Source: Bacteroidota bacterium (lineage in GTDB: Bacteria > Bacteroidota > Bacteroidia > AKYH767-A > 2013-40CM-41-45). From it: a stretch of 48,764 bases of DNA. A program made the translations under genes and the position numbers. Where the stretch lies: positions 1 through 48,764 of the forward strand of contig PLYJ01000044.1 in assembly GCA_003151745.1 (NCBI GenBank), read 5' to 3'. Shown piece after piece: positions 1 through 48,764 of this stretch (positions within the stretch are counted from its first letter, which is position 1; each line of letters opens with the position of its first letter). Under the pieces are notes generated by a model. That model was given only the letters and a program-made list of their open reading frames with translations. It searched no databases and was not told the DNA's origin.

Positions 1-87
1 AACTTTTTTCAGGACGAGACATAAAACTAAATTAAATAATAAGTAAAAGCAATGAGAACATTAAAATTTTTGTTGGCGAGTGTGAGA

Positions 88-1314
88 CTATGAACTTTGA
101 ACTACTGTTTCTTTCAAAACTGTTTTTCCGGGATACACTTTCAAAGCCTCATCAAGGCATTGCATCGCTTTTTTAAGGGAATCGAGATTTAGCACGTATG
201 CAATGCGCACTTCATCCGTTCCAAGTGATGAGTCTGAATAAAAACCTGTTGCAGGCGCAAGCATCACTGTTTCATTGTTGTGAGAAAACTCTTCCAAAAG
301 CCACTGGCAAAACTTATCTGAATTGTCAATGGGCAGGCGGGCTATGCAATAAAATGCGCCGCTTGGCTTAGGACAAAAAACTCCTTCCATTTTATTGAGC
401 GCATCCACTACAAAGTTTCTGCGTTCCACATATTCGCTTTTCACTTTTTTGAAATAGCTGTCCGGTGTATCAATGGCTGCCTCTGCTCCTACCTGCCCAA
501 ATGTAGGAGGGCTTAAACGCGCCTGTGCAAACTTCAATGCTGTGCTCATTACCTCCTTGTTTCGTGAAATAAGAGCGCCGATGCGTGCGCCACATGCACT
601 ATATCGTTTTGAAATGGAATCAAGCAGCACAACATTTTGCTCAATGCCTTTTAAATTCATCACCGAGTAATATTCTTTATCGTCGTAACAAAACTCACGA
701 TACACTTCATCGGAAAACAACCAGAGGTCATACTTAGCGACTATTTCCTTCAATGATTCCAGTTCCTTGCGCGTATATAAGCAGCCTGTGGGATTGTTCG
801 GGTTGCATATCATAATGGCTTTCGTTCGAGGAGTGATGATCTTTTCAAACTCACCTATCGGAGGCAAAGCAAATCCCGTTTCAATAATCGAACGGATTGG
901 TTTTATCACAATGCCTGCCTGCGTGGTGAATCCGTTGTAATTCGCATAAAAAGGTTCCGGTATAATTATTTCATCGTCTTCGTTAAGGCACGTCATCATA
1001 CCTATTTCGATGGCCTCACTGCCACCGGTTGTAACCATGATGTCAGTATAATCAAGCTCAATGTTATACCGCTTGTAATAAGCAGTCAGTTTCCTGCGAT
1101 AAGATTCAATGCCTGCGCTATGGCTGTATTCCACCACCCTCGGAGAAAAAGTATGAATGGCATTCAGCATCGTTTCAGGTGTTTCAATATCCGGCTGCCC
1201 GATGTTGAGATGATAAACTTTCCTGCCTTTTTTCTTTGCTTCTTCCGCATAAGGAACCAGCTTTCGAATGGGAGAAGGCGGCATTGAATACCCCTTGTGA
1301 GATGTTTTCGGCAT
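88..1314 (-). CDS. PLP-dependent class I aminotransferase
   Basis: A fold-type I, AspAT-like aminotransferase of 408 residues, the normal family length, expected to be cytosolic. Visible motifs are the NPNNPTG turn at residues 171-177, SDEVY at 201-205 (PLP ring contacts), the Schiff-base lysine in SISKRYS (Lys236) and a downstream Arg (about 244). Family members transfer amino groups between amino acids such as aspartate, alanine or aromatic ones and 2-oxoacids. The exact substrate cannot be read from sequence. The gene is monocistronic, and a strong hairpin separates it from the DUF1573 gene upstream. The ATG start gives a normal N-terminus beginning with a PPSPIRKL segment typical of the family. 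Confidence 0.93.
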   Translation of the reverse strand: MPKTSHKGYSMPPSPIRKLVPYAEEAKKKGRKVYHLNIGQPDIETPETMLNAIHTFSPRVVEYSHSAGIESYRRKLTAYYKRYNIELDYTDIMVTTGGSEAIEIGMMTCLNEDDEIIIPEPFYANYNGFTTQAGIVIKPIRSIIETGFALPPIGEFEKIITPRTKAIMICNPNNPTGCLYTRKELESLKEIVAKYDLWLFSDEVYREFCYDDKEYYSVMNLKGIEQNVVLLDSISKRYSACGARIGALISRNKEVMSTALKFAQARLSPPTFGQVGAEAAIDTPDSYFKKVKSEYVERRNFVVDALNKMEGVFCPKPSGAFYCIARLPIDNSDKFCQWLLEEFSHNNETVMLAPATGFYSDSSLGTDEVRIAYVLNLDSLKKAMQCLDEALKVYPGKTVLKETVVQSS

Positions 1315-1333
1315 GAACGGATGGGATTAAAAG

Positions 1334-1371
1334 TTTACAGCCCCTCCGAATGATTTCGGAGAGGCCGTAAA
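1334..1371 (-). terminator. Hairpin terminator after DUF1573 gene
   Basis: Two 17-nt arms (1334-1350 and 1355-1371) pair with two mismatches around a TGAT loop. The core CTCCGAA/TTCGGAG is perfect. The hairpin lies 28 bp past the stop of the minus-strand DUF1573 gene and is followed on that strand by CTTTTAAT, as in an intrinsic terminator with a weak U tract. Confidence 0.65.
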
Positions 1372-1398
1372 GGTAAATAATCTATTTAAAAATAATTA

Positions 1399-1908
1399 TT
1401 AATGAGCTATCGGAGCGCCGTCAGCTGGCTTTGTTGTTGGAGGAACTGCAGGTGCAGGAGGAGCTTCCACATTGCCCTTCAGGTGAAGAACGACAGGGTT
1501 GTTCTTTGCATTGGAGTTAATGGTTACAGTCTTATCCTGCATGCCCATCTTTCCTGCTGAGTTGAAAGTAACCTTAATGGTTGACTTCTGTCCTTTTGCA
1601 ACCGGTTCTTTAGGCCACTGTGGAACTGTGCAACCACATGAACCATGCGCTTCAGAAATAATGATAGGCTCTTTACCATCATTTGTGAAGTTGAAATCGT
1701 GATTTATCACATCACCCTGCTTGATGGTTCCGAAGTTGAATTCCAGTTCCTGGAATTTGAAATCACCGGCGTTTGGGTTTGGCGGAGGAGTAGCTGCCGG
1801 AGTAACTGCCGGTGCCGCCGAAGCAGGAGCTACCGTGTTTTTGTCTTGCGCATTCACTGCTGCGGTAACGAACAGGAACATGCCTAATGCTAAGATTGAT
1901 TTTTTCAT
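1399..1908 (-). CDS. DUF1573 secreted protein (copy 1)
   Basis: A secreted 169-residue protein. Residues 1-20 form a signal peptide ending AVNA before QDK, followed by an Ala/Pro-rich linker (about 25-47). The DUF1573 domain then has the family signature FGTIKQGD (59-66) and GSCGCTVPQWP (89-99), which carries the conserved cysteine pair. DUF1573 is an Ig-like beta-sandwich domain very common in Bacteroidota, and its molecular role is not established. The C-terminus is again Pro/Ala rich. A second DUF1573 gene lies 76 bp upstream on the same strand, so the pair is a likely tandem duplication transcribed together. Confidence 0.9.
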   Translation of the reverse strand: MKKSILALGMFLFVTAAVNAQDKNTVAPASAAPAVTPAATPPPNPNAGDFKFQELEFNFGTIKQGDVINHDFNFTNDGKEPIIISEAHGSCGCTVPQWPKEPVAKGQKSTIKVTFNSAGKMGMQDKTVTINSNAKNNPVVLHLKGNVEAPPAPAVPPTTKPADGAPIAH

Positions 1909-1984
1909 TGATTTGGATTTTTAGTTTATTTAATTATTTATTTGGTTTGACTGTGAAGAAACTTATTGATAAAAATTTTATATA

Positions 1985-2467
1985 TTATTTACTGCTTTTT
2001 TCAAACGGAGTGTTTTCGCTTGCCCTGTTAAATGGCAATGTTTGATTGCTTAAGTCCTCCCCCGCTTCTACCACTCCTTTAATGGTAATAACTTTAGTTG
2101 CTGTTTTAGCATTTGATTCAATGGTAACAGTTTTGGTAAAGGCTCCCACACGCTTCGTATCATAATGAACCTGTATGGTTGCTGTCTGCCCTTTCATCAC
2201 AGGCTCCTTTGGCCAGGTAGGAACAGTGCATCCACAGCTTCCCTTTGCATTTGAAATAATAAGAGGATCGGTGCCGGTATTCTTAAATTTGAATTCACAG
2301 CTTCCGTCATCGCCCTGTTTTATAGTACCGTAATCATGAAGCTCCTGCATAAATGTAATTTCAGGAGCGTTCGGATTGTCTTTCGCTTTTGCAGGTGCAG
2401 CATCCTGCGCCCTGGAAACGCACCCAAGGCTAAGGATCAGAAGTGAAGTGAAGATAATCCTTTTCAT
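1985..2467 (-). CDS. DUF1573 secreted protein (copy 2)
   Basis: A 160-residue paralogue of the adjacent downstream gene. It has a signal peptide (MKRIIFTSLLILSLGCVSRA, cleavage before QDA), a short Ala/Lys linker, then YGTIKQGD (46-53) and GSCGCTVPTWP (76-86), the same signature with the same spacing. The tail after residue 130 is polar instead of Pro-rich, so the copies have diverged mainly in their linkers. Cys16 in LSLGC could also be a lipobox, making a lipoprotein possible. Function is unknown beyond the family assignment. Confidence 0.9.
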   Translation of the reverse strand: MKRIIFTSLLILSLGCVSRAQDAAPAKAKDNPNAPEITFMQELHDYGTIKQGDDGSCEFKFKNTGTDPLIISNAKGSCGCTVPTWPKEPVMKGQTATIQVHYDTKRVGAFTKTVTIESNAKTATKVITIKGVVEAGEDLSNQTLPFNRASENTPFEKSSK

Positions 2468-2642
2468 CGTTTACCTGTTAATGTCAAGTGAGACAAAGGT
2501 ATTAAACATTTTAAAATCACTTAACATCCTTACAATTACAATGCAAAATAAATTCAATAATGTGAAAAAACTATGAATTAAAATATATTTTTGACCTTTC
2601 CCTATTCGTGTCCGGGTAATAGTTTGAGCAAGATACAGAGTG

Positions 2643-2716
2643 AAAGAAGAAGTAGTATGAATATAGCATGAGCAAATAAAAAGAAGAAGTAGTATGAATA
2701 TAGCATGAGCAAATAA
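2643..2716. repeat. Perfect 37-bp tandem duplication
   Basis: Bases 2643-2679 and 2680-2716 are identical 37-mers in direct tandem, ending 6 bp before the tRNA-Gly gene. The unit contains AGTAGTATGAATATAGCATG. No reading frame or promoter motif is obvious. The perfect identity suggests a recent slippage or duplication event. Confidence 0.95.
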
Positions 2717-2722
2717 TGAGAA

Positions 2723-2795
2723 GCGGTAATAGCTCAGTTCGTAGAGTATCAGTTTCCCAAACTGAAGGTCGCGGGTTCGATTCCCGTTTACCGCT
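2723..2795 (+). tRNA. tRNA-Gly (anticodon CCC)
   Basis: A 73-nt cloverleaf. Acceptor arms GCGGTAA (2723-2729) and TTACCGC (2788-2794) pair fully, with discriminator T. The anticodon stem TCAGT/ACTGA encloses the loop TTCCCAA, giving anticodon CCC (glycine, codon GGG). The T arm GCGGG/CCCGT encloses TTCGATT. CCA is not encoded. Confidence 0.95.
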
Positions 2796-2876
2796 CTTTT
2801 AAATTAATAAGGTATAATGAATAAGGAATAAAAAGCAGAATGCATTTTCAACGGACTAAAAAGAGATTTGTTCATT

Positions 2877-3497
2877 TTATTCCTTCTTCATTAAGCTAAA
2901 AATCTGCTTGCAGAAATCATATTCATCCGGCTGATGATTGGAACAAACTACAATCAATTTACCCAAAGCATATTTTTCTATAAGGCTCCTGTACCATTTG
3001 ACGGCTTCTTTATCCAGGTTGGACGCAGGTTCATCAAGCAGCATTATCGGAACATCACTCAACAACGCCAACGTCAGCTTAACACGCTGTTTCATACCTG
3101 AAGAAAAATATTTAAAAATTTTTCGGGCAGATTGGCCTAATTCAGTATGTGCTATAATATCATCGTTAGAAAAGCTTGCTACCGGCTTCTTAAATTTAAA
3201 ATGAATGCGGACGATATCTTCAAGAGTAAACTCTTCAATCAACTCAAGATAAGGAGATGCAAAGCTGATGTAATTAAAAACTTCAGATGCCTCTACTTTT
3301 TTATTATCAAACGAATGAGTGATTTTTCCTTCGCTTGAAGTAACAATGCCTGCAAGCATTTGCAATAAGGTTGATTTACCTGATCCGTTAGGCCCAAGTA
3401 TTGCAAGAGAATCGTTTGCTTTAAGTGAAATGTTTACATCCCGAAAAATCCAGTCTTTGTAAAACTTCTTTCCTGCTTTTTCGACAAGTATAGTCAC
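2877..3497 (-). CDS. ABC transporter ATP-binding protein
   Basis: A single ABC ATPase domain of about 206 residues. It has a Walker A (LGPNGSGKST), a degenerate signature (FSSGMKQRVKL in place of LSGGQ) and a Walker B with the catalytic Glu (MLLDEPASNLD). No permease is adjacent, so the exported or imported substrate is unknown. A longer frame runs up to 3578, but its first 27 codons are made of intergenic word-repeat DNA. The GTG at 3495-3497 (product MTILVEKAGKKF) gives a family-typical start and is preferred. The gene lies downstream of lpxA on the same strand. Confidence 0.8.
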   Translation of the reverse strand: MTILVEKAGKKFYKDWIFRDVNISLKANDSLAILGPNGSGKSTLLQMLAGIVTSSEGKITHSFDNKKVEASEVFNYISFASPYLELIEEFTLEDIVRIHFKFKKPVASFSNDDIIAHTELGQSARKIFKYFSSGMKQRVKLTLALLSDVPIMLLDEPASNLDKEAVKWYRSLIEKYALGKLIVVCSNHQPDEYDFCKQIFSLMKKE

Positions 3498-3581
3498 GAG
3501 CAAATGATGTGTAAATGTGAAGATGTGCGGATGTGAAGATGAGACAATCCGCACATTTGCACATCCGATAATCTGCACATC
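3498..3581. repeat. Intergenic GATGTG-word palindrome
   Basis: The gap between lpxA and the ABC ATPase gene is filled with repeats of GATGTG-like words and their complements. ATGTGCGGAT at 3523-3532 pairs perfectly with ATCCGCACAT at 3547-3556. It artificially opens the ABC reading frame upstream. It resembles the other intergenic word palindromes of this window in design but not in sequence. Confidence 0.75.
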
Positions 3582-4367
3582 CTATTCCCCCTTACCATAA
3601 CCTTTCATTATTCCTCTCGATGAATTGCGTATAAAAAGGAGGATTTCATCGCGTTCGGGAGAAGGCTTCATTTCTGCTTCGATAATTTCAAGTGCGCGGG
3701 AACTATTATGCCCTTTCACAAAAATGGTTCTATATATCTCTTGTATCTCTGCAATCTTTTCATTGCTAAATCCTCTTCTGCGAAGCCCTACTGAATTGAT
3801 CCCCACATAAGCAAGCGGCTCGCGAGCTGCTTTCACAAATGGAGGAACATCCTTTCTGATAAGTGAACCTCCCGAAATCATGACATGCGAACCGATATGC
3901 ACAAACTGGTGAACAGCCGATAACCCGCCAACGATTGCGAAATCATCTATCACAATATGCCCGGCGAGCGTTACACCATTAGCGAGAATGCAGTTGTCGC
4001 CGATAACACAATCGTGAGCGATATGCACATAAGCCATCAGCAAATTGTTTTTGCCGATCACTGTTTTGCCAAGCACCTTGGTGCCCCGGTTTATCGTTAC
4101 AAATTCCCGAACGATAGTATTATCTCCGATCTCGGCAGTAGTTATTTCCCCTGCAAATTTTAAATCCTGCGGGATGGCGCCGATAACAGAGCCCGGAAAT
4201 ATTTTACAATTCTTCCCGATACGTGTTCCCGGCATAATGGTCACACTGCTTCCTATCCAGGTATTTTCACCTATTTCAACATTTTCATGAATAGTGGTAA
4301 AGGGATCTATCTTAACTTCTGACGCAACCTTCGCATCAGGATGAATATACACTAACTTTTCAGCCAT
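3582..4367 (-). CDS. lpxA: Acyl-ACP--UDP-GlcNAc O-acyltransferase
   Basis: LpxA catalyses the first step of lipid A synthesis: transfer of a 3-hydroxyacyl chain from acyl carrier protein to UDP-N-acetylglucosamine, in the cytosol. The 261-residue length matches the family. The first two thirds are left-handed beta-helix hexapeptide repeats (IGxxx pattern, about residues 10-185). The catalytic histidine motif HIAHDC is at 115-120 (His118 equivalent to the E. coli active-site His), and IGAIPQDLKF (62-71) is an LpxA hallmark. The C-terminal helical domain (about 190-261) includes the family-typical GLRRRGFS segment. lpxD, lpxC or fabZ are not in the adjacent DNA, at least within this window. Confidence 0.93.
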   Translation of the reverse strand: MAEKLVYIHPDAKVASEVKIDPFTTIHENVEIGENTWIGSSVTIMPGTRIGKNCKIFPGSVIGAIPQDLKFAGEITTAEIGDNTIVREFVTINRGTKVLGKTVIGKNNLLMAYVHIAHDCVIGDNCILANGVTLAGHIVIDDFAIVGGLSAVHQFVHIGSHVMISGGSLIRKDVPPFVKAAREPLAYVGINSVGLRRRGFSNEKIAEIQEIYRTIFVKGHNSSRALEIIEAEMKPSPERDEILLFIRNSSRGIMKGYGKGE

Positions 4368-4445
4368 TAATTCTAAATTTCGGTTTCAAACCTACATGAA
4401 TTTTGCAGAATACGCAACAGGCGGGTGAAAAGTGTAAATAAAAGC

Positions 4446-4517
4446 CTATTCCTTCACAAACTTTAAAACAAACTTTTGAGTTTGATCTGACAACTCAACA
4501 GCGGTTCTCAAGTCTTA
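4446..4517 (-). pseudogene. Remnant of a T9SS C-terminal sorting domain
   Basis: An open stretch of 23 codons, bounded upstream by a stop, reads DLRTAVELSDQTQ then KFVLKFVKE and a stop. The ending KFVxKFVKE is the typical last beta-strand of type A T9SS sorting domains, compare VVKRFVKE in the intact gene at 15934-16563. No longer frame precedes it and no start codon is present. It is best read as the last scrap of a deleted secreted-protein gene. Confidence 0.45.
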
Positions 4518-4761
4518 GAACAAGTGTTCCATTCTTAACAATTAAGCACCTCATATTTTTCACGGGCATCATGCATATTAAAAGCTTTCACCTGAAATTA
4601 TGAAACAGGTTTAGATACTTAATAAAGTAACAGCAATAACCAATATCCGGACACATCAACCCTTATCGAACGCAGCAATAACTCATTTTCTTTCAGCAAA
4701 GATTAAACATGGGACAGATGAAAATCATCCTGTTTACGCTAAACCCTTTACGAATCCTTAT
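4518..4761. other. Intergenic DNA without recognised features
   Basis: This AT-rich spacer lies between the T9SS-tail remnant and the 21-bp repeat array. I see no gene, tRNA or clear hairpin. The last 21 bases (4741-4761) may be a badly decayed first unit of the array. Confidence 0.5.
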
Positions 4762-5055
4762 AAGGAATTTACAATAATACCTGAGGAATTGTAAATTTCA
4801 TGCGTTGGGGGTATATCCCCTGATGAGGAATTTTTAATGCCTGATGAGGAATTTCAAATGTCATGCATGAAATTTGTAAAGGTTGATGAGGAACTGATGT
4901 TGTCACATAAGGAATTAATGAAATCATATCAACAATTTAAAATAGTTACAAGTAGGCTATGACGGGTATAAGAGGAATTGTTAATGTCATGCAAGGAATT
5001 TGTAAAGGATGATGAACAATTTTCATTGTCATGCATGACAGTGATAAAGCCTTAA
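4762..5055. repeat. 14 x 21-bp degenerate tandem array (locus 1)
   Basis: Fourteen consecutive units of exactly 21 bp with no indels. Most begin RAGGAATT(T/G) and many end TCATGC or TGAT. The periodicity was checked by hand at every unit boundary. Read in the plus frame each unit is a heptad such as EEFQMSC, EELMLSH or KELMKSY, but stops fall in units 2, 10 and 14. The only ATG-to-stop frame of note is 4837-4962 (41 codons). Twenty-one bp is both seven codons and two helical turns. The array sits upstream of the GT-C transferase gene and may be a decayed coding minisatellite or a protein-binding array. Confidence 0.85.
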
Positions 5056-5213
5056 GTGACTTTGAGGCTGTTTCATCATCAACATGCGTTAATTACACTA
5101 ATTTACGTAAATCTTCCTTTAACAAAACCATGCAAATCATTAAAATATTTGGCATACCTTATTAAAAAGGATATTTTTGACCCGCCGGCAGTATAACACA
5201 CATTAACATAAAC

Positions 5214-6887
5214 ATGGTAAAGCCACTTAAAAATAAAAGCAGCAATAAAAGGATTGTCAGCAAGGGCATAAAAAAAACCGGTGATGCTTTGCCTAAAGAT
5301 CAATTTTGGGGATTGGAGAAGTTTCTTGAAAAGAATCAATCAATAATTATTCTCATTTTCTTATTTGTTTCTCTTATTTTTTCATTTTTTTTGTTTGATA
5401 TAAAAATATCAGAAGGCGGTGACGACTCCTATTACATACAACGCGCATGGTTTTTCATAAAACGAAATGAATTCCCCTTTTATCAAGGCCCGATTTATCC
5501 ATTCGTTTTAGCTATTCCAATTTATTTCTTTGGAATAAATCTCATTGTATTAAAGCTTACTTCTGTAATCTTTACTTTAGGTACACTTTGGTTTACCTAT
5601 CTCTCTTTTCGAAAAAGGATTCCTTACATCGTTTTATTTTCACTTATTTTCTTCCTCTCCGCAAACTCGTATATACAATACTATGCAAGTCAAACCTACA
5701 GCGAGGCATTCTTTCTTTTCTTACAGGCATTTGTACTTTATTTGATTATTAAGCTGATTGATTTAATAGCAGTGACGGACAGCGCCCCGGTAAAAAAAAT
5801 TGAATACAAAAATATTTTATTGGTTGGTTTTGGGCTCATGCTTATGTCATTATCAAAAGATATTGCAATTATTTGCATATTCTCTGTCGTTCTGTTTTTT
5901 CTTGCTTATCGCAAATACAAACAGGGCCTTTTTATTTTTATTTCATTCATTACATGGAAAGTTTTAGCTGAAGTATTGATACGGATATTTTATATAGGAG
6001 GGTCAAGTCATGTTCAGCAAATGCTTTTAAAAGATTATTACAAACCGGAATTAGGTTACGAGACTTTTACCGGAATGATAGATCGTTTCTTTGCTAATGT
6101 TGAACACTTTTTATCTGTTAGCCTTCCTAAGCTATGTCACTTCAGAGAGTCAGCTGCTTCTCAATCAATAACCTTTCTTGCAATTGTATTGTCGTTGACG
6201 TTAATCGCAATTGCCATATTCGCTTATAAGCGTAACAAGTATATATTTTTTGCATTAACATACGCTATCATTCTATTCTGTGGCGTTTGTGTTGGATTGC
6301 CTGCCAACCTCGTGCAAGACCGTCATATTTTGATTGCTCTTCCGCTTATTTATATGGCCCTCATTTATGGCCTGTATCAGGTAACGATTAAATCCTCTTC
6401 TGTACTGCGGTTTTATTTTCTCTGCTTCATGCTGATATTCTTTGCCTTCAACCTGTTTAATTCTATCGAAGATTCAACAAGAAATTTCAAAGTACTTCAG
6501 AAAAATATAAAGGGTGATATTTATTATGGCTTCACAGAGGATTGGGTGAATTTCCTTCGCATGAGTACCTATTGTGCTGATAGCCTCCCCCCCTCTTCTT
6601 TCATTGCTTCACGTAAAGCATCCATGTCCTTCATTTACGGAAAGGGAAAAGAGTTTTACCCTGTATTTGTTGTTTTCTCTAATAACGCTGACACTGTTCT
6701 CACAACGTTTAAAAAGGATAAAGTGACTCACGTTATTATGGCAAGCTTACGGCAAAATCCCAAAATTAATAATGGCCAGACAATTAATACCTTACAGCGT
6801 TTGTTTTACCCGCTTCGCGATAGACTTACTTTAGTGAAACAGATTGGAGAAAACGAGCCTGCTTATTTATATAAAATTAATTATTGA
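5214..6887 (+). CDS. GT-C fold membrane glycosyltransferase (GT39/ArnT-like)
   Basis: A polytopic membrane protein of 557 residues with roughly ten to twelve hydrophobic helices (first at about residues 45-65). It has the periplasm-facing acidic motif EGGDDSYYIQRAW just after TM1, the place where GT39 and related GT-C enzymes carry their catalytic Asp. Such enzymes move a sugar from a polyprenyl-phosphate donor to a lipid, glycan or protein acceptor on the outer face of the inner membrane. The soluble C-terminal part (about 430-557) is short. The convergent GT2 gene next to it looks like a polyprenyl-phosphate sugar synthase and could make its donor, which is inference. The start is preceded by 45 basic or polar residues. 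Confidence 0.8.
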   Translation: MVKPLKNKSSNKRIVSKGIKKTGDALPKDQFWGLEKFLEKNQSIIILIFLFVSLIFSFFLFDIKISEGGDDSYYIQRAWFFIKRNEFPFYQGPIYPFVLAIPIYFFGINLIVLKLTSVIFTLGTLWFTYLSFRKRIPYIVLFSLIFFLSANSYIQYYASQTYSEAFFLFLQAFVLYLIIKLIDLIAVTDSAPVKKIEYKNILLVGFGLMLMSLSKDIAIICIFSVVLFFLAYRKYKQGLFIFISFITWKVLAEVLIRIFYIGGSSHVQQMLLKDYYKPELGYETFTGMIDRFFANVEHFLSVSLPKLCHFRESAASQSITFLAIVLSLTLIAIAIFAYKRNKYIFFALTYAIILFCGVCVGLPANLVQDRHILIALPLIYMALIYGLYQVTIKSSSVLRFYFLCFMLIFFAFNLFNSIEDSTRNFKVLQKNIKGDIYYGFTEDWVNFLRMSTYCADSLPPSSFIASRKASMSFIYGKGKEFYPVFVVFSNNADTVLTTFKKDKVTHVIMASLRQNPKINNGQTINTLQRLFYPLRDRLTLVKQIGENEPAYLYKINY

Positions 6888-6922
6888 ATCCGGTAGTCAC
6901 GCATTAATTATTTTAAAGCGGA

Positions 6923-7660
6923 TTACCATTTTTTATTAAAATCTCCACGCGAAAAATATTTTTCAATAAAGACGTACATTAATATAAAGAAGTATCTGCT
7001 TCCCATTTCCCGGACTTTTAATTTTGATTCACCTGACTTCCTGTTTGTCCATGAGTTTGGAACAATGGTGTATGTATATCCCCTAATGATTGCTTTGAGA
7101 GGAAGCTCAATAGTGAGGTTAAAATGAGGGGCTATGAATGGCTTGATTCCGTCAATAGTATGTCGTTTATATAGTTTGAAAGCGTTAGTGGTATCATTGT
7201 AATTTATGCACATAACCATGCGAATAATAAAATTAGCCATCCTGTTGATTATTTTTTTCATTGCAGGATAATCAACAGTTTTTCCACCTTTAATAAAACG
7301 GCTTCCGAACACACAATCATAATTGCCTTCAATCATGGTTGTATAAAACCTGATAAGATCGTACGGAGAATCTGACAAATCGCCCATCATTATGGCTACA
7401 CAATCACCGCTATACCGTTCTAATCCATATCTGACAGCATAGCCAAAACCATTAGGGCCACGGTTTGTTTCATGCCTTAGGGATGGAAACTTCTTTGTCA
7501 ACTCCTCCAAAACTTTTGCAGTATTATCTTTTGAATTATCATTGACGACAAAAATTTCGTGTTCAATTTTAAATTTTTCAAAAGCATGCTCTATTTGTTC
7601 AATAGTTTCTGCAATTGACCCCTCTTCGTTATAGGCAGGAATGACAACACTTAATTTCAT
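6923..7660 (-). CDS. GT2 family glycosyltransferase, DPM1-like
   Basis: A 245-residue GT-A enzyme of the dolichol/polyprenyl-phosphate mannosyltransferase type. The N-terminus SVVIPAYNEE (4-13) and the nucleotide-binding VVNDNSKDNT (38-47) are typical. The acidic motif GDLSDSP (93-99) occupies the DxD position. There is no C-terminal pair of transmembrane helices, so this is the soluble, peripheral form. It probably charges polyprenyl phosphate with a sugar from a nucleotide donor on the cytosolic face. It sits downstream of the two epimerase genes on the same strand (36 bp after the first), suggesting one surface-sugar operon. Confidence 0.88.
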   Translation of the reverse strand: MKLSVVIPAYNEEGSIAETIEQIEHAFEKFKIEHEIFVVNDNSKDNTAKVLEELTKKFPSLRHETNRGPNGFGYAVRYGLERYSGDCVAIMMGDLSDSPYDLIRFYTTMIEGNYDCVFGSRFIKGGKTVDYPAMKKIINRMANFIIRMVMCINYNDTTNAFKLYKRHTIDGIKPFIAPHFNLTIELPLKAIIRGYTYTIVPNSWTNRKSGESKLKVREMGSRYFFILMYVFIEKYFSRGDFNKKW

Positions 7661-7696
7661 TTTTCCGGAAAATAAATCTTCTCAAAGTCCAGTTGG

Positions 7697-8758
7697 CTAT
7701 TGTTTAGAGAAGTGATTAAATATTTGAATTAAAATGTCATTTAAATTATACTTCCAATACCAATCAGGATAATGATTTCTGAACTTATTGACATCACTAA
7801 TCCACCAAATGTGATCACCTACTCTGTTAGTTTCTGAGTATTCATAATTCATTTTTTTGCCGGTAATTTGCTCACACATTTCAATGGCTTCAGCCATCGA
7901 GCAATTTGAATGTCGGCCTCCACCGGCATTATAGACTTCACCCTGCCTGGGATTTTGATGATAATGCCAAAACATATTTACCAAATCCCAGGAATGAATA
8001 TTATCTCTTACTTGTTTCCCCCGGTAACCGAAAACAGTGTATTTGTCGCCTGTGATCGCGCATTTCATCAGGTATGAAAGGAACCCGTGCAATTGAGTTC
8101 CTGAATGGTTAGGTCCGGTAAGACAACCTCCTCGAAAGACACCGGTATTCATGCCAAAATACTTTCCATACTCCTGCACCAATACATCAGCTGCTACTTT
8201 GGATACACCAAACAATGAATGTTTTGTTTGGTCAATGCTCATATGTTCATCAATTCCATTTTTAAAATACGGATGTGTTTTATCAATTTCCCATCTCTTT
8301 TCCAATTCAACCAATGGCAGGTAATTAGGAGTATCACCATATACCTTATTCGTGGAGGTAAAAATAAAAGTTGCTGATTGACAATATTTACGGGTCATTT
8401 CAAGCATATTCAACGTTCCGTTTGCATTTACTGTAAAATCTGTAACAGGCTCTTGAGCAGCCCAGTCATGACTTGGTTGCGCAGCAGCATGAATAATTAA
8501 TTTAATTTCGCCTCCGTGTGTCTGAAATAATTTTTCAAGCTCAACAATATTTCTAATATCAATGGAGTGGTGTTCAAAGTTGAGAATCGCACCAACTAAT
8601 CTTTTCGTATTCCATTCTGTTGAAGCATTGGCGCCGAAATAATACGCACGCATATTATTATCAACGCCAATAACCTTATCAAATTTTTTAGAAAAGAACT
8701 CTGCTGATTCACCTCCAATCAGTCCGGATGAGCCCGTTATAAGACAAATGCTTTGCAT
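7697..8758 (-). CDS. NAD-dependent epimerase, CDP-paratose 2-epimerase-like
   Basis: An extended SDR of 353 residues. The NAD-binding motif is GSSGLIGG (9-16), with an acidic residue after strand beta2 ([10 protein letters not shown]). The segment NMRAYYFG...STEWN and RGGCLTGP...HSGTQLHGF resemble CDP-tyvelose/CDP-paratose 2-epimerase relatives. The YxxxK motif position reads SLFGVSK (181-187), with Phe in place of Tyr. I recall this as usual in this subgroup, so I do not call it an inactivating change. The product is inferred to be a nucleotide-sugar epimer for surface glycans. A second SDR lies immediately upstream on the same strand. Confidence 0.82.
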
Positions 8759-8948
8759 AAACGAAGGAAAATTAAGATAAACATAACGGAAGCAGGAAAT
8801 TTTTATTTTCCGGTGAAATTAAAACAAAATAAATCACAACCCAAAGTCTTCCGGAGAAGTCCACACCCGGCTAGGCACGCATAGGTAGTACTTCGATCAA
8901 GATTTTTTCTCAATACAATTAAAAAAGTATTTATATAAGCAACTCCCC

Positions 8949-10010
8949 TCACTTCAGAATAGGCCTTAACTGTGCTTCATTATTATTAATCCAGGTAAAA
9001 ATATCGAAAAATATATTTTCAACGCTTCTTTTTGGCTGCCAACCAATTTCCTTTTCGATTTTAGAATTATCTGTAACGAAGGCCTTCAAATCAGCAGGCC
9101 TGTTCTGCATTTCAGAATCAATCCTTATTTTATTACCTGTAATTTTCTCGCAAACACGTGTCATCTCCAATAGAGATGCACTTGATTTCAATCCGCCTCC
9201 TGCATTATAAATCTTCCCGTTAAACTTCTTCGGCTCATGAATTTGCATATCAATCAGTTCAGTTATATCATCTATGTGCAATATATCTCTCACTTGTTTT
9301 CCAACGCCTCCGTAACCAATGTATTTAAGTGATTGTTTCCAGTAATGCTTTGCCATCCATAATGTAACAACACCTTGATCTGTTTTGCCCATTTGACGGG
9401 GACCGGCTATTACGCCAAACCGCGTAATAGCTGCTTCTAATCCATAAAACGCAGCATATTCCTGTATAAAAAATTCAGATGAGAGCTTTGTCGTACCGTA
9501 GAAAGAACGGGCGCCAAAAAGGCTTAATTCTTCTGAAATACCTGCCCTTGAAATTCCTTTTTCATTCTGTTTATCCGCAAATGAAAAGCGTGTTTCCTCC
9601 TCTATAAATTCGGCATTTTCAATTTTATCAATAGGATATACTCTGCTGGTAGAAAGAAAAATAATTCTGGCTTTGTTTTTCAGACAGGCGTTGAAACAAT
9701 TTATCGAACCATAGAGATTATTACTAATAACATAGGATGGATCGGAGTTTAGCCCTGCCATTACAGAAGACTCAGCTGAGGCTTCGACTAAAACATCAAA
9801 AGTGCCTGCTGAAACAAAATCCTCAACATTGCGAATATCTCCGTGAATAAACTCGATACCCCTTTCTTGAAAAGCAGTGAGATTCAATTCCGAGCCCCGT
9901 CTTTTCAAGTTGTCAAATGCGACAATAGTATAGCCGGGATACTTCTCTTTAAGTTTTATGCAGAGAGAAGAACCTACAAATCCGGCTCCTCCTGTCAATA
10001 ATATTTTCAT
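8949..10010 (-). CDS. NAD-dependent epimerase/dehydratase
   Basis: An extended SDR of 353 residues with the classical GGAGFVGS NAD motif (7-14), STSRVY (120-125) carrying the active-site Ser/Thr, and a regular YGTTK catalytic motif (Tyr171, Lys175). The late GKQVRDILHIDD segment is typical of nucleotide-sugar epimerases and dehydratases. It shares overall layout and length with the neighbouring epimerase (7697-8758), and both contain GKQVRD. The two probably act on consecutive nucleotide-sugar intermediates, though the substrate cannot be named. A 190-bp gap without recognisable features separates them. Confidence 0.82.
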   Translation of the reverse strand: MKILLTGGAGFVGSSLCIKLKEKYPGYTIVAFDNLKRRGSELNLTAFQERGIEFIHGDIRNVEDFVSAGTFDVLVEASAESSVMAGLNSDPSYVISNNLYGSINCFNACLKNKARIIFLSTSRVYPIDKIENAEFIEEETRFSFADKQNEKGISRAGISEELSLFGARSFYGTTKLSSEFFIQEYAAFYGLEAAITRFGVIAGPRQMGKTDQGVVTLWMAKHYWKQSLKYIGYGGVGKQVRDILHIDDITELIDMQIHEPKKFNGKIYNAGGGLKSSASLLEMTRVCEKITGNKIRIDSEMQNRPADLKAFVTDNSKIEKEIGWQPKRSVENIFFDIFTWINNNEAQLRPILK

Positions 10011-10209
10011 TGATGTTTGATTACGACCGTATAATTAATTCATGTTACAGTCAATACTTAAATAACAGACAATTTTCCATAAAAGTAAATAAACTGACCA
10101 AATGTAGAGTGAAATGTATCGGATTTTAAATCTCTCATCCTTATTATGAGTAGTTAACGTTATATATATAGCTGATTATATTACCCTTCCTTTGGTCTCA
10201 TTAAAAATA

Positions 10210-11130
10210 TTATTCGAAATGCTTTTTGTAGAGATTAAATGCCAAAACAGACTTCTCCGGAAGATACTTTAAGAGAGCATCGGCATCACCCGGCAAGTCC
10301 TGAACAATTTTGAGATTATTTTCATAGCCCAAGTATTCCTGTTTCATATCCTTTACCAGGTCATGCGGGTTTCTTTCCTGGTAAACAGAAGCTTTTCCAA
10401 ACACTACCTTGCAATTATTTTTTGCCTGGACGTAGTAAGATGCCCAGATGTCATCCATTCTTCCAACATGGGGAAACAAAAAATAATCCTTCAGTAATTT
10501 TCCTTTAATGAAGGTGTTTTGAGAATCAAAAGGAGAAAGCTTATTAGCTGATATGGGGAAAAACTTTTCGTCAAAAGTACATTCCGGAGCATGCTCCATT
10601 CTACAGACAGCATCAATATCAGGATCACCATTCCAAAAATCCGCCTGTACATCAGCAGCAATTTGTTTCTTGCTCTTTTTTGAGTAATCCCGCTTCGGGA
10701 TTAATTGCAAAGGAAATCCCCTGTGCCATAAATGCTTGTGGTTGGTTGCTCCGACAGAATCAAAAGCAGGCAAATCAGTTTCATAATAATTTACTTCTAC
10801 AGCTTGTTTTTCCAACAGCAAATTCTCTCCCCAACCCTCTAATGGAATATTATCATCGTCAACAATAGCTACTATGTCAGCTTTCAGGTCATGCGCCCAC
10901 AGCAATCCAAAATTCCTTCTTTGTATGCAGTTCCAACCGATGGCATCGGAAAGCGGCTTGTCGTAATTCTCCTGCTCTTCAGGAGTTACATATATACCTC
11001 CTTTTAATTTATAATCTTTAGGAGTTTTTAAATCCCCTATCACAACCAGCTCCCAATCAGGCATGGATTCAAATTTATGAATAGCTTTTGTAGGAGCATT
11101 GATGGTAGTGGTAACAATGACTTTTTTCAT
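10210..11130 (-). CDS. STELLO-like (DUF288) glycosyltransferase
   Basis: A 306-residue protein whose segment WNCIQRRNFGLLWAH...ADIVAIVDDDNIPL matches what I recall of the STELLO/DUF288 glycosyltransferase family. The DDDN motif at 91-94 would be the metal and nucleotide-sugar binding site of a GT-A-like fold. The N-terminus IVTTTINAPT fits a first Rossmann strand. There is no signal peptide or membrane segment. It lies at the upstream end of the minus-strand surface-sugar cluster, followed by two epimerases and a GT2, so a role in adding an unusual sugar is likely. The substrate is unknown. Confidence 0.7.
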   Translation of the reverse strand: MKKVIVTTTINAPTKAIHKFESMPDWELVVIGDLKTPKDYKLKGGIYVTPEEQENYDKPLSDAIGWNCIQRRNFGLLWAHDLKADIVAIVDDDNIPLEGWGENLLLEKQAVEVNYYETDLPAFDSVGATNHKHLWHRGFPLQLIPKRDYSKKSKKQIAADVQADFWNGDPDIDAVCRMEHAPECTFDEKFFPISANKLSPFDSQNTFIKGKLLKDYFLFPHVGRMDDIWASYYVQAKNNCKVVFGKASVYQERNPHDLVKDMKQEYLGYENNLKIVQDLPGDADALLKYLPEKSVLAFNLYKKHFE

Positions 11131-11308
11131 CTATTGTTGTTTTAAAGAAAATGTTTCATTAATGACAGGCAATAAGATGCTTGCAGAAAAGGTATTCATT
11201 CGTTTTTTTGTGAAAGGCCGCAAAAGTAAGACAAATCCTATTGTTATGCCTGAAAGCAATTAAAATTCAGGATTGCATACTTTTGTTGTCAAGTAATCTA
11301 AATAAAAC

Positions 11309-11872
11309 ATGTCAAGGACACCTTCTATCATGATACCGCTTGGCACAGTGTTACCAACGTTTTCACTGCCCGATGTAGTTTCAGGCAATAACATCACAGA
11401 GCAATTGCTAAGCGGAAACATTTCGGTGGTGATGTTCATTTGCAATCATTGTCCCTATGTAAAGCATGTGAACAAGGAATTAGTGAGGCTGGCAAATGAT
11501 TATATGTGTAAAGGAGTAAAGTTTATCGCCATCAGCGCCAATGATGCTGCCATGTATCCGGATGATGCGCCGGATAAGATGAAAGTGGTTGCCGTGCAAT
11601 TAAAATATCCTTTTCCTTATTTATATGATGAATCGCAACACACAGCCCGTGCTTTCGATGCTGCATGCACACCTGACTTTTACATCTTCGATAAAAATAA
11701 AAAGCTTGCCTATCATGGTCAGTTGGATGATTCAAGACCTTCGCTCAATGTTCCTGTTACGGGAAAAGATATACGTGATGCGCTGGATAACCTTTTAAAT
11801 AATAAACCTGTCTCCGCTTTGCAAAGGCCAGGCATTGGTTGCAACATCAAATGGAAACAGAGTAATTCCTGA
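11309..11872 (+). CDS. Thioredoxin-fold AhpC/TSA-type redoxin
   Basis: A 187-residue cytosolic thioredoxin-fold protein. The redox motif is CNHCPYV (Cys45 and Cys48), and the segment FICNHCPYVKHVNKELVRLA is typical of the thioredoxin-like family that includes alkyl hydroperoxide reductase-type proteins. PDFYIFDKNKKLAYHGQLDD supplies the conserved cis-Pro region and last strands. No signal peptide is seen. A promoter-like TACTTTTG (11278-11285) lies 23 bp before the ATG, but no good -33 element is placed upstream of it. Its physiological reductant or substrate is not evident. Confidence 0.88.
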   Translation: MSRTPSIMIPLGTVLPTFSLPDVVSGNNITEQLLSGNISVVMFICNHCPYVKHVNKELVRLANDYMCKGVKFIAISANDAAMYPDDAPDKMKVVAVQLKYPFPYLYDESQHTARAFDAACTPDFYIFDKNKKLAYHGQLDDSRPSLNVPVTGKDIRDALDNLLNNKPVSALQRPGIGCNIKWKQSNS

Positions 11873-11983
11873 TAATGCCTTTACAAATTGAATTAATATT
11901 ATTAACTTAATCTGCGGCTTCAGAAAATTATTATCTTCGTCTCAGCAAATTTCATTTCTAACCCTTTAAAAAACCCGAAGAAA

Positions 11984-12820
11984 ATGAAAACAATTATTGT
12001 TCCCACTGACTTCTCTGATAATGCCATGCATGCCCTTCGTTATGCATGCATGTTGAATGGAAAGCTGAATGGAAAGATTATCCTTTTCCATTCCTACGCT
12101 ATGCCTGTGCTTGCTACAGACATGACCTTCGAGATTATGCCGCCCGATGATGAGTTAAAGAAGCTATCCCACAAGATGCTTAAAGAGCAGTTGCAGCAAA
12201 TCACGTCTGAATTTCCGGGTATGAATTTCGAAACAGTTGCTGAAGCAGGCTTTGCTGAAGATGAAATTATTAACCTGGCAAAAACGAAAGAAGCAGATTT
12301 TTTGGTTATGGGCACACAAGGTGCCAGCGGATTGCGTGAGGCGCTCATAGGAAGCATAACGGCTTCTGTAATGGAGGATACTTCCTGCCCTGTTATCGCC
12401 GTTCCTGAAAAAGCAACGGTAAACCGTTTGAGTAAAATCGTATTTGCTACCGATTATGCTTTAAATGACTTTGAAAATATCGGTAAAGTGATAGAACTTG
12501 CAAAACCATTTAATGCCGAACTTACGCTGCTTCATGTATCGAGCGGAGAGTTGGACAAGGCGTATGAGTTTGCAGCTATTGAGACTTTTAAAGAGAACGT
12601 GAAAGAAGAAAATAAATATGAGAAGCTTACATTTAAGCTGCTGGACAGCAGGGAAGTTCTTGACGGCTTAAATTTTTATCTGGATGAAATCAAGGCTGAT
12701 TTGCTTGTGATGTCCATGCATCATAGAAACTTCTTTCAAAAAATGTTTAGTCGCAGCAAAACAAAGAGAATGGCTTTTCATACGCACATTCCGTTGCTGG
12801 CTTTTCATGCGGAAGAATGA
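11984..12820 (+). CDS. Tandem-domain universal stress protein
   Basis: Two UspA domains in one chain of 278 residues. Domain 1 (about 1-140) begins TIIVPTDFSDNA and ends with a complete ATP-binding motif (MGTQGASGLREALIGS then the VMEDTSCPVIAVP strand). Domain 2 (about 148-278) begins KIVFATDYALNDFENI, and its terminal motif is degenerate (MSMHHRNFFQKMFSRSKTKRMAFH), so ATP binding is likely confined to domain 1. The family responds to starvation and redox stress, but the client is unknown. A promoter-like TATCTTCG lies about 45 bp upstream. The gene is transcribed alone. Confidence 0.92.
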   Translation: MKTIIVPTDFSDNAMHALRYACMLNGKLNGKIILFHSYAMPVLATDMTFEIMPPDDELKKLSHKMLKEQLQQITSEFPGMNFETVAEAGFAEDEIINLAKTKEADFLVMGTQGASGLREALIGSITASVMEDTSCPVIAVPEKATVNRLSKIVFATDYALNDFENIGKVIELAKPFNAELTLLHVSSGELDKAYEFAAIETFKENVKEENKYEKLTFKLLDSREVLDGLNFYLDEIKADLLVMSMHHRNFFQKMFSRSKTKRMAFHTHIPLLAFHAEE

Positions 12821-12906
12821 GCCCAACGTGGTGCATATAGGATTGTTGGTTGTGGATTGATGAACAGGTTAATTTGCAACTAACAATGCGAAATCTAACA
12901 TTCATT

Positions 12907-13287
12907 TTAATTATCCTCCCGTTCATCCATGCGTGCTTTTCTTCTCTCCGAAGGATCAACAGCTTTCGACATAAACTTCTTTATGCTTTCTACGGCAGTG
13001 TCAACAAAATCATAGACTTTGTTCTCGACTGCTTTCTCAGTTCGCATTATCAAACGTTGAAAAAATAAAGATAAGCCAAAGCCGATGCCGTCTTTCATAA
13101 ATTCCTTCTTTTCCAACCTAACACCTGTCAGTGACGAGATAGTGTTCAGAATTATATTTAAAGGAGTGAAGTCCTCCCTGAACTCCTGCAAATCCTCTCG
13201 CAGCTTATTTTCCTGAAGCTTGCAAACTTCTTCCATGCGCTCTATCTCCGCATGAAGCTGGTGGATGTTTTCAATTTTTGCCATCAC
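12907..13287 (-). CDS. Small coiled-coil protein downstream of holin-X-like gene
   Basis: A 126-residue soluble protein I do not recognise. Residues 5-40 are strongly charged with heptad-like Leu/Met spacing (probable coiled coil), the middle (about 70-85) is mildly amphipathic and the tail is rich in Arg/Glu/Asp. Its start overlaps the end of the holin-X-like gene by 17 bp on the same strand, so the two are co-translated. The arrangement resembles the YqjD/YqjE pairs of stress-related membrane proteins, an analogy only. Confidence 0.75.
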   Translation of the reverse strand: MMAKIENIHQLHAEIERMEEVCKLQENKLREDLQEFREDFTPLNIILNTISSLTGVRLEKKEFMKDGIGFGLSLFFQRLIMRTEKAVENKVYDFVDTAVESIKKFMSKAVDPSERRKARMDEREDN

Positions 13288-13633
13288 TGTCTTTCTTAAA
13301 AAAGTTTTTAATGATTGTATTCATCATAGGAGTGGCAAGCCACTTTTCTCTGTTGACAAACAGGATTAAAAATATCAACAGGTACAAGGCTGATACTCCA
13401 AGAAAGCCGAAGCAGGGATTGTTGAAATAGTTTGTCAACGCGAATCCAAGCGCTATGCTTGCAAATACAATTGCTATAACGAGCGGAGGCAAAAGCAAAA
13501 GACGCGATGCAATGCCTGAAATAGCGTTGCTTGACTTCTCCGCTATTTTAAGCGTGGCTAACTCTTGCCGTGCATTAAAATATTCCTGCGCATCATCTAT
13601 AATGTTGTCAAGTATTGATCTTTCATTTTCCAT
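13271..13633 (-). CDS. Holin-X / YqjE-like membrane protein
   Basis: A 120-residue protein with a charged N-terminal helix (about 1-30), then two hydrophobic segments (about 45-67 and 76-93) separated by a short NNPCFG turn, and a Lys-rich cytosolic tail. This is the layout of the Phage_holin_3_6 (DUF1469, YqjE) family. Despite the family name, chromosomal members are not phage lysis genes, and their role is poorly known. It overlaps the coiled-coil gene downstream and follows the GNAT-like gene, with a hairpin between. Confidence 0.75.
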   Translation of the reverse strand: MENERSILDNIIDDAQEYFNARQELATLKIAEKSSNAISGIASRLLLLPPLVIAIVFASIALGFALTNYFNNPCFGFLGVSALYLLIFLILFVNREKWLATPMMNTIIKNFFKKDSDGKN

Positions 13634-13642
13634 CTTTTTGGG

Positions 13643-13691
13643 AATTAGGGTAATTAAGGTAATTGAGTTGCGCTACAAAATTACCCTAATT
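13643..13691. repeat. Intergenic GGTAATT-word palindrome
   Basis: AATTAGGGTAATT (13643-13655) pairs perfectly with AATTACCCTAATT (13679-13691), and further degenerate GGTAATT/AATTACC words surround it. It lies in the gap between two minus-strand genes, so it may act as an internal attenuator. A related word set occurs at 21205-21262. Confidence 0.8.
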
Positions 13692-13719
13692 ACCTCATTT
13701 ACCTAAATTACCTGCTTCA

Positions 13720-14880
13720 TCAATGCAAAATCGGCGAACGTTTAAATTCTTTCGTGCGATCAAATAAGTAACGATATGTAATAAGCTTTCTCATACGTTT
13801 AGTACCAAGGCTTTCTGATACATTAATCATCTTAGGATTAAAATCGCCGATCCATTGCAATTCCATATCATCGTAGCGGTTGGTTTTCCTGATTTCATTG
13901 GCTCCTTCAACAATCATATACGAATCAACACCTGTGCCCTGGTATTCAGGTATTACGCCAAAAACAATTCCAAAAAACTTACGACATATCCCTCTTTTCT
14001 TCAACCAAAGAAATCGAAGCTTGTTAAAAAGATGAAACTTGCCATTCATATATTTAAAAAGCTGGTTTATTTCAGGCAGGTTAAGCCAGCAGGCTATCGG
14101 TTGATCCTTATAATATATAAACCACACCAGCTTTTCATCCATCACCGGTTTCATCTTTTTGAAAATTAACAGTGCCTGCTCCTTGCTTATTGATTTGCCT
14201 CCTGCATGCGTTGCCCATGCTTTATTGTAGATGATGCTAAAGTCTTCCGCATATTTCTCAATATTACTTTTATCTATGTGCGCTGCTTTGAAATCAGGGT
14301 TGGCTGCAATGCGGGCATGGCGTTCAATGAATTTATCCTGCAAAGGATCGAACACTTTCAATGAAAAAACAATCTGTTCAAAGAACATTTTAAAACCATA
14401 CTCTTCAAAAAACTTTCTGTAATAAGGCGGATTATAGTTCATGCAGTACACAGGCTCGGAGAATCCTTCTACTAATAAACCCCACCACCTGTCACGCTCC
14501 CCGAAATTGATTGGCCCATCCATTGCTTCCATACCCTTTTCCTTAAGCCATTCTTTACATTTATCAAACAGCATCATCGTTGCGGTCATATCATCAATGC
14601 AATCGAAGAAGCCCATTCCACCTGTAGGCTGGTCTTCCTTCTTTGAAATCTTCTCATTATAAAAAGCAGCAACACGCCCTATCACTTTCTCCTTATCATC
14701 TTTCAACAACCATCTTATTGCAGTGCCGTGACGATAGAATTTATTTTCCTTCTCATCAAAGACAGACTCAATATCTTTATCAAGAGGGCGAATCCATTGA
14801 TCATTATTCTTATATATCATCAATGGTAATTCGAGAAAATCTTTCTTATCCCGTTTTGTTTTTACTTCTATTAATTGCAT
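13720..14880 (-). CDS. GNAT-superfamily-like protein of Bacteroidota
   Basis: A 386-residue cytosolic protein. The pattern VIGRVAAFYNEK (beta strands), GFFDCIDD, a central GPINFGERDRWWGLLVEGF and a late EYQGTGVDSYMIVEGANEIR fits the long GNAT-like proteins common in Bacteroidota. Some database entries label relatives as GTP cyclohydrolase, which I see no support for. A longer frame starts at 14916, but its extra 12 codons come from a TTCAAGG-word intergenic repeat. The ATG at 14878-14880 (MQLIEVKTKRDKKDFLELP) gives the family-typical start. Function is unknown; acyltransferase activity is an inference from fold. Confidence 0.78.
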   Translation of the reverse strand: MQLIEVKTKRDKKDFLELPLMIYKNNDQWIRPLDKDIESVFDEKENKFYRHGTAIRWLLKDDKEKVIGRVAAFYNEKISKKEDQPTGGMGFFDCIDDMTATMMLFDKCKEWLKEKGMEAMDGPINFGERDRWWGLLVEGFSEPVYCMNYNPPYYRKFFEEYGFKMFFEQIVFSLKVFDPLQDKFIERHARIAANPDFKAAHIDKSNIEKYAEDFSIIYNKAWATHAGGKSISKEQALLIFKKMKPVMDEKLVWFIYYKDQPIACWLNLPEINQLFKYMNGKFHLFNKLRFLWLKKRGICRKFFGIVFGVIPEYQGTGVDSYMIVEGANEIRKTNRYDDMELQWIGDFNPKMINVSESLGTKRMRKLITYRYLFDRTKEFKRSPILH

Positions 14881-14883
14881 TTT

Positions 14884-14998
14884 TTCCAGTTCAAGGTTAT
14901 TCAGTTCAAGGTTCAAAGTTGTAAAAAATACTGTTCAAAGTTACTCAGTTCAAAGTTCAATGTTAACTTTGAACTTTAAACTAAAAAACTCTGAACTA
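14884..14998. repeat. Intergenic TTCAAAGTT-word palindrome
   Basis: Multiple copies of GTTCAAAGTT-like words in both orientations. The best pair is AGTTCAAAGTT (14947-14957) with AACTTTGAACT (14965-14975), perfect over 11 bp around a 7-nt loop. It lies between the divergent GNAT-like and SDR genes. The same word family recurs at 15865-15930, on the other side of the SDR gene. Confidence 0.8.
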
Positions 14999-15005
14999 AT
15001 TTTAT

Positions 15006-15863
15006 ATGAAAGATAAAGTAGTCGTCATCACAGGAGCTTCTTCCGGCATTGGTCTTGCCTGTGCAAAGGAATTCACATCTGCAGGAGCAAAAGTTGTTTT
15101 AGCTGCGCGGCATGAAGATAAATTGCAGTTAGCATCTGGCAAATTACAGTTGGCAGGTAACAATGAATTGACTTCTGAGCGCACTGCAGACTGGCGACTG
15201 CCATCTGCAGACTTCTGTTTAACTGTTGTTACGGACGTCAGCAAACAAGATGACTGCAAAAAATTAATTGATGAAACGATAAAGCATTACGGTAGGCTTG
15301 ATGTGCTGATTAACAATGCAGGCATTTCCATGCGGGCATTGTTCGAAGAAGTTGATTTGAAGGTGCTGCACGAACTGATGGATATAAACTTTTGGGGAAC
15401 TGTTTACTGCACTAAATACGCGCTGCCCTATCTGTTGAAAGCCAAAGGCAGTGTGGTTGGCATGTCCTCTATTGCAGGAAAGAAGGGATTGCCGGGGCGC
15501 ACAGGTTACTCTGCTTCAAAGTTTGCCATAGAGGGTTTTTTAGAGACATTGAGAATAGAGAATTTGAAAAAGGATTTGCATGTGCTTGTAGCTTGTCCGG
15601 GCTTTACGACTTCTAACATCCGCAACACAGCATTATCAAAAGACGGAACTGCACAAGGCGAATCACCACGAGACGAAAACAACATGATGAGCGCAGATGA
15701 AGTGGCAAAAAGAATATATAAAGCTGTCATTCACAGAAGGCGCGATCTCGTTCTCACTTCCAACGGCAAGCTTACTGTTTTGCTTAACAAGTTTTTTCCT
15801 GCCTTTATGGATAAGATGGTCTATAACCACATGGCTAAGGAAGCGGATTCACCGTTCAAATGA
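15006..15863 (+). CDS. Short-chain dehydrogenase with in-frame repeat insertion
   Basis: A classical SDR, 285 residues. It has the cofactor motif TGASSGIG (9-16), NNAG (103-106), an active-site Ser in GMSSIAG (about 154) and YSASK (Tyr168, Lys172), so all catalytic residues are present. Classical relatives have only about 15 residues between the second strand (AARHEDKL) and VVTDVS. Here there are about 32, and the extra DNA (roughly 15126-15221) consists of GCAGTTGGCAG-type words and their complements, an intergenic palindrome turned into coding sequence. The insertion lies in a surface loop region near the cofactor. Substrate is unknown. Confidence 0.88.
   Translation: MKDKVVVITGASSGIGLACAKEFTSAGAKVVLAARHEDKLQLASGKLQLAGNNELTSERTADWRLPSADFCLTVVTDVSKQDDCKKLIDETIKHYGRLDVLINNAGISMRALFEEVDLKVLHELMDINFWGTVYCTKYALPYLLKAKGSVVGMSSIAGKKGLPGRTGYSASKFAIEGFLETLRIENLKKDLHVLVACPGFTTSNIRNTALSKDGTAQGESPRDENNMMSADEVAKRIYKAVIHRRRDLVLTSNGKLTVLLNKFFPAFMDKMVYNHMAKEADSPFK
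15126..15221. repeat. TTGGCAG-word palindrome inside the SDR gene
   Basis: The left half holds ACAGTTGGCAGG and similar words, and the right half holds CTGCAGACTGGCGACTGCC, forming an imperfect inverted repeat. It keeps the SDR reading frame open and encodes residues about 41-72. The same word family appears at 18230-18300 in another gene. The boundaries are approximate. Confidence 0.65.
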
Positions 15864-15864
15864 A

Positions 15865-15930
15865 GTTCAATGTTATCCAGTTCAAAGTTGCCGCCAACAT
15901 TGAACTTTGAACCGAGCAACTTTGAACCGG
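15865..15930. repeat. Second TTCAAAGTT-word palindrome
   Basis: GTTCAATGTT (15865-15874) pairs with AACATTGAAC (15896-15905), and AGTTCAAAGTTG pairs with a later CAACTTTGAACC. It lies between the convergent SDR and YVTN/T9SS genes and may serve as a bidirectional terminator. It uses the same words as 14884-14998. Confidence 0.75.
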
Positions 15931-15933
15931 ATT

Positions 15934-16563
15934 TCATTCCTTCACAAATCTTTTCACAACAATCCCGTTCTCCCATTTCAGTTGAAGAAAATACATCCCT
16001 GCGGGGAATGGTTTACAGTTTATGGTTGCCTCTTTACTGTTTATCTTTTGAGAATATATTATTTCTCCAACAACATTATAGATGGTTAGGATGTTGTTTT
16101 CTAATGAGCCATTGCTATTAATGAATAACTCATCTGTGGCGGGATTGGGAGAGATGGAAATGCTTGCAACATCAATACTAAACGAAGCAATTCCGGTGGT
16201 CTGTTTATAAGTAGAAATAAAATTACCAAATTCAATACAGCCACCATCTGCAATGGTCGCAGAAACAGTATTGGTAGCGGTGTTTATTACACTTACTGTA
16301 CGGCTATACACATTCGTAACATATACCTTAGTTCCATCAAGGCTCACAGATACACAATAAGGTTCAATACCAACTTTAATTGTAGCCGAAACAGTACTGG
16401 TTGCAACATTAATAACCGATACGGAAGTATCGTTGTAATTCGTTATATAAGCCGTCTGCGCCATCCCCGTCATGCCTGCAAGCATAAGAGCTAAAGTAAA
16501 GAGAACGGGCAGAGTGCAGTTTCTTCTTTTGTTCTTACTGATTTGTTGTAATTGTTTTTCCAT
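15934..16563 (-). CDS. Short YVTN-repeat protein with T9SS sorting domain
   Basis: A secreted protein of 209 residues. A long signal peptide (about 1-35, ending MTGMAQ) precedes two YVTN-type beta-propeller repeats (AYITNYNDTSVSVINVAT and KVYVTNVYSRTVSVINTAT) and a spacer. The C-terminal type A T9SS sorting domain (about 128-209) begins ISISPNPATDELFI and ends VVKRFVKE. Sorting domains direct passage through the outer membrane and removal or anchoring by the PorU machinery. Two propeller repeats cannot close a seven-bladed propeller, so the gene is probably an internally deleted relic that kept its frame. Confidence 0.85.
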   Translation of the reverse strand: MEKQLQQISKNKRRNCTLPVLFTLALMLAGMTGMAQTAYITNYNDTSVSVINVATSTVSATIKVGIEPYCVSVSLDGTKVYVTNVYSRTVSVINTATNTVSATIADGGCIEFGNFISTYKQTTGIASFSIDVASISISPNPATDELFINSNGSLENNILTIYNVVGEIIYSQKINSKEATINCKPFPAGMYFLQLKWENGIVVKRFVKE

Positions 16564-16787
16564 TTTGTTTAGGTTTAAATAGTTTTATCAAAGATAAATG
16601 ATTTTAATAAACAACATGCATATATTCATTATTGCATGTATAGCATTAAGACCAATGAAGCGCCTTTCACCCTCACCCTTCACTCGTCACCTGTCACAAT
16701 ACAAAGTTTCCTCTTTTCAAAACATGCCATTTTTAATCAAAAAACACACTATTTAGTTAAACCTTCATGTAAACTACATTCATATCC

Positions 16788-17060
16788 AGTCGTATATGTT
16801 TCTATTATAGTCGGGTTTGAAACATTTTTAGTCAACTATGTTTCTTCCTTAGTCGTGTATGAATCATCCTTAGTTATGTTAGTTTCTTCATTAGTCGGGG
16901 ATGATACTTACTTAGTCATATAAGTAACCTCTTTAGTCGGGGAAGTTTCTTCTTTAGTCATATAGGTTTCTTCCTTAGTCAAATAAGTTTCATATATAGT
17001 AGGAAAAGTTTCTTCGTTAGTCGTAAAGGTTTCACTTATAGTCATAAAATTTTCATGTTT
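16788..17060. repeat. 13 x 21-bp degenerate tandem array (locus 2)
   Basis: Thirteen units, each exactly 21 bp with no indels, nearly all beginning AGTC on the plus strand and containing GTTTCTTC. I checked each boundary. Translated on the minus strand each unit is a heptad of the type KEETYMT or NEETFPT. A minus-strand frame from 17108 covers units 13 to 7 (66 codons), then stops in unit 6; unit 3 also has a stop. It lies directly upstream of FN3-like gene A (17157), divergent to that frame. It could be a small heptad-repeat protein gene, now shortened, or a DNA array with two-turn periodicity. Confidence 0.88.
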
Positions 17061-17156
17061 ATGCATATATGATTCTGTTTTTGTAAGATTTCGGGTCATT
17101 TTGTTCAAACTTGAAAAGGATTTTATGGTAAAAAGAAGAAATAAATTTGAAATTTT

Positions 17157-17822
17157 ATGAAAAAACCTATTATCGTTACAAAAACAAAGTGGTATGAGTT
17201 CGAGAAAGTTAGAAATCTTGGCTTATCAGTTTATGACAGCATGAATCTGAACAACAATTTCATTAATCCACAGCCTTCGATGGCCATTATAATGGCAAGC
17301 ACTGATGATGTTACAGAGGCTCTTGGCAAATGGGGGCCTGTTGGCAACAGAGGTTCACATCAGGATTACGTGGTTCTGCAATTAAAATCGAAAACGTTGC
17401 ACATGCGCCTCACGCAATTGGGCGCATGGTGCATGAGCAGCCTTGATGTGGGCTTGTCGTATGCTGACCAAGCTGCAATTCTTGTTACTTCAGGCTTTCC
17501 GCTCAAGAACCCGGGAGCGCATGTAGGCAAGCTGGAAATGGTTCAGGGCTTTCATCGGGTCTTTGCAGGAAATTTAAATGAATGGGATATTAAACTAAAA
17601 TGGAGCAAGCCATTAGGTGTTGCAACTATCACGAATGTTAAAAGCTATATTATTTATCGTAACACAACAAATAGTTTTTCCACTTCTTCTGTTATAGCAG
17701 CTGTTCCTAATACCACGTATATAGATGTGCCGGGCACAGGCTCGTGGTTTTATTGGGTTGTCCCGGTCAATAATATGGGCAATGGTGTTCCAAGTCAGGC
17801 AGTGATAGCCAAAATTCTATAA
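17157..17822 (+). CDS. FN3-like protein, WGxxGNRGSH family (copy A)
   Basis: A 221-residue protein of a family with four members in this window. The N-terminal half (about 1-120) is mostly helical and contains the family motif WGPVGNRGSHQDYV (about 60-73). The C-terminal half (about 130-221) looks like one fibronectin type III domain (IKLKWSKPLG, VKSYIIYRNTT, SWFYWVVPVN). No signal peptide or membrane segment is seen, which is unusual for an FN3 protein. Function is unknown. It stands outside the island, away from copies B-D, and is preceded by the second 21-bp array. Start: ATG in MKKPIIVTKTK matches the paralogues (MAKPIIAIKTR). Confidence 0.82.
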   Translation: MKKPIIVTKTKWYEFEKVRNLGLSVYDSMNLNNNFINPQPSMAIIMASTDDVTEALGKWGPVGNRGSHQDYVVLQLKSKTLHMRLTQLGAWCMSSLDVGLSYADQAAILVTSGFPLKNPGAHVGKLEMVQGFHRVFAGNLNEWDIKLKWSKPLGVATITNVKSYIIYRNTTNSFSTSSVIAAVPNTTYIDVPGTGSWFYWVVPVNNMGNGVPSQAVIAKIL

Positions 17823-17860
17823 GGCTGGCTTCATAATACTGCGGAGTTCGAATGGATTTG

Positions 17861-18334
17861 TTATTTCATGACCACGGTCAGCTCGCCCGCACAAAGGAAT
17901 TTATCAAAGTCGTCATATACATATACTCTGTATTTGCCGGGATGATAAAAATCAATTTGCTTCCAGAATATCATGTTGGTGGGTTCAACAGCTTGCCTGA
18001 AGGTGTTGTCATAATGCTCTGTGCCAAGACTGTCAACCAAAAAAAGATCGTACGTCACGGATGGATGTCCCACTTCAGCAGGCAGCGTGACATGAAAGCT
18101 TAAGAAGCCTCCTTTTTTATTTATGCTGAACGTTTTGCTTGCATTGACGGGATTGCCTTTCTCGTCCACCTTCTCACAAAAAGAAATACGTTGCGCCTGT
18201 GAAGCAGTTGCAATTAGTATAAACAGGATAATGAAAAGAGTTGGCAGCCGGCAGTTGGCAGATGGCAGCTTGCTTTGAAGCTTGCCTGTTGCCCCATTCA
18301 ACAAATCGTGGTTTACGTATTTGATGCTCTTCAT
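17861..18334 (-). CDS. Secreted protein with repeat-derived N-terminal insert
   Basis: A 157-residue protein of unknown function. The hydrophobic core TLFIILFILIATASQA followed by QRISF is a normal signal peptide ending. The preceding residues (about 10-31, NGATGKLQSKLPSANCRLP) are encoded by TTGGCAG-type word repeats, placing an unusual 30-residue extension before the core. The mature part is all-beta in appearance, with SFHVTLPAEVGHPSVTYDLFLVD and a final KYRVYVYDD...CAGELTVV strand pair. The C-terminus ends just past the convergent FN3-like gene A. No other start codon gives a standard signal peptide. Confidence 0.7.
   Translation of the reverse strand: MKSIKYVNHDLLNGATGKLQSKLPSANCRLPTLFIILFILIATASQAQRISFCEKVDEKGNPVNASKTFSINKKGGFLSFHVTLPAEVGHPSVTYDLFLVDSLGTEHYDNTFRQAVEPTNMIFWKQIDFYHPGKYRVYVYDDFDKFLCAGELTVVMK
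18230..18300. repeat. TTGGCAG-word repeat in signal-peptide region
   Basis: Repeated GTTGGCAG, CCGGCAGTTGGCAG and ATGGCAG words followed by AAGCTTGC palindromic sequence. It is the same word family as in the SDR gene (15126-15221). It is in frame with the minus-strand secreted-protein gene. The edges are approximate. Confidence 0.65.
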
Positions 18335-18448
18335 TTAGTGGCTGTTACGGAGGATGAGCGGCAAAGGTTTATTTAACAAAAGTATCAATTAAGCATGAAC
18401 TTCATTTCGTATAAAATCTGTATTATCGCATCCTCATAAAGTGATGCC

Positions 18449-20119
18449 ATGGATTTAATAAAAAGAATAAGAAACATTTTCGCCGTTAGCTTATCGGCGT
18501 TTGCGTTGCTCAGCTCCTCCCCTGCTGTTGCTCAGAAAGCAATGCCTGTTGCAAAAGAGAATGCAGATAAACCTAAGTTGATTGTTGGAATCATCGTTGA
18601 CCAGATGCGTTACGATTATTTGTTTCGTTATCGCGATAAGTTTGGTAAAGGCGGGTTCATGCGCCTTTTGAATGAAGGATTCTTTTGTGAGAATGCGCAC
18701 TATAACTATGTTCCTACCTTCACAGGCCCCGGCCATGCCTGTGTATATACGGGTGCAACTCCTGCGGTGAATGGCATCATCGCTAATGATTGGTATGAAC
18801 GCAATGAGAATGACACCATGTATTGTGTGCAGGATAAGAGTGTTCAAACCTTGGGAAGCAGCACCAATGCGGGAATGATGTCGCCGCGCAATTTACTCAC
18901 TACTACTATTACTGATGAATTAAGGCTCTCCAATAATTTTCAATCAAAGGTAATAGGCATTTCGTTGAAAGACCGCGGAGCGATATTGCCTGCAGGACAT
19001 AGCGCCAACGCTGCTTATTGGTACGATGGCGCAAATGGCAACTGGATAAGCAGCACCTATTACATGAAAGATTTGCCTGCATGGGTGAAGGAGTTTAATG
19101 CCTTGAAGCTGTCTGACAGCTATCTTTCCAAACCGTGGACTACACTGCTGCCCATTGAACAATATACAGAAAGCACTGCCGACGACAGCCCGTATGAAGA
19201 GCCTTATCCAAAGGAAGTGAAGCCTGTTTTCCCTCATGACTTCCCGAGTATCCGGGGGAATGATTATGAGTTAGTGCGTAAAAGCCCTGCAGGGAATACA
19301 CTCACCAAAGAGCTTGCCATTGCAGCATTGAAAGGAGAGAACATGGGCAAAGGCAATGAAACAGATTTTCTTGCCATCAGCTTTTCTGCTACTGATTATG
19401 TAGGGCATCAGTTTGGAACGAATGCCATTGAGACGGAAGATACTTACCTGCGCCTCGATAAAGAGATTGCCGATCTTCTTACTTATTTAGATGAAAACTA
19501 TGGAAAGAATAATGTACTGGTGTTCCTCACTGCCGATCATGGCGCTTTGCAGAACCCCCAATACCTGCAGGATAATAAGATTCCTGCACGGGCTTTTAAG
19601 GAAAAAGATATGCTGAGATTCCTGAACGTGAACCTGAATGGTATATATGGAACGGAAAAGCTCGTTTCTTGCCTCATCAACAACCAGATTTACCTCGATC
19701 GTAATCTTATTGAGCAGGATCAGATAAACTTAGGTGATGTGCAGGATTATGTTGCAGACATACTCTTCGATTTTGATGGCGTTGCAAATACAATGACGGC
19801 TCCGCAGCTTGAGTTTAATGAATATACGCAGGGGCAGCAAAGTCTTGTTCAGCAGGGGTTTTATAAAAAGCGCTCCGGTGATGTGATGATTATCCTTGAG
19901 CCTGATCTGATTGAATACATGAAGAGGGGTACTACACATGGTGCAGGATATAACTATGACACACATGTTCCATTGATATGGTATGGATGGAAGATTAAAC
20001 AGGGCAGCTCCTCAAGCGCCGTGAATATGGTTGACATTGCTGCAACACTTGCCGCCATGCTTCACATTGAAGCACCGAACGGATGCACAGGCAAGCCGAT
20101 TGAAAGTATTGTGAAATAA
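18449..20119 (+). CDS. PafA-type alkaline phosphatase family protein
   Basis: A periplasmic metal-dependent phosphomonoesterase of 556 residues in the alkaline phosphatase superfamily, closest in pattern to Flavobacterium PafA. The signal peptide (about 1-28) ends PAVAQ. Metal and catalytic residues can be placed: Asp51 in IIVDQMRYDY, the nucleophilic Thr in PTFTGPGHACVYTG (Thr92 by alignment of TGPGH), the DYVGHQFG metal motif and FLTADHGA. PafA enzymes are usually not repressed by phosphate and release phosphate from organic esters. With the pst genes at the right end this suggests phosphate scavenging, though the loci are 25 kb apart. Confidence 0.9.
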   Translation: MDLIKRIRNIFAVSLSAFALLSSSPAVAQKAMPVAKENADKPKLIVGIIVDQMRYDYLFRYRDKFGKGGFMRLLNEGFFCENAHYNYVPTFTGPGHACVYTGATPAVNGIIANDWYERNENDTMYCVQDKSVQTLGSSTNAGMMSPRNLLTTTITDELRLSNNFQSKVIGISLKDRGAILPAGHSANAAYWYDGANGNWISSTYYMKDLPAWVKEFNALKLSDSYLSKPWTTLLPIEQYTESTADDSPYEEPYPKEVKPVFPHDFPSIRGNDYELVRKSPAGNTLTKELAIAALKGENMGKGNETDFLAISFSATDYVGHQFGTNAIETEDTYLRLDKEIADLLTYLDENYGKNNVLVFLTADHGALQNPQYLQDNKIPARAFKEKDMLRFLNVNLNGIYGTEKLVSCLINNQIYLDRNLIEQDQINLGDVQDYVADILFDFDGVANTMTAPQLEFNEYTQGQQSLVQQGFYKKRSGDVMIILEPDLIEYMKRGTTHGAGYNYDTHVPLIWYGWKIKQGSSSSAVNMVDIAATLAAMLHIEAPNGCTGKPIESIVK

Positions 20120-20206
20120 TATTTATATAACAGGGTTTCAGGAACAGAACGGATTGAAGCCGTTTATATATCTTTGAAATTCTAAGATCAGCTTTTTTGC
20201 AATCAA

Positions 20207-21193
20207 ATGTCAACAGCAACGGAAAATTATAGTGTTCAGAAGAAGCTAACGGTAATAGTTATCGTGCTGTTCCTTATAAAGATTGCGGCATGGTATATAA
20301 CAAACTCTGTTGCCATTCTCACGGACACACTTGAATATACTATAAACGTTATCAGCGGCCTTGTGGGGCTTTACAGCCTGTCGCTTGCTGCACAGCCACG
20401 CGATGAGAACCATCCTTACGGACATGGCAAAGTAGAATTCCTTTCTGCAGCCATCGAAGGCACGTTGATGATTGTGTCCAGCTTTCTGATCATCTATGAA
20501 GCAATTCGTAACCTGAGGCATCCTCATCCAATCAATGAGCTTGACCGCGGGATTTATCTTGTTGCGTTTACTGCGGCGGTTAATTTTGCAGTAGGTCTGT
20601 ATGCTGTGAGAAATGGGAAAAGAAATAATTCTATTGCGCTCGTTGCCACAGGCAGGCACATGCAGTCGGATACTTATTCGACGCTTGGCATCATCATAGG
20701 CCTGGTCATAATCCTGCTTATCCACTATATATGGATAGATAGCGCTGTTTCACTGGTGTTTGCAGCAATCATTATTGTTTCAGGCTATAAAATACTCCGG
20801 AGTTCCATTGCAGGCATTATGGATGAAGCGGATGACAAGTTGTTGAAAAAGGTAGTTGCATTTCTGCAAGCGTCAAGACGTGAGAATTGGATTGACCTGC
20901 ACAACCTGCGAATCATTAAATACGGCAGCACGCTGCATCTTGACTGCCACATGACTGTACCGTGGTACCTCAATGTTCATGAGGCGCATAAAGAAATTGA
21001 TGAACTGAGTAAGTTGATACGAGAGAACTTTGGTGAAAGCGTGGAGTTGTTTGTGCACACCGACGGCTGCCTTGACTTTTCCTGCAAGATATGCACCAAG
21101 CACGATTGCCCTGTACGAAAATTTGCTTTCGTGAAAAAGATTGACTGGACGGTGGAGAATATCTCAACCAATGTCAAGCACAGAATTGATTGA
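20207..21193 (+). CDS. Cation diffusion facilitator (CDF) transporter
   Basis: An inner-membrane cation exporter, 328 residues, with about six transmembrane helices. TM2 carries SVAILTDTLEYTIN (Asp40, Glu43, Asn47), the RDENHPYGHGKVEFLSA loop follows (66-82), and TM5 carries HMQSDTYSTLG, giving the metal-coordinating positions. The cytosolic C-terminal domain (about 205-328) ends in an unusual Cys/His-rich stretch, CLDFSCKICTKHDCPVRKFAF, which may bind metal. The family exports Zn, Mn, Fe or Co, and the metal here cannot be decided. It is 87 bp downstream of the phosphatase gene on the same strand, so co-transcription is possible. Confidence 0.9.
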   Translation: MSTATENYSVQKKLTVIVIVLFLIKIAAWYITNSVAILTDTLEYTINVISGLVGLYSLSLAAQPRDENHPYGHGKVEFLSAAIEGTLMIVSSFLIIYEAIRNLRHPHPINELDRGIYLVAFTAAVNFAVGLYAVRNGKRNNSIALVATGRHMQSDTYSTLGIIIGLVIILLIHYIWIDSAVSLVFAAIIIVSGYKILRSSIAGIMDEADDKLLKKVVAFLQASRRENWIDLHNLRIIKYGSTLHLDCHMTVPWYLNVHEAHKEIDELSKLIRENFGESVELFVHTDGCLDFSCKICTKHDCPVRKFAFVKKIDWTVENISTNVKHRID

Positions 21194-21195
21194 TG

Positions 21196-21262
21196 AGGAG
21201 ATGGGTAATTGGGGTAAATCGTTTCGATCCTTTACCTTAATCCCCTGTTTACCTCAAGTACC
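21196..21262. repeat. Intergenic GGTAATT/GGGGTAAA-word palindrome
   Basis: Between the convergent CDF and M13 peptidase genes, GGGTAATTGGGGTAAA is matched imperfectly (about 12 of 15) by TTTACCTTAATCCCC, with more TTTACC words beyond. It is probably a bidirectional terminator. It uses words related to the palindrome at 13643-13691. Confidence 0.6.
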
Positions 21263-21271
21263 TTTTCATTA

Positions 21272-23317
21272 TTACCAAATCACTACTCTGTCTTTATCAT
21301 CCCGATACATTTTGTCGCCGGGCTTCACATTAAAAGCAGCGTAGAATTCAGGCATGTTGCTTAAAGGGCCATTGCAACGCCACATGCCAGGTGAGTGTGG
21401 ATCGGTAATGATCCGTTGTTTTGCAGATTCAGGCCTGCGGCTCACTCTCCAGGCCTGCGCCCATGCAATAAAGAAGCGTTGATCGGGTGTGAAGCCATCT
21501 ATCTTTTCAGTTGATTGTCCTTCTTTTGTTTTCTTGAATGCTTCGTATGCAATGCGCACACCGCCAAGATCAGCAATGTTTTCACCCTGCGTGAGAGCGC
21601 CATTAATATGAATTGAATCAAGAATAGTATATTGATCGAACTGGCTTACAATTTTGCCTGCAACATCTTTAAATTTAACTGCATCATCGCTTGTCCACCA
21701 GTTCTTAAGATTGCCTTCAGCATCATATTGTCTTCCCTGGTCGTCAAAGCCATGCGTCATTTCATGACCAATAATAGCGCCCATAGCGCCATAGTTCATT
21801 GCATCATCAGCACCCGGATCATAGAAAGGCGGTTGAAGAATTCCGGCGGGAAACACAATCTCGTTAAGCGATGGATTGTAATAAGCATTGACCGTTGGCG
21901 GCGACATCCCCCATTCAGTCTTATCAACAGGTTTGCCAATCTTAGCAATCATGCGGTTGAATTCAAATTCAGAAGCGTGCATCACGTTCATGGCATAGGA
22001 ATCGCGGCCAATATCAAGCTTGGAATAGTCGCGCATCTTGTCAGGGTAGCCAATCTTTTTCATGAACTTGTCCAGCTTCACAACAGCCTGCTGCTTGGTA
22101 GAGTCTCCCATCCATTGCAATGCCTTGATGCGATCACGAAACACGCCTTGCATGTTGTTAACCATGTCAAGCACACGCTGCTTGGCATCTCCTGCAAAAG
22201 CTTTTTGTATATACACTTCGCCAAGCGCTTCTCCCATCAGGCGGTCAATGGTCTGAAGAGAGCGTTTCCAGCGCGGCTTCAACTCCTTTGTTCCATTAAG
22301 AACTGTTTCGAAAAAATGAAAGTTTTCATTTACAATCGGATCACTCAAATAAGGCGCTGCTGCAACAATCAGTTTCCATCTTAAATAGGTTTTCCAATCA
22401 TCCACACTTACTTTCTTTAATAATTCGCCGGCAGTAACCAGGAATTCAGGCTGGCCTACAATAATGCTGTCGGTATTAGGAACACCGATGGTGGCAAGCT
22501 GTGACTTCCAATCTATACCTGTTTCATTCGTGAGCTGAGCGATTGATTTTTTATTGTAGTTCTTATAAGGATCACGCAGGTCAACGCGCGAACGCTGTGA
22601 TCTGGCAAGTTCTGTTTCTATATGCATTACCTTTTCTGCATTGGCTTTAGCCACTTCAGGTTTATCGCCGCAGAATACAAACATTTTTTCTATATGCTTA
22701 ACGTATTCTTCTCTTATCTTCTGCATGGCTGCATCATCTTTCAGGTAATAGTCTTTGTCAGGCATGCTCACACCTCCCTGATATAAATAAGACACCACCT
22801 TTGAACTGTTCATCTGATCCTGGTCAGCATAAAAAGTATAAAGAGGGCTCAGGAAGGAACGCTGAAATCTTGCAATAGCTTCCATCACTCCCTGCATGTC
22901 TTTAATGCCGTTTATCTTTTCAAATTCCGCAGCCAAAGGTTTTATTCCATCGCTGTTTAGCTTTACAGAATCTATTCCTGTAGCATAAAAGTCACCGACC
23001 TTACGGGTATTGCTTCCTGTCTCCGCCTTTGTATCAGCAGCTGCAGCTTCAAGCACATCCTTCAATATCTTATGATTATTCTCTTCTATTTCCTTGAAGC
23101 TTCCCCATGCGCTTTCAGAAGCAGGAATGGGATATTTTTTAATCCAGCCGCCGTTTACATACATAAAGAAATTACTCTGAGGAGTTACTGTTGTATCTAA
23201 ATTGGTTGGATCAATAAGCACTGCTTTATCTTCTTTAGGATGATTATTACATGCAATCATAGTCGTTAAAACAATCACGGTCAAGGTTGACGCGCTCAAT
23301 AAATTATTAATTTTCAT
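21272..23317 (-). CDS. M13 family metallopeptidase (neprilysin/PepO type)
   Basis: A zinc endopeptidase of 681 residues, the usual M13 length. An N-terminal lipobox-like segment (MIAC, Cys23) suggests a lipoprotein facing the periplasm. The zinc motif HEMTH is at 518-522, the third ligand is Glu579 in GENIADLGG, and NAYYNPSLNEIVFPAGIL (477-494) is the substrate-strand signature. The C-terminus has the family-typical ADQRFF-like and AWRVSRRPE segments and ends in VVIW. All catalytic residues are intact. It degrades oligopeptides, with no specific substrate predictable. It is convergent with the CDF gene. Confidence 0.95.
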   Translation of the reverse strand: MKINNLLSASTLTVIVLTTMIACNNHPKEDKAVLIDPTNLDTTVTPQSNFFMYVNGGWIKKYPIPASESAWGSFKEIEENNHKILKDVLEAAAADTKAETGSNTRKVGDFYATGIDSVKLNSDGIKPLAAEFEKINGIKDMQGVMEAIARFQRSFLSPLYTFYADQDQMNSSKVVSYLYQGGVSMPDKDYYLKDDAAMQKIREEYVKHIEKMFVFCGDKPEVAKANAEKVMHIETELARSQRSRVDLRDPYKNYNKKSIAQLTNETGIDWKSQLATIGVPNTDSIIVGQPEFLVTAGELLKKVSVDDWKTYLRWKLIVAAAPYLSDPIVNENFHFFETVLNGTKELKPRWKRSLQTIDRLMGEALGEVYIQKAFAGDAKQRVLDMVNNMQGVFRDRIKALQWMGDSTKQQAVVKLDKFMKKIGYPDKMRDYSKLDIGRDSYAMNVMHASEFEFNRMIAKIGKPVDKTEWGMSPPTVNAYYNPSLNEIVFPAGILQPPFYDPGADDAMNYGAMGAIIGHEMTHGFDDQGRQYDAEGNLKNWWTSDDAVKFKDVAGKIVSQFDQYTILDSIHINGALTQGENIADLGGVRIAYEAFKKTKEGQSTEKIDGFTPDQRFFIAWAQAWRVSRRPESAKQRIITDPHSPGMWRCNGPLSNMPEFYAAFNVKPGDKMYRDDKDRVVIW

Positions 23318-23353
23318 TATTGGATTATAGTTATATATAATTAAAATTCTGCT

Positions 23354-24331
23354 TTAATCTTTTTGTATTAATTGTTGAATCATGACATCAACAGAAACAT
23401 TATCTGCCTCCGCTTTGTAATTGCGAACAATACGATGGCGTAAAATAGCAGGCGCTACAGATTTCACATCTTCAATGTCTGGAGAGAACTTTCCATGAAA
23501 AGCAGCATGGCATTTTGCTCCTATGACAAGATACTGCGATGCGCGCGGACCTGCTCCCCAAGCTAAATAATTATTCACTTCAGCAGTTGCAGCAGGAGTC
23601 GAAGGGCGTGTGCGCGAAGCAAGCTGAACGGCATATTTTAATACATTATCGGGTATAGGTATTCTACGCACGAGGCTCTGAAAGAACACTATTTCTTCAG
23701 CGCCTACTATCTTCTCCAGTTGAGGATTAAAATCAGAAGTGGTGTTTTTTACAACCGTTACTTCCTGATCGAAGGTTGGATAGGTAAGCCACACATTAAA
23801 CATGAACCTGTCCAGTTGGGCTTCAGGTAAAGGATAAGTTCCCTCCTGTTCTATCGGGTTCTGAGTAGCAAGAACAAAGAAGGGTTTCTCTAATTCATAT
23901 CTCTTTCCGGCTGCAGTAACTGCTGTTTCCTGCATGGCTTCAAGCAATGCACTTTGCGTCTTTGGCGGTGTTCTGTTAATTTCATCAGCAAGAATAATAT
24001 TGGCAAACAGGGGGCCTTTGATAAATCTGAACTGCCGCGATTCATCAAGAATTTCTGTGCCGATAATATCGCTTGGCATCAAGTCAGGAGTGAACTGGAT
24101 TCGATTATAACTTAAGCCAAGCGTACGTGCAATCGTATTTACAAGCAATGTTTTCGCAAGCCCCGGCACGCCAACAAGCAGGCAATGCCCGCGGGAAAAG
24201 ATTGAAATGAGCACATCCTGCACCACTTCATCCTGACCAATGATAACCTTGCCTATTTCAGCCCGCAGGCGCTTATAGGTAACTACTAAATCCTGAACTG
24301 CTTCTACATCTGAAGCGTATGTCTTTGCCAT
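23354..24331 (-). CDS. MoxR family AAA+ ATPase
   Basis: A cytosolic AAA+ ATPase of 325 residues. It has the Walker A GVPGLAKT (54-61), the Walker B ILADEINR (113-120), sensor 1 in ATQNPIEQEGTYPLPEAQLDRF, and a C-terminal lid with RTRPSTPAA...WGAGPRASQ. MoxR proteins act as chaperones or activators and usually precede DUF58 and VWA genes. None is adjacent here: the upstream neighbour is a SurA-like gene only 12 bp away, and the downstream one is the M13 peptidase. This suggests a link to envelope protein maturation, which is inference. Confidence 0.92.
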   Translation of the reverse strand: MAKTYASDVEAVQDLVVTYKRLRAEIGKVIIGQDEVVQDVLISIFSRGHCLLVGVPGLAKTLLVNTIARTLGLSYNRIQFTPDLMPSDIIGTEILDESRQFRFIKGPLFANIILADEINRTPPKTQSALLEAMQETAVTAAGKRYELEKPFFVLATQNPIEQEGTYPLPEAQLDRFMFNVWLTYPTFDQEVTVVKNTTSDFNPQLEKIVGAEEIVFFQSLVRRIPIPDNVLKYAVQLASRTRPSTPAATAEVNNYLAWGAGPRASQYLVIGAKCHAAFHGKFSPDIEDVKSVAPAILRHRIVRNYKAEADNVSVDVMIQQLIQKD

Positions 24332-24343
24332 ATCTATTTCAAT

Positions 24344-25711
24344 TTAATTCTTTGCACTCTCCCAGTCATCCTTTAAGCTGGTACATTTACCATAGTCGCT
24401 GTTAATATGAATGAATGTTGATTTTCTTTTTCTGTCTACCCAATCTTTCAATGTTTTATTTTGCTTTTCAGCCTGGCAGGCATCCTGAATTTTCTGATAG
24501 TCATCTACCATATTTGCCTGGTGTGGTTGGGTGCGAGAAAGAACTTTCACAATGCGGTAAGCTTGCTTGCCTTCTTCTGTCTGCATAAGCAACGGCACAG
24601 AAACCCGGTTTAATGCCATCGTATCAATCTGGAAGAAGAGTATGCGATCCATCTGATCGGGTGAAAGTGATGTTGTTCCTGTTTCAGGATTAATCATCAG
24701 TCCGCCGTTATTGCGCGTATTCTCATCATCGGAGAATTTCTCAGCAGCCTCTTCAAAAGTCATTGATTGATTTACGATAAGCTTTCGTATGCTGTCAAGC
24801 TGGTTTATCATCCTGATCTTATCTTCCTCTTGTATCTTTGGCTGCAGAAGAATGTGACGGACATTAATCTGGTTCCCTCTTCGTTCCACAAGCTGAATGA
24901 GATGACCGCCGAACTTGGTAAAGACAAGCGGAGCCATTTCACCGGGCGTTTTGAGGCTAAAGGCAGCAGCTTCAAACTCCGGAACCATTTGTCCGCGTTC
25001 AAAGAAACTTAACTCACCGCCTTTCTTTGCTGACGCAGGATCCTGTGAATAAAGAGCTGCCAGGACTGCAAAATCTTTTCCATCATTGACCTCCTTGCGA
25101 TATTCTTCCAATTGATCCTTGACTCTTTTTAATTCAGCTTCACCAACAGGCGGGATTTTAACAATCTCCGCAACTTGTATTTCAGCATTAATATACGGCA
25201 GGCTATCCTTTGGAATACTCTTAAAATAATTTTTCACATCAGCAGGAGAGGCAGTCATATCCTTCGTGATTTTGCCCTGCATGGTTTGCACGATCAACTG
25301 ATCGTGAATAGCATCCCGCAGCTCTGCTTTTATTTCAATCACAGATGTATGAAAATATTCTTCAAGCTCCTTTTCCGTTTTAAATATTTTAATGTAATAG
25401 CGCATGCGCTTGTCCAATTCCGATTCTACCTGGCCATCGGTCACAGTCACACTATCGAGCGCTGCCTGGTTAAGCATTAATTTTGTAAGAAGAAGCTGGG
25501 AAAATATCTGGCATTTAATATTGTCATCCTTAACTTCATTATTATTCTGCAGGAGGTATTGATTGTATTGCTTTTCAATATCGGATTGCAGAATTATTTT
25601 ATCGCCAACAACAGCCATAACCTGGTCAACTGCCTGACCGTTTTGAGCAAAGCAAAATGAAGGAATAAGGAATAAGCAATATATAATAATAACAAGCAAC
25701 GATTTATTCAT
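24344..25711 (-). CDS. SurA-like periplasmic peptidyl-prolyl isomerase
   Basis: A periplasmic outer-membrane-protein chaperone and isomerase, 455 residues from the preferred start. It has a signal peptide (MNKSLLVIIIYCLFLIPSFCFA), a SurA N-terminal domain with VDQVMAVVGDKIILQSDIE, then two parvulin (PpiC) domains at about 180-285 and 290-390. The second carries the usual VRHILLQPK start. A longer frame begins at 25732, but its first seven codons come from a GAATAAGG repeat, so I use the internal ATG. It is the middle gene of three SurA-like genes on the same strand. Confidence 0.88.
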   Translation of the reverse strand: MNKSLLVIIIYCLFLIPSFCFAQNGQAVDQVMAVVGDKIILQSDIEKQYNQYLLQNNNEVKDDNIKCQIFSQLLLTKLMLNQAALDSVTVTDGQVESELDKRMRYYIKIFKTEKELEEYFHTSVIEIKAELRDAIHDQLIVQTMQGKITKDMTASPADVKNYFKSIPKDSLPYINAEIQVAEIVKIPPVGEAELKRVKDQLEEYRKEVNDGKDFAVLAALYSQDPASAKKGGELSFFERGQMVPEFEAAAFSLKTPGEMAPLVFTKFGGHLIQLVERRGNQINVRHILLQPKIQEEDKIRMINQLDSIRKLIVNQSMTFEEAAEKFSDDENTRNNGGLMINPETGTTSLSPDQMDRILFFQIDTMALNRVSVPLLMQTEEGKQAYRIVKVLSRTQPHQANMVDDYQKIQDACQAEKQNKTLKDWVDRKRKSTFIHINSDYGKCTSLKDDWESAKN

Positions 25712-25750
25712 TATTCCCTTTTCCTTATTCATTTTAAATCTTGATTTTTA

Positions 25751-26617
25751 TTATTTTCCTATCCGTTCAATCTCACCCTTCTTTTTCGCATCCTCATAAG
25801 CCTGGCGTTCCATTTCTTCTATCAATTTCAACTTTCTTTCATTAATGATCATATTGCGAATGTTATCCGCTTCAAAACTCAGCGGCGAAATACTATTGCG
25901 GATTCTAAATCCTTTAATATTCACAAGATAGACATTGCTTGAATCCTCAAGCTCGATGAAGCGGTTATTCTTGAGAAATTGCTCCTTGTCATAAGTCTTA
26001 ATGGGAATCTCTTTAAGTAAATCATCAAAGAGAAGCCATGACTGGTCATCCAGGTAATAGTTGAAAGCATATTGATGGCAATAGTCTTCAAGAAGCTTGC
26101 GGTCTTTTGCATTATCTGATTTATACCACTGTTTCGCTTTATCAATTTTAGGAGATTTACGGCTGAGTTTAAGATAGAGCACTTTGATAATATTATCCTT
26201 CAATTCAAAGTTGCTCTGATTAGCATTATAAAACTTTTCAATTTCTTCTTTTAGAACAACCGTATCCAGCTTCTGGCTTACCAGTTCCTCTTCATAGGCA
26301 TGCGTGATAAGTGAATTACGATAATCATTTAATTGCTTCTCTACATTCTTCTTTTCATCTGGAAGGTTCTCTTCTGCCTTATGAATGACAGCCTGCTTGC
26401 GCAACCAGGTATTCACGTAATCTGCAATAATATTAACGCTATCCTTTGCTGATGAACCTGCCGGAATCATCCCTTCTAAATCATCTTTGTAAAGAACCTG
26501 ATCGTATGCTTTGGCAATTACATTATCGTTTAAAGCCCTGTTTCTTCCTTTTGAGCAAGAAGTGATACAGAAAAGAAAAAGAAAGCCACCACAAAAGTAT
26601 AACTTTAATTGCGTCAA
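25751..26617 (-). CDS. SurA-like lipoprotein lacking a parvulin domain
   Basis: A 288-residue lipoprotein (signal with CITSC lipobox, Cys21). It begins with the SurA-type N-terminal pattern VIAKAYDQVLYKDDLEGMIP and a helical chaperone region (about 50-130). It has no recognisable parvulin active site; the segment after 140 is helical (WYKSDNAKDRKLLEDYCHQYAF). It is probably a chaperone-only member of the trio, helping outer-membrane or T9SS cargo. It lies 39 bp upstream of the two-parvulin SurA gene and downstream of the large PpiC protein, same strand. Confidence 0.8.
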   Translation of the reverse strand: MTQLKLYFCGGFLFLFCITSCSKGRNRALNDNVIAKAYDQVLYKDDLEGMIPAGSSAKDSVNIIADYVNTWLRKQAVIHKAEENLPDEKKNVEKQLNDYRNSLITHAYEEELVSQKLDTVVLKEEIEKFYNANQSNFELKDNIIKVLYLKLSRKSPKIDKAKQWYKSDNAKDRKLLEDYCHQYAFNYYLDDQSWLLFDDLLKEIPIKTYDKEQFLKNNRFIELEDSSNVYLVNIKGFRIRNSISPLSFEADNIRNMIINERKLKLIEEMERQAYEDAKKKGEIERIGK

Positions 26618-26641
26618 CTCTGTTAATGAATAGTTATGTAA

Positions 26642-26712
26642 AATATTTAAGGTTTAATGTTTAAGGCTAAAGTTTAAAGTTAGCCAACCTCAAACATTAA
26701 ACCTTAAATATT
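26642..26712. repeat. Compound palindrome of TTTAAGG words
   Basis: Two 25-nt arms (26642-26666 and 26688-26712) pair with a single mismatch. An inner stem GGCTAA (26665-26670) with TTAGCC (26680-26685) caps the structure. It separates the large PpiC gene from the downstream lipoprotein gene and could end or attenuate transcription between them. Confidence 0.85.
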
Positions 26713-26731
26713 AAACCTTGAACTGATTTAC

Positions 26732-28708
26732 TTATTTATGCACCAGTGAACTCACAACATCATCGTTCACCTTCACAGGATATTTCTTCCTGAGAGATTC
26801 AATCCACTCCTTTTCAAGATAGGTTTGGTAATCTGCTGTAATAAGGCCTTTGGCTTCATCCAATGTTTTAGGCTGAGAAGGAAGTACGTCTTTTACATCT
26901 ACGAATACAACTTGTGTACCCTTAGTCATATCCTTCGTCACGCCTTTTTCCCATTTAATACCATCTACAACATCGTTATCTCCTTTTGCAAACTTACCCG
27001 ATTTAACCTGCAGGTTAAGCTGGGAATCTTTATTAATGATCTTCATGAGTGAATCAGCATCAATGCCCGGAGATTTCTTCATCGTTGCATGAACTTCTTT
27101 TGCAACCTGTGAATTGGCGCAGGTATATACAACAGCATTTACACGATTAGGCCACATATAATTGCTCTTATTCTTGGCATAAAAATCAGCCAAGCCTGTT
27201 GAATCCTTCACAGCTTTTGTCCATACCTTCTTATCCGTCAGTTCAAATAGCAAAATGCCATCGCGGTATTCCTGCATGAGCGATTTAAATTCAGAGAAGT
27301 TGTCATCAAGTTTTGATTCTTCATAATTCATACAGGTTTCATTAATGAAATCGTTGTAAAGATTTCTTGCAATTACTTCCGGAAGTGAACTTGATTTCTT
27401 AGGCTCATGGGCTTCTACATATTTAGCAAAATCAGCCTGGGTGAATTTCTTCTCTCCCGACTTATCAGTTAAGCTAAACATCGGTTTGTTAAGCTTTCCT
27501 GCCTTTTCTATTGCCCATTTGCCTTGTGCAAGAGTAGAATCAATAACCTTCATAAACTCATCTACTACTTTTGGATATTGCTTAAATTGGTATTTTGCCT
27601 TAATTGAGTTTATCTTGGAAGCTTTGCTGAGATCGCTGCGCGAATCCTTGCTTACTTTTGATTTCAAATCATTTTGCATTTCTTCATATTTGCCAATTGG
27701 CTTACGCTCAATCAGCTTAACAATATGCCATCCGTAAGAAGTTTTGATGGGCATTGAATAATCTCCCACATTCTTCAAATCATAACAGGCCTTATCGAAC
27801 TCAGGCATCATGCGGCCTGCGCCAAAAGGAGGAAGCACACCACCGTTTTTACCTGAACCCTGGTCGTCGCTGAATTGTTTTGCAAGATCTTCAAAGCTGC
27901 CGCCGGCTTTGAGCTTGTTATATATTTCATCTATTTTATCTTTTGCTTTGGTGCTGTCGGCAGCATTTGCGTTAGCAGCTACTTTAACCATAATATGTGC
28001 CACCTTCACTTCGCCCATAGCAGGGCGTTTATCAGTCACCTTTATCAGGTGATAACCGAATCGCGTACGCACGGGCATTGTAACCTCACCAAGCTTAGCA
28101 TTATATGCTGCGCTTTCAAAAGTATAAACCATAGACAGAGCCGTGAAATAACCTAAGTCGCCACCATTGTCCTTAACCGATTTATCCTCCGATTTCTCCT
28201 TTGCCTCCTTTGTAAACTCTGCGCCCTTCATAATATCATCGCGAATCTTCATTATCTTGTTATAAGCTATAAGCGTATCCTGTGGCTTTGCATCAGGAGC
28301 ACACAAAATGAGGATATGGCTGGCGCGCACATCCCATTTCAGGCGGTCGTAAGCTTCCTTTACTAAGTTGTCTGTTACATCTTTATCAACAAGATAAGGC
28401 TGTGCAAGCTGCTTGCGGTACCCACCAAGCTCATCTTTAAAAGACTGCGCTGTGTCCATACCCAATTCCATGGCCTCTTTCACTTTCAACTTGTAGTTGA
28501 TGTAAAGCTGGAGATAGTCATCAATGGATTTGCGGTCGAAAGCAAGATCTTTCGTGTTGTTTTTCTTGTAAACACGTTCAAATTCAGACTTGCTGATATT
28601 TTCGCCTGCTACTGAAAGAAGCACCGGATCAGCACCCTGAGCCAATACTCGCTGCGAAAGCTGGATAACAAACAAAACAATAATAAAGGACAATAAGTTA
28701 CGCTTCAT
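26732..28708 (-). CDS. Large PpiC/SurA-type peptidyl-prolyl isomerase
   Basis: A periplasmic folding factor of 658 residues. It has a signal peptide (about 1-23, ending RVLAQG), then the N-terminal SurA-like helix region (VLLSVAGENISKSEFERVYKK), two parvulin domains (about 126-225, start VRASHILI; and 233-340, start VKVAHIMVK), and a C-terminal helical half (about 345-658) that may bind clients. It has two GGDLGYF/GGVLPPFG-type loops, one per parvulin domain, so both look catalytically plausible. It is first of the three SurA-like genes in transcription order. Confidence 0.9.
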   Translation of the reverse strand: MKRNLLSFIIVLFVIQLSQRVLAQGADPVLLSVAGENISKSEFERVYKKNNTKDLAFDRKSIDDYLQLYINYKLKVKEAMELGMDTAQSFKDELGGYRKQLAQPYLVDKDVTDNLVKEAYDRLKWDVRASHILILCAPDAKPQDTLIAYNKIMKIRDDIMKGAEFTKEAKEKSEDKSVKDNGGDLGYFTALSMVYTFESAAYNAKLGEVTMPVRTRFGYHLIKVTDKRPAMGEVKVAHIMVKVAANANAADSTKAKDKIDEIYNKLKAGGSFEDLAKQFSDDQGSGKNGGVLPPFGAGRMMPEFDKACYDLKNVGDYSMPIKTSYGWHIVKLIERKPIGKYEEMQNDLKSKVSKDSRSDLSKASKINSIKAKYQFKQYPKVVDEFMKVIDSTLAQGKWAIEKAGKLNKPMFSLTDKSGEKKFTQADFAKYVEAHEPKKSSSLPEVIARNLYNDFINETCMNYEESKLDDNFSEFKSLMQEYRDGILLFELTDKKVWTKAVKDSTGLADFYAKNKSNYMWPNRVNAVVYTCANSQVAKEVHATMKKSPGIDADSLMKIINKDSQLNLQVKSGKFAKGDNDVVDGIKWEKGVTKDMTKGTQVVFVDVKDVLPSQPKTLDEAKGLITADYQTYLEKEWIESLRKKYPVKVNDDVVSSLVHK

Positions 28709-28948
28709 AGTAATACCTGTTTTTTTAGGGAGCGCAAATTTAGTTAAAGTAAGTTACCAGCAAAATATATTATGAATGAAGGAAGATAAAAAAACAGGTA
28801 GGTTCAATGTTCAATATTTAACCGCCTGAGCAACTGCAGGAGGTTATTAAGTTATTAAAGGCAGATGAAGGATTGAAACAAAAATATAGATAAATTAGAG
28901 GCCTATCTTGCAATAAATTTAAACGATAAAAATTAAACCCAAAACCAA

Positions 28949-29235
28949 ATGAAAAAAACAAAAATTATTTACTGGATTTTAACAGGATTGCTGGCTGGTG
29001 TAATGCTCATGTCGGCAATTACAAGCATTATGTGCGCTCCTTCAGCAGTTGATTTACAAGAATTAAGGAATGGGCTTATGCCGGATTTACTTTTGATCTG
29101 ATAGCGGCTACCTATTCAAGCATTGCTATCGGTGAGCCCGCCAATCATTGGATGTTCATGCTCATCTTTATTGCTTTGGCGGCAGGCTCGTATATTTTCT
29201 ATCACAAAAAATTGAGAGAAGGTACTTCTAAGTAA
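28949..29235 (+). pseudogene. DoxX-like membrane protein gene, internally deleted
   Basis: The first frame reads MKKTKIIYWILTGLLAGV...SAITSIMCAPSAVDL, typical of the N-terminal TM helix of small DoxX-like proteins. A shift of frame near 29055-29065 then gives RIKEWAYAGFTFDLIAATYS...GSYIFYHKKL and a stop, matching the C-terminal half of the same family. The middle segment with the second helix is missing (about 30-40 residues by family length). The original frame stops at 29101. It is best read as a recent deletion that broke the gene. Confidence 0.75.
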
Positions 29236-29241
29236 TAATCA

Positions 29242-29272
29242 ATTGGCAATATAAGGTATTAAATTATCTTTG
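29242..29272 (+). promoter_or_regulatory. Bacteroidota-type promoter of tRNA-Arg
   Basis: ATTG (29242-29245), 19 bp, then TATCTTTG (29265-29272) fits the TTTG-N19-TAnnTTTG promoter of Bacteroidota sigma-A. The tRNA starts 14 bp downstream of the -7 element. Confidence 0.75.
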
Positions 29273-29286
29273 CGCCCTCAAAAATT

Positions 29287-29360
29287 GGTCCCGTAGCTTA
29301 ACTGAATAGAGCATCTGACTACGGATCAGAAGGTTGGGGGTTTGAATCCCTCCGGGATCA
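29287..29360 (+). tRNA. tRNA-Arg (anticodon ACG)
   Basis: A 74-nt cloverleaf. Acceptor GGTCCCG (29287-29293) pairs with CGGGATC (29353-29359), discriminator A. The anticodon stem TCTGA/TCAGA encloses the loop CTACGGA, giving anticodon ACG (arginine, CGU). The T arm GGGGG/CCCTC encloses TTTGAAT. It marks the left border of the accessory island; tRNA-Arg genes are common integration sites. Confidence 0.95.
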
Positions 29361-29363
29361 CTA

Positions 29364-29540
29364 ATGTACCTTTGAAACCCTTGCAGGCGTGGAGTTTGCG
29401 AGGGTTTTCGTTTTTCAGGTAAAACATAGGTAAAACATTTGGATATTTTACATTTGATTGCATACCTCTGAAACCCGCATTGGTAGCGACATTCAGGGCT
29501 TTCGATTTTTCGGAAAAGTGGTACAACATTTCAATCAAAT
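29364..29540. repeat. Two diverged att-like repeats after tRNA-Arg
   Basis: Unit 1 (about 29364-29436) has TTTGAAACCC, a GAGGGTTTTCG segment and two GGTAAAACAT words. Unit 2 (about 29462-29535) has TCTGAAACCC, AGGGCTTTCGATTTTTCGG and GGTACAACATTT in the same order. Such sequence is what I expect 3' of tRNA genes used by tyrosine integrases in Bacteroidota, and two units suggest two past integration events. The boundaries are approximate. Confidence 0.5.
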
Positions 29541-30054
29541 AAACAGGTACAAGATACATTCATTTGCTTCAAAATGCAAGGAATATTTCAACTATTTATC
29601 AACAGCAAACCCGCACCGGAAGAGACATGCAGATAAATTTCCGCTCTTGATTTTCTTGCTTTTCTCTTTGCGTATCGGTTCAATTTGGAAACGCAAGAGC
29701 AGAGATTTTTCCGCTTCCCTTCTCCTGGTCGGTTCGGTTAAACAGATATGCCGCATTTTTTCTTCTTCATTAGGTCTTTACGCTCGGTTTCAAGGTCGCA
29801 CGGAATCCATTAAGGGAAATACTCCAAACGCAAAAAGCCATTGAAAACGCTTAGGCAACCATTTATTCGTGGGAGGGCTGAATTGCAAGGTTGATGGTCA
29901 AATTTTTTTATTCACCTAAAATTATTCATAAAAAAAATTGAAATCACCCGAAGGGCTTGACCTTGAAAGGGCGTTGGCGGGATTATCTTTGCCTAAGTGT
30001 TTGCAAGGGCGGAAAGAAAAATAATTCCTATAAAATTTTTAAAGATTTGTTTTT
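29541..30054. other. Gene-free stretch at island left end
   Basis: There is no credible gene. A plus-strand frame over 29458-29844 has atypical composition and no recognisable domain, so it is not called. The only signal is a promoter-like pair near 29962-29991. Confidence 0.5.
29962..29991 (+). promoter_or_regulatory. Promoter-like element facing FN3-like gene B antisense
   Basis: CTTG (29962-29965), 18 bp, then TATCTTTG (29984-29991) closely fits the Bacteroidota promoter. It points into the 3' end of the minus-strand gene B, with no plus-strand gene beyond, so it could drive an antisense or small RNA. Confidence 0.4.
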
Positions 30055-30714
30055 TTAAGGAAGAAGAGCAACGGATGCTAAACACACATCGCTTGTAACT
30101 CCGGCACCGGAAGCGCCAACGGGAACAACCCAAAAGTAATATGTGTTAAGTGTAAGGCCGCTCTGAATGATTGAAGTTTTTGTGACTGTGGCGACTAATG
30201 CTGCGGTTGAAAAAGTTGAAACCGTATTACGATATACGTTGTATGCGTTTACAACGCCGTAGGCGGTGTCTAAGGGACGTTTCCAACGTAGTTTGACTTG
30301 ACCGTAGCTGATGGTCTTAGAAAGGAACTGACGAAGATTTTGGACAGCAGGCAGCGGTCCCGTTAAACTTTTAGGGTTCTTGATCTCCCAACCGCATGAA
30401 ACGAACGCAGTTTCGTTGTAAGGCGTTGTGATTTCACAATAGTTTGCTAACGCTGTGAGGTCAATCATTAATGTTGCACGGGCTGTGAGCAACTCGACGT
30501 GGGTTTGATGTGATCCACGGTTGCCGACAGAACCCCAGGCGGTTACTTTATTAGAGAAGGCGGTAAGATCGGTTTGAATTGTTGCAAGCGGTGGATTTGG
30601 CGTTGCATAGAAAGCGTTGCCAGTCAGGTTGGTTATCAAGGCAGTGGTAAATGATTCAAGGGCTGTATTTGACAGCCTTGCTAAGCGGAGCTTTATTGTT
30701 GGCTTATTTTGCAT
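30055..30714 (-). CDS. FN3-like protein, WGxxGNRGSH family (copy B)
   Basis: A 219-residue member of the four-copy family. The N-terminal helical part contains WGSVGNRGSHQTHVELL, and the C-terminal FN3-like part contains VKLRWKRPLD, VNAYNVYRNT and TYYFWVVPVG. A longer frame reaches 30777, but the ATG at 30712-30714 (MQNKPTIKLRLAR) aligns with the starts of the other copies and gives the same length, so I use it. It is the most diverged copy of the island, nearest the tRNA. It has no signal peptide and its function is unknown. Confidence 0.75.
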   Translation of the reverse strand: MQNKPTIKLRLARLSNTALESFTTALITNLTGNAFYATPNPPLATIQTDLTAFSNKVTAWGSVGNRGSHQTHVELLTARATLMIDLTALANYCEITTPYNETAFVSCGWEIKNPKSLTGPLPAVQNLRQFLSKTISYGQVKLRWKRPLDTAYGVVNAYNVYRNTVSTFSTAALVATVTKTSIIQSGLTLNTYYFWVVPVGASGAGVTSDVCLASVALLP

Positions 30715-31325
30715 GAATAGCGATACTATAAACCTGATAAATTTCCGAATGTGTTTCATCAGATTTTTAATGACCATAAAATTACGACAAGCTACTGAAT
30801 ATAGTTATGTCAATCGTTGCGCAATAAGAGGCATAACGGTATTTCCTAAACCATATTCACCTGAAAATAGAGAAATGATGTCTTAATCGCCAAAAAAGTA
30901 GTGTTACTTTTTATCAATGTCAGCTAACAAAGCAAAAAAGTAAGACTACTTTTTATTGATGTGAGTTGTGTTTGAATTTAGTTGAGATTTTATCGGAACG
31001 AAGTGAGATTAAATCGAAACAAGGTTGTTTATGTTCCTTGCCGGGTAACATATTGTCGAATCAAATTAAGTCAACCGCAAAACAAGGCAACATATAGCGA
31101 AAGCAGATACAGACATTCTTAATCCAATAACAGATTTCCTTTTTGCCTCTTTGGTTATAAGGGGTGGGCGGGCGGGGAAGGCAAGGCAAGGGTGGCGACT
31201 GAAGGCAGGAAAAAAATTGGTTGGGTGGAATGAAGCACTGTTAATTTGCTTTCATACGTTGGCAATGAGGGATGGCGAAAGCAAATTGCAGGGCGAAATG
31301 GAACGAAGCGTAGGAATTTTTTTGC

Positions 31326-31960
31326 TGACTGAATGGAGCTACTCTTGCGTGCGTTGCTGAAGTGAGAGAAATGAATGAAGTGAAGTAGAGAAGCGGAACG
31401 GAGACGAACGAAGAGAGACGAAGTGCAGCGGAACGGATGAACGTAATGAATGAACTGACTGCAAGCAAAGGATGATTTTCATTTTCCTTTATTTCCTTTT
31501 CGCTTTGTTTTCTTTTTTCGATTCCTATATATCTTCCAATAGGGCGCTTGCTGTACGTCCTTTTCAAGGTTCATACTTACTGATTGATCGCCAACAGGGT
31601 ATTTTATGTGTTTGCCTTTGGAAGATTTATTTTTCTTCACGTCTTTTCCTTTTTCCAAAGGTATTGCTTTGAAGTTTTAATTGTGCAGTTGCGCGGGATG
31701 GCAAAAGCAGGTCTGTGACTGAATGGAGTTTCCGGCGAAGCGGAAACGAAATGAAGGAACAGTGCTGCGTGCGGTGTCGAAACGTGAGAACGAAACGAAT
31801 GAACGTCTGACGAAAGGAACGGAATGGAGTCGAACGAAGGGAGACGAAATGAAGAGGATTGAGGAAATAGAGAATGAAGTTGAGTGAACGGGTTGCAGAC
31901 ACAAGGAAAGTGTGAGGGAATTTTATTTTTTTATTTCCTGCATTTATTTTCTTCCTTTCT
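31326..31960. repeat. Duplicated purine-then-pyrimidine segments
   Basis: The identical 13-mer TGACTGAATGGAG occurs at 31326-31338 and 31716-31728. Each is followed by a TGCGTGCG-type word, about 100-150 bases of GAACGAAG-like purine DNA containing GAGACGAA, then a GCAAG/GCAGACA word and a T/C-rich run with TTTATTTCC. The order is the same in both, so the segments look like diverged direct duplicates. Confidence 0.55.
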
Positions 31961-32018
31961 TATTTGAGCGTTGGGAAAAATTGAATCAGGTTATACAGCC
32001 TTGAGCCAGTAGTGGGAG

Positions 32019-32049
32019 AGCGGTTGCAATATTTCATTGCAATTCCGCT
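32019..32049 (+). other. Hairpin with bulge in gene-free DNA
   Basis: AGCGGTTGCAAT (32019-32030) pairs with ATTGCAA (32036-32042) and, after a TT bulge, CCGCT (32045-32049). The stem is 12 bp with a 5-nt loop. It is one of several strong hairpins in the purine-rich block. Confidence 0.7.
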
Positions 32050-32384
32050 GTGCTGTGAGCCGTCTTGCGAGTGGAGCAAAGGGGGGAAGCAAAGAAAGTG
32101 TAGTTTTTCACGGAACGTTTGCGACCTCTGTTCTTCACACAAGGGATGTCGTTTTTTTTGTTCCATTAAGTAAAAGAGAAAAGATTACAAAAAAGACGAC
32201 AGCCCGCAGCCCTTTTGCGACAGCAGGCGAGCACAAAACAATTGCGGCGGAGGACGGCAGGCAGAGTGAACGGATTGAAGCGAAAACTTGCAGCGAAAAG
32301 TAGTTGAACTGTGCCTGCCGGACTGAGTAGCCGCAAGATGACGACGACGAAATGAACTGCAAGCACTGTGACAACTTTTGCTTT

Positions 32385-32457
32385 TTCAGCAAACCCGCAG
32401 GGCATGAGGCTTCCTGCCTACCATAAGTAAGTTATAAAGAAAGGCAGGGTTGCTGAA
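32385..32457 (+). other. Nested hairpin in gene-free DNA
   Basis: TTCAGCAAACCC (32385-32396) pairs with GGGTTGCTGAA (32447-32457) with one bulged A. Inside, CCTGCCT (32413-32419) can pair with AGGCAGG (32442-32448), sharing two bases with the outer stem. The arrangement is what a structured RNA would show. Confidence 0.6.
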
Positions 32458-32642
32458 TGAGTTGGCGCTGTGCTTTGCGGAATGAGGAGGAGGAACACAT
32501 TATAACCTGTTCAATTTTTGTGCGGTGGGCGTTTTCTTTTTTTCTTCATGAGTAAAGGCGTGGTGCAACACACACCATAAGTTTTAGTTTTTAGTTTCTT
32601 GTTTGGGATTTCTTCGCTGCGTTTGGAATGACTGGAAAAGAT

Positions 32643-32669
32643 AAAGCCCCACTTTTTGGGCGGGGCTTT
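32643..32669 (-). terminator. Terminator of FN3-like gene C
   Basis: AAAGCCCC (32643-32650) pairs perfectly with GGGGCTTT (32662-32669) around an 11-nt loop, 31 bp past the stop of gene C. On the minus strand it is followed by TTTATCTTTT-like sequence. It is a good intrinsic terminator. Confidence 0.75.
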
Positions 32670-32699
32670 TAGATTTAAGAGAATTAGAACCGGAAATTC

Positions 32700-33386
32700 T
32701 TACATGCTTGGAACGGTTACCGTTACAGCGTTAGATAATACTCCTTCACCATTGGTGTTTAAAGGAACAATCCAATATGACCATGTTACGGAAGCACTTG
32801 TGCTATTGGTATCAATGAAGGATGATTTTGTAGTTGTTGCTATCTGCTTAGCAGCAGAGAAAACGACTGTTGTTCCTCTATATATGTTGTAAGATTTAAC
32901 GTTACCGGCTGTTGCAGTGTTAAGCGGTTTTTTCCATTTTATCTTAACCTGGTTGCCGTTGAGCTTGCGCGAAACGAAGTTGTGAAAGCTCTGCACCATT
33001 TGAAGAACGCCTTGCGGATTCTTTGGATTTGAAAACTGATAACCGCTTGTTACGATTATTGCACCCATTGCATTATAATCGCTACCTGCTGCTGTCTGTA
33101 CGGTGTTCTGCACATATTGAGCAAGTGATTTCAGCATTTGCGAAAGCGTTAGCGCCTTTTGGCGAAGATCAACAAGCGAAGCATGGGAGCCACGATTTCC
33201 TTTAGAACCCCAAACAGCAATGGCGGTTTCAACGTCTGTAACAGCGGATTGAAGCGAAAGCAATGTTGGTGATGGGGTTGTGAAATTTGCGTTGCCAGTC
33301 ATGCTAACTACAATACGATTGGCAAGATTGACAAGCCCTGCGTAGGCAGTTGTTCTGAGTTTGATTGCAATGATAGGTTTTGCCAT
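32700..33386 (-). CDS. FN3-like protein, WGxxGNRGSH family (copy C)
   Basis: A 228-residue protein, the downstream member of a tandem pair with copy D. By hand count about 78% of residues are identical over the full equal length, so the pair is a fairly recent duplication. Helical N-terminal half with VWGSKGNRGSHASLVDL (about 58-74). FN3-like C-terminal half with VKIKWKKPLN, VKSYNIYRGTT and WSYWIVPLN, ending VTVTVPSM. No signal peptide, function unknown. An intrinsic terminator lies immediately upstream (end of gene D), and I see no TAnnTTTG element in the gap, so expression of C may need read-through. Confidence 0.85.
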   Translation of the reverse strand: MAKPIIAIKLRTTAYAGLVNLANRIVVSMTGNANFTTPSPTLLSLQSAVTDVETAIAVWGSKGNRGSHASLVDLRQKALTLSQMLKSLAQYVQNTVQTAAGSDYNAMGAIIVTSGYQFSNPKNPQGVLQMVQSFHNFVSRKLNGNQVKIKWKKPLNTATAGNVKSYNIYRGTTVVFSAAKQIATTTKSSFIDTNSTSASVTWSYWIVPLNTNGEGVLSNAVTVTVPSM

Positions 33387-33412
33387 TGTATTAAATTATT
33401 ATTGTTGCTTTG

Positions 33413-33449
33413 AAAAAAAACCCGTTCTGTTTTACCGGAACGGGTTTTT
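33413..33449 (-). terminator. Terminator between FN3-like genes D and C
   Basis: CCCGTTC (33421-33427) pairs perfectly with GAACGGG (33438-33444), flanked by eight A on the left and five T on the right, so it can work on both strands. It lies 20 bp past the stop of gene D and just upstream of gene C. Confidence 0.85.
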
Positions 33450-33469
33450 GAAATATTATTAAGATGATT

Positions 33470-34156
33470 TTACATGCTTGGAACGGTAACCGTTACTGCG
33501 TTGGATACTACTCCTACACCGTTGGTGTTGACGGGAGCAATCCAATATGACCATGATACGGAAGCACTTGTGCTGTTCGTATCAATGAAAGATGTTTTGG
33601 TAGTAGATGCTAACTGCACGGCAGCAGAGAATACAGAAGTTGTTCCCCTGTAAACATTGTAGGATTTAACGTTACCGGCTGATGCAGTGTTAAGTGGCTT
33701 TTTCCATTTCATCTTCACCTGGTTGGCGTTGAGCTTACGCGAAACGAAGTTGTGAAAGCCCTGCACCATCTGAAGAGTGCCTTGCGGATTCTTTGGATTT
33801 GAAAGTTGAAAACCACTTGTAGTGATAACTGCTGCCATCAATGCGTAATCACTTCCGGCTGCTGTTTGGGCGGTGTTCTGCACATACTGAGCAAGTGATT
33901 TAATGGTTTGAGAAAGTGTAAGTGCCTTTGTCTTTAAATCAACAAGGGAAGCGTGAGAACCACGATTGCCTCTTGGCCCCCAAACTGCAATTGCATTAAC
34001 CACATCAGTTATTGCTGTTTGAAGTACGGCAAGTGCCGGTGCCGGGGTTGCGTAACTTAAATTTCCTGTTAAACTTGCAACAACGCGATTGCCAAGATTG
34101 ACAAGTGCTGCGTAAGCAGTAACGCGGGTTTTGATTGCTATAATTGGCTTTGCCAT
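33470..34156 (-). CDS. FN3-like protein, WGxxGNRGSH family (copy D)
   Basis: A 228-residue tandem partner of copy C. Family motif VWGPRGNRGSHASLVDL, followed by a helix rich in Thr/Gln/Leu (ALTLSQTIKSLAQYVQNT). The FN3-like C-terminal domain has VKMKWKKPLN, VKSYNVYRGTT and WSYWIAPVN. The strictly shared features of all four copies are the GNRGSH motif, a SGxxxxNPK/NPG turn in the middle, and the W-x-KPL and YWxxPVN/LN strands of the FN3 part. No secretion signal. A TACATTTG promoter element lies 31 bp upstream on its strand. Confidence 0.85.
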   Translation of the reverse strand: MAKPIIAIKTRVTAYAALVNLGNRVVASLTGNLSYATPAPALAVLQTAITDVVNAIAVWGPRGNRGSHASLVDLKTKALTLSQTIKSLAQYVQNTAQTAAGSDYALMAAVITTSGFQLSNPKNPQGTLQMVQGFHNFVSRKLNANQVKMKWKKPLNTASAGNVKSYNVYRGTTSVFSAAVQLASTTKTSFIDTNSTSASVSWSYWIAPVNTNGVGVVSNAVTVTVPSM

Positions 34157-34187
34157 GGTTAGAAAATTTTATTGTTGATTAACAATA

Positions 34188-34195
34188 CAAATGTA
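34188..34195 (-). promoter_or_regulatory. -7 promoter element of FN3-like gene D
   Basis: TACATTTG on the minus strand matches TAnnTTTG and lies 31 bp before the ATG of gene D. No convincing TTTG element is found 19 bp further upstream, so this is a partial promoter call. Confidence 0.45.
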
Positions 34196-35160
34196 TGGCA
34201 GTAAATTCTTTTGGATGTCATGAATAAAGATGCAGGAGGAAGCGAAGGGAAGCACATTTTTAGCATGGAAGCAAATTCGTATCATTTTTCAAAAACTATG
34301 CCCTTACACTACTCTTAATTTAAAGCAAGGTACTATCAAGCCGGGAAGTGGGGTGAGCACAAAAGCGAAACCGAACGGCTGTCCAGCGAAGCGAGGCGAC
34401 TGTTTAGGGAGACGTAGCGAAAGCGGGTTATTACGAGCAGCCCGCCGCGTGAGGGGCGAAGGCTCAGACGCTGAACGGCAGAGAAGCGTTTGAGCCTGAG
34501 ACGCACCCCGAATGCACAGCGTAACGACTGAGGGAGTGACCCTGTTGGCTTGAGCGTTGGCGGAACGGTGGAAGAAGTGAAGCGAGGAGCGGCGGGTTGC
34601 GGAACACTATATATTCAATGCTATAATCTTTCAGCCACACCCCTGCCCTCTCCGAAGGAGAGGGATAATGGCTGTTTTTGTGCATGACTGAACTGAGTGG
34701 AGTTGTAACGTAGCCGAAGTCGGACGAAGTCCGACGAAGGCGAAGAGAAAACGGAACGAAGGAAGTGATGCACGGCTGTTTGAGCGAAGTTCGCGTAGTG
34801 TAGCCGGAGTCGGACGAAGTCTGACGGAGGCGAAACGAGCGGACTGAGCGAATGTATTTGGCTGTTGCAAGGTTGCTGCATACCGCAAGGAATGAAGGTA
34901 GCGTAACGTAGGCGTAGCTTGCTACGCCGAAGTAAGCGGACGTAATGACTGAGGATATGTAGCTACCGTATTTGTTTTGAGCAAACAGGGCATGACGGGC
35001 AAAGTCTGTCATGCTTTGTTTGCGATTGCATTAGGGATTGTAACGGAAATCCTTTTCTGTTTACAGAAAAGATTGTAGAGGAAAGCCCGACTTGGAAGGG
35101 AATGCCCAAATGGTTTTATACACAGGTAGGGGTTTAAAAAAAGGGTGCAAAGGTACTGCT
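34196..35160. other. Purine-rich gene-free structured DNA (block 2)
   Basis: About 1 kb without a credible gene. The plus strand is rich in GCGAAG, GGCGA and GAACGG words. Strong hairpins: GGCTCAGACGC/GCGTTTGAGCC (34461-34496, one mismatch), CCCTCTCC/GGAGAGGG (34646-34664) and GGCGTAGC/GCTACGCC (34911-34928, 2-nt loop). The density of perfect stems is well above that of the flanking genes. Confidence 0.6.
34710..34834 (+). repeat. Two 35-bp hairpin-bearing direct repeats
   Basis: Bases 34710-34744 and 34800-34834 match at 31 of 35 positions, spaced 90 bp. Each contains TCGGAC-GAA-GTCCGA or the variant TCGGAC-GAA-GTCTGA. The single change in the second arm keeps a G-U pair, so the stem is preserved at RNA level. 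Confidence 0.75.
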
Positions 35161-35214
35161 ATTGAAATTATAATTTGTAACTTTACAGCGCAAATTTCGT
35201 AATTCTTCATCCAT

Positions 35215-36000
35215 TTGAATAGTTTAGAGAATTATATTACGAAAATCAATGAAAGCACGATTAGTGCTTTTGCGCGTTCATACAATGTTTTGGACTATTC
35301 GCACAAACTCAGAGAAATTTTATCCTCACTCCTTCCTGAAAATGATTTCAGTAACAGCACAAAATTAGAACTGCATAATACAATCAATTACATTTTAACA
35401 AAACGATATAAAGGTGAAAGTGGATTGAAGGCAAAACTCGTTGCAATGTTTGTTAAAGAAAATGTTACTGCCGCTTTCGAGATAAGGGTGAATAATAGCC
35501 GGATTGATTTTCTAACAATCAATGGAGACACGAAAAGCTACGAGATAAAATCAGGAATTGATAATTTAGACAAACTTGCGAAGCAAGTGAGTGACTACGA
35601 AAGGGTTTTTGAGTACAATTACATAGTAATTGACGAAAAACATTTATTAGCGGCAAAAAAAATAATCCCTGAGCACTATGGGATTTACGTGTTGGAAAAA
35701 GAAAAATTAGTTAAGAAAAAAGAGGCTGAACAAAATTGTTGTTTAAAACCTGAAATGCAACTACAACTTTTTACGAAAAAAGAATTAGGACAGCAATTCA
35801 AAGGGGTTGAAACTACTGTTGCGAAAATTGCGAAGCAATTTACAGCAACAGAAATCAATGAGAGTTTCAAAACGATGTTGAAGAAACGATATGAAAAGCG
35901 GTGGGCATTTCTTAAACAAAATATGAGCGAAATATTACCGATAGATTACCAATTCTTTTTTCATCACAACATTCAACCGAAAGTAATTTACGGGGCTTAG
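35215..36000 (+). CDS. sce7726-like PD-(D/E)XK nuclease-type protein
   Basis: A 261-residue soluble protein. The central region shows a restriction-endonuclease-like core: SRIDFL (Asp98) and SYEIKSG (Glu110, Lys112), followed by DKLAKQVSDYERVFEYNYIVID, as in sce7726 family proteins of defence islands. The helical N-terminus (1-85) and C-terminus (180-261) are less conserved. The likely start is TTG (35215-35217), as no ATG fits. A TAACTTTA element lies 30 bp before it. The gene is convergent with and overlaps by 4 bp the sce7725-like gene, its usual family partner. Nuclease activity is inferred from the motif only. Confidence 0.75.
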   Translation: MNSLENYITKINESTISAFARSYNVLDYSHKLREILSSLLPENDFSNSTKLELHNTINYILTKRYKGESGLKAKLVAMFVKENVTAAFEIRVNNSRIDFLTINGDTKSYEIKSGIDNLDKLAKQVSDYERVFEYNYIVIDEKHLLAAKKIIPEHYGIYVLEKEKLVKKKEAEQNCCLKPEMQLQLFTKKELGQQFKGVETTVAKIAKQFTATEINESFKTMLKKRYEKRWAFLKQNMSEILPIDYQFFFHHNIQPKVIYGA

Positions 36001-37067
36001 TGAATAACTCCTGATGCAATCGCTGTTTTGACACAGTGTAAATAGTGTTCTATTGAAATCCTTTTGAACTTTGCCTGGCTCTTTCCGCTTTCGCCACCGG
36101 TACTGATATTTTGCAAAATGCTCCATCCAACATTGTCTGCATTTAAGTAGTTAGGATCAGCAGCACGAATAGCTGTTGCCACGGGTGAAGCCAAAACATC
36201 CGGAACTATAGTTGTTTCAAACTCTGCAAGATTTTTTACATCCCCTTTGTAGCCATAATATAAGTTGTCAGCAGGGTTGTAAAGAATGAAGCCCGGACTA
36301 ATTGTTCCGCCTGATGTTAAGTCGTCTTTTTTTATACCAACATAATCACCAAAAGCATTGAAGTGAAATTGTCCAAACATTTCTAACAAACTATTGTCTG
36401 CTTCATAAACAATATCACCATGATTAAGGCGAACATTTTGAATATCCGTATTGATAGCACTTCTTAGAGCAACTTTCCACGGCAGAGCAATAGTGTCAAG
36501 AGTGGTTCTATCTTTCTTTATTACAGGGTTTGTTAAACCTACCCCTTCCTGAATATCATAAATTAAAAAGTCATCTGCTGTAAGCAATGCACTAATCTCA
36601 GCTAAATCACTGTTGAACGTGTTTGTGAAAGTTCTTATCGCAACTGATGAAAACGTTTGTTTTAAGTTTTGAAATTGTTGAGTGATTGTGTTTTGTTGAC
36701 CTGTCTTAATTAGCAAAGTAGAAACTACTGGAATAACTTTTGGGTGCTGTGCTGCAAACAAATTGTAATGGGCAAGCCGGTTATCAATGTTCGATAAAAC
36801 AGTCCTATTGAATGATACAACTTCATCCTGCATACCTGATGCATCTCGGATATAAGTGGGTAAATCAACAAATACTTTATCAGAGTGAATTGCAACAATA
36901 AGGTCAGAATATATCTCTTGAAAAGTGTGTTGATTATTTGACCTATCCTTTTCTTTAACAATTTCAATCAATGGAAACATTTTGGTACCAAAGTCAAATG
37001 AACGAAGAACAATCATTTCTTGCTGTCTCGCCCTGAAAGTTGGCATGTAAAGTAAGTTACTCGGCAT
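35997..37067 (-). CDS. sce7725-like / beta family protein
   Basis: A 356-residue soluble protein. The N-terminus LYMPTFRARQQEMIVLRSF...MFPLIEIVKEK matches what I recall of sce7725 and beta family proteins (Y-P-x-R-x-x-E-L start followed by a PxIEP-like strand), which occur beside sce7726 nucleases. The alternation of strands and helices suggests a TIM-barrel-like fold, an inference. Molecular role is unknown. It is the last gene of the minus-strand operon. Its ATG overlaps the stop of the cyclase-like gene by 11 bp, and its stop overlaps that of the convergent sce7726-like gene. Confidence 0.72.
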   Translation of the reverse strand: MPSNLLYMPTFRARQQEMIVLRSFDFGTKMFPLIEIVKEKDRSNNQHTFQEIYSDLIVAIHSDKVFVDLPTYIRDASGMQDEVVSFNRTVLSNIDNRLAHYNLFAAQHPKVIPVVSTLLIKTGQQNTITQQFQNLKQTFSSVAIRTFTNTFNSDLAEISALLTADDFLIYDIQEGVGLTNPVIKKDRTTLDTIALPWKVALRSAINTDIQNVRLNHGDIVYEADNSLLEMFGQFHFNAFGDYVGIKKDDLTSGGTISPGFILYNPADNLYYGYKGDVKNLAEFETTIVPDVLASPVATAIRAADPNYLNADNVGWSILQNISTGGESGKSQAKFKRISIEHYLHCVKTAIASGVIH

Positions 37068-37878
37068 ATTCTGTAATTTTTAGTGATTTGATTTTTTCTA
37101 TTTCTTCATTATCAGGGACAAAGTCCTTTTCCAAAAACATCATTTCATTTAGGTAATCATCAATGAATTGATTTAATTCCCTTGCGAGCCATTCGTATTT
37201 GATTGCAATTTTTTCTTTTGTCTGATTTAAAGCAAGGTTTTGAAGTATTGAGCTATGCATTGTTTCAAGAAGCTCAATTATGTTTTCATTGTTAACCAAA
37301 TAAAAAAATGTATTAAGGTAGGATACTTCACAATGTTGTTTAATAAGATAATTTTTTTGAATGATGTAATTTTCACTTATCAAATTGTTCTCAGCATAGT
37401 TGTCAAGTAATTTAGTGTAATTAGGAGAAAGAACTATGCGGGGATATATTGCAACATCTTTTTCAAGTGTAACTGCACAAGCCAAAGGAACACCAACTGC
37501 AATTTCCTTTTCATCAATAAACTTTCCCACATCTAAGCCACCTCTCAGAAAATAACCTTTCTGTGCAAATTTAAAAAACAAATCATTGATAGTGTTAAGA
37601 ATATCAATCAATAGGTCGCGATTTGCTTCAAAGTCAATAGTGATGCAGATATTATCGGAGAAAAGATAATAAGTAAAATCCTTTTCATCCAAAATGCTTA
37701 CTACACTCTTGAAAGTATTAATAAATTCATTTACTGCTTTAGATATATAAAACTCTGAATCCTCCTCCTCTTTGTTCTTTATGGCTTCATTTTGGAACTC
37801 TACTAATTTTGCATGAAAGCCTAATATGTCAAGGAAAACTACTGCTCTGTTTTGATATATGTATTGTTCGTTTGCCAT
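37057..37878 (-). CDS. Class III nucleotidyl-cyclase-like protein
   Basis: A 273-residue soluble protein with a single class III cyclase-like domain (about 8-180). The metal-binding motif VVFLDILGFH (Asp17) starts the first strand. LFSDNICITID (Asp75) supplies the second metal ligand, and FLRGGLDVGK (110-119) matches the RxGxxxG dimer-loop strand. Both metal Asp residues are present, so catalysis is plausible. Substrate-selecting residues cannot be assigned. The C-terminal part (about 185-273) is helical and unfamiliar. Pyrimidine cyclases of Pycsar anti-phage systems have this fold, but no Pycsar-type membrane or TIR effector is adjacent. It overlaps the sce7725-like gene start by 11 bp. Confidence 0.72.
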   Translation of the reverse strand: MANEQYIYQNRAVVFLDILGFHAKLVEFQNEAIKNKEEEDSEFYISKAVNEFINTFKSVVSILDEKDFTYYLFSDNICITIDFEANRDLLIDILNTINDLFFKFAQKGYFLRGGLDVGKFIDEKEIAVGVPLACAVTLEKDVAIYPRIVLSPNYTKLLDNYAENNLISENYIIQKNYLIKQHCEVSYLNTFFYLVNNENIIELLETMHSSILQNLALNQTKEKIAIKYEWLARELNQFIDDYLNEMMFLEKDFVPDNEEIEKIKSLKITEYAE

Positions 37879-37899
37879 TCCTTTCTCGTAACTCCTATT

Positions 37900-38220
37900 T
37901 TAGCTAAGCAATTCTAAATATTCCTTCAAAAGCATTTCAGAGGGCTTAATAATTTCACGCTCGTATTTATTAATGAGCGGGTGGCGTGTGAATTTGGTGC
38001 GGAAATCATAAAGAAGGTAGTTGTATATCCAAATGTCTTGCCATATATATGGATGGGTTCGCATTTTTTCAAAATCAAAATAGCGTTTAAGGATTGTCAG
38101 AAACTTTCTGTCCTGCTTGGGATTTTCTTTTCCTAAGTCGTCTTTAATCTTTGCGATTTGCTCCTGCGTTAAGTACCGGCTAACAGCAATGAAAATTATG
38201 TATCGGGGTGAAGGTCTCAT
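37900..38220 (-). CDS. Small unknown protein of the defence-type operon
   Basis: A 106-residue protein I do not recognise. It is basic and aromatic-rich (FEKMRTHPYIWQDIWIYNYLLYDF) and probably all-helical, with no membrane segment. Its ATG overlaps the stop of the DprA-like gene by 4 bp (ATGA type), and it ends 21 bp before the cyclase-like start, so it is firmly within the operon. It may be an adaptor or effector, with no direct evidence. Confidence 0.7.
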   Translation of the reverse strand: MRPSPRYIIFIAVSRYLTQEQIAKIKDDLGKENPKQDRKFLTILKRYFDFEKMRTHPYIWQDIWIYNYLLYDFRTKFTRHPLINKYEREIIKPSEMLLKEYLELLS

Positions 38221-38708
38221 TTAGTTTCTTCCAACATTTTTTCTTTAGAAAACAATGTTGTGATTGGTTTTTGAATTGAGTAAAGCAACATTTCTAACTG
38301 ACCGCCGGGACTGGCATAACCAACGGTTATGCTGTCTGCTATTTCAAGCATCATCTTGTTTCTTGTTGCTGCTGTTTCTTCTGTTACTCTTTTTATTTTT
38401 TTCTCAAAGGGGGTTACGATTAGTAACCTCCCCTGCTCTATTGGGAGTTGAAACTCGGTTTCAACTTTTTCTTTTAGACCTCTTGCAAGGGCAACGATGA
38501 TGGGTTGCTTGCCTTTTAGAAGGTAATGCAAAACATCTTTTTCTAATTGAGAATGAAACCCACTAATGATGCAGTTGCCTTGCTCCCTCTGCTCTATTGC
38601 CCAATCATAGCATTTAAGGACTACCGATGCAGGCGTTTTGCGACTGCATAAGAAAGCTGTTTTGTGCAGCTTCAATATTTCAGTATTACCATGAGTTGCT
38701 TTTATCAT
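38217..38708 (-). CDS. DprA/SLOG-like nucleotide-binding protein
   Basis: A 163-residue single Rossmann-like domain. FLCSRKTPASVVLKCYDWA, CIISGFHSQLEKDVLHYLLKGKQPIIVALARGL and the late ATRNKMMLEIADSITVGYASPGGQL follow the DprA order of motifs (SRxxS, SGxxxxxD-like, RN, SGG-like). DprA's C-terminal winged helix is absent, so this is not the transformation protein itself. SLOG-fold proteins bind nucleotides or ssDNA and several act as sensors in defence systems. It overlaps the methylase stop by 4 bp (ATGA). Confidence 0.7.
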   Translation of the reverse strand: MIKATHGNTEILKLHKTAFLCSRKTPASVVLKCYDWAIEQREQGNCIISGFHSQLEKDVLHYLLKGKQPIIVALARGLKEKVETEFQLPIEQGRLLIVTPFEKKIKRVTEETAATRNKMMLEIADSITVGYASPGGQLEMLLYSIQKPITTLFSKEKMLEETK

Positions 38709-41362
38709 TCATCATTTGAGCTTTCAAGTTCTTTGCTCATTCTGTATTTATAATCATAATTAATTAAAAAATCTATCTCTTCATCATTAAAGCCGTAGTG
38801 CTCAGATAAGACTTTATCAATCTCATCCATTGTATTTTTCGACTGAGATTTATTATATGTTATCGTTTCATTGCTACCTCTGGTTTTGCTGTTTATGGTA
38901 TATGAAGTTGCATTTTTCAAAAGTTCTTTCTCCAATTTGTCAGAAAGTTTAACCAATTTTTGTTCAATAGCTTTATCATTAGGATAGTTAGACTTGAATC
39001 CAAAAATCATATAATCTTTAAAATTAAATTGGTCAAAGTTTATCGAATAATACCACCAAAATAAATTTGAATTAAGGACTGCTGAAAAAACTTTTGAATT
39101 ATATTCCTTCTGAAACGAAGCTGCTTTATTACTTAGAGATTCTGTATCGAAATCTTCATTCAAAATTGTAACCCAATAACCACCACCAGCAGTACGATAA
39201 AATATTTTATTATTTGCAGCATTGCTATTACTTAGAAAGTTCCTAATCTCTTTGTGCTTTAAATATTTATTTAGAATTGATGTTTCTATAACAGAACCAA
39301 TTTTCAGTAATTGTTTTTGATTTGATTGGTCGGCAGCAACATAAGATAGGTTAGTAAAAAGAAGATTTCTCGTTTCAGATTTCCATCTATAAACAATTGT
39401 GGAATACATTCCTTTGATTGCACTCTGCTTGTAAACTATAAATATTGAAAGACGCTGTAAAACTCCTTCAAACAATGCGGCTGGTCTTTGGTGATAATTG
39501 GAAACATACGAAAGAGGAAACCTTTTAAATAACGTTTGAACAGTTTCCATACTTGCATTGGAAAAGGCACTAATAGGAATAATCATTCCCATTAATCCAT
39601 TTTTGTTTAAAATATTATTGCTTCTTTCAATTACAAATCCGTAAAGATTTGCGCACTTCTCGGTTTCATAATTCTTTATCCTATAATCATCACGAACTTT
39701 TGAGTATTCAACATACGGAGGGTTGCCAATGATAATATCAAAACCATTATTATCGTGCATTATTTCATAGAACTCGGCAAACCAATGGAAGGGCTTGTAT
39801 TTATCAAGCCATTTATCATATTTTAATCCATCTGCTTGCTTATATAAAAGCATGTTCAGTTCGCGGTTTAATTCCCTCAATCGTTCCTCCAAAGTTAATT
39901 TGTCGCGCTTAACCGTTTTGTAATCTCTTACTGTTACTTGGCTATTTTTAAAGTTTCTGTAAGCCATTGAAACAATTTCCATTTTTTCAGTAATGGCCGG
40001 TTTTGCAAGTTGTCCATCAAGAGTATAATTCAATGCCTTGTCCAACTCAGAATCTGTACCAAAGCCAATTAATGTATTTCCTGAACGAATATTGAAATCA
40101 ATATCCGGTAGCGGTTCTAATCCTAAGTTTGGTTTCCGATAATCAACCTCAACAGTTGCCACTAATTTAAGGAACAAGCGCAGCTTGGCGATTTCAACCG
40201 CTTCTTTCATTATGTCCACTCCATAAAGGTTGCGGAGGATAATGTTTTTGTAAATGAAGTAACTCAGGTTGGGATGTTCAGGGGCTGTAACCTGTGCAAT
40301 GGTTTCTTCAAAGAATTTGTATCTTCCTTTAGGGGCATCATTGACAAAGTTTTGCATACGTTGTATGCACTGCTCATACAGTTCTTCCAAAATATTCATT
40401 GCAGCAAAGAGGAAAGCTCCTGAACCGCAAGTGGGGTCAATGATGCTAACGCTGTTTAGTGCCTTGTAAAATGATTTCAGAAACTCAGGGTCATTGGTAT
40501 TGGCTAAGCAGTCAATGGCAAACTGACGGACGTTGAGATTGTATGTGATGAAATCATTGATGTTTTGTATTTCACCCTTTTCAATCTTGCTTTTTATTAC
40601 GCTGTATCGGGTACGGCGGTCAATTACTTCCCTCCATATTTCAGTAGGCAAGGCAAATTGTTCCTGAGCTTGCTTATTCCATTCTGTTCTTGCACTGACG
40701 TTTTTAATTCCGGCTGCAATTTCATCAGGCAATTTTTCATCCACTCCTTTTTTAACCGCATCGTAGATGTAGTTATTGTTGCTTTGCTTCACCATTTGCC
40801 ATAACTCGGCATCAGGTAAAAATGCTTTAGCATTTTGCCGTTTAGTTTCTTCAAACAAGAAAGGAAGAATGCAATTCTTACTGATGTAATCGGTTATATC
40901 TTCTTTGGTGTAGTATGCACCCATGTCAGCCCTGTCATTGATGTATTTCTCAAAGATGTAACCGATAACATCAGGGTTGATGTCTTTCCCTGTAGCGGTA
41001 ATGCGCGTGTCAAGATGCCATTCGTACTGGTCGAAAAAATCGAAAATCCTTTCAGCTAACCTCTTTTTTAGTTTTACTGCTTCGGCTGTGTCAATGATGT
41101 GTTCTCCATCTTCGCGGAAATGTTCACGCAAAATATCAATGCCCGTTTTCTGCATACCGACAAGCAATCGGCAAATGCGGTGAACATCATCGTTGCCTTC
41201 TGTAACTGTCGTACCCTGCAAGCTGTCAATTTTTGCAGCTACTTCCTTCCATCCTCTCAGGTTGAAATAGCCAACGCAAAAGTCTGTGCGGTGGGATAAC
41301 TCTAAGGTTTCATTTAAACCTTTTGTGAGTTGGTGTTCTATATTGTCGTAAATTTTCGGCAT
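38705..41362 (-). CDS. N6-adenine DNA methylase, Eco57I-type, with chimeric N-terminus
   Basis: An 885-residue methylase. S-adenosylmethionine-binding motif I is DPTCGSGAF (309-317) and catalytic motif IV is NPPY (547-550). The segment MGAYYTKEDITDYI (147-160) is typical of Eco57I/PglX-like enzymes. The C-terminal third (about 560-885) should be the target recognition region. Residues 1-73 (MPKIYDNIEHQLTKGLNETL, then FCVGYFNLRGWK and CRLLVGMQKTG) do not belong to this family. They match the start of PLD-domain DEAD/DEAH helicases from similar loci, from memory. No nuclease motif is seen in the chain. First gene of the operon. Confidence 0.82.
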   Translation of the reverse strand: MPKIYDNIEHQLTKGLNETLELSHRTDFCVGYFNLRGWKEVAAKIDSLQGTTVTEGNDDVHRICRLLVGMQKTGIDILREHFREDGEHIIDTAEAVKLKKRLAERIFDFFDQYEWHLDTRITATGKDINPDVIGYIFEKYINDRADMGAYYTKEDITDYISKNCILPFLFEETKRQNAKAFLPDAELWQMVKQSNNNYIYDAVKKGVDEKLPDEIAAGIKNVSARTEWNKQAQEQFALPTEIWREVIDRRTRYSVIKSKIEKGEIQNINDFITYNLNVRQFAIDCLANTNDPEFLKSFYKALNSVSIIDPTCGSGAFLFAAMNILEELYEQCIQRMQNFVNDAPKGRYKFFEETIAQVTAPEHPNLSYFIYKNIILRNLYGVDIMKEAVEIAKLRLFLKLVATVEVDYRKPNLGLEPLPDIDFNIRSGNTLIGFGTDSELDKALNYTLDGQLAKPAITEKMEIVSMAYRNFKNSQVTVRDYKTVKRDKLTLEERLRELNRELNMLLYKQADGLKYDKWLDKYKPFHWFAEFYEIMHDNNGFDIIIGNPPYVEYSKVRDDYRIKNYETEKCANLYGFVIERSNNILNKNGLMGMIIPISAFSNASMETVQTLFKRFPLSYVSNYHQRPAALFEGVLQRLSIFIVYKQSAIKGMYSTIVYRWKSETRNLLFTNLSYVAADQSNQKQLLKIGSVIETSILNKYLKHKEIRNFLSNSNAANNKIFYRTAGGGYWVTILNEDFDTESLSNKAASFQKEYNSKVFSAVLNSNLFWWYYSINFDQFNFKDYMIFGFKSNYPNDKAIEQKLVKLSDKLEKELLKNATSYTINSKTRGSNETITYNKSQSKNTMDEIDKVLSEHYGFNDEEIDFLINYDYKYRMSKELESSNDE

Positions 41363-41433
41363 ACTTTCAGTGCAAAGGAGTGCGAAAATATGGTAAAAAG
41401 GTGATAATTCAGGATATTTTTAAAGCATATAGC

Positions 41434-42552
41434 TCATTGGCTTACCGTTTGGAGAGTTTGCCAATTAATAGGAAGTAATGTTGAAAAGAGTTTCTCGGCT
41501 TCATCCTTGTCAATGTAGGTGGGGATGTGCAGGCGTTTGTTGTATGCTTCGGGGCTTTCATACACTGCTATTCGTTTTGGGTCTATCGGCATGGGGATGT
41601 AAAATTTGCCGTCTGTGCCTATGAAGGGGGTTTCGATAAGCTGCTCCTGGGGTTCCCGGGTAGGTTCCCGAAAAACCGGGGGGTGATCAGGGTTCTTTGC
41701 GGCGAAGGGGTATTTATTGTGGCTGTCTGCTTGAGTAGTGTAAACATGCCTTACAATGTCTGTGATTTCCGCTTCGGGGAAATCAGGTTGAACATAGTTC
41801 AAACAACCGTTTAAGGTTTCGCCTTCGGTCAAACCTTTTAGGTTGCAATACCGGGCAAGAGCAATGACGTAGGCATGGCGATTGTCTTTTACAAAGGCAT
41901 GACTTTTATTTATCTGCTCGTTGCACCATTGAAAAGCATTTTCAGGCGTTCCTGCGGCACCGCCTGACGGGTAACTGTGTTTGATGTGATGGAAAGTTTT
42001 TTCAGCAGGAAGCAAGGCATAAGGCTTTGCAGCGTGGTTAAAGATTTGGGTTGTGTTATCATTCCATGAAACAAAGCGGGGCTGTGAAATGGCTTTATGG
42101 CACTCGTCACCCATTGGCAAACCCAAATCATTGAATGACTGAATAAGCCGTTGATAATGCTTTTCATATTTATCAGGGTAAAGAAAAGGCACTATGCAGT
42201 AAAGCCTTTTGCCCCTGCATGATAGCCCGACATAAGCAATACAATCAAGTTTTTTGAGTTCATTGAGAAGATGGGGAATGTCGTAATCTTCGGCGCTGTC
42301 GAGATCAACGGCTGCAAGTCCTGAACGTATGAGTATTCCTTCCTCACATCTACGGCTGAATGTTCCGGCAACTGTAAAACAGGGTAGATTGTCTTTGAGT
42401 TGCTTTTGCACTTCTGCCGTGCTTGCACGGAGATTTACTATTCGTTCTTTATGCTTATCACTTTGAAGAAGGGTAAGTAAATTTACATCTATCCCTTGCG
42501 TAGTTGCGCTTTTTGATGGGAAATAACTGATTATCTTATTTAAAATGCTCAT
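41434..42552 (-). CDS. BT4734/VirE-N domain protein (primase-like)
   Basis: A 372-residue protein. The N-terminal 200 residues, with LRASTAEVQKQLKDNLPCFTVAGTFSRR...LAAVDLDSAEDYD and GLSCRGKRLYCIVPF, match the BT4734-like / VirE N-terminal domain, related to archaeo-eukaryotic primases. Asp and Ser/Arg residues are at the expected places. A helical PriCT-like region follows (about 205-275, CNEQINKSHAFVKDNRHAYVIALARYCN). It is found in mobile elements of Bacteroidota together with D5 helicases, as here (gap of 85 bp to the helicase gene upstream). Likely role: priming replication of the element. Confidence 0.82.
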   Translation of the reverse strand: MSILNKIISYFPSKSATTQGIDVNLLTLLQSDKHKERIVNLRASTAEVQKQLKDNLPCFTVAGTFSRRCEEGILIRSGLAAVDLDSAEDYDIPHLLNELKKLDCIAYVGLSCRGKRLYCIVPFLYPDKYEKHYQRLIQSFNDLGLPMGDECHKAISQPRFVSWNDNTTQIFNHAAKPYALLPAEKTFHHIKHSYPSGGAAGTPENAFQWCNEQINKSHAFVKDNRHAYVIALARYCNLKGLTEGETLNGCLNYVQPDFPEAEITDIVRHVYTTQADSHNKYPFAAKNPDHPPVFREPTREPQEQLIETPFIGTDGKFYIPMPIDPKRIAVYESPEAYNKRLHIPTYIDKDEAEKLFSTLLPINWQTLQTVSQ

Positions 42553-42637
42553 AAAAAATGATCTTTATAGGTTACACTTTTGCACTTTTACACTAACCCG
42601 AATTTTATGAGGGTGAAGAAGTGTAGAAGTGTACGGG

Positions 42638-43942
42638 CTAAAACACATTTTTTGTCATGTTAAAATGGTACCCATCATTTCTCCTTGTCTTTTCAAAACC
42701 TTTTCGTTCCAACCGTTGAGAAAATTTATTTTTACCTACCGGCTTGTAACCATCCTCACCGCAAAAGGTTTTGTAATAGCCGTATAATTCTGTCAACGCT
42801 ACTTTGTAAATATCTGAGGACTGATAGTTGTGCTCCTCGATAAACAACTGAACGCTGTCGCTCTGCTTGCGGAACTCACCTAATGCTGCATTTGCTTTGC
42901 TACAGTCGCTGAATTTTCCTTGCTTAATGATTCTATTTAATCCGCCTAAAAGCCAGTTAAACACACCGGGCAACTCATTTGCAATTATTTTTCTTGCAAG
43001 CTCACTATCTCTATCTTCCGGCTTTATATATGTATCAAAAGGAACTATTAAATATCTTTCAAAATATGCGTTGGTTTGTTCGGTCTCTCTTGGCAGTTCA
43101 TTAGCGTTCATTATAAATCTAACTTTATTACGAAGTGTAAAACTTCTGCCATAAGGTTCTCTTGCTTGCTGCGGCTCACCACTTATAAGGGCTTTAAAGG
43201 TTTCTACATTCAAATCGGTCCCCTTCTCACTGCTGTAATTTAAAAGTACATTAGTAAGTTTAGCTCTATGATATTCATGATTAAATAAACCGAGGGAATA
43301 AGTGAGTATGTTTTTAACACCTATCAAAGCTTGCAGTACATTAAAGAAAACACTTTTGCCGTTCCTTCCGCTACCATATAACACAAGCATTTTTTCAAAG
43401 TGAAACGATGTAAAAATATATCCTGCAAATTCCTGTAATATCGTCCTGCTTTCTTCATCGGGCAGGACTTGCGAAAGGTAATTATCATATATAGGACAAA
43501 CGGCATCCTCTTCATAACTGAAAGGTAACTGATATGTCAGGAAATCATTAGCATTAAAATCTCTCAATGCTCCTCCGCCAGGAGTAAATTCAAACGTGCC
43601 ATTTTGCAGATTGATCAGGATTTTTTCAGCTTCAGCCGGAGGGGGTGGCAAATGGCCGTCAGTTAAAAATTGTTTCAATAGCTTGTCCTTAAATTCAAAA
43701 TGTCTTGCATCATAGTCAGGGCAGCCCATTTTAATTGCGACTTTGCCTAAGAAGGCTTTCATATCTTCTTTATCGAGTTGCTGCCAAAAAGCACCGTTAA
43801 AGACGTAGGTGTAATCATAGACTTTTGATAAATTCCATTGCTTATTCTTTGCTACTTCTAAGAGATTTTTTATGACAGCTACAATGATGTGCTTCTGCTT
43901 TATATCTGTGCCGGGACATGAAAAAGTTAAGTCAAAACACAT
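42638..43942 (-). CDS. D5/P4-type SF3 primase-helicase
   Basis: A 434-residue superfamily 3 helicase of phage and plasmid type. The Walker A GSGRNGKS is at 190-197, Walker B/C lies in the LNYSSEKGTDLNVETFKALISGEP and RFIMNANELPRE stretches, and the Arg finger is in the NAYFERYLIVPF strand. The N-terminal D5_N-like part (about 15-170) contains FNGAFWQQLDKED and LQNGTFEF. The C-terminus has a winged-helix-like FSQRLERKGFEKTRRNDGYHF. It drives origin unwinding of a mobile element. It starts 88 bp after pstB on the same strand, so pst read-through is possible. Confidence 0.88.
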   Translation of the reverse strand: MCFDLTFSCPGTDIKQKHIIVAVIKNLLEVAKNKQWNLSKVYDYTYVFNGAFWQQLDKEDMKAFLGKVAIKMGCPDYDARHFEFKDKLLKQFLTDGHLPPPPAEAEKILINLQNGTFEFTPGGGALRDFNANDFLTYQLPFSYEEDAVCPIYDNYLSQVLPDEESRTILQEFAGYIFTSFHFEKMLVLYGSGRNGKSVFFNVLQALIGVKNILTYSLGLFNHEYHRAKLTNVLLNYSSEKGTDLNVETFKALISGEPQQAREPYGRSFTLRNKVRFIMNANELPRETEQTNAYFERYLIVPFDTYIKPEDRDSELARKIIANELPGVFNWLLGGLNRIIKQGKFSDCSKANAALGEFRKQSDSVQLFIEEHNYQSSDIYKVALTELYGYYKTFCGEDGYKPVGKNKFSQRLERKGFEKTRRNDGYHFNMTKNVF

Positions 43943-44030
43943 TGTGTCTTCACATTATTTTTGCCTGTTTTTAATTGAAAATGTTGTTTTTTATGCAGAA
44001 AACAATAGTGGTCATGCAAAACAACTCTTG

Positions 44031-44792
44031 TCAGCTGATAAATCCACGAACATAATCCTTCGTCAGTTCCTTTTGGGGGTTAAGAAGCACTTCTTCTGTG
44101 GGTCCAAATTCTATAATTTCACCATTGTGAATAAATCCAATGTAGTCGGAGACGCGCCTTGCCTGACGAAGAATATGTGTGACCAAAACGATTGTATATT
44201 TTTCCTTCAATTTTAGAAATAGCTCTTCAATTTTTTGTGTGGAACTGGGATCAAGAGCTGAAGTTGGTTCGTCACCTAAAATTATTTCAGGTTCAACAGC
44301 AAGTCCTCTTGCAAGACATAACCGTTGCTGCTGGCCAATAGACAAGCTTACAGAGGAGGCATGTAAACGGTCTTTTACTTCATCCCACAATCCTACATCG
44401 CGCAATTGTTGCTCTACTATTACATTTAGTTTCTTTTTGTTGCGCATCCCGTGGATTCTTGGCCCATAAGCAATGTTATCATAAATTGACATTGGCAACG
44501 GAAACGGACGCTGCGAAAGCAAGCCCATTTTTTTACGGATGTGTGTTACTTCTGCTTTGCTGCCATAAATATCTTCTCTACCAACAAAAACCTTTCCACT
44601 CACCTTTACATCCACTGAAGAATCATGCAGGCGGTTAAATGTTTTTAGCAAGGTTGTCTTTCCGCAACCGGAAGGTCCGATAAATGATGTGATCTTCTTG
44701 TCGGGAATATTAATATTAATGTTCTTCAACGCATGATTGCGCCCGTAATGAACATTCAGGTTTTGAACAGAGATGAGCGTGCTAGCGGTCAT
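44031..44792 (-). CDS. pstB: Phosphate ABC transporter ATP-binding protein
   Basis: A 253-residue ATPase of the high-affinity phosphate importer. Walker A IGPSGCGKTT (about 37-46), Q-loop LLSQRPFPLPMSI typical of PstB, signature LSIGQQQRLCLARGLA, Walker B IILGDEPTSALDP. It follows pstA by 2 bp and is the last gene of the operon in this window. PhoU, which usually follows pstB, is absent: the next gene is the D5 helicase. All motifs are intact. Confidence 0.95.
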   Translation of the reverse strand: MTASTLISVQNLNVHYGRNHALKNININIPDKKITSFIGPSGCGKTTLLKTFNRLHDSSVDVKVSGKVFVGREDIYGSKAEVTHIRKKMGLLSQRPFPLPMSIYDNIAYGPRIHGMRNKKKLNVIVEQQLRDVGLWDEVKDRLHASSVSLSIGQQQRLCLARGLAVEPEIILGDEPTSALDPSSTQKIEELFLKLKEKYTIVLVTHILRQARRVSDYIGFIHNGEIIEFGPTEEVLLNPQKELTKDYVRGFIS

Positions 44793-44794
44793 GT

Positions 44795-45637
44795 TTAAAT
44801 TCTATGTTTAGAAAATCGTTTGGTTAAAATTCTTGCTGAGATGCTGATAAGCAAAACAATGAAGGTTAAGATAAGCGCTGAGGCATATGCCCTTGACTGC
44901 ACCTCTTCAATGGGGCTGCTTAACTGGAAAAAAATTGCCAGTGGCAATGTGGCAGCCGGGCTTTCTAAGCTTCTGGGAATATTATCACTAAACCCTGCTG
45001 TAAACAGCACAGAAGCGGCATCACCAATTGCTCTGCCAAACGACAAAAGTATGGCGGTTAAAACGCCGGGCACTACCTGCTTCAACAGCACCCTGGAAGC
45101 TTCAAGCCTTGTTGCTCCCAGTGAATAAGAAGCATCAAGCAATTCTCTTGGAACTGTACGCATCACTTCATCCATAGCGCGAATCATAATCGGAACGACC
45201 AGTAATGTTACTGCCACAATTCCACCAAGCAGGGAGACCTTCAATCCAAAATAAACCATGATGGTAAATCCAAAAGCGCCATACACGATGGATGGAATTC
45301 CAAACAATACATCGTGACTCAAACGTGTAATATTTCCAAGCGGTGATTTTCTTTTGAGGTAAATATTAAGATACAGAACGATGGGTAAGCTTATCAGCAA
45401 TGCGAGCAAAGACGCCCCCCCCGCGATATAAAGAGAACCGATTATCGCATTCAGAATGCCACCGGACTTGCCAATATAAAAGCCCCCGTCCGGAATTTTT
45501 GTAATCATGTCAAGGTTCAACGAAGGCAAACCTTTCACAACTACTGTGCTAATAATCAGAAAAAAGCTCCCCACGATAAGTATGGATGCTGCGATCATCA
45601 ATATTTTGAAAAATAATTCTTCTGCTTTCCTGATCAT
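44795..45637 (-). CDS. pstA: Phosphate ABC transporter permease PstA
   Basis: A 280-residue inner-membrane permease with about six transmembrane helices. TM1 is near residues 10-32. The EAA-like loop is MDEVMRTVPRELLDASYSLGATRLEA (about 155-180), the contact site for PstB, and the long DGGFYIGKSGGILNAIIGSLYIAGG region is typical of PstA. It overlaps the stop of pstC by 4 bp (ATGA) and pairs with PstC to form the phosphate channel. Confidence 0.94.
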   Translation of the reverse strand: MIRKAEELFFKILMIAASILIVGSFFLIISTVVVKGLPSLNLDMITKIPDGGFYIGKSGGILNAIIGSLYIAGGASLLALLISLPIVLYLNIYLKRKSPLGNITRLSHDVLFGIPSIVYGAFGFTIMVYFGLKVSLLGGIVAVTLLVVPIMIRAMDEVMRTVPRELLDASYSLGATRLEASRVLLKQVVPGVLTAILLSFGRAIGDAASVLFTAGFSDNIPRSLESPAATLPLAIFFQLSSPIEEVQSRAYASALILTFIVLLISISARILTKRFSKHRI

Positions 45638-46530
45638 ATTAATCTTCTTTCTATGCGGGCAAGTATTATGCGTGAAGCAACATTAAATAAAAAGATGATG
45701 GTAAATAATATAAATGCGGCAAATAGCAAAGCCGAATCATAAAGCGGTACGGAAAGCATCTCCCCATAGTTATTGGCAATTAGCGCAGGCAATGGATACC
45801 CCGCATCAAATACAGAATGGGGAGTTGCAGCAAAGTTTCCACACACCATCATCACAGCAATCGTTTCACCAAAAGCCCTTGAGATGGCTAGTACTGTAGC
45901 AGCTATAATGCCCGGCATCGCTTTTTTAACAAGAACAAATTTTATAGTTTGCCAATGCGTTGCGCCAACAGATGAAGACGCATCTTTTAATTCTATCGGA
46001 ACGGTAGCAAATACTTCGATAAGAATATTTATAATCAGCGGGAAAATCATAATCGCTAAAACAATGCCTCCTGCAAGCACGCTGTATCCCGTTGAAAATT
46101 CGACAAAGTGCGGTGCAATGTGATCCTGGATTAACGGAACAATAAATAACACACCCCATACTCCAAAAATTACGGGCGGAATTCCGGAAAGGAGATCAAC
46201 AAAAGGCACGATGATTCTTTTTATACGCGGATGAGCATATTCTGATATATATATACCGCTCAGCAGGCAAAGAGGTAAGGCAATAACAATTGCAATGGCA
46301 GTTACCCAAAGTGTTCCCATAACAAAAGGATAAAATCCAAACTCTCCTTTAAAGGGCTTCCAAACCGAAGAACTGAGTAAATGGCCTATGGATGCAATTT
46401 TTAGCAATGGTACAGAACGCAGGTATAATCCCAACCCGATTAAAAGCGCGAGCAGGGCAGAAAACAAGGTGAGCAGGAACATCACCCTGTGTGCAATCTT
46501 ATCCTTGATTAGTCGGAAACTATTTGCCAC
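45634..46530 (-). CDS. pstC: Phosphate ABC transporter permease PstC
   Basis: A 298-residue permease with about six helices. TM1 is near residues 15-35, and SSSVWKPFKGEFGFYPFVMGTLWVT is the conserved PstC segment after it. The EAA-like loop is VFATVPIELKDASSSVGATHWQT, the site that docks PstB. The C-terminal half resembles PstA. It overlaps the end of pstS by 11 bp. Confidence 0.94.
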   Translation of the reverse strand: MANSFRLIKDKIAHRVMFLLTLFSALLALLIGLGLYLRSVPLLKIASIGHLLSSSVWKPFKGEFGFYPFVMGTLWVTAIAIVIALPLCLLSGIYISEYAHPRIKRIIVPFVDLLSGIPPVIFGVWGVLFIVPLIQDHIAPHFVEFSTGYSVLAGGIVLAIMIFPLIINILIEVFATVPIELKDASSSVGATHWQTIKFVLVKKAMPGIIAATVLAISRAFGETIAVMMVCGNFAATPHSVFDAGYPLPALIANNYGEMLSVPLYDSALLFAAFILFTIIFLFNVASRIILARIERRLI

Positions 46531-47491
46531 CGGATTGAATTTCTTTTAACTCGTTATCAAGTTTATCTTTAGTCAAACCAATATAACCTGCTTCATTGAG
46601 GATTCTTTGACCATCGGTCAGTACCCATTTTAGAAATTCCACTACCACCTTCTTCTGCGGTTTGTTTTTTGAAACAAAATACAGTTCGCGTGCAGGAGGG
46701 GAAGGATATTTTCCTAAAGCAATGGCTTTGATGAGATCGTCAAGAGAACCGTAGAAATTTTCATCTCCGTCAATTTTACCGTTTTCGTTAACGTCAATCG
46801 GAACTACTGCAATACCTGCCAATTGTTTTCTTGTCTTTGAATCGTATGCATAAGAAATGTTGTTGTACCCAATCCCTGTTGCATCTTTCTTTACTGCCTG
46901 CAATAAGCCGGGATCGCCAAACACACCAATGCCTTGCAAATCTTCTTGCTTTTTGTTAAAATACTTCGCCCATGTTTCGCCGGCGCCTGCTGCATCAGAA
47001 CGTGTGTAAACATGAATGGGGGCTGAAACGGAAAATCCTGCCTGCTTCCAGTTTTTGTAAATACTGGTTGCATAAATATTTGCGAATACTTCCTTCTTCA
47101 TACCCTTTGCAAGTATATCTTTAATATTTGGATTGGCAGCATTGACAATTGCAACGACTGCATCCTTGGCAACAGCTACCGGGAAAGCGCCTTTTTTTGT
47201 TTCTTCGGGATAAATGTCACGGGACACTGCTCCCAAATCAACCATGCCTGCAAGCGCATCAGAGATTCCCTTTCCTGCCCCTCCGGCAGAAATATCAAAC
47301 TGCACATGCGGGTGCAGTTTTTTAAACTCCTCCCCCCATTTTACAGCGAGTGGATATAAAGCAAATGCCCCTGAAATACTGATATTTCCCGACAGATCAT
47401 CATTGAGCGGCGGAGCAACTATCTTGTTTGATGTCAGTGTAGTCCATCCGATAATTGAAAGAGTTATTATGTATATTATTGTTTTTTTCAT
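46520..47491 (-). CDS. pstS: Phosphate-binding protein PstS
   Basis: A 323-residue periplasmic phosphate-binding protein. It has a signal peptide (about 1-24), then the fold start LSGNISISGAFALYPLAVKWGEEF (binding Ser/Ala residues), FDISAGGAGKGISDALAGMVDLGAVSRD and YTRSDAAGAGETWAKYF, which surround the phosphate site. The C-terminus is complete. It is first of the four pst genes and is separated from the porin gene by a strong inverted repeat. Confidence 0.93.
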   Translation of the reverse strand: MKKTIIYIITLSIIGWTTLTSNKIVAPPLNDDLSGNISISGAFALYPLAVKWGEEFKKLHPHVQFDISAGGAGKGISDALAGMVDLGAVSRDIYPEETKKGAFPVAVAKDAVVAIVNAANPNIKDILAKGMKKEVFANIYATSIYKNWKQAGFSVSAPIHVYTRSDAAGAGETWAKYFNKKQEDLQGIGVFGDPGLLQAVKKDATGIGYNNISYAYDSKTRKQLAGIAVVPIDVNENGKIDGDENFYGSLDDLIKAIALGKYPSPPARELYFVSKNKPQKKVVVEFLKWVLTDGQRILNEAGYIGLTKDKLDNELKEIQSGGK

Positions 47492-47513
47492 TTTTAAGTT
47501 TTAAAATCCTTTA

Positions 47514-47554
47514 TTCATGACTCAGTTATGCACTTAATATAACTGAATCATGAA
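47514..47554 (-). promoter_or_regulatory. 16-bp inverted repeat between porin gene and pstS
   Basis: TTCATGACTCAGTTAT (47514-47529) pairs at 15 of 16 positions with ATAACTGAATCATGAA (47539-47554) around a 9-nt loop. It lies 22 bp before the pstS start and downstream of the porin gene. It could be the porin terminator, an attenuator or an operator for the pst genes; no U tract follows. Confidence 0.6.
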
Positions 47555-47593
47555 TATAAGAACTTGTTACATTTTAGAATTTAAAGTTAGTCA

Positions 47594-48764
47594 TTAAAAA
47601 ACAATTTGAAGCTGCGCAGAAATGAGATTATTATTAATTTGTACACCCTCTTCAATGCGATAGGAATAGTCAACCTGTAGCTTTATCCAAGCAGTAAAAA
47701 AATAATTTATTCCGCCTACATAATTGGTTGTTGCATCTGTTGTTGATCCTTTCACCAGACTTTCATTATTTATTGTATTGGGATCGTATGTATCGTATCT
47801 TGCAACAACCTGCAATTTATTAGGAACAACATAATAGCCTGCCAAAGCATACCAACCAGCTCTGTTCAATGATGCACTGCTCTTATCAGATTTAATAACA
47901 TCTCCATCTTGTCCCTGAATATATTCTCCCTGCAAAGAAAACAACCTATATTTATATGAGAATTCTCCTCCTATGCGATTGCGGGTATGAGTAGCCATTT
48001 GAGCAGGAGTTTCTGTTGCCCACTGATCTAAACCATTATAAAATGAACCTCCAATGTTAAATCCTTTAAATGGATGAAATACCAAACGACCTGCTACATC
48101 CTTTGCCTGGTTATTATCAGCAACATTAATTCCTGATCCATTAAAATATCCTAAATAGTAATCTAACAGGAATCCCTCATTAAGCTTTATAAAGCTGCCG
48201 CTGAGGCGTATTCCAATATCACGTCCATTTTGATTTCCAATTACATCCTTGTCTCTTCCGGTTAAGGCAGTTACTACCTGGGAACGGTCAATTGTTGATA
48301 GTTCGCGGTCAGCAGTCACGTTCTCCAATGAAAATGGAATATAGAATTGTCCTGTTGTAACTTTAAGAAATTCATACGGCTTAAAGGTAACATATGCATC
48401 TATAAGCTTAGGGGATGAAGCGAATTCCGCATTTAAACGATACTCCCATGTTGGAGTATTACCATCTAAAATGATCCTTGCACGATGAACGTCAAAACCA
48501 TCCGGAACTCCTGTCTGTTGAAATGATTGGAAGCGAGATTGAATATAACCGCCCACGCGAAATGGCGTAGTGCCAATTAAGGGGAACAGTTCCTTGCTTT
48601 CATTCTTTGCTTGTTGCTTTTTTACGTTGTTCGCCTTTAATGAATCAGCCTCATTTTGGGTAATAGAGCCTCGTTTAACAAGAAGATTCAATATGTCATC
48701 TGATGTCTGGGCAGAGGCCATTTTTGCATTTAATAATACAATTAGAAACTGTTTAAATTTTATT
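47594..48764 (-). CDS. Phosphate-selective porin O/P-like protein (5' end cut)
   Basis: An outer-membrane porin of the OprO/OprP family, which passes phosphate or polyphosphate into the periplasm and fits the pst operon downstream. The frame is open to the window edge: the codons before the ATG at 48719-48721 read IKFKQFLIVLLNAKMASAQ, a signal peptide, so the true start lies beyond the window. Next come a short coiled-coil segment (DDILNLLVKRGSITQNEADSLKA) and the barrel start GGYIQSRFQSFQQ...DVHRARIILDG, typical of the family. The barrel ends with aromatic QLQIVF. About 390 visible residues. Confidence 0.9.
   Translation of the reverse strand, partial: IKFKQFLIVLLNAKMASAQTSDDILNLLVKRGSITQNEADSLKANNVKKQQAKNESKELFPLIGTTPFRVGGYIQSRFQSFQQTGVPDGFDVHRARIILDGNTPTWEYRLNAEFASSPKLIDAYVTFKPYEFLKVTTGQFYIPFSLENVTADRELSTIDRSQVVTALTGRDKDVIGNQNGRDIGIRLSGSFIKLNEGFLLDYYLGYFNGSGINVADNNQAKDVAGRLVFHPFKGFNIGGSFYNGLDQWATETPAQMATHTRNRIGGEFSYKYRLFSLQGEYIQGQDGDVIKSDKSSASLNRAGWYALAGYYVVPNKLQVVARYDTYDPNTINNESLVKGSTTDATTNYVGGINYFFTAWIKLQVDYSYRIEEGVQINNNLISAQLQIVF

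Follow-up and report, generated by a model that had tools for sequence, protein, structure and literature searches.

The window, the whole stretch of 48,764 nucleotides of Bacteroidota DNA analysed here, contains three arrays of 21-bp tandem repeats, all of them intergenic, together with the FN3-like gene A and its paralogues (Table 1). Array 1 has a homologous copy elsewhere in its own genome (locus L193), and a gap of 85 bp separates the weak array 3 from the minus-strand FN3-like gene that it precedes. Between array 2 and gene A stands TAAATTTG, which we take to fit the Bacteroidetes -7 box TAnnTTTG. Elsewhere in the window, a Flavo-1 sRNA was detected at 35026-35096 (Rfam RF01705, 58 bits), and a large methyltransferase-like gene, named by eye, occupies 38705-41362, a few kb away.

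Table 1. The 21-bp arrays of the window and the features that accompany them
Feature	Position	Strand	Remarks
21-bp array 1	about 4761-5034		unit RAGGAATTnnnAATGnCATGC-like
21-bp array 2	16774..17088		13 clear units (16788-17060), or 15 once degenerate edge units are counted
66-aa open frame within array 2	16908..17108	-	judged no gene
TAAATTTG	17142..17149	+	between array 2 and gene A
FN3-like gene A	17157..17822	+	221 aa; starts 69 bp after array 2
FN3-like paralogue	30055..30777	-	weak array 3 upstream
Weak third 21-bp array	30862..31113		score 0.505, above all 60 shuffles
FN3-like paralogue	32700..33386	-	no array called upstream
FN3-like paralogue	33470..34156	-	no array called upstream

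Array 2 has the minus-strand consensus unit GACTAAnnAAGAAACnTAnnn. An earlier note on this DNA had described it as thirteen units of exactly 21 bp with the purine-rich strand on the minus side, and both statements hold: the array stands above all 60 shuffles, and its plus strand is 42.5% purine, which makes the minus strand the purine-rich one. Over the whole window, the lag-21 score reaches a maximum of 0.698, compared with at most 0.444 in 60 dinucleotide shuffles, and the neighbouring lags 20 and 22 give 0.394 and 0.463. Within array 2, lags 42 (0.73) and 63 (0.71) exceed lag 21 (0.65) because the units alternate with a 42-bp step.

We scanned for tandem periods at lags 8-130 and found that arrays of this period are a common feature of the genome. 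An unbiased sample of 274 kb (20 stretches and the window) held 16 arrays with period 21, 42 or 63 and almost none else that were comparably strong; other periods were at chance level or reflected long protein repeats. Over 1.0 Mb of the same genome there were 57 arrays of period 21, 42 or 63 against about 23 of other periods, and removing one coding 21-bp repeat (L049:10896) left 56 intergenic arrays. Since the second and third samples of this genome and four stretches of a relative were partly picked for array or FN3 hits, we give densities for the unbiased part alone, and one stretch reading as N was excluded from gene and density counts. At a stricter threshold the unbiased part contains about one array per 20 kb, which would extrapolate to roughly 230 arrays in the 4.6-Mb genome. 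The relative Umea1_bin-0439 (G031) has 40 arrays in 245 kb against 4 of other periods; its stretches not picked for FN3 or LpxA hits (n=16) hold 24 in 153 kb, so that a genome of this kind may carry about 600. Two further genomes, G032 and G033, have 12 arrays in 52.7 kb and 7 in 60 kb, respectively.

The spread among genomes is uneven. Ten genomes of the same family (341 kb sampled) yielded no array of the 21-bp type and one 14/21/28-bp call, and none of the 21-bp type was called in samples of G034, G035, G037, G040, G046, G051, G052 and G054. A set of 80 named LpxA loci (1.39 Mb) showed clear intergenic arrays of 21 bp in L106 and, once, in L122. In other Bacteroidota, arrays with a period of 14 or 16 are present but rarer, and some of them show multiples of 7 (L257, L258 (G034), L101, L164, L168, L263 and L269).

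Arrays comprise about 7-23 head-to-tail units; they occupy long gaps between genes, and promoters often follow them. Only 2 of 42 arrays of the window's genome, and none of 26 in the relative, overlap predicted genes, and 8-14% of the sampled non-coding bases belong to called arrays. Many lie at contig ends (L029, L030, L035, L041, L044, L055, L058, L060 and L063), which indicates that assemblies break there and that array lengths may be underestimated.

What the arrays share is their period rather than their letters. The best ungapped pairing of arrays 1 and 2 scores z 3.0, close to the median of 2.6 for all array pairs, and a sequence family common to the two was rejected on that ground. At a pair threshold of z >= 10, the 56 arrays of the window's genome fall into 41 groups and 40 arrays of the relative into 35, with no cross-genome pair reaching this threshold in the comparison of the 56 with the 40. 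The proposal in the earlier note that two arrays of one period betray a genome-wide family thus survives for a class of elements (56 arrays in 1.0 Mb), and the absence of other such arrays, which it had named as a refutation, was not what the scan of this genome found; it fails for a family of sequences, and with it goes the RAGGAA-like unit start thought to be common to the arrays. Each array appears homogenised on its own, often to near identity in the relative. These patterns suggest that it is the 21-bp spacing, rather than the letters, that matters.

Dyad symmetry is frequent among the units: 29 of 38 arrays have dyad-symmetric units at p < 0.05, and at z >= 2 the count is 12 of 19, with 22 of 40 in the relative. 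Half-unit repeats of 10/11 bp were not found (mean z -0.06), and harmonic analysis of base classes gave no 10.5-bp signal. Several arrays end with their own unit in inverted orientation, so that the array ends are palindromic (L106:5928, L215:6187, L220:3424, L228:205 and L049:12081).

One pair of homologous arrays, L029:19035-19307 and L063:19387-19680, shows how units change together. Their variable words come in the same order, and when units of equal index are compared, most middle columns agree to 76-100%. At the unit boundary, columns 0 and 20 agree in only 0% and 7% of the 13 units, yet each is nearly fixed or well conserved inside its own array. Plain gene conversion fits this poorly, as it would homogenise the entire unit; palindrome-guided conversion and array-specific recognition are candidates for such concerted rewriting. 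In one dispersed family, a sigma-70-family gene (190 aa, Pfam regions 2 and 4) lies about 40 bp before the arrays (L012:754-1326, L013:877-1449 and L024), as if gene and array had moved together.

A 21-bp unit has the length of seven codons, and the earlier note had proposed a protein of heptads such as KEETYMT on the minus strand of array 2. Its frame is as described, open from a TTG at 17108 to a stop ending at 16908 and broken again beyond. Open frames are also slightly in excess overall, in 33 of 56 arrays of the window's genome (29 expected) and 35 of 39 in the relative (30 expected). The heptad protein itself does not stand: substitutions between homologous arrays have no codon-position pattern, the window frame is broken, and coding repeats would be expected to use periods of 18, 24 or 27 bp too. 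We therefore consider it highly improbable that the arrays encode heptad-repeat peptides. The repeat at L049:10595-11338, which is protein-coding with DSGH-type heptads, provides a contrast to the non-coding arrays.

The arrays could also act as RNA, forming hairpins or self-complementary structures once transcribed and so influencing termination or the stability of mRNA. On both strands, 30 arrays fold better than column-permuted copies (mean z -3.8 and -3.6), as the dyads predict. Compensatory changes within units gave no signal (mean z -0.11 over 58 tests), and unit hairpins or cruciforms kept by compensation were rejected on this result. Moreover, 19 of 40 arrays lie in divergent gaps, arrays precede promoter-like boxes, and the Rfam search had no match at the arrays of the window. 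On this evidence an RNA role is unlikely.

Whether the arrays keep their phase was tested on homologous copies. Of 27 pairs, which are not independent, 22 were without any gap inside the array, while most flanks had several; the other five had 2, 13, 4, 2 and 2 gaps, some of them compensating or in arrays with ambiguous alignment. Old arrays, at 19-37% divergence, are likewise mostly without small indels, and their flanks have many. As the arrays had originally been called by their period, the indel test was repeated on copies found by their terminal repeat, using six independent copies of one MITE family after removal of the reference copy and two duplicate loci. The array region contained indels of 105, 42 and 1 bp, whereas 18 small ones fell in the flanks, with substitutions at 208/1748 positions (11.9%) in the array and 183/1205 (15.2%) in the flanks. 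The deficit of small indels inside the array is significant (Fisher p = 2.1e-5), and it follows that arrays change by whole units and otherwise hold their phase.

Twenty-one bases make two whole turns of B-DNA (2 x 10.5), and no smaller whole number of bases gives whole turns. Every unit of an array therefore presents the same face of the helix, and the arrays have two features of a helically phased DNA element, a period of whole turns and a phase kept against indels. Selection for one face fits this length better than coding, which would allow any multiple of three, or slippage, which would allow any length. Our preferred reading, to which we give a probability of about 0.45, is that the arrays are cis-acting, non-coding elements that work as double-stranded DNA, with every unit kept on one face of the helix. 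Selection would preserve the phase because the units act together, as a row of sites for a dimeric or architectural protein, as a segment bending in one direction, or as both, and this could shape access to promoters or the local structure of the chromosome. New arrays would lengthen and shorten by whole units, some of them spreading as MITE-like elements. The dyads speak for protein binding on one face; since the units of different arrays are wholly different, a single sequence-specific protein cannot bind them all.

Bending was predicted with a wedge model. Predicted bend is higher in arrays than in array-free intergenic DNA (79 versus 49 and 95 versus 60), is lost when units are made 20 bp long, and exceeds the 95th percentile of intergenic DNA in about 20% of arrays. 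Column-permuted arrays have predicted bends of 71 and 81, nearly those of the real arrays, so unit sequences would appear barely tuned for bending, and the model leaves bending alone unproven as the function. Two further observations count against the phased-element reading: related genomes do not clearly keep their arrays in corresponding places (around trxB, arrays are not in the same gap, argS and recA give an ambiguous picture, and G033 had no trxB or recA match), and array 2 itself is without dyad symmetry (z -0.5).

The strongest competitor is a mutational ruler without function, in which an enzyme or replication process of the clade duplicates DNA in 21-bp steps and leaves neutral minisatellites in intergenic space. 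Units that are locus-specific, and near-identical in many arrays of the relative, look like amplified local templates; the deletions of 42 and 105 bp are of whole units; and arrays are common wherever gaps are long, with 15 of 20 gaps of at least 700 bp in the relative containing one. Set against this are the old arrays described above, still mostly free of small indels next to flanks that have many, and the dyad symmetry, which a plain ruler does not lead one to expect. We regard the ruler as possible but doubtful.

Some arrays probably travel with mobile elements, and in another rival account all of them are passengers of a transposon family, as MITE-borne minisatellites resembling BrickBuilt. 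Family C copies have in common the terminal inverted repeat ACCTCTTTCATAATTC and sit in unrelated flanks, and family C alone shows this combination clearly. The terminal-repeat pattern has 54 matches in the window's genome. The same ends bound both array-bearing elements and short MITE-like ones that carry no array, and several elements adjoin further 21-bp arrays (loci L234, L235, L239 and L240). Inverted repeats in the flanks score at least 12 for 15 of 82 arrays, against 11 of 82 for which a shuffle scored that high, and the best one around array 2 scores 9.0 against a null mean of 10.0. A MITE origin for all arrays was rejected on the flank scores of the 82 and kept for family C; as a general account, transposon passengers seem to us about as unlikely as the RNA role, or slightly more so.

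The earlier note placed array 2 next to gene A and proposed comparing array positions with those of FN3-like genes. The protein of gene A has a helical N-terminal part and an FN3-like C-terminal domain; its family profile matches titin FN3 (E 1.4e-9), and Pfam fn3 matches one of ten members, with a best E of 8e-4. The structure model has a pLDDT of 57, and Foldseek returned matches at E >= 2e-3 and none at E <= 0.001. Given the poor structure prediction and the lack of a fold match at that threshold, the FN3-like protein was dropped as a candidate array-binding partner. With the window protein as query, this family of about 220 aa has 55 matches in its own genome and none in 30 relatives; a profile search of 28 genomes found members in G031 (4), G032 (3) and G033 (3) and a weak partial match in G048. 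Among the sampled genomes, FN3-like genes are thus almost confined to those that bear arrays. This phyletic match is real in the sample, and the array-bearing genomes may be one clade.

At the level of single loci the association divides. In the window's genome, a clear array lies upstream of 5 of the best 20 of the 55 FN3-like loci and downstream of none; a share of 25% is just what long upstream gaps predict. In G031-G033, arrays end 107-240 bp upstream of all 9 assessable FN3-like genes, the tenth being at a contig end, compared with 57% (28 of 49; p = 0.006) of relative genes whose upstream gap is long. Boxes resembling TAAATTTG by eye are present in 6 of these 9 loci. Long upstream gaps explain most of the link, and we consider it suggestive only.

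Returning to double-stranded DNA phased on one face, we tentatively propose, with less assurance than for the reading itself, that the arrays form a clade-wide satellitome. Each genome would have several hundred intergenic arrays, each with its own arbitrary and often palindromic unit, selected for exactly two turns per unit, so that geometry would be the information; the concerted rewriting of unit cores in at least one pair would point to array-specific recognition or palindrome-guided conversion. If this is true, intergenic DNA of these bacteria is under helical-phase selection without sequence conservation, and a class of elements exists that is invisible to homology searches. It would also offer a directly testable case in which DNA geometry, not motifs, matters in a bacterial chromosome, and one in which short tandem arrays of bacteria evolve in concert.

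Several known systems share some of these features. CRISPR arrays were set aside because the units here are head-to-tail without spacers. In iteron arrays and phased operators of plasmid replication and partition, too, tandem sites of about 21 bp share one face of the helix, but a replicon normally has only one or a few of them, close to a cognate gene; here, no common neighbouring gene was seen beyond the sigma-70 and FN3-like families described above. In the open-access full-text literature that we searched, we found no account of arrays locked to 21 bp. Nor do the descriptions of BrickBuilt, the TAACTGA repeats and REPs that we consulted speak of unrelated arrays in the hundreds that all keep to a single period.

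BrickBuilt of Porphyromonas gingivalis is a MITE/minisatellite with one 23-nt unit and 19 copies of one element (PMC4596501). It resembles our arrays in coming from Bacteroidota, in being exclusively intergenic and in its dispersed copies of spacer-less, head-to-tail units of about 20 bp, and it resembles family C in its terminal inverted repeats. It differs in that we see hundreds of arrays with dozens of unrelated sequences that have only the 21-bp step in common, no single 23-nt unit, and, for most arrays including array 2, no terminal repeats. The TAACTGA heptamer direct repeats of Beggiatoaceae, Cyanobacteria and some Bacteroidetes are abundant intergenic tandem repeats often found before start codons (PMC4679880), and 21 is three heptamers. 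Theirs is one fixed 7-bp unit, whereas our arrays have neither a common unit nor a 14-bp sub-period: in the listed 21-type arrays, at lags 8-130 only, multiples of 21 and their neighbours pass, and 14, 28 and 35 do not. REP/BIME elements are dispersed palindromes of 20-40 bp in one or few families, with GTAG/CGTC tags and mostly downstream of genes (PMC3733652). Like many of the arrays they are extragenic and palindromic and number hundreds per genome; the arrays described here stand apart from them in being spacer-less, phased and built from units specific to each locus.

Follow-up and report, generated by a model that had tools for sequence, protein, structure and literature searches.

The window analysed here (all 48,764 nt of contig PLYJ01000044.1, Bacteroidota bacterium assembly GCA_003151745.1) contains at positions 30715-32642 a tract that an initial annotation had described as gene-free and had put forward as a candidate long structured RNA, raising the question of what 1.9 kb of bacterial DNA specifies if it encodes no protein.

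Composition and conserved fold of the tract

The absence of a gene was borne out, as the longest stop-free runs measure 54-110 codons across the six frames, no frame stays open among the homologues examined, and the sole listed ORF of the tract (31241-31567, minus strand) is without a Pfam match. On its left the tract begins exactly where the FN3-like gene at 30055-30714 starts. The proposed strand asymmetry is also real: the GC skew of +0.28 at 31-32 kb is the maximum of the window, and the words GAACG and CGAAG, said to be repeated, together occur 19 times on the + strand versus once on the minus strand, compared to 5.8 occurrences (sd 2.3, maximum 14) in dinucleotide shuffles. The description "purine-rich" holds locally, in unpaired loops, but not globally, the purine content of the tract being only 55.5%. 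Since repeated words and hairpins are weak proof when taken alone, we searched for relatives of the tract, and six other contigs of the same genome (4.6 Mb, 279 contigs) proved to carry copies or fragments of it at 72-88% identity.

The initial observation holds at the coordinates given, with the correction that the tract is composite rather than uniform and has a recurrent core of only ~560 nt. The core (31970-32530, + strand) is supported by covariation, by a fold z-score of -7.5 and by covariance-model matches in 36 of 395 genomes (see below). The remainder comprises a 5' structured domain (31150-31480, + strand; fold z = -3.7) that by alignment and blastn is common to contigs C13 and C232 and to a compact copy on contig C241, a partial duplication of this domain (31690-31930, + strand, where 31815-31858 resembles 31389-31432) that is missing from the compact C241 copy, and spacer.

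The core is closed by a long-range helix (31977-31995 with 32501-32519, + strand) joining bases ~500 nt from each other. Both of its sides have changed in sequence from copy to copy, reading CAGGTTATA/TATAACCTG in the window and CCGAAACGGAAA/TTTCCGTTTCGG in C241. A MAFFT alignment of six copies kept the 120 predicted pairs in 93.9% of cells, and 38 of these pairs underwent two-sided changes, versus 14.6±2.6 in shuffles and 3-12 in slid versions of the structure. An alignment of 27 members yielded two-sided changes in 14 of the 15 pairs of the main helix, with 95.8% of cells paired; because this larger alignment was fitted to the covariance model, the six-copy result is the cleaner test of covariation. 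The two hairpins that the initial annotation had singled out (32019-32049 and 32385-32457) exhibit compensatory changes as well (helix 3 and helices 12-16, respectively) and are parts of this larger conserved fold. Fold z-scores of -7.5 (window), -5.8 (C98), -5.7 (C241) and -4.2 (C13) were obtained for the cores, versus 0.1 to -1.7 for coding controls. The core is a structure of about 560-700 nt, composed of the closing helix and branched internal helices, that compensatory substitutions have preserved in many families. With homologues found and stems that covary strongly, the covariation check suggested at the outset came out in favour of a structured element, and we regard the tract as almost certainly containing one. 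That it is instead the remnant of a protein gene, or mere chance sequence, as its skewed composition and lack of annotation might suggest, is scarcely credible in view of the two-sided changes across families; no homologue has an intact reading frame, and a protein-coding version, which would have spoken for decay, was not encountered among the homologues examined.

An alignment of 19 cores by MAFFT has sharp common ends (AGGTAAAACAGCCTTGAGC ... GAACACCnnTTTACCTG), with little shared outside. Loose words resembling direct repeats flank several of the aligned cores, with TGTGCGTTGG before the closing helix and TTGTGCGGTGGG after it. Promoter motifs are not enriched directly upstream of the core.

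Many bases of the core are paired, and its minus strand consequently folds well too. The consensus energy is nonetheless better for the + strand (-93 versus -72 kcal/mol), and non-Watson-Crick cells at paired positions are G-U in 52 cases versus A-C in 5, a count taken on a structure picked by a method that credits G-U. Both results favour the + strand without distinguishing RNA from single-stranded DNA. They can also be accommodated if the conserved fold acts as single-stranded DNA, i.e. as a site at which a mobile element recombines, transfers or replicates (attC-like or rolling-circle-like) and whose + strand is cut or bound when an island moves: G-T wobble is possible in DNA, and folding of one particular strand would be explained as well. 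However, a branched structure of hundreds of nucleotides with conserved loops exceeds the known single-stranded DNA sites. On this and further evidence presented below, we consider a DNA site unlikely and the element probably an RNA.

Copies and islands in the genome of origin

The fuller copies within the genome are islands with a common order. A hairpin at the left end is followed by the minus-strand FN3-like gene A and the tract; next come cargo that varies from island to island, two more FN3-like genes (B and C), a right module and finally a Flavo-1 RNA. In the window, the left-end palindromic block (29830-30012, + strand) has arms that vary between copies and remain complementary (AAACGCTTAGGCAA/TTGCCTAAGTGTTT in the window, AACCTGATAGGCAA/TTGCCTATCAGGTT in C241), and within it lies the rightward-reading element TATCTTTG (29984-29991), which matches the Bacteroidota -7 element TAnnTTTG and, judging from this known consensus, perhaps serves as a promoter. 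Gene A (30055-30714, minus strand) is read against the RNA. The cargo slot is almost empty in the window, whereas it holds a methyltransferase gene in C13, a P-loop ATPase gene in C232 and other genes in C14. To its right follow genes B (32700-33386) and C (33470-34156), both on the minus strand, then the right noncoding module (34282-34988, + strand; common to C13, C14 and C232, with a fold z-score of only -1.6 for its first part) and, closing the island on its right, Flavo-1 (RF01705; 35026-35096, + strand), an Rfam match above cutoff. The C241 copy is far more compact, consisting within 1.2 kb (L013:5869-7092) of left hairpin, 5' domain, core and Flavo-1, with neither FN3-like gene nor cargo, and so demonstrates that the noncoding element is separable from its passengers.

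Several features of these islands would suit a DNA site of the kind considered above, namely the palindromic left end, the shared modules that enclose variable cargo, and copies located at contig ends (C98, C144 and C254). Contig ends are expected for such copies, because repeats break assemblies. Two islands begin ~450 nt downstream of tRNA genes, which differ in identity (Arg and Val; 29287-29361 in the window and L009:3495-3570). We sought a duplicated tRNA 3' end as a trace of tRNA-targeted integration and found no such repeat, and this candidate was rejected. Right of Flavo-1, the window carries a cluster (35215-43942) with a gene of the Beta_protein family (PF14350) and a large gene that, read by eye, resembles a restriction-modification methylase; this is possibly another defence or mobile region.

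The initial annotation had suspected a link between the tract and the FN3-like family, and this link proved weak, since only three FN3-like genes (type A) directly adjoin a tract copy versus 71 FN3-like matches in the genome. The proteins measure ~220-230 aa and have very many paralogues (in the window at 17157-17822, 30055-30714, 32700-33386 and 33470-34156), several of them at contig ends; they are without Pfam or NCBIfam match and are predicted to fold into N-terminal helices plus an FN3 domain. As 20 other FN3-like loci contain neither tract nor RNA, the family was rejected as a general partner.

RF01705 matched only 35026-35096 and not the tract; Flavo-1 is a separate ~76-nt motif that elsewhere usually stands alone. 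In the genome of the window Flavo-1 scores above cutoff five times, and each of these matches terminates an island copy on its right. In another genome (G023, locus L215) a structured gap ends in GAACACC with Flavo-1 following immediately, which varies the arrangement seen in the window. The idea that Flavo-1 is a regular component of the RNA was rejected: it is missing near most relatives, and Flavo-1 elsewhere, except in G023, lacks the upstream GAACACC block. Up to 36 Flavo-1 matches occur per genome (G105 and G017; L070-L089), mostly alone and away from the new RNA, in the manner of a dispersed repeat.

Distribution of the family and its linkage to F249

Of 395 genomes of the class, 22 were matched by a first covariance model of the core (R1, 136 positions). 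Rebuilding the model from 27 members (R2) brought this to 36 of the 395, in 29 genera; since the training sequences match R2 by construction, the 14 further genomes beyond R1 form the independent part of this result. The window itself, whose sequence is in the training set, scores 102.9 bits at 32133-32266. Both models span only ~135 of 600 nt, and their E-values are rough. In a phylum-wide draw, all of the matches listed came from the same class, and most genomes with the RNA have one or two copies. Neither the tract nor the core matches Rfam 15. A phage origin was rejected, as phage and viral-contig searches returned no match for the RNA, F249 (see below) or the FN3-like protein. Plasmid searches returned nothing by DNA and a single plasmid (Marivirga) by F249 protein.

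In other lineages, the partner protein belongs to a family different from the FN3-like one, an unannotated ~249-aa protein (F249) that is a frequent, not universal, companion of the RNA. F249 has no Pfam, NCBIfam or PHROG match, nor did a fold search return a confident PDB match. In 16 fetched loci F249 lies upstream of the RNA, on the same strand and at 1.2-4 kb, and the same side and strand recurred in all 19 F249-RNA loci found (these 16, a further G313 copy, the Marivirga plasmid and a weak match in G385), with distances of 1-5 kb overall and antisense genes intervening. The Marivirga plasmid was found through F249 alone, and the RNA was then located at the expected place. F249 is a low-copy gene, and 15 of its 19 strong copies lie within ~6 kb of the RNA in 20 tested genomes, 19 of which had been chosen as RNA carriers in other lineages, the last being that of the window. 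Across the 395 genomes F249 occurs in 43, the RNA in 36 and both in 17, versus 3.9 expected (p = 3.6e-9); about half of the RNA-positive genomes are without F249. An upstream F249 is not seen in the window either, as the gene is missing from the whole genome, which has FN3-like genes instead. The predicted architectures of the two proteins are similar (N-terminal helices plus a beta-sandwich); since homology between them is undetectable and most FN3-like loci are free of the RNA, we do not claim that FN3-like proteins replace F249. At several F249 loci without a model match, the downstream gaps are nevertheless strongly structured (z about -3.3 to -8.3 in most of L215, L223, L224, L228, L230 and L231, one of nine control segments also being low).

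After F249 stands a ~80-aa hydrophobic protein, accompanied at some loci by a KLTKADAG-repeat protein or DUF5675; DUF6943 often comes next on the opposite strand. Small KLTKADAG-repeat proteins stand after F249 and the hydrophobic protein at L156, L162, L208 and L159. In the open-access literature DUF5675 appears in two phage papers only, and DUF6943 was not found. Locus L190 (G087:C1:47000-66000) carries a head-to-head inverted duplication of the unit formed by F249, the ~80-aa protein, DUF6943 and the RNA, with an IS110-family transposase gene on one side.

This arrangement bears on three rival readings. A cis-acting role, as a riboswitch-like leader or as the 3' untranslated region of a neighbouring gene, would be in keeping with the frequent position of the RNA downstream of same-strand genes, as long structured 3' ends exist. 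The next downstream gene, however, varies in identity and is convergent in 25 of 38 loci, showing that the element is not a leader, and F249 stands 1-5 kb off with antisense genes between, which makes such a role very improbable. The element could also be a selfish or intron-like mobile RNA, a ribozyme that lacks a protein of its own and inserts itself between genes; the linkage to F249 and defence genes would then reflect shared insertion hotspots. Several diverged copies in one genome, the inverted pair with F249 and DUF6943 in G087 and the intergenic positions would fit this. Against it, the RNA copies, which are intergenic, match no group I or group II intron model, other genomes hold few copies, and the side and strand of F249 are constant, so that we consider such an RNA distinctly unlikely. 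The fixed same-strand placement downstream of F249 likewise argues against the single-stranded DNA site, to which the integrase or transposase genes at some loci and the one plasmid copy would lend support; no recombinase is consistently adjacent, and most genomes have one or two copies.

Among the neighbours of the RNA, PADLOC matched PDC-S68 (1100 bits), Old (758), type III restriction (515), AbiEi/AbiEii (224/348), PifA (242), BilC/BilD-like proteins and several methyltransferases, while none of ten genes from the housekeeping part of the window was matched. As the large neighbours were chosen by hand, the association with defence is an indication rather than a measured enrichment, and some RNA loci have ordinary neighbours.

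A candidate large noncoding RNA of Bacteroidota

Weighing these results, we lean towards the view that the tract specifies an RNA which belongs to a new Bacteroidota family of large, structured, noncoding RNAs and acts in trans, probably as a ribonucleoprotein. The transcript would start on the + strand, in the window perhaps at the promoter-like element of the left hairpin, run antisense through FN3-like gene A and stop near Flavo-1; it would then fold into a stable particle acting in trans. This particle may be a ribonucleoprotein, probably with the small hydrophobic protein and F249, by analogy with the membrane-bound OLE RNA, and may serve, or ride on, mobile defence islands. Of these parts, the ribonucleoprotein mechanism is plausible yet somewhat doubtful, and a role in defence more doubtful still. 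A bolder version, in which the RNA belongs to an unrecognised Bacteroidota RNA-protein system, possibly antiviral, with a giant particle comprising F249 and the small hydrophobic protein (an FN3-like protein here), housed in mobile defence islands and equipped with Flavo-1 as an exchangeable 3' module, is conceivable and decidedly tentative.

Our best guess for the nearest functional analogy is OLE RNA, which is about 600 nt long and forms a membrane-associated ribonucleoprotein via protein partners (PMC12286853, PMC12265935). The new RNA resembles it in being ~600 nt long, highly structured, of low copy and linked to a small hydrophobic protein. By contrast, OLE is mostly a Bacillota family with its own Rfam model, which gave no match here, whether at the gathering score or with E relaxed to 5, and the linked proteins here are F249 and the ~80-aa hydrophobic protein, which was not identified as OapA. 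GOLLD and ROOL, encoded in phages and prophages (PMC12286853), are likewise very large structured RNAs in mobile contexts, a likeness to which the two copies near tRNA genes add, whereas the new RNA matches neither Rfam nor phage or viral contigs. HEARO/omega RNAs and IS110 bridge RNAs are structured RNAs encoded with mobile elements too, but the new RNA is much larger, has no Rfam match and is accompanied by no constant nuclease or transposase (one IS110, at L190). No earlier description was found in Rfam 15 or the open-access literature, so that the family is apparently undescribed so far; an earlier report in a 2017 set of 224 candidate RNAs is possible.

To our knowledge, bacteria have yielded very few structured RNAs of such great size (OLE, ROOL and GOLLD), with biochemical roles that are still open, and Flavo-1 is an Rfam family for which we know of no function since 2010. 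The new family gives Flavo-1 a genomic context in two lineages. With members in at least 29 genera, all from a single class, a recurrent gene neighbourhood and low copy number, it is directly testable, and its linkage to F249 provides a protein handle on the RNA.

Follow-up and report, generated by a model that had tools for sequence, protein, structure and literature searches.

The gop-beta-cII locus of the satellite phage P4 gives E. coli protection from lambda and P1, and its product Gop is toxic in the absence of Beta (Rousset et al. 2022; PMC9122126). The three genes, gop (+), beta (+) and cII (-), lie at positions 247-2540 of P4, where the annotations read 'beta family' and 'sce7726 family'. 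Defence by PD-lambda-2 likewise depends on a Beta-family protein, its third component, C, which is related to a P4 antitoxin (Vassallo et al. 2022; PMC9519451). Other described systems share single features with the locus analyzed here, including plasmid operons that combine the sce7726 and sce7725 families with a RES NAD+ phosphorylase, and Pycsar, in which the cyclase PycC, a maker of cUMP or cCMP, is accompanied by PycTM or PycTIR.

We analyzed a stretch of 48,764 nucleotides from a draft genome of a Bacteroidota bacterium (contig PLYJ01000044.1, assembly GCA_003151745.1), referred to throughout, at its full length, as the window. Six adjoining genes within it had been proposed, in an initial annotation, to form a single operon combining DNA modification, nucleotide signalling and a nuclease. 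The six genes are best explained as two unrelated defence modules standing side by side in the cargo-bearing end of an integrative element that has decayed, and the module composed of a cyclase-fold gene (here cyc), Beta and sce7726 is best explained as the active-looking one of the two.

Organization of the locus

The six open reading frames, their strands and all of their junctions were confirmed in the sequence as first annotated. On the plus strand lies sce7726 (35215-36000), a relative of P4 cII, which converges with Beta (35997-37067, minus strand; 356 aa, sce7725-like) in a tail-to-tail overlap of 4 bp (35997/36000). Preceding Beta on the minus strand, in the position that gop holds in P4, is cyc (37057-37878), which encodes a 273-aa protein of class III nucleotidyl-cyclase fold. 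Beyond a 21-bp gap (37878 to 37900) lie genes for a 106-aa protein (37900-38220, minus strand), a DprA/SLOG-like protein (38217-38708, minus strand) and a fused helicase-methylase of 885 aa (38705-41362, minus strand), with 4-bp overlaps at 38217/38220 and 38705/38708. Promoter and terminator scans did not rise above chance level. Most of the domain names given initially agree with searches of Pfam, PADLOC and NCBIfam; the 273-aa and 106-aa proteins matched no family in these three collections, and the 106-aa protein, which falls outside the conserved set, had no relative in any compared locus.

Beta and sce7726

The designation of the Beta gene as sce7725-like was borne out by PF14350 (Beta_protein; 2.7e-23, above the cut-off) and by PADLOC beta (3e-8), though the named sce7725 model reached only E=0.025. 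The protein is a relative of P4 Beta and PD-lambda-2C; its link to P4 Beta runs through the Pfam and PADLOC profiles, with no significant pairwise BLASTP hit between the two. PF14350 missed the Chlorobiaceae Beta described below, and Beta family counts are therefore lower bounds. The AlphaFold2 model of Beta was poor (pLDDT 50.6). The product of sce7726 matched NF033832 (6.7e-31), PADLOC cll (3e-11) and, by BLASTP, P4 CII (2e-6), and the residues D98, E110 and K112 singled out in the initial annotation proved invariant in nine aligned proteins, P4 CII among them. Their spacing is as expected of a PD-(D/E)XK site, from which a nuclease is predicted.

Beta and sce7726 were convergent and tail to tail in 11 of 11 measured loci, with 3' ends overlapping by 4-119 bp in 10 of them, while the gene before Beta varies. 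It is gop in P4, cyc in the window and two further genomes (G413 and G285), a gene for an HTH-ImmA/IrrE protein matching PD-lambda-2B in one locus (L054), and ImmA plus a separate HTH gene in two others (L057, L058). One pair directly follows a IIG-type methylase (L055), so a methylase can partner Beta elsewhere, and one has no close gene before Beta (L056).

The arrangement in the window, with one effector-type gene, then Beta, then a convergent, tail-to-tail sce7726/CII gene, is that of gop-beta-cII, and in both cases the carrier element has a primase/helicase module. The two differ in that cyc takes the place of Gop, a 133-aa membrane toxin, in that Beta and CII have strongly diverged, and in the junction between effector gene and Beta, which is an 11-bp overlap in the window and a 2-bp gap in P4. 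A Beta-family protein, a CII/sce7726 protein with D/E/K residues and the order X-Beta-convergent CII were thus all found, whereas Gop was not. Because cyc has no detectable similarity to Gop, we regard the window as a variant of the chassis rather than as a member of gop-beta-cII; direct homology of cyc and Gop was rejected. The initial annotation had overlooked gop-beta-cII, the closest known system. PD-lambda-2 shares its Beta-family protein with the window, but its components A (a HigB-like toxin) and B (an HTH-ImmA/IrrE protein) are absent from the six genes. The sce7726-sce7725-RES operons resemble the window in uniting both families with a third, probably toxic, gene, but have all three on one strand and in that order.

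Recurrence of cyc, Beta and sce7726

When 396 Bacteroidota genomes were searched with the cyc protein, one close relative came up, on an uncultured Chlorobiaceae MAG contig (G285) that carries cyc, Beta and sce7726 in the gene order of the window. Searching with the Beta pair then added a genome of the window's order (G413), with cyc and Beta at 44% and 47% identity to those of the window, on a contig that stops before the position of sce7726. The Beta copies of G285 and G413 are 46-47% identical to window Beta. Taken together, cyc-Beta occurs in three genomes, and sce7726 follows in both of those in which the contig continues. In all three loci the 3' end of cyc overlaps the beginning of Beta by exactly 11 bp (37057-37067 in the window) in the form ATG-N5-TAA (window ATGCCGAGTAA, G413 ATGGCATATAA, G285 ATGGACAATAA), even though the proteins are only 36-47% identical, and the three proteins of the set have diverged to similar degrees within this range. 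The three Beta-adjoining cyc proteins form one clade with a support of 1.00, and none of the 18 other cyc proteins in the tree adjoins Beta.

Neither G285 nor G413 has an adjoining methylase or SLOG gene at its cyc-Beta locus. Computation therefore shows cyc-Beta-sce7726 to be a three-gene set of its own, independent of the methylase and SLOG genes. With respect to the proposed co-occurrence of all six genes, cyc is indeed kept with sce7725 and sce7726, whereas the methylase, SLOG and 106-aa genes are not conserved alongside it. The claim of a defence-type locus in which a cyclase-fold protein adjoins sce7725/sce7726 is supported, and we did not find such a pairing described in the literature.

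The set is rare: searches with the cyc-clade alignment turned up no additional copy among the 42 genomes of the window's order or among 100 genomes of another class, that of G302. A scan of genome contigs with a two-row cyc alignment, which yielded poor peptide patterns, returned the Chlorobiaceae locus alone; nothing close was returned when window Beta was searched against phage, viral and plasmid sequences, or window cyc against phage and viral sequences. The Chlorobiaceae cyc contains an in-frame TAA after ~183 codons, and this copy may consequently be dead or misread. A further genome (G640) has a Beta remnant and an intact, convergent sce7726 of 44% identity.

The cyclase-fold protein and its possible roles

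The initial description of the 273-aa protein as class III cyclase-like is backed by structure prediction. An AlphaFold2 model built from eight sequences (pLDDT 84, pTM 0.81) had class III cyclases as its best PDB hits in Foldseek, the top one being the adenylyl cyclase CyaC (1wc4; E=1.6e-5, TM by target 0.56), and also matched the Anabaena Pycsar uridylate cyclase (8jsz; E=6.3e-4). Searching the PDB by sequence yielded no credible relative, a BFVD fold search gave one weak viral match, and Pfam gave no credible family match for 14 members (the window protein and 13 relatives). The family to which the protein belongs, of cyclase fold and un-named, has members in genomes, phages and plasmids. 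Distant relatives of cyc stand alone in plasmids, in one case directly after a Dsr1 gene, or belong to the cargo of viral contigs, as in L064-L066, where they lie between tail genes of phages.

D17 lies in the first strand of cyc and D75 in the hairpin turn, the places that the two metal aspartates occupy in class III cyclases, and they are predicted to be the metal aspartates of cyc; R112-G113 lies in a later strand. No row of three alignments (A4, A5, A8) lacks D17, D75 or R112. The two aspartates are 58 residues apart in cyc, as opposed to 44 in Pycsar cyclases EaPycC (D102/D146) and AnPycC (D62/D106; PMC11224242), with which cyc has the fold and the pair of metal aspartates in common. The canonical class III transition-state residues are, in contrast, absent from cyc: the Asn and Arg places, with the glycine of the next strand as the starting point of the count in a sequence-based alignment, correspond to positions 133 and 137. 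Neither position is conserved among family members, although Arg occurs at 137 in two of them, and this makes ordinary 3',5'-cyclase activity doubtful. GGDEF and Cas10 palms function without the canonical transition-state Asn and Arg.

The reading that we favour, at roughly even confidence, is that cyc-Beta-sce7726 is an abortive-infection module of the gop-beta-cII type in which cyc replaces Gop as the effector. Homology with P4 and PD-lambda-2 suggests an anti-phage role for the locus and a restraining role for Beta. Beta, translated by way of its overlap with cyc, would keep cyc inactive, as P4 Beta keeps Gop. Infection by a phage would free cyc, possibly through processing of phage DNA by the sce7726/CII nuclease, which would be made from the opposite strand; once freed, cyc would act as a growth-stopping effector whose two-metal site consumes or modifies a nucleotide. 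Of this scheme, the trigger, the chemistry of cyc and the role of sce7726 are purely conjectural, and as cyc has no detectable similarity to Gop, its role as a toxin rests on its position. Several observations stand against this reading, namely that only three cyc-Beta genomes were found, one with the in-frame stop in cyc and one on a contig that ends early, that G640 has a Beta remnant and sce7726 only, that the similarity of window Beta to P4 Beta is distant, and that in L055 it is a IIG-type methylase that precedes the Beta-sce7726 pair.

It is rather improbable that cyc synthesizes a nucleotide messenger, in the manner of Pycsar or CBASS, that activates the sce7726 nuclease while Beta serves as sensor or receptor. 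The class III fold with its matches to CyaC and 8jsz, the D17, D75 and R112 residues retained in all alignment rows, and the adjoining nuclease gene with intact D/E/K would all fit such a role, but the transition-state positions are not conserved, and Beta of P4 and PD-lambda-2 works without a cyclase. Moreover, the locus showed no receptor domain, whether cyclic-nucleotide-binding, TIR or other, and Pfam, PADLOC and NCBIfam revealed no cyclic-pyrimidine receptor effector of the Pycsar kind (TM or TIR) among the six genes.

We also consider it unlikely that cyc is a catalytically dead fold acting as a sensor of nucleotides or as a binder of some phage factor, leaving Beta or sce7726 as the killer. 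The lack of conserved transition-state residues across the family would be consistent with a dead enzyme, as would the occurrence of lone relatives as phage and plasmid cargo, where a binding role would suffice; however, both metal aspartates are present in every aligned relative, which would be unusual for a dead enzyme.

The carrier element

Just upstream of the defence genes of the window lie genes for a BT4734-like primase (41434-42552, minus strand; PF08800 4e-9) and a D5-like primase/helicase (42638-43942, minus strand; DUF5906, D5_N, Pox_D5). A second such pair occurs in a sibling element of the same genome, with 75% identity for the former (L128) and 59-60% for the latter (contig C13). 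The sibling has genes for a tyrosine integrase, RteC and HTH_17, and carries a Septu PtuA/PtuB pair as cargo, which indicates that this type of element transports defence genes. Defence cargo beside a primase module is the arrangement of P4, here in another lineage. The window element is directly followed by the pst operon; in most relatives pstB is followed by a second gene of a shared family, presumably phoU.

No integrase was found beside the primase genes of the window. Together with the helicase-methylase fusion, and with the state of the genome (G000; a draft of 279 contigs with 6.82% contamination), this would be expected if the whole region were decaying mobile-element cargo, functionless in the strain, or partly a misassembly. 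We regard this as quite unlikely, as cyc, Beta and sce7726 are intact in the window, and the preservation of their motifs and overlap at 36-47% identity would be hard to explain without selection.

Remains of a restriction-type island

The N6-adenine methylase recognized initially, with its DPTCGSGAF and NPPY motifs (I and IV), is of the Eco57I/type IIG kind according to both PADLOC (PDLC03628, 3e-198) and Pfam (Eco57I, 9.4e-29). Its ORF, however, joins two genes into one, which was not visible to the initial annotation and became apparent from a search of the window protein against 41 relatives. In a genome of the same order (G417) it matches two genes on one contig, ~4 kb apart, residues 1-108 matching one and residues 91-883 the other. 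Residues 1-103 are 70% identical to the start (residues 3-111) of a 1141-aa PLD/SNF2 helicase, and the rest is 56% identical to a type IIG enzyme (1086 aa in G417) from residue ~297 onward. BLAST places the junction at residues 103/104, and the DNA match breaks between 41063 and 41054. The helicase part (41054-41362, minus strand), its first ~103 codons, is in frame with the methylase part (38705-41053, minus strand; IIG residues ~297-1086), and the ~296 N-terminal residues, the part expected to carry the nuclease in type IIG enzymes, are replaced by 103 helicase residues; the helicase motor and PLD domain are likewise gone. An intact orphan methylase was rejected as a description of this ORF. 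Another locus (L090) also has a methylase without its N-terminus.

The SLOG/DprA-like assignment is backed by PF02481 (8e-5, under the curated cut-off) and PADLOC PsyrA (3.5e-9), and the protein is 73-75% identical to copies in G417 (75%) and G015. Related SLOG genes were present in 21 of the 396 Bacteroidota genomes. Comparison of their neighbourhoods revealed an island with the order PLD/SNF2 helicase, type IIG enzyme, variable cargo and DprA/SLOG gene in six loci (L053, L091, L092, L093, L095 and L100), none of which contains cyc; that of G417 (L053) has an intact helicase and IIG gene, DarT, DarG and the SLOG gene. The window has the last conserved gene of this island, SLOG, but has lost the helicase as well as the N-terminal part of the IIG enzyme, and cargo of the DarTG sort is missing. 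Since the island recurs in Bacteroidota without cyc, the methylase and SLOG genes of the window constitute a separate, decayed copy of it, the damaged remains of a common restriction-type system. Joint action of methylase, SLOG, 106-aa protein, cyc, Beta and sce7726 is very improbable: the tight head-to-tail packing, with its 4-bp overlaps and 21-bp gap, makes co-transcription possible, but the methylase is a fusion remnant, and the single modification, signal and nuclease operon first envisaged was rejected on this ground and on the separate recurrence of both parts.

Conclusions

What is new here, on our best reading, is a cyclase-fold partner on a Beta/CII abortive-infection chassis of the kind known from P4. 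Phage sensing by gop-beta-cII and PD-lambda-2, and the roles of Beta and CII, are unexplained in the studies that described these systems (PMC9122126, PMC9519451). That the partner can be exchanged (Gop, HTH-ImmA, type IIG methylase or a cyclase-like protein) suggests that Beta/CII senses and restrains, while the partner is the effector. In the cyc version the effector would be an enzyme with a measurable product or substrate, making the question testable, and the locus adds a wide un-named cyclase-fold family. We tentatively suggest, as a possibility short of our favoured reading, that Beta and sce7726/CII form a general chassis for different killers, here a nucleotide enzyme with non-canonical catalysis, its product or the depletion of its substrate being gated by Beta and linked to the sce7726 nuclease; if true, this would join gop-beta-cII-type immunity and nucleotide-signalling immunity.

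Genomic context of the island and its components

Immediately preceding the sce7726 gene in the window is a Flavo-1 RNA (35026-35096, plus strand; Rfam RF01705, 58 bits), and beside the island lie a 40-nt repeat pair (34705-34834) and two paralogous 228-aa proteins encoded in tandem (32700-34156), which match no known family. A second, lone gene of the cyclase-fold (cyc) family, approximately 30% identical, is found in the same genome, G000 (contig C205, L021 8356-9093), and viral contigs (L064, L065, L066, L060, L063, and L067) carry cyc-family genes alone, as cargo, for example with tail genes on either side.

Plasmid operons at three loci (L071, L073, and L075) have the order sce7726-sce7725-RES NAD+ phosphorylase, the last probably being a further toxic-type partner for the sce7726/sce7725 pair. 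At L055, a 1116-aa IIG-type methylase (3959-7309) lies 3 bp upstream of a Beta-sce7726 pair.

Variable cargo and a sibling element

An island composed of a PLD/SNF2 helicase, a type IIG enzyme, cargo, and a DprA/SLOG gene recurs at L053, L091, L092, L093, L095, and L100, its ends being fixed and the cargo between them (DarTG, other genes) variable. G000 contains a second integrative element (L128, contig C13: 26500-43748), which has the same primase pair as the window element, encodes a tyrosine integrase, and carries Septu PtuA/PtuB together with a PLD helicase as cargo. This element suggests a cargo hotspot in Bacteroidota comparable to that of the satellite phage P4.
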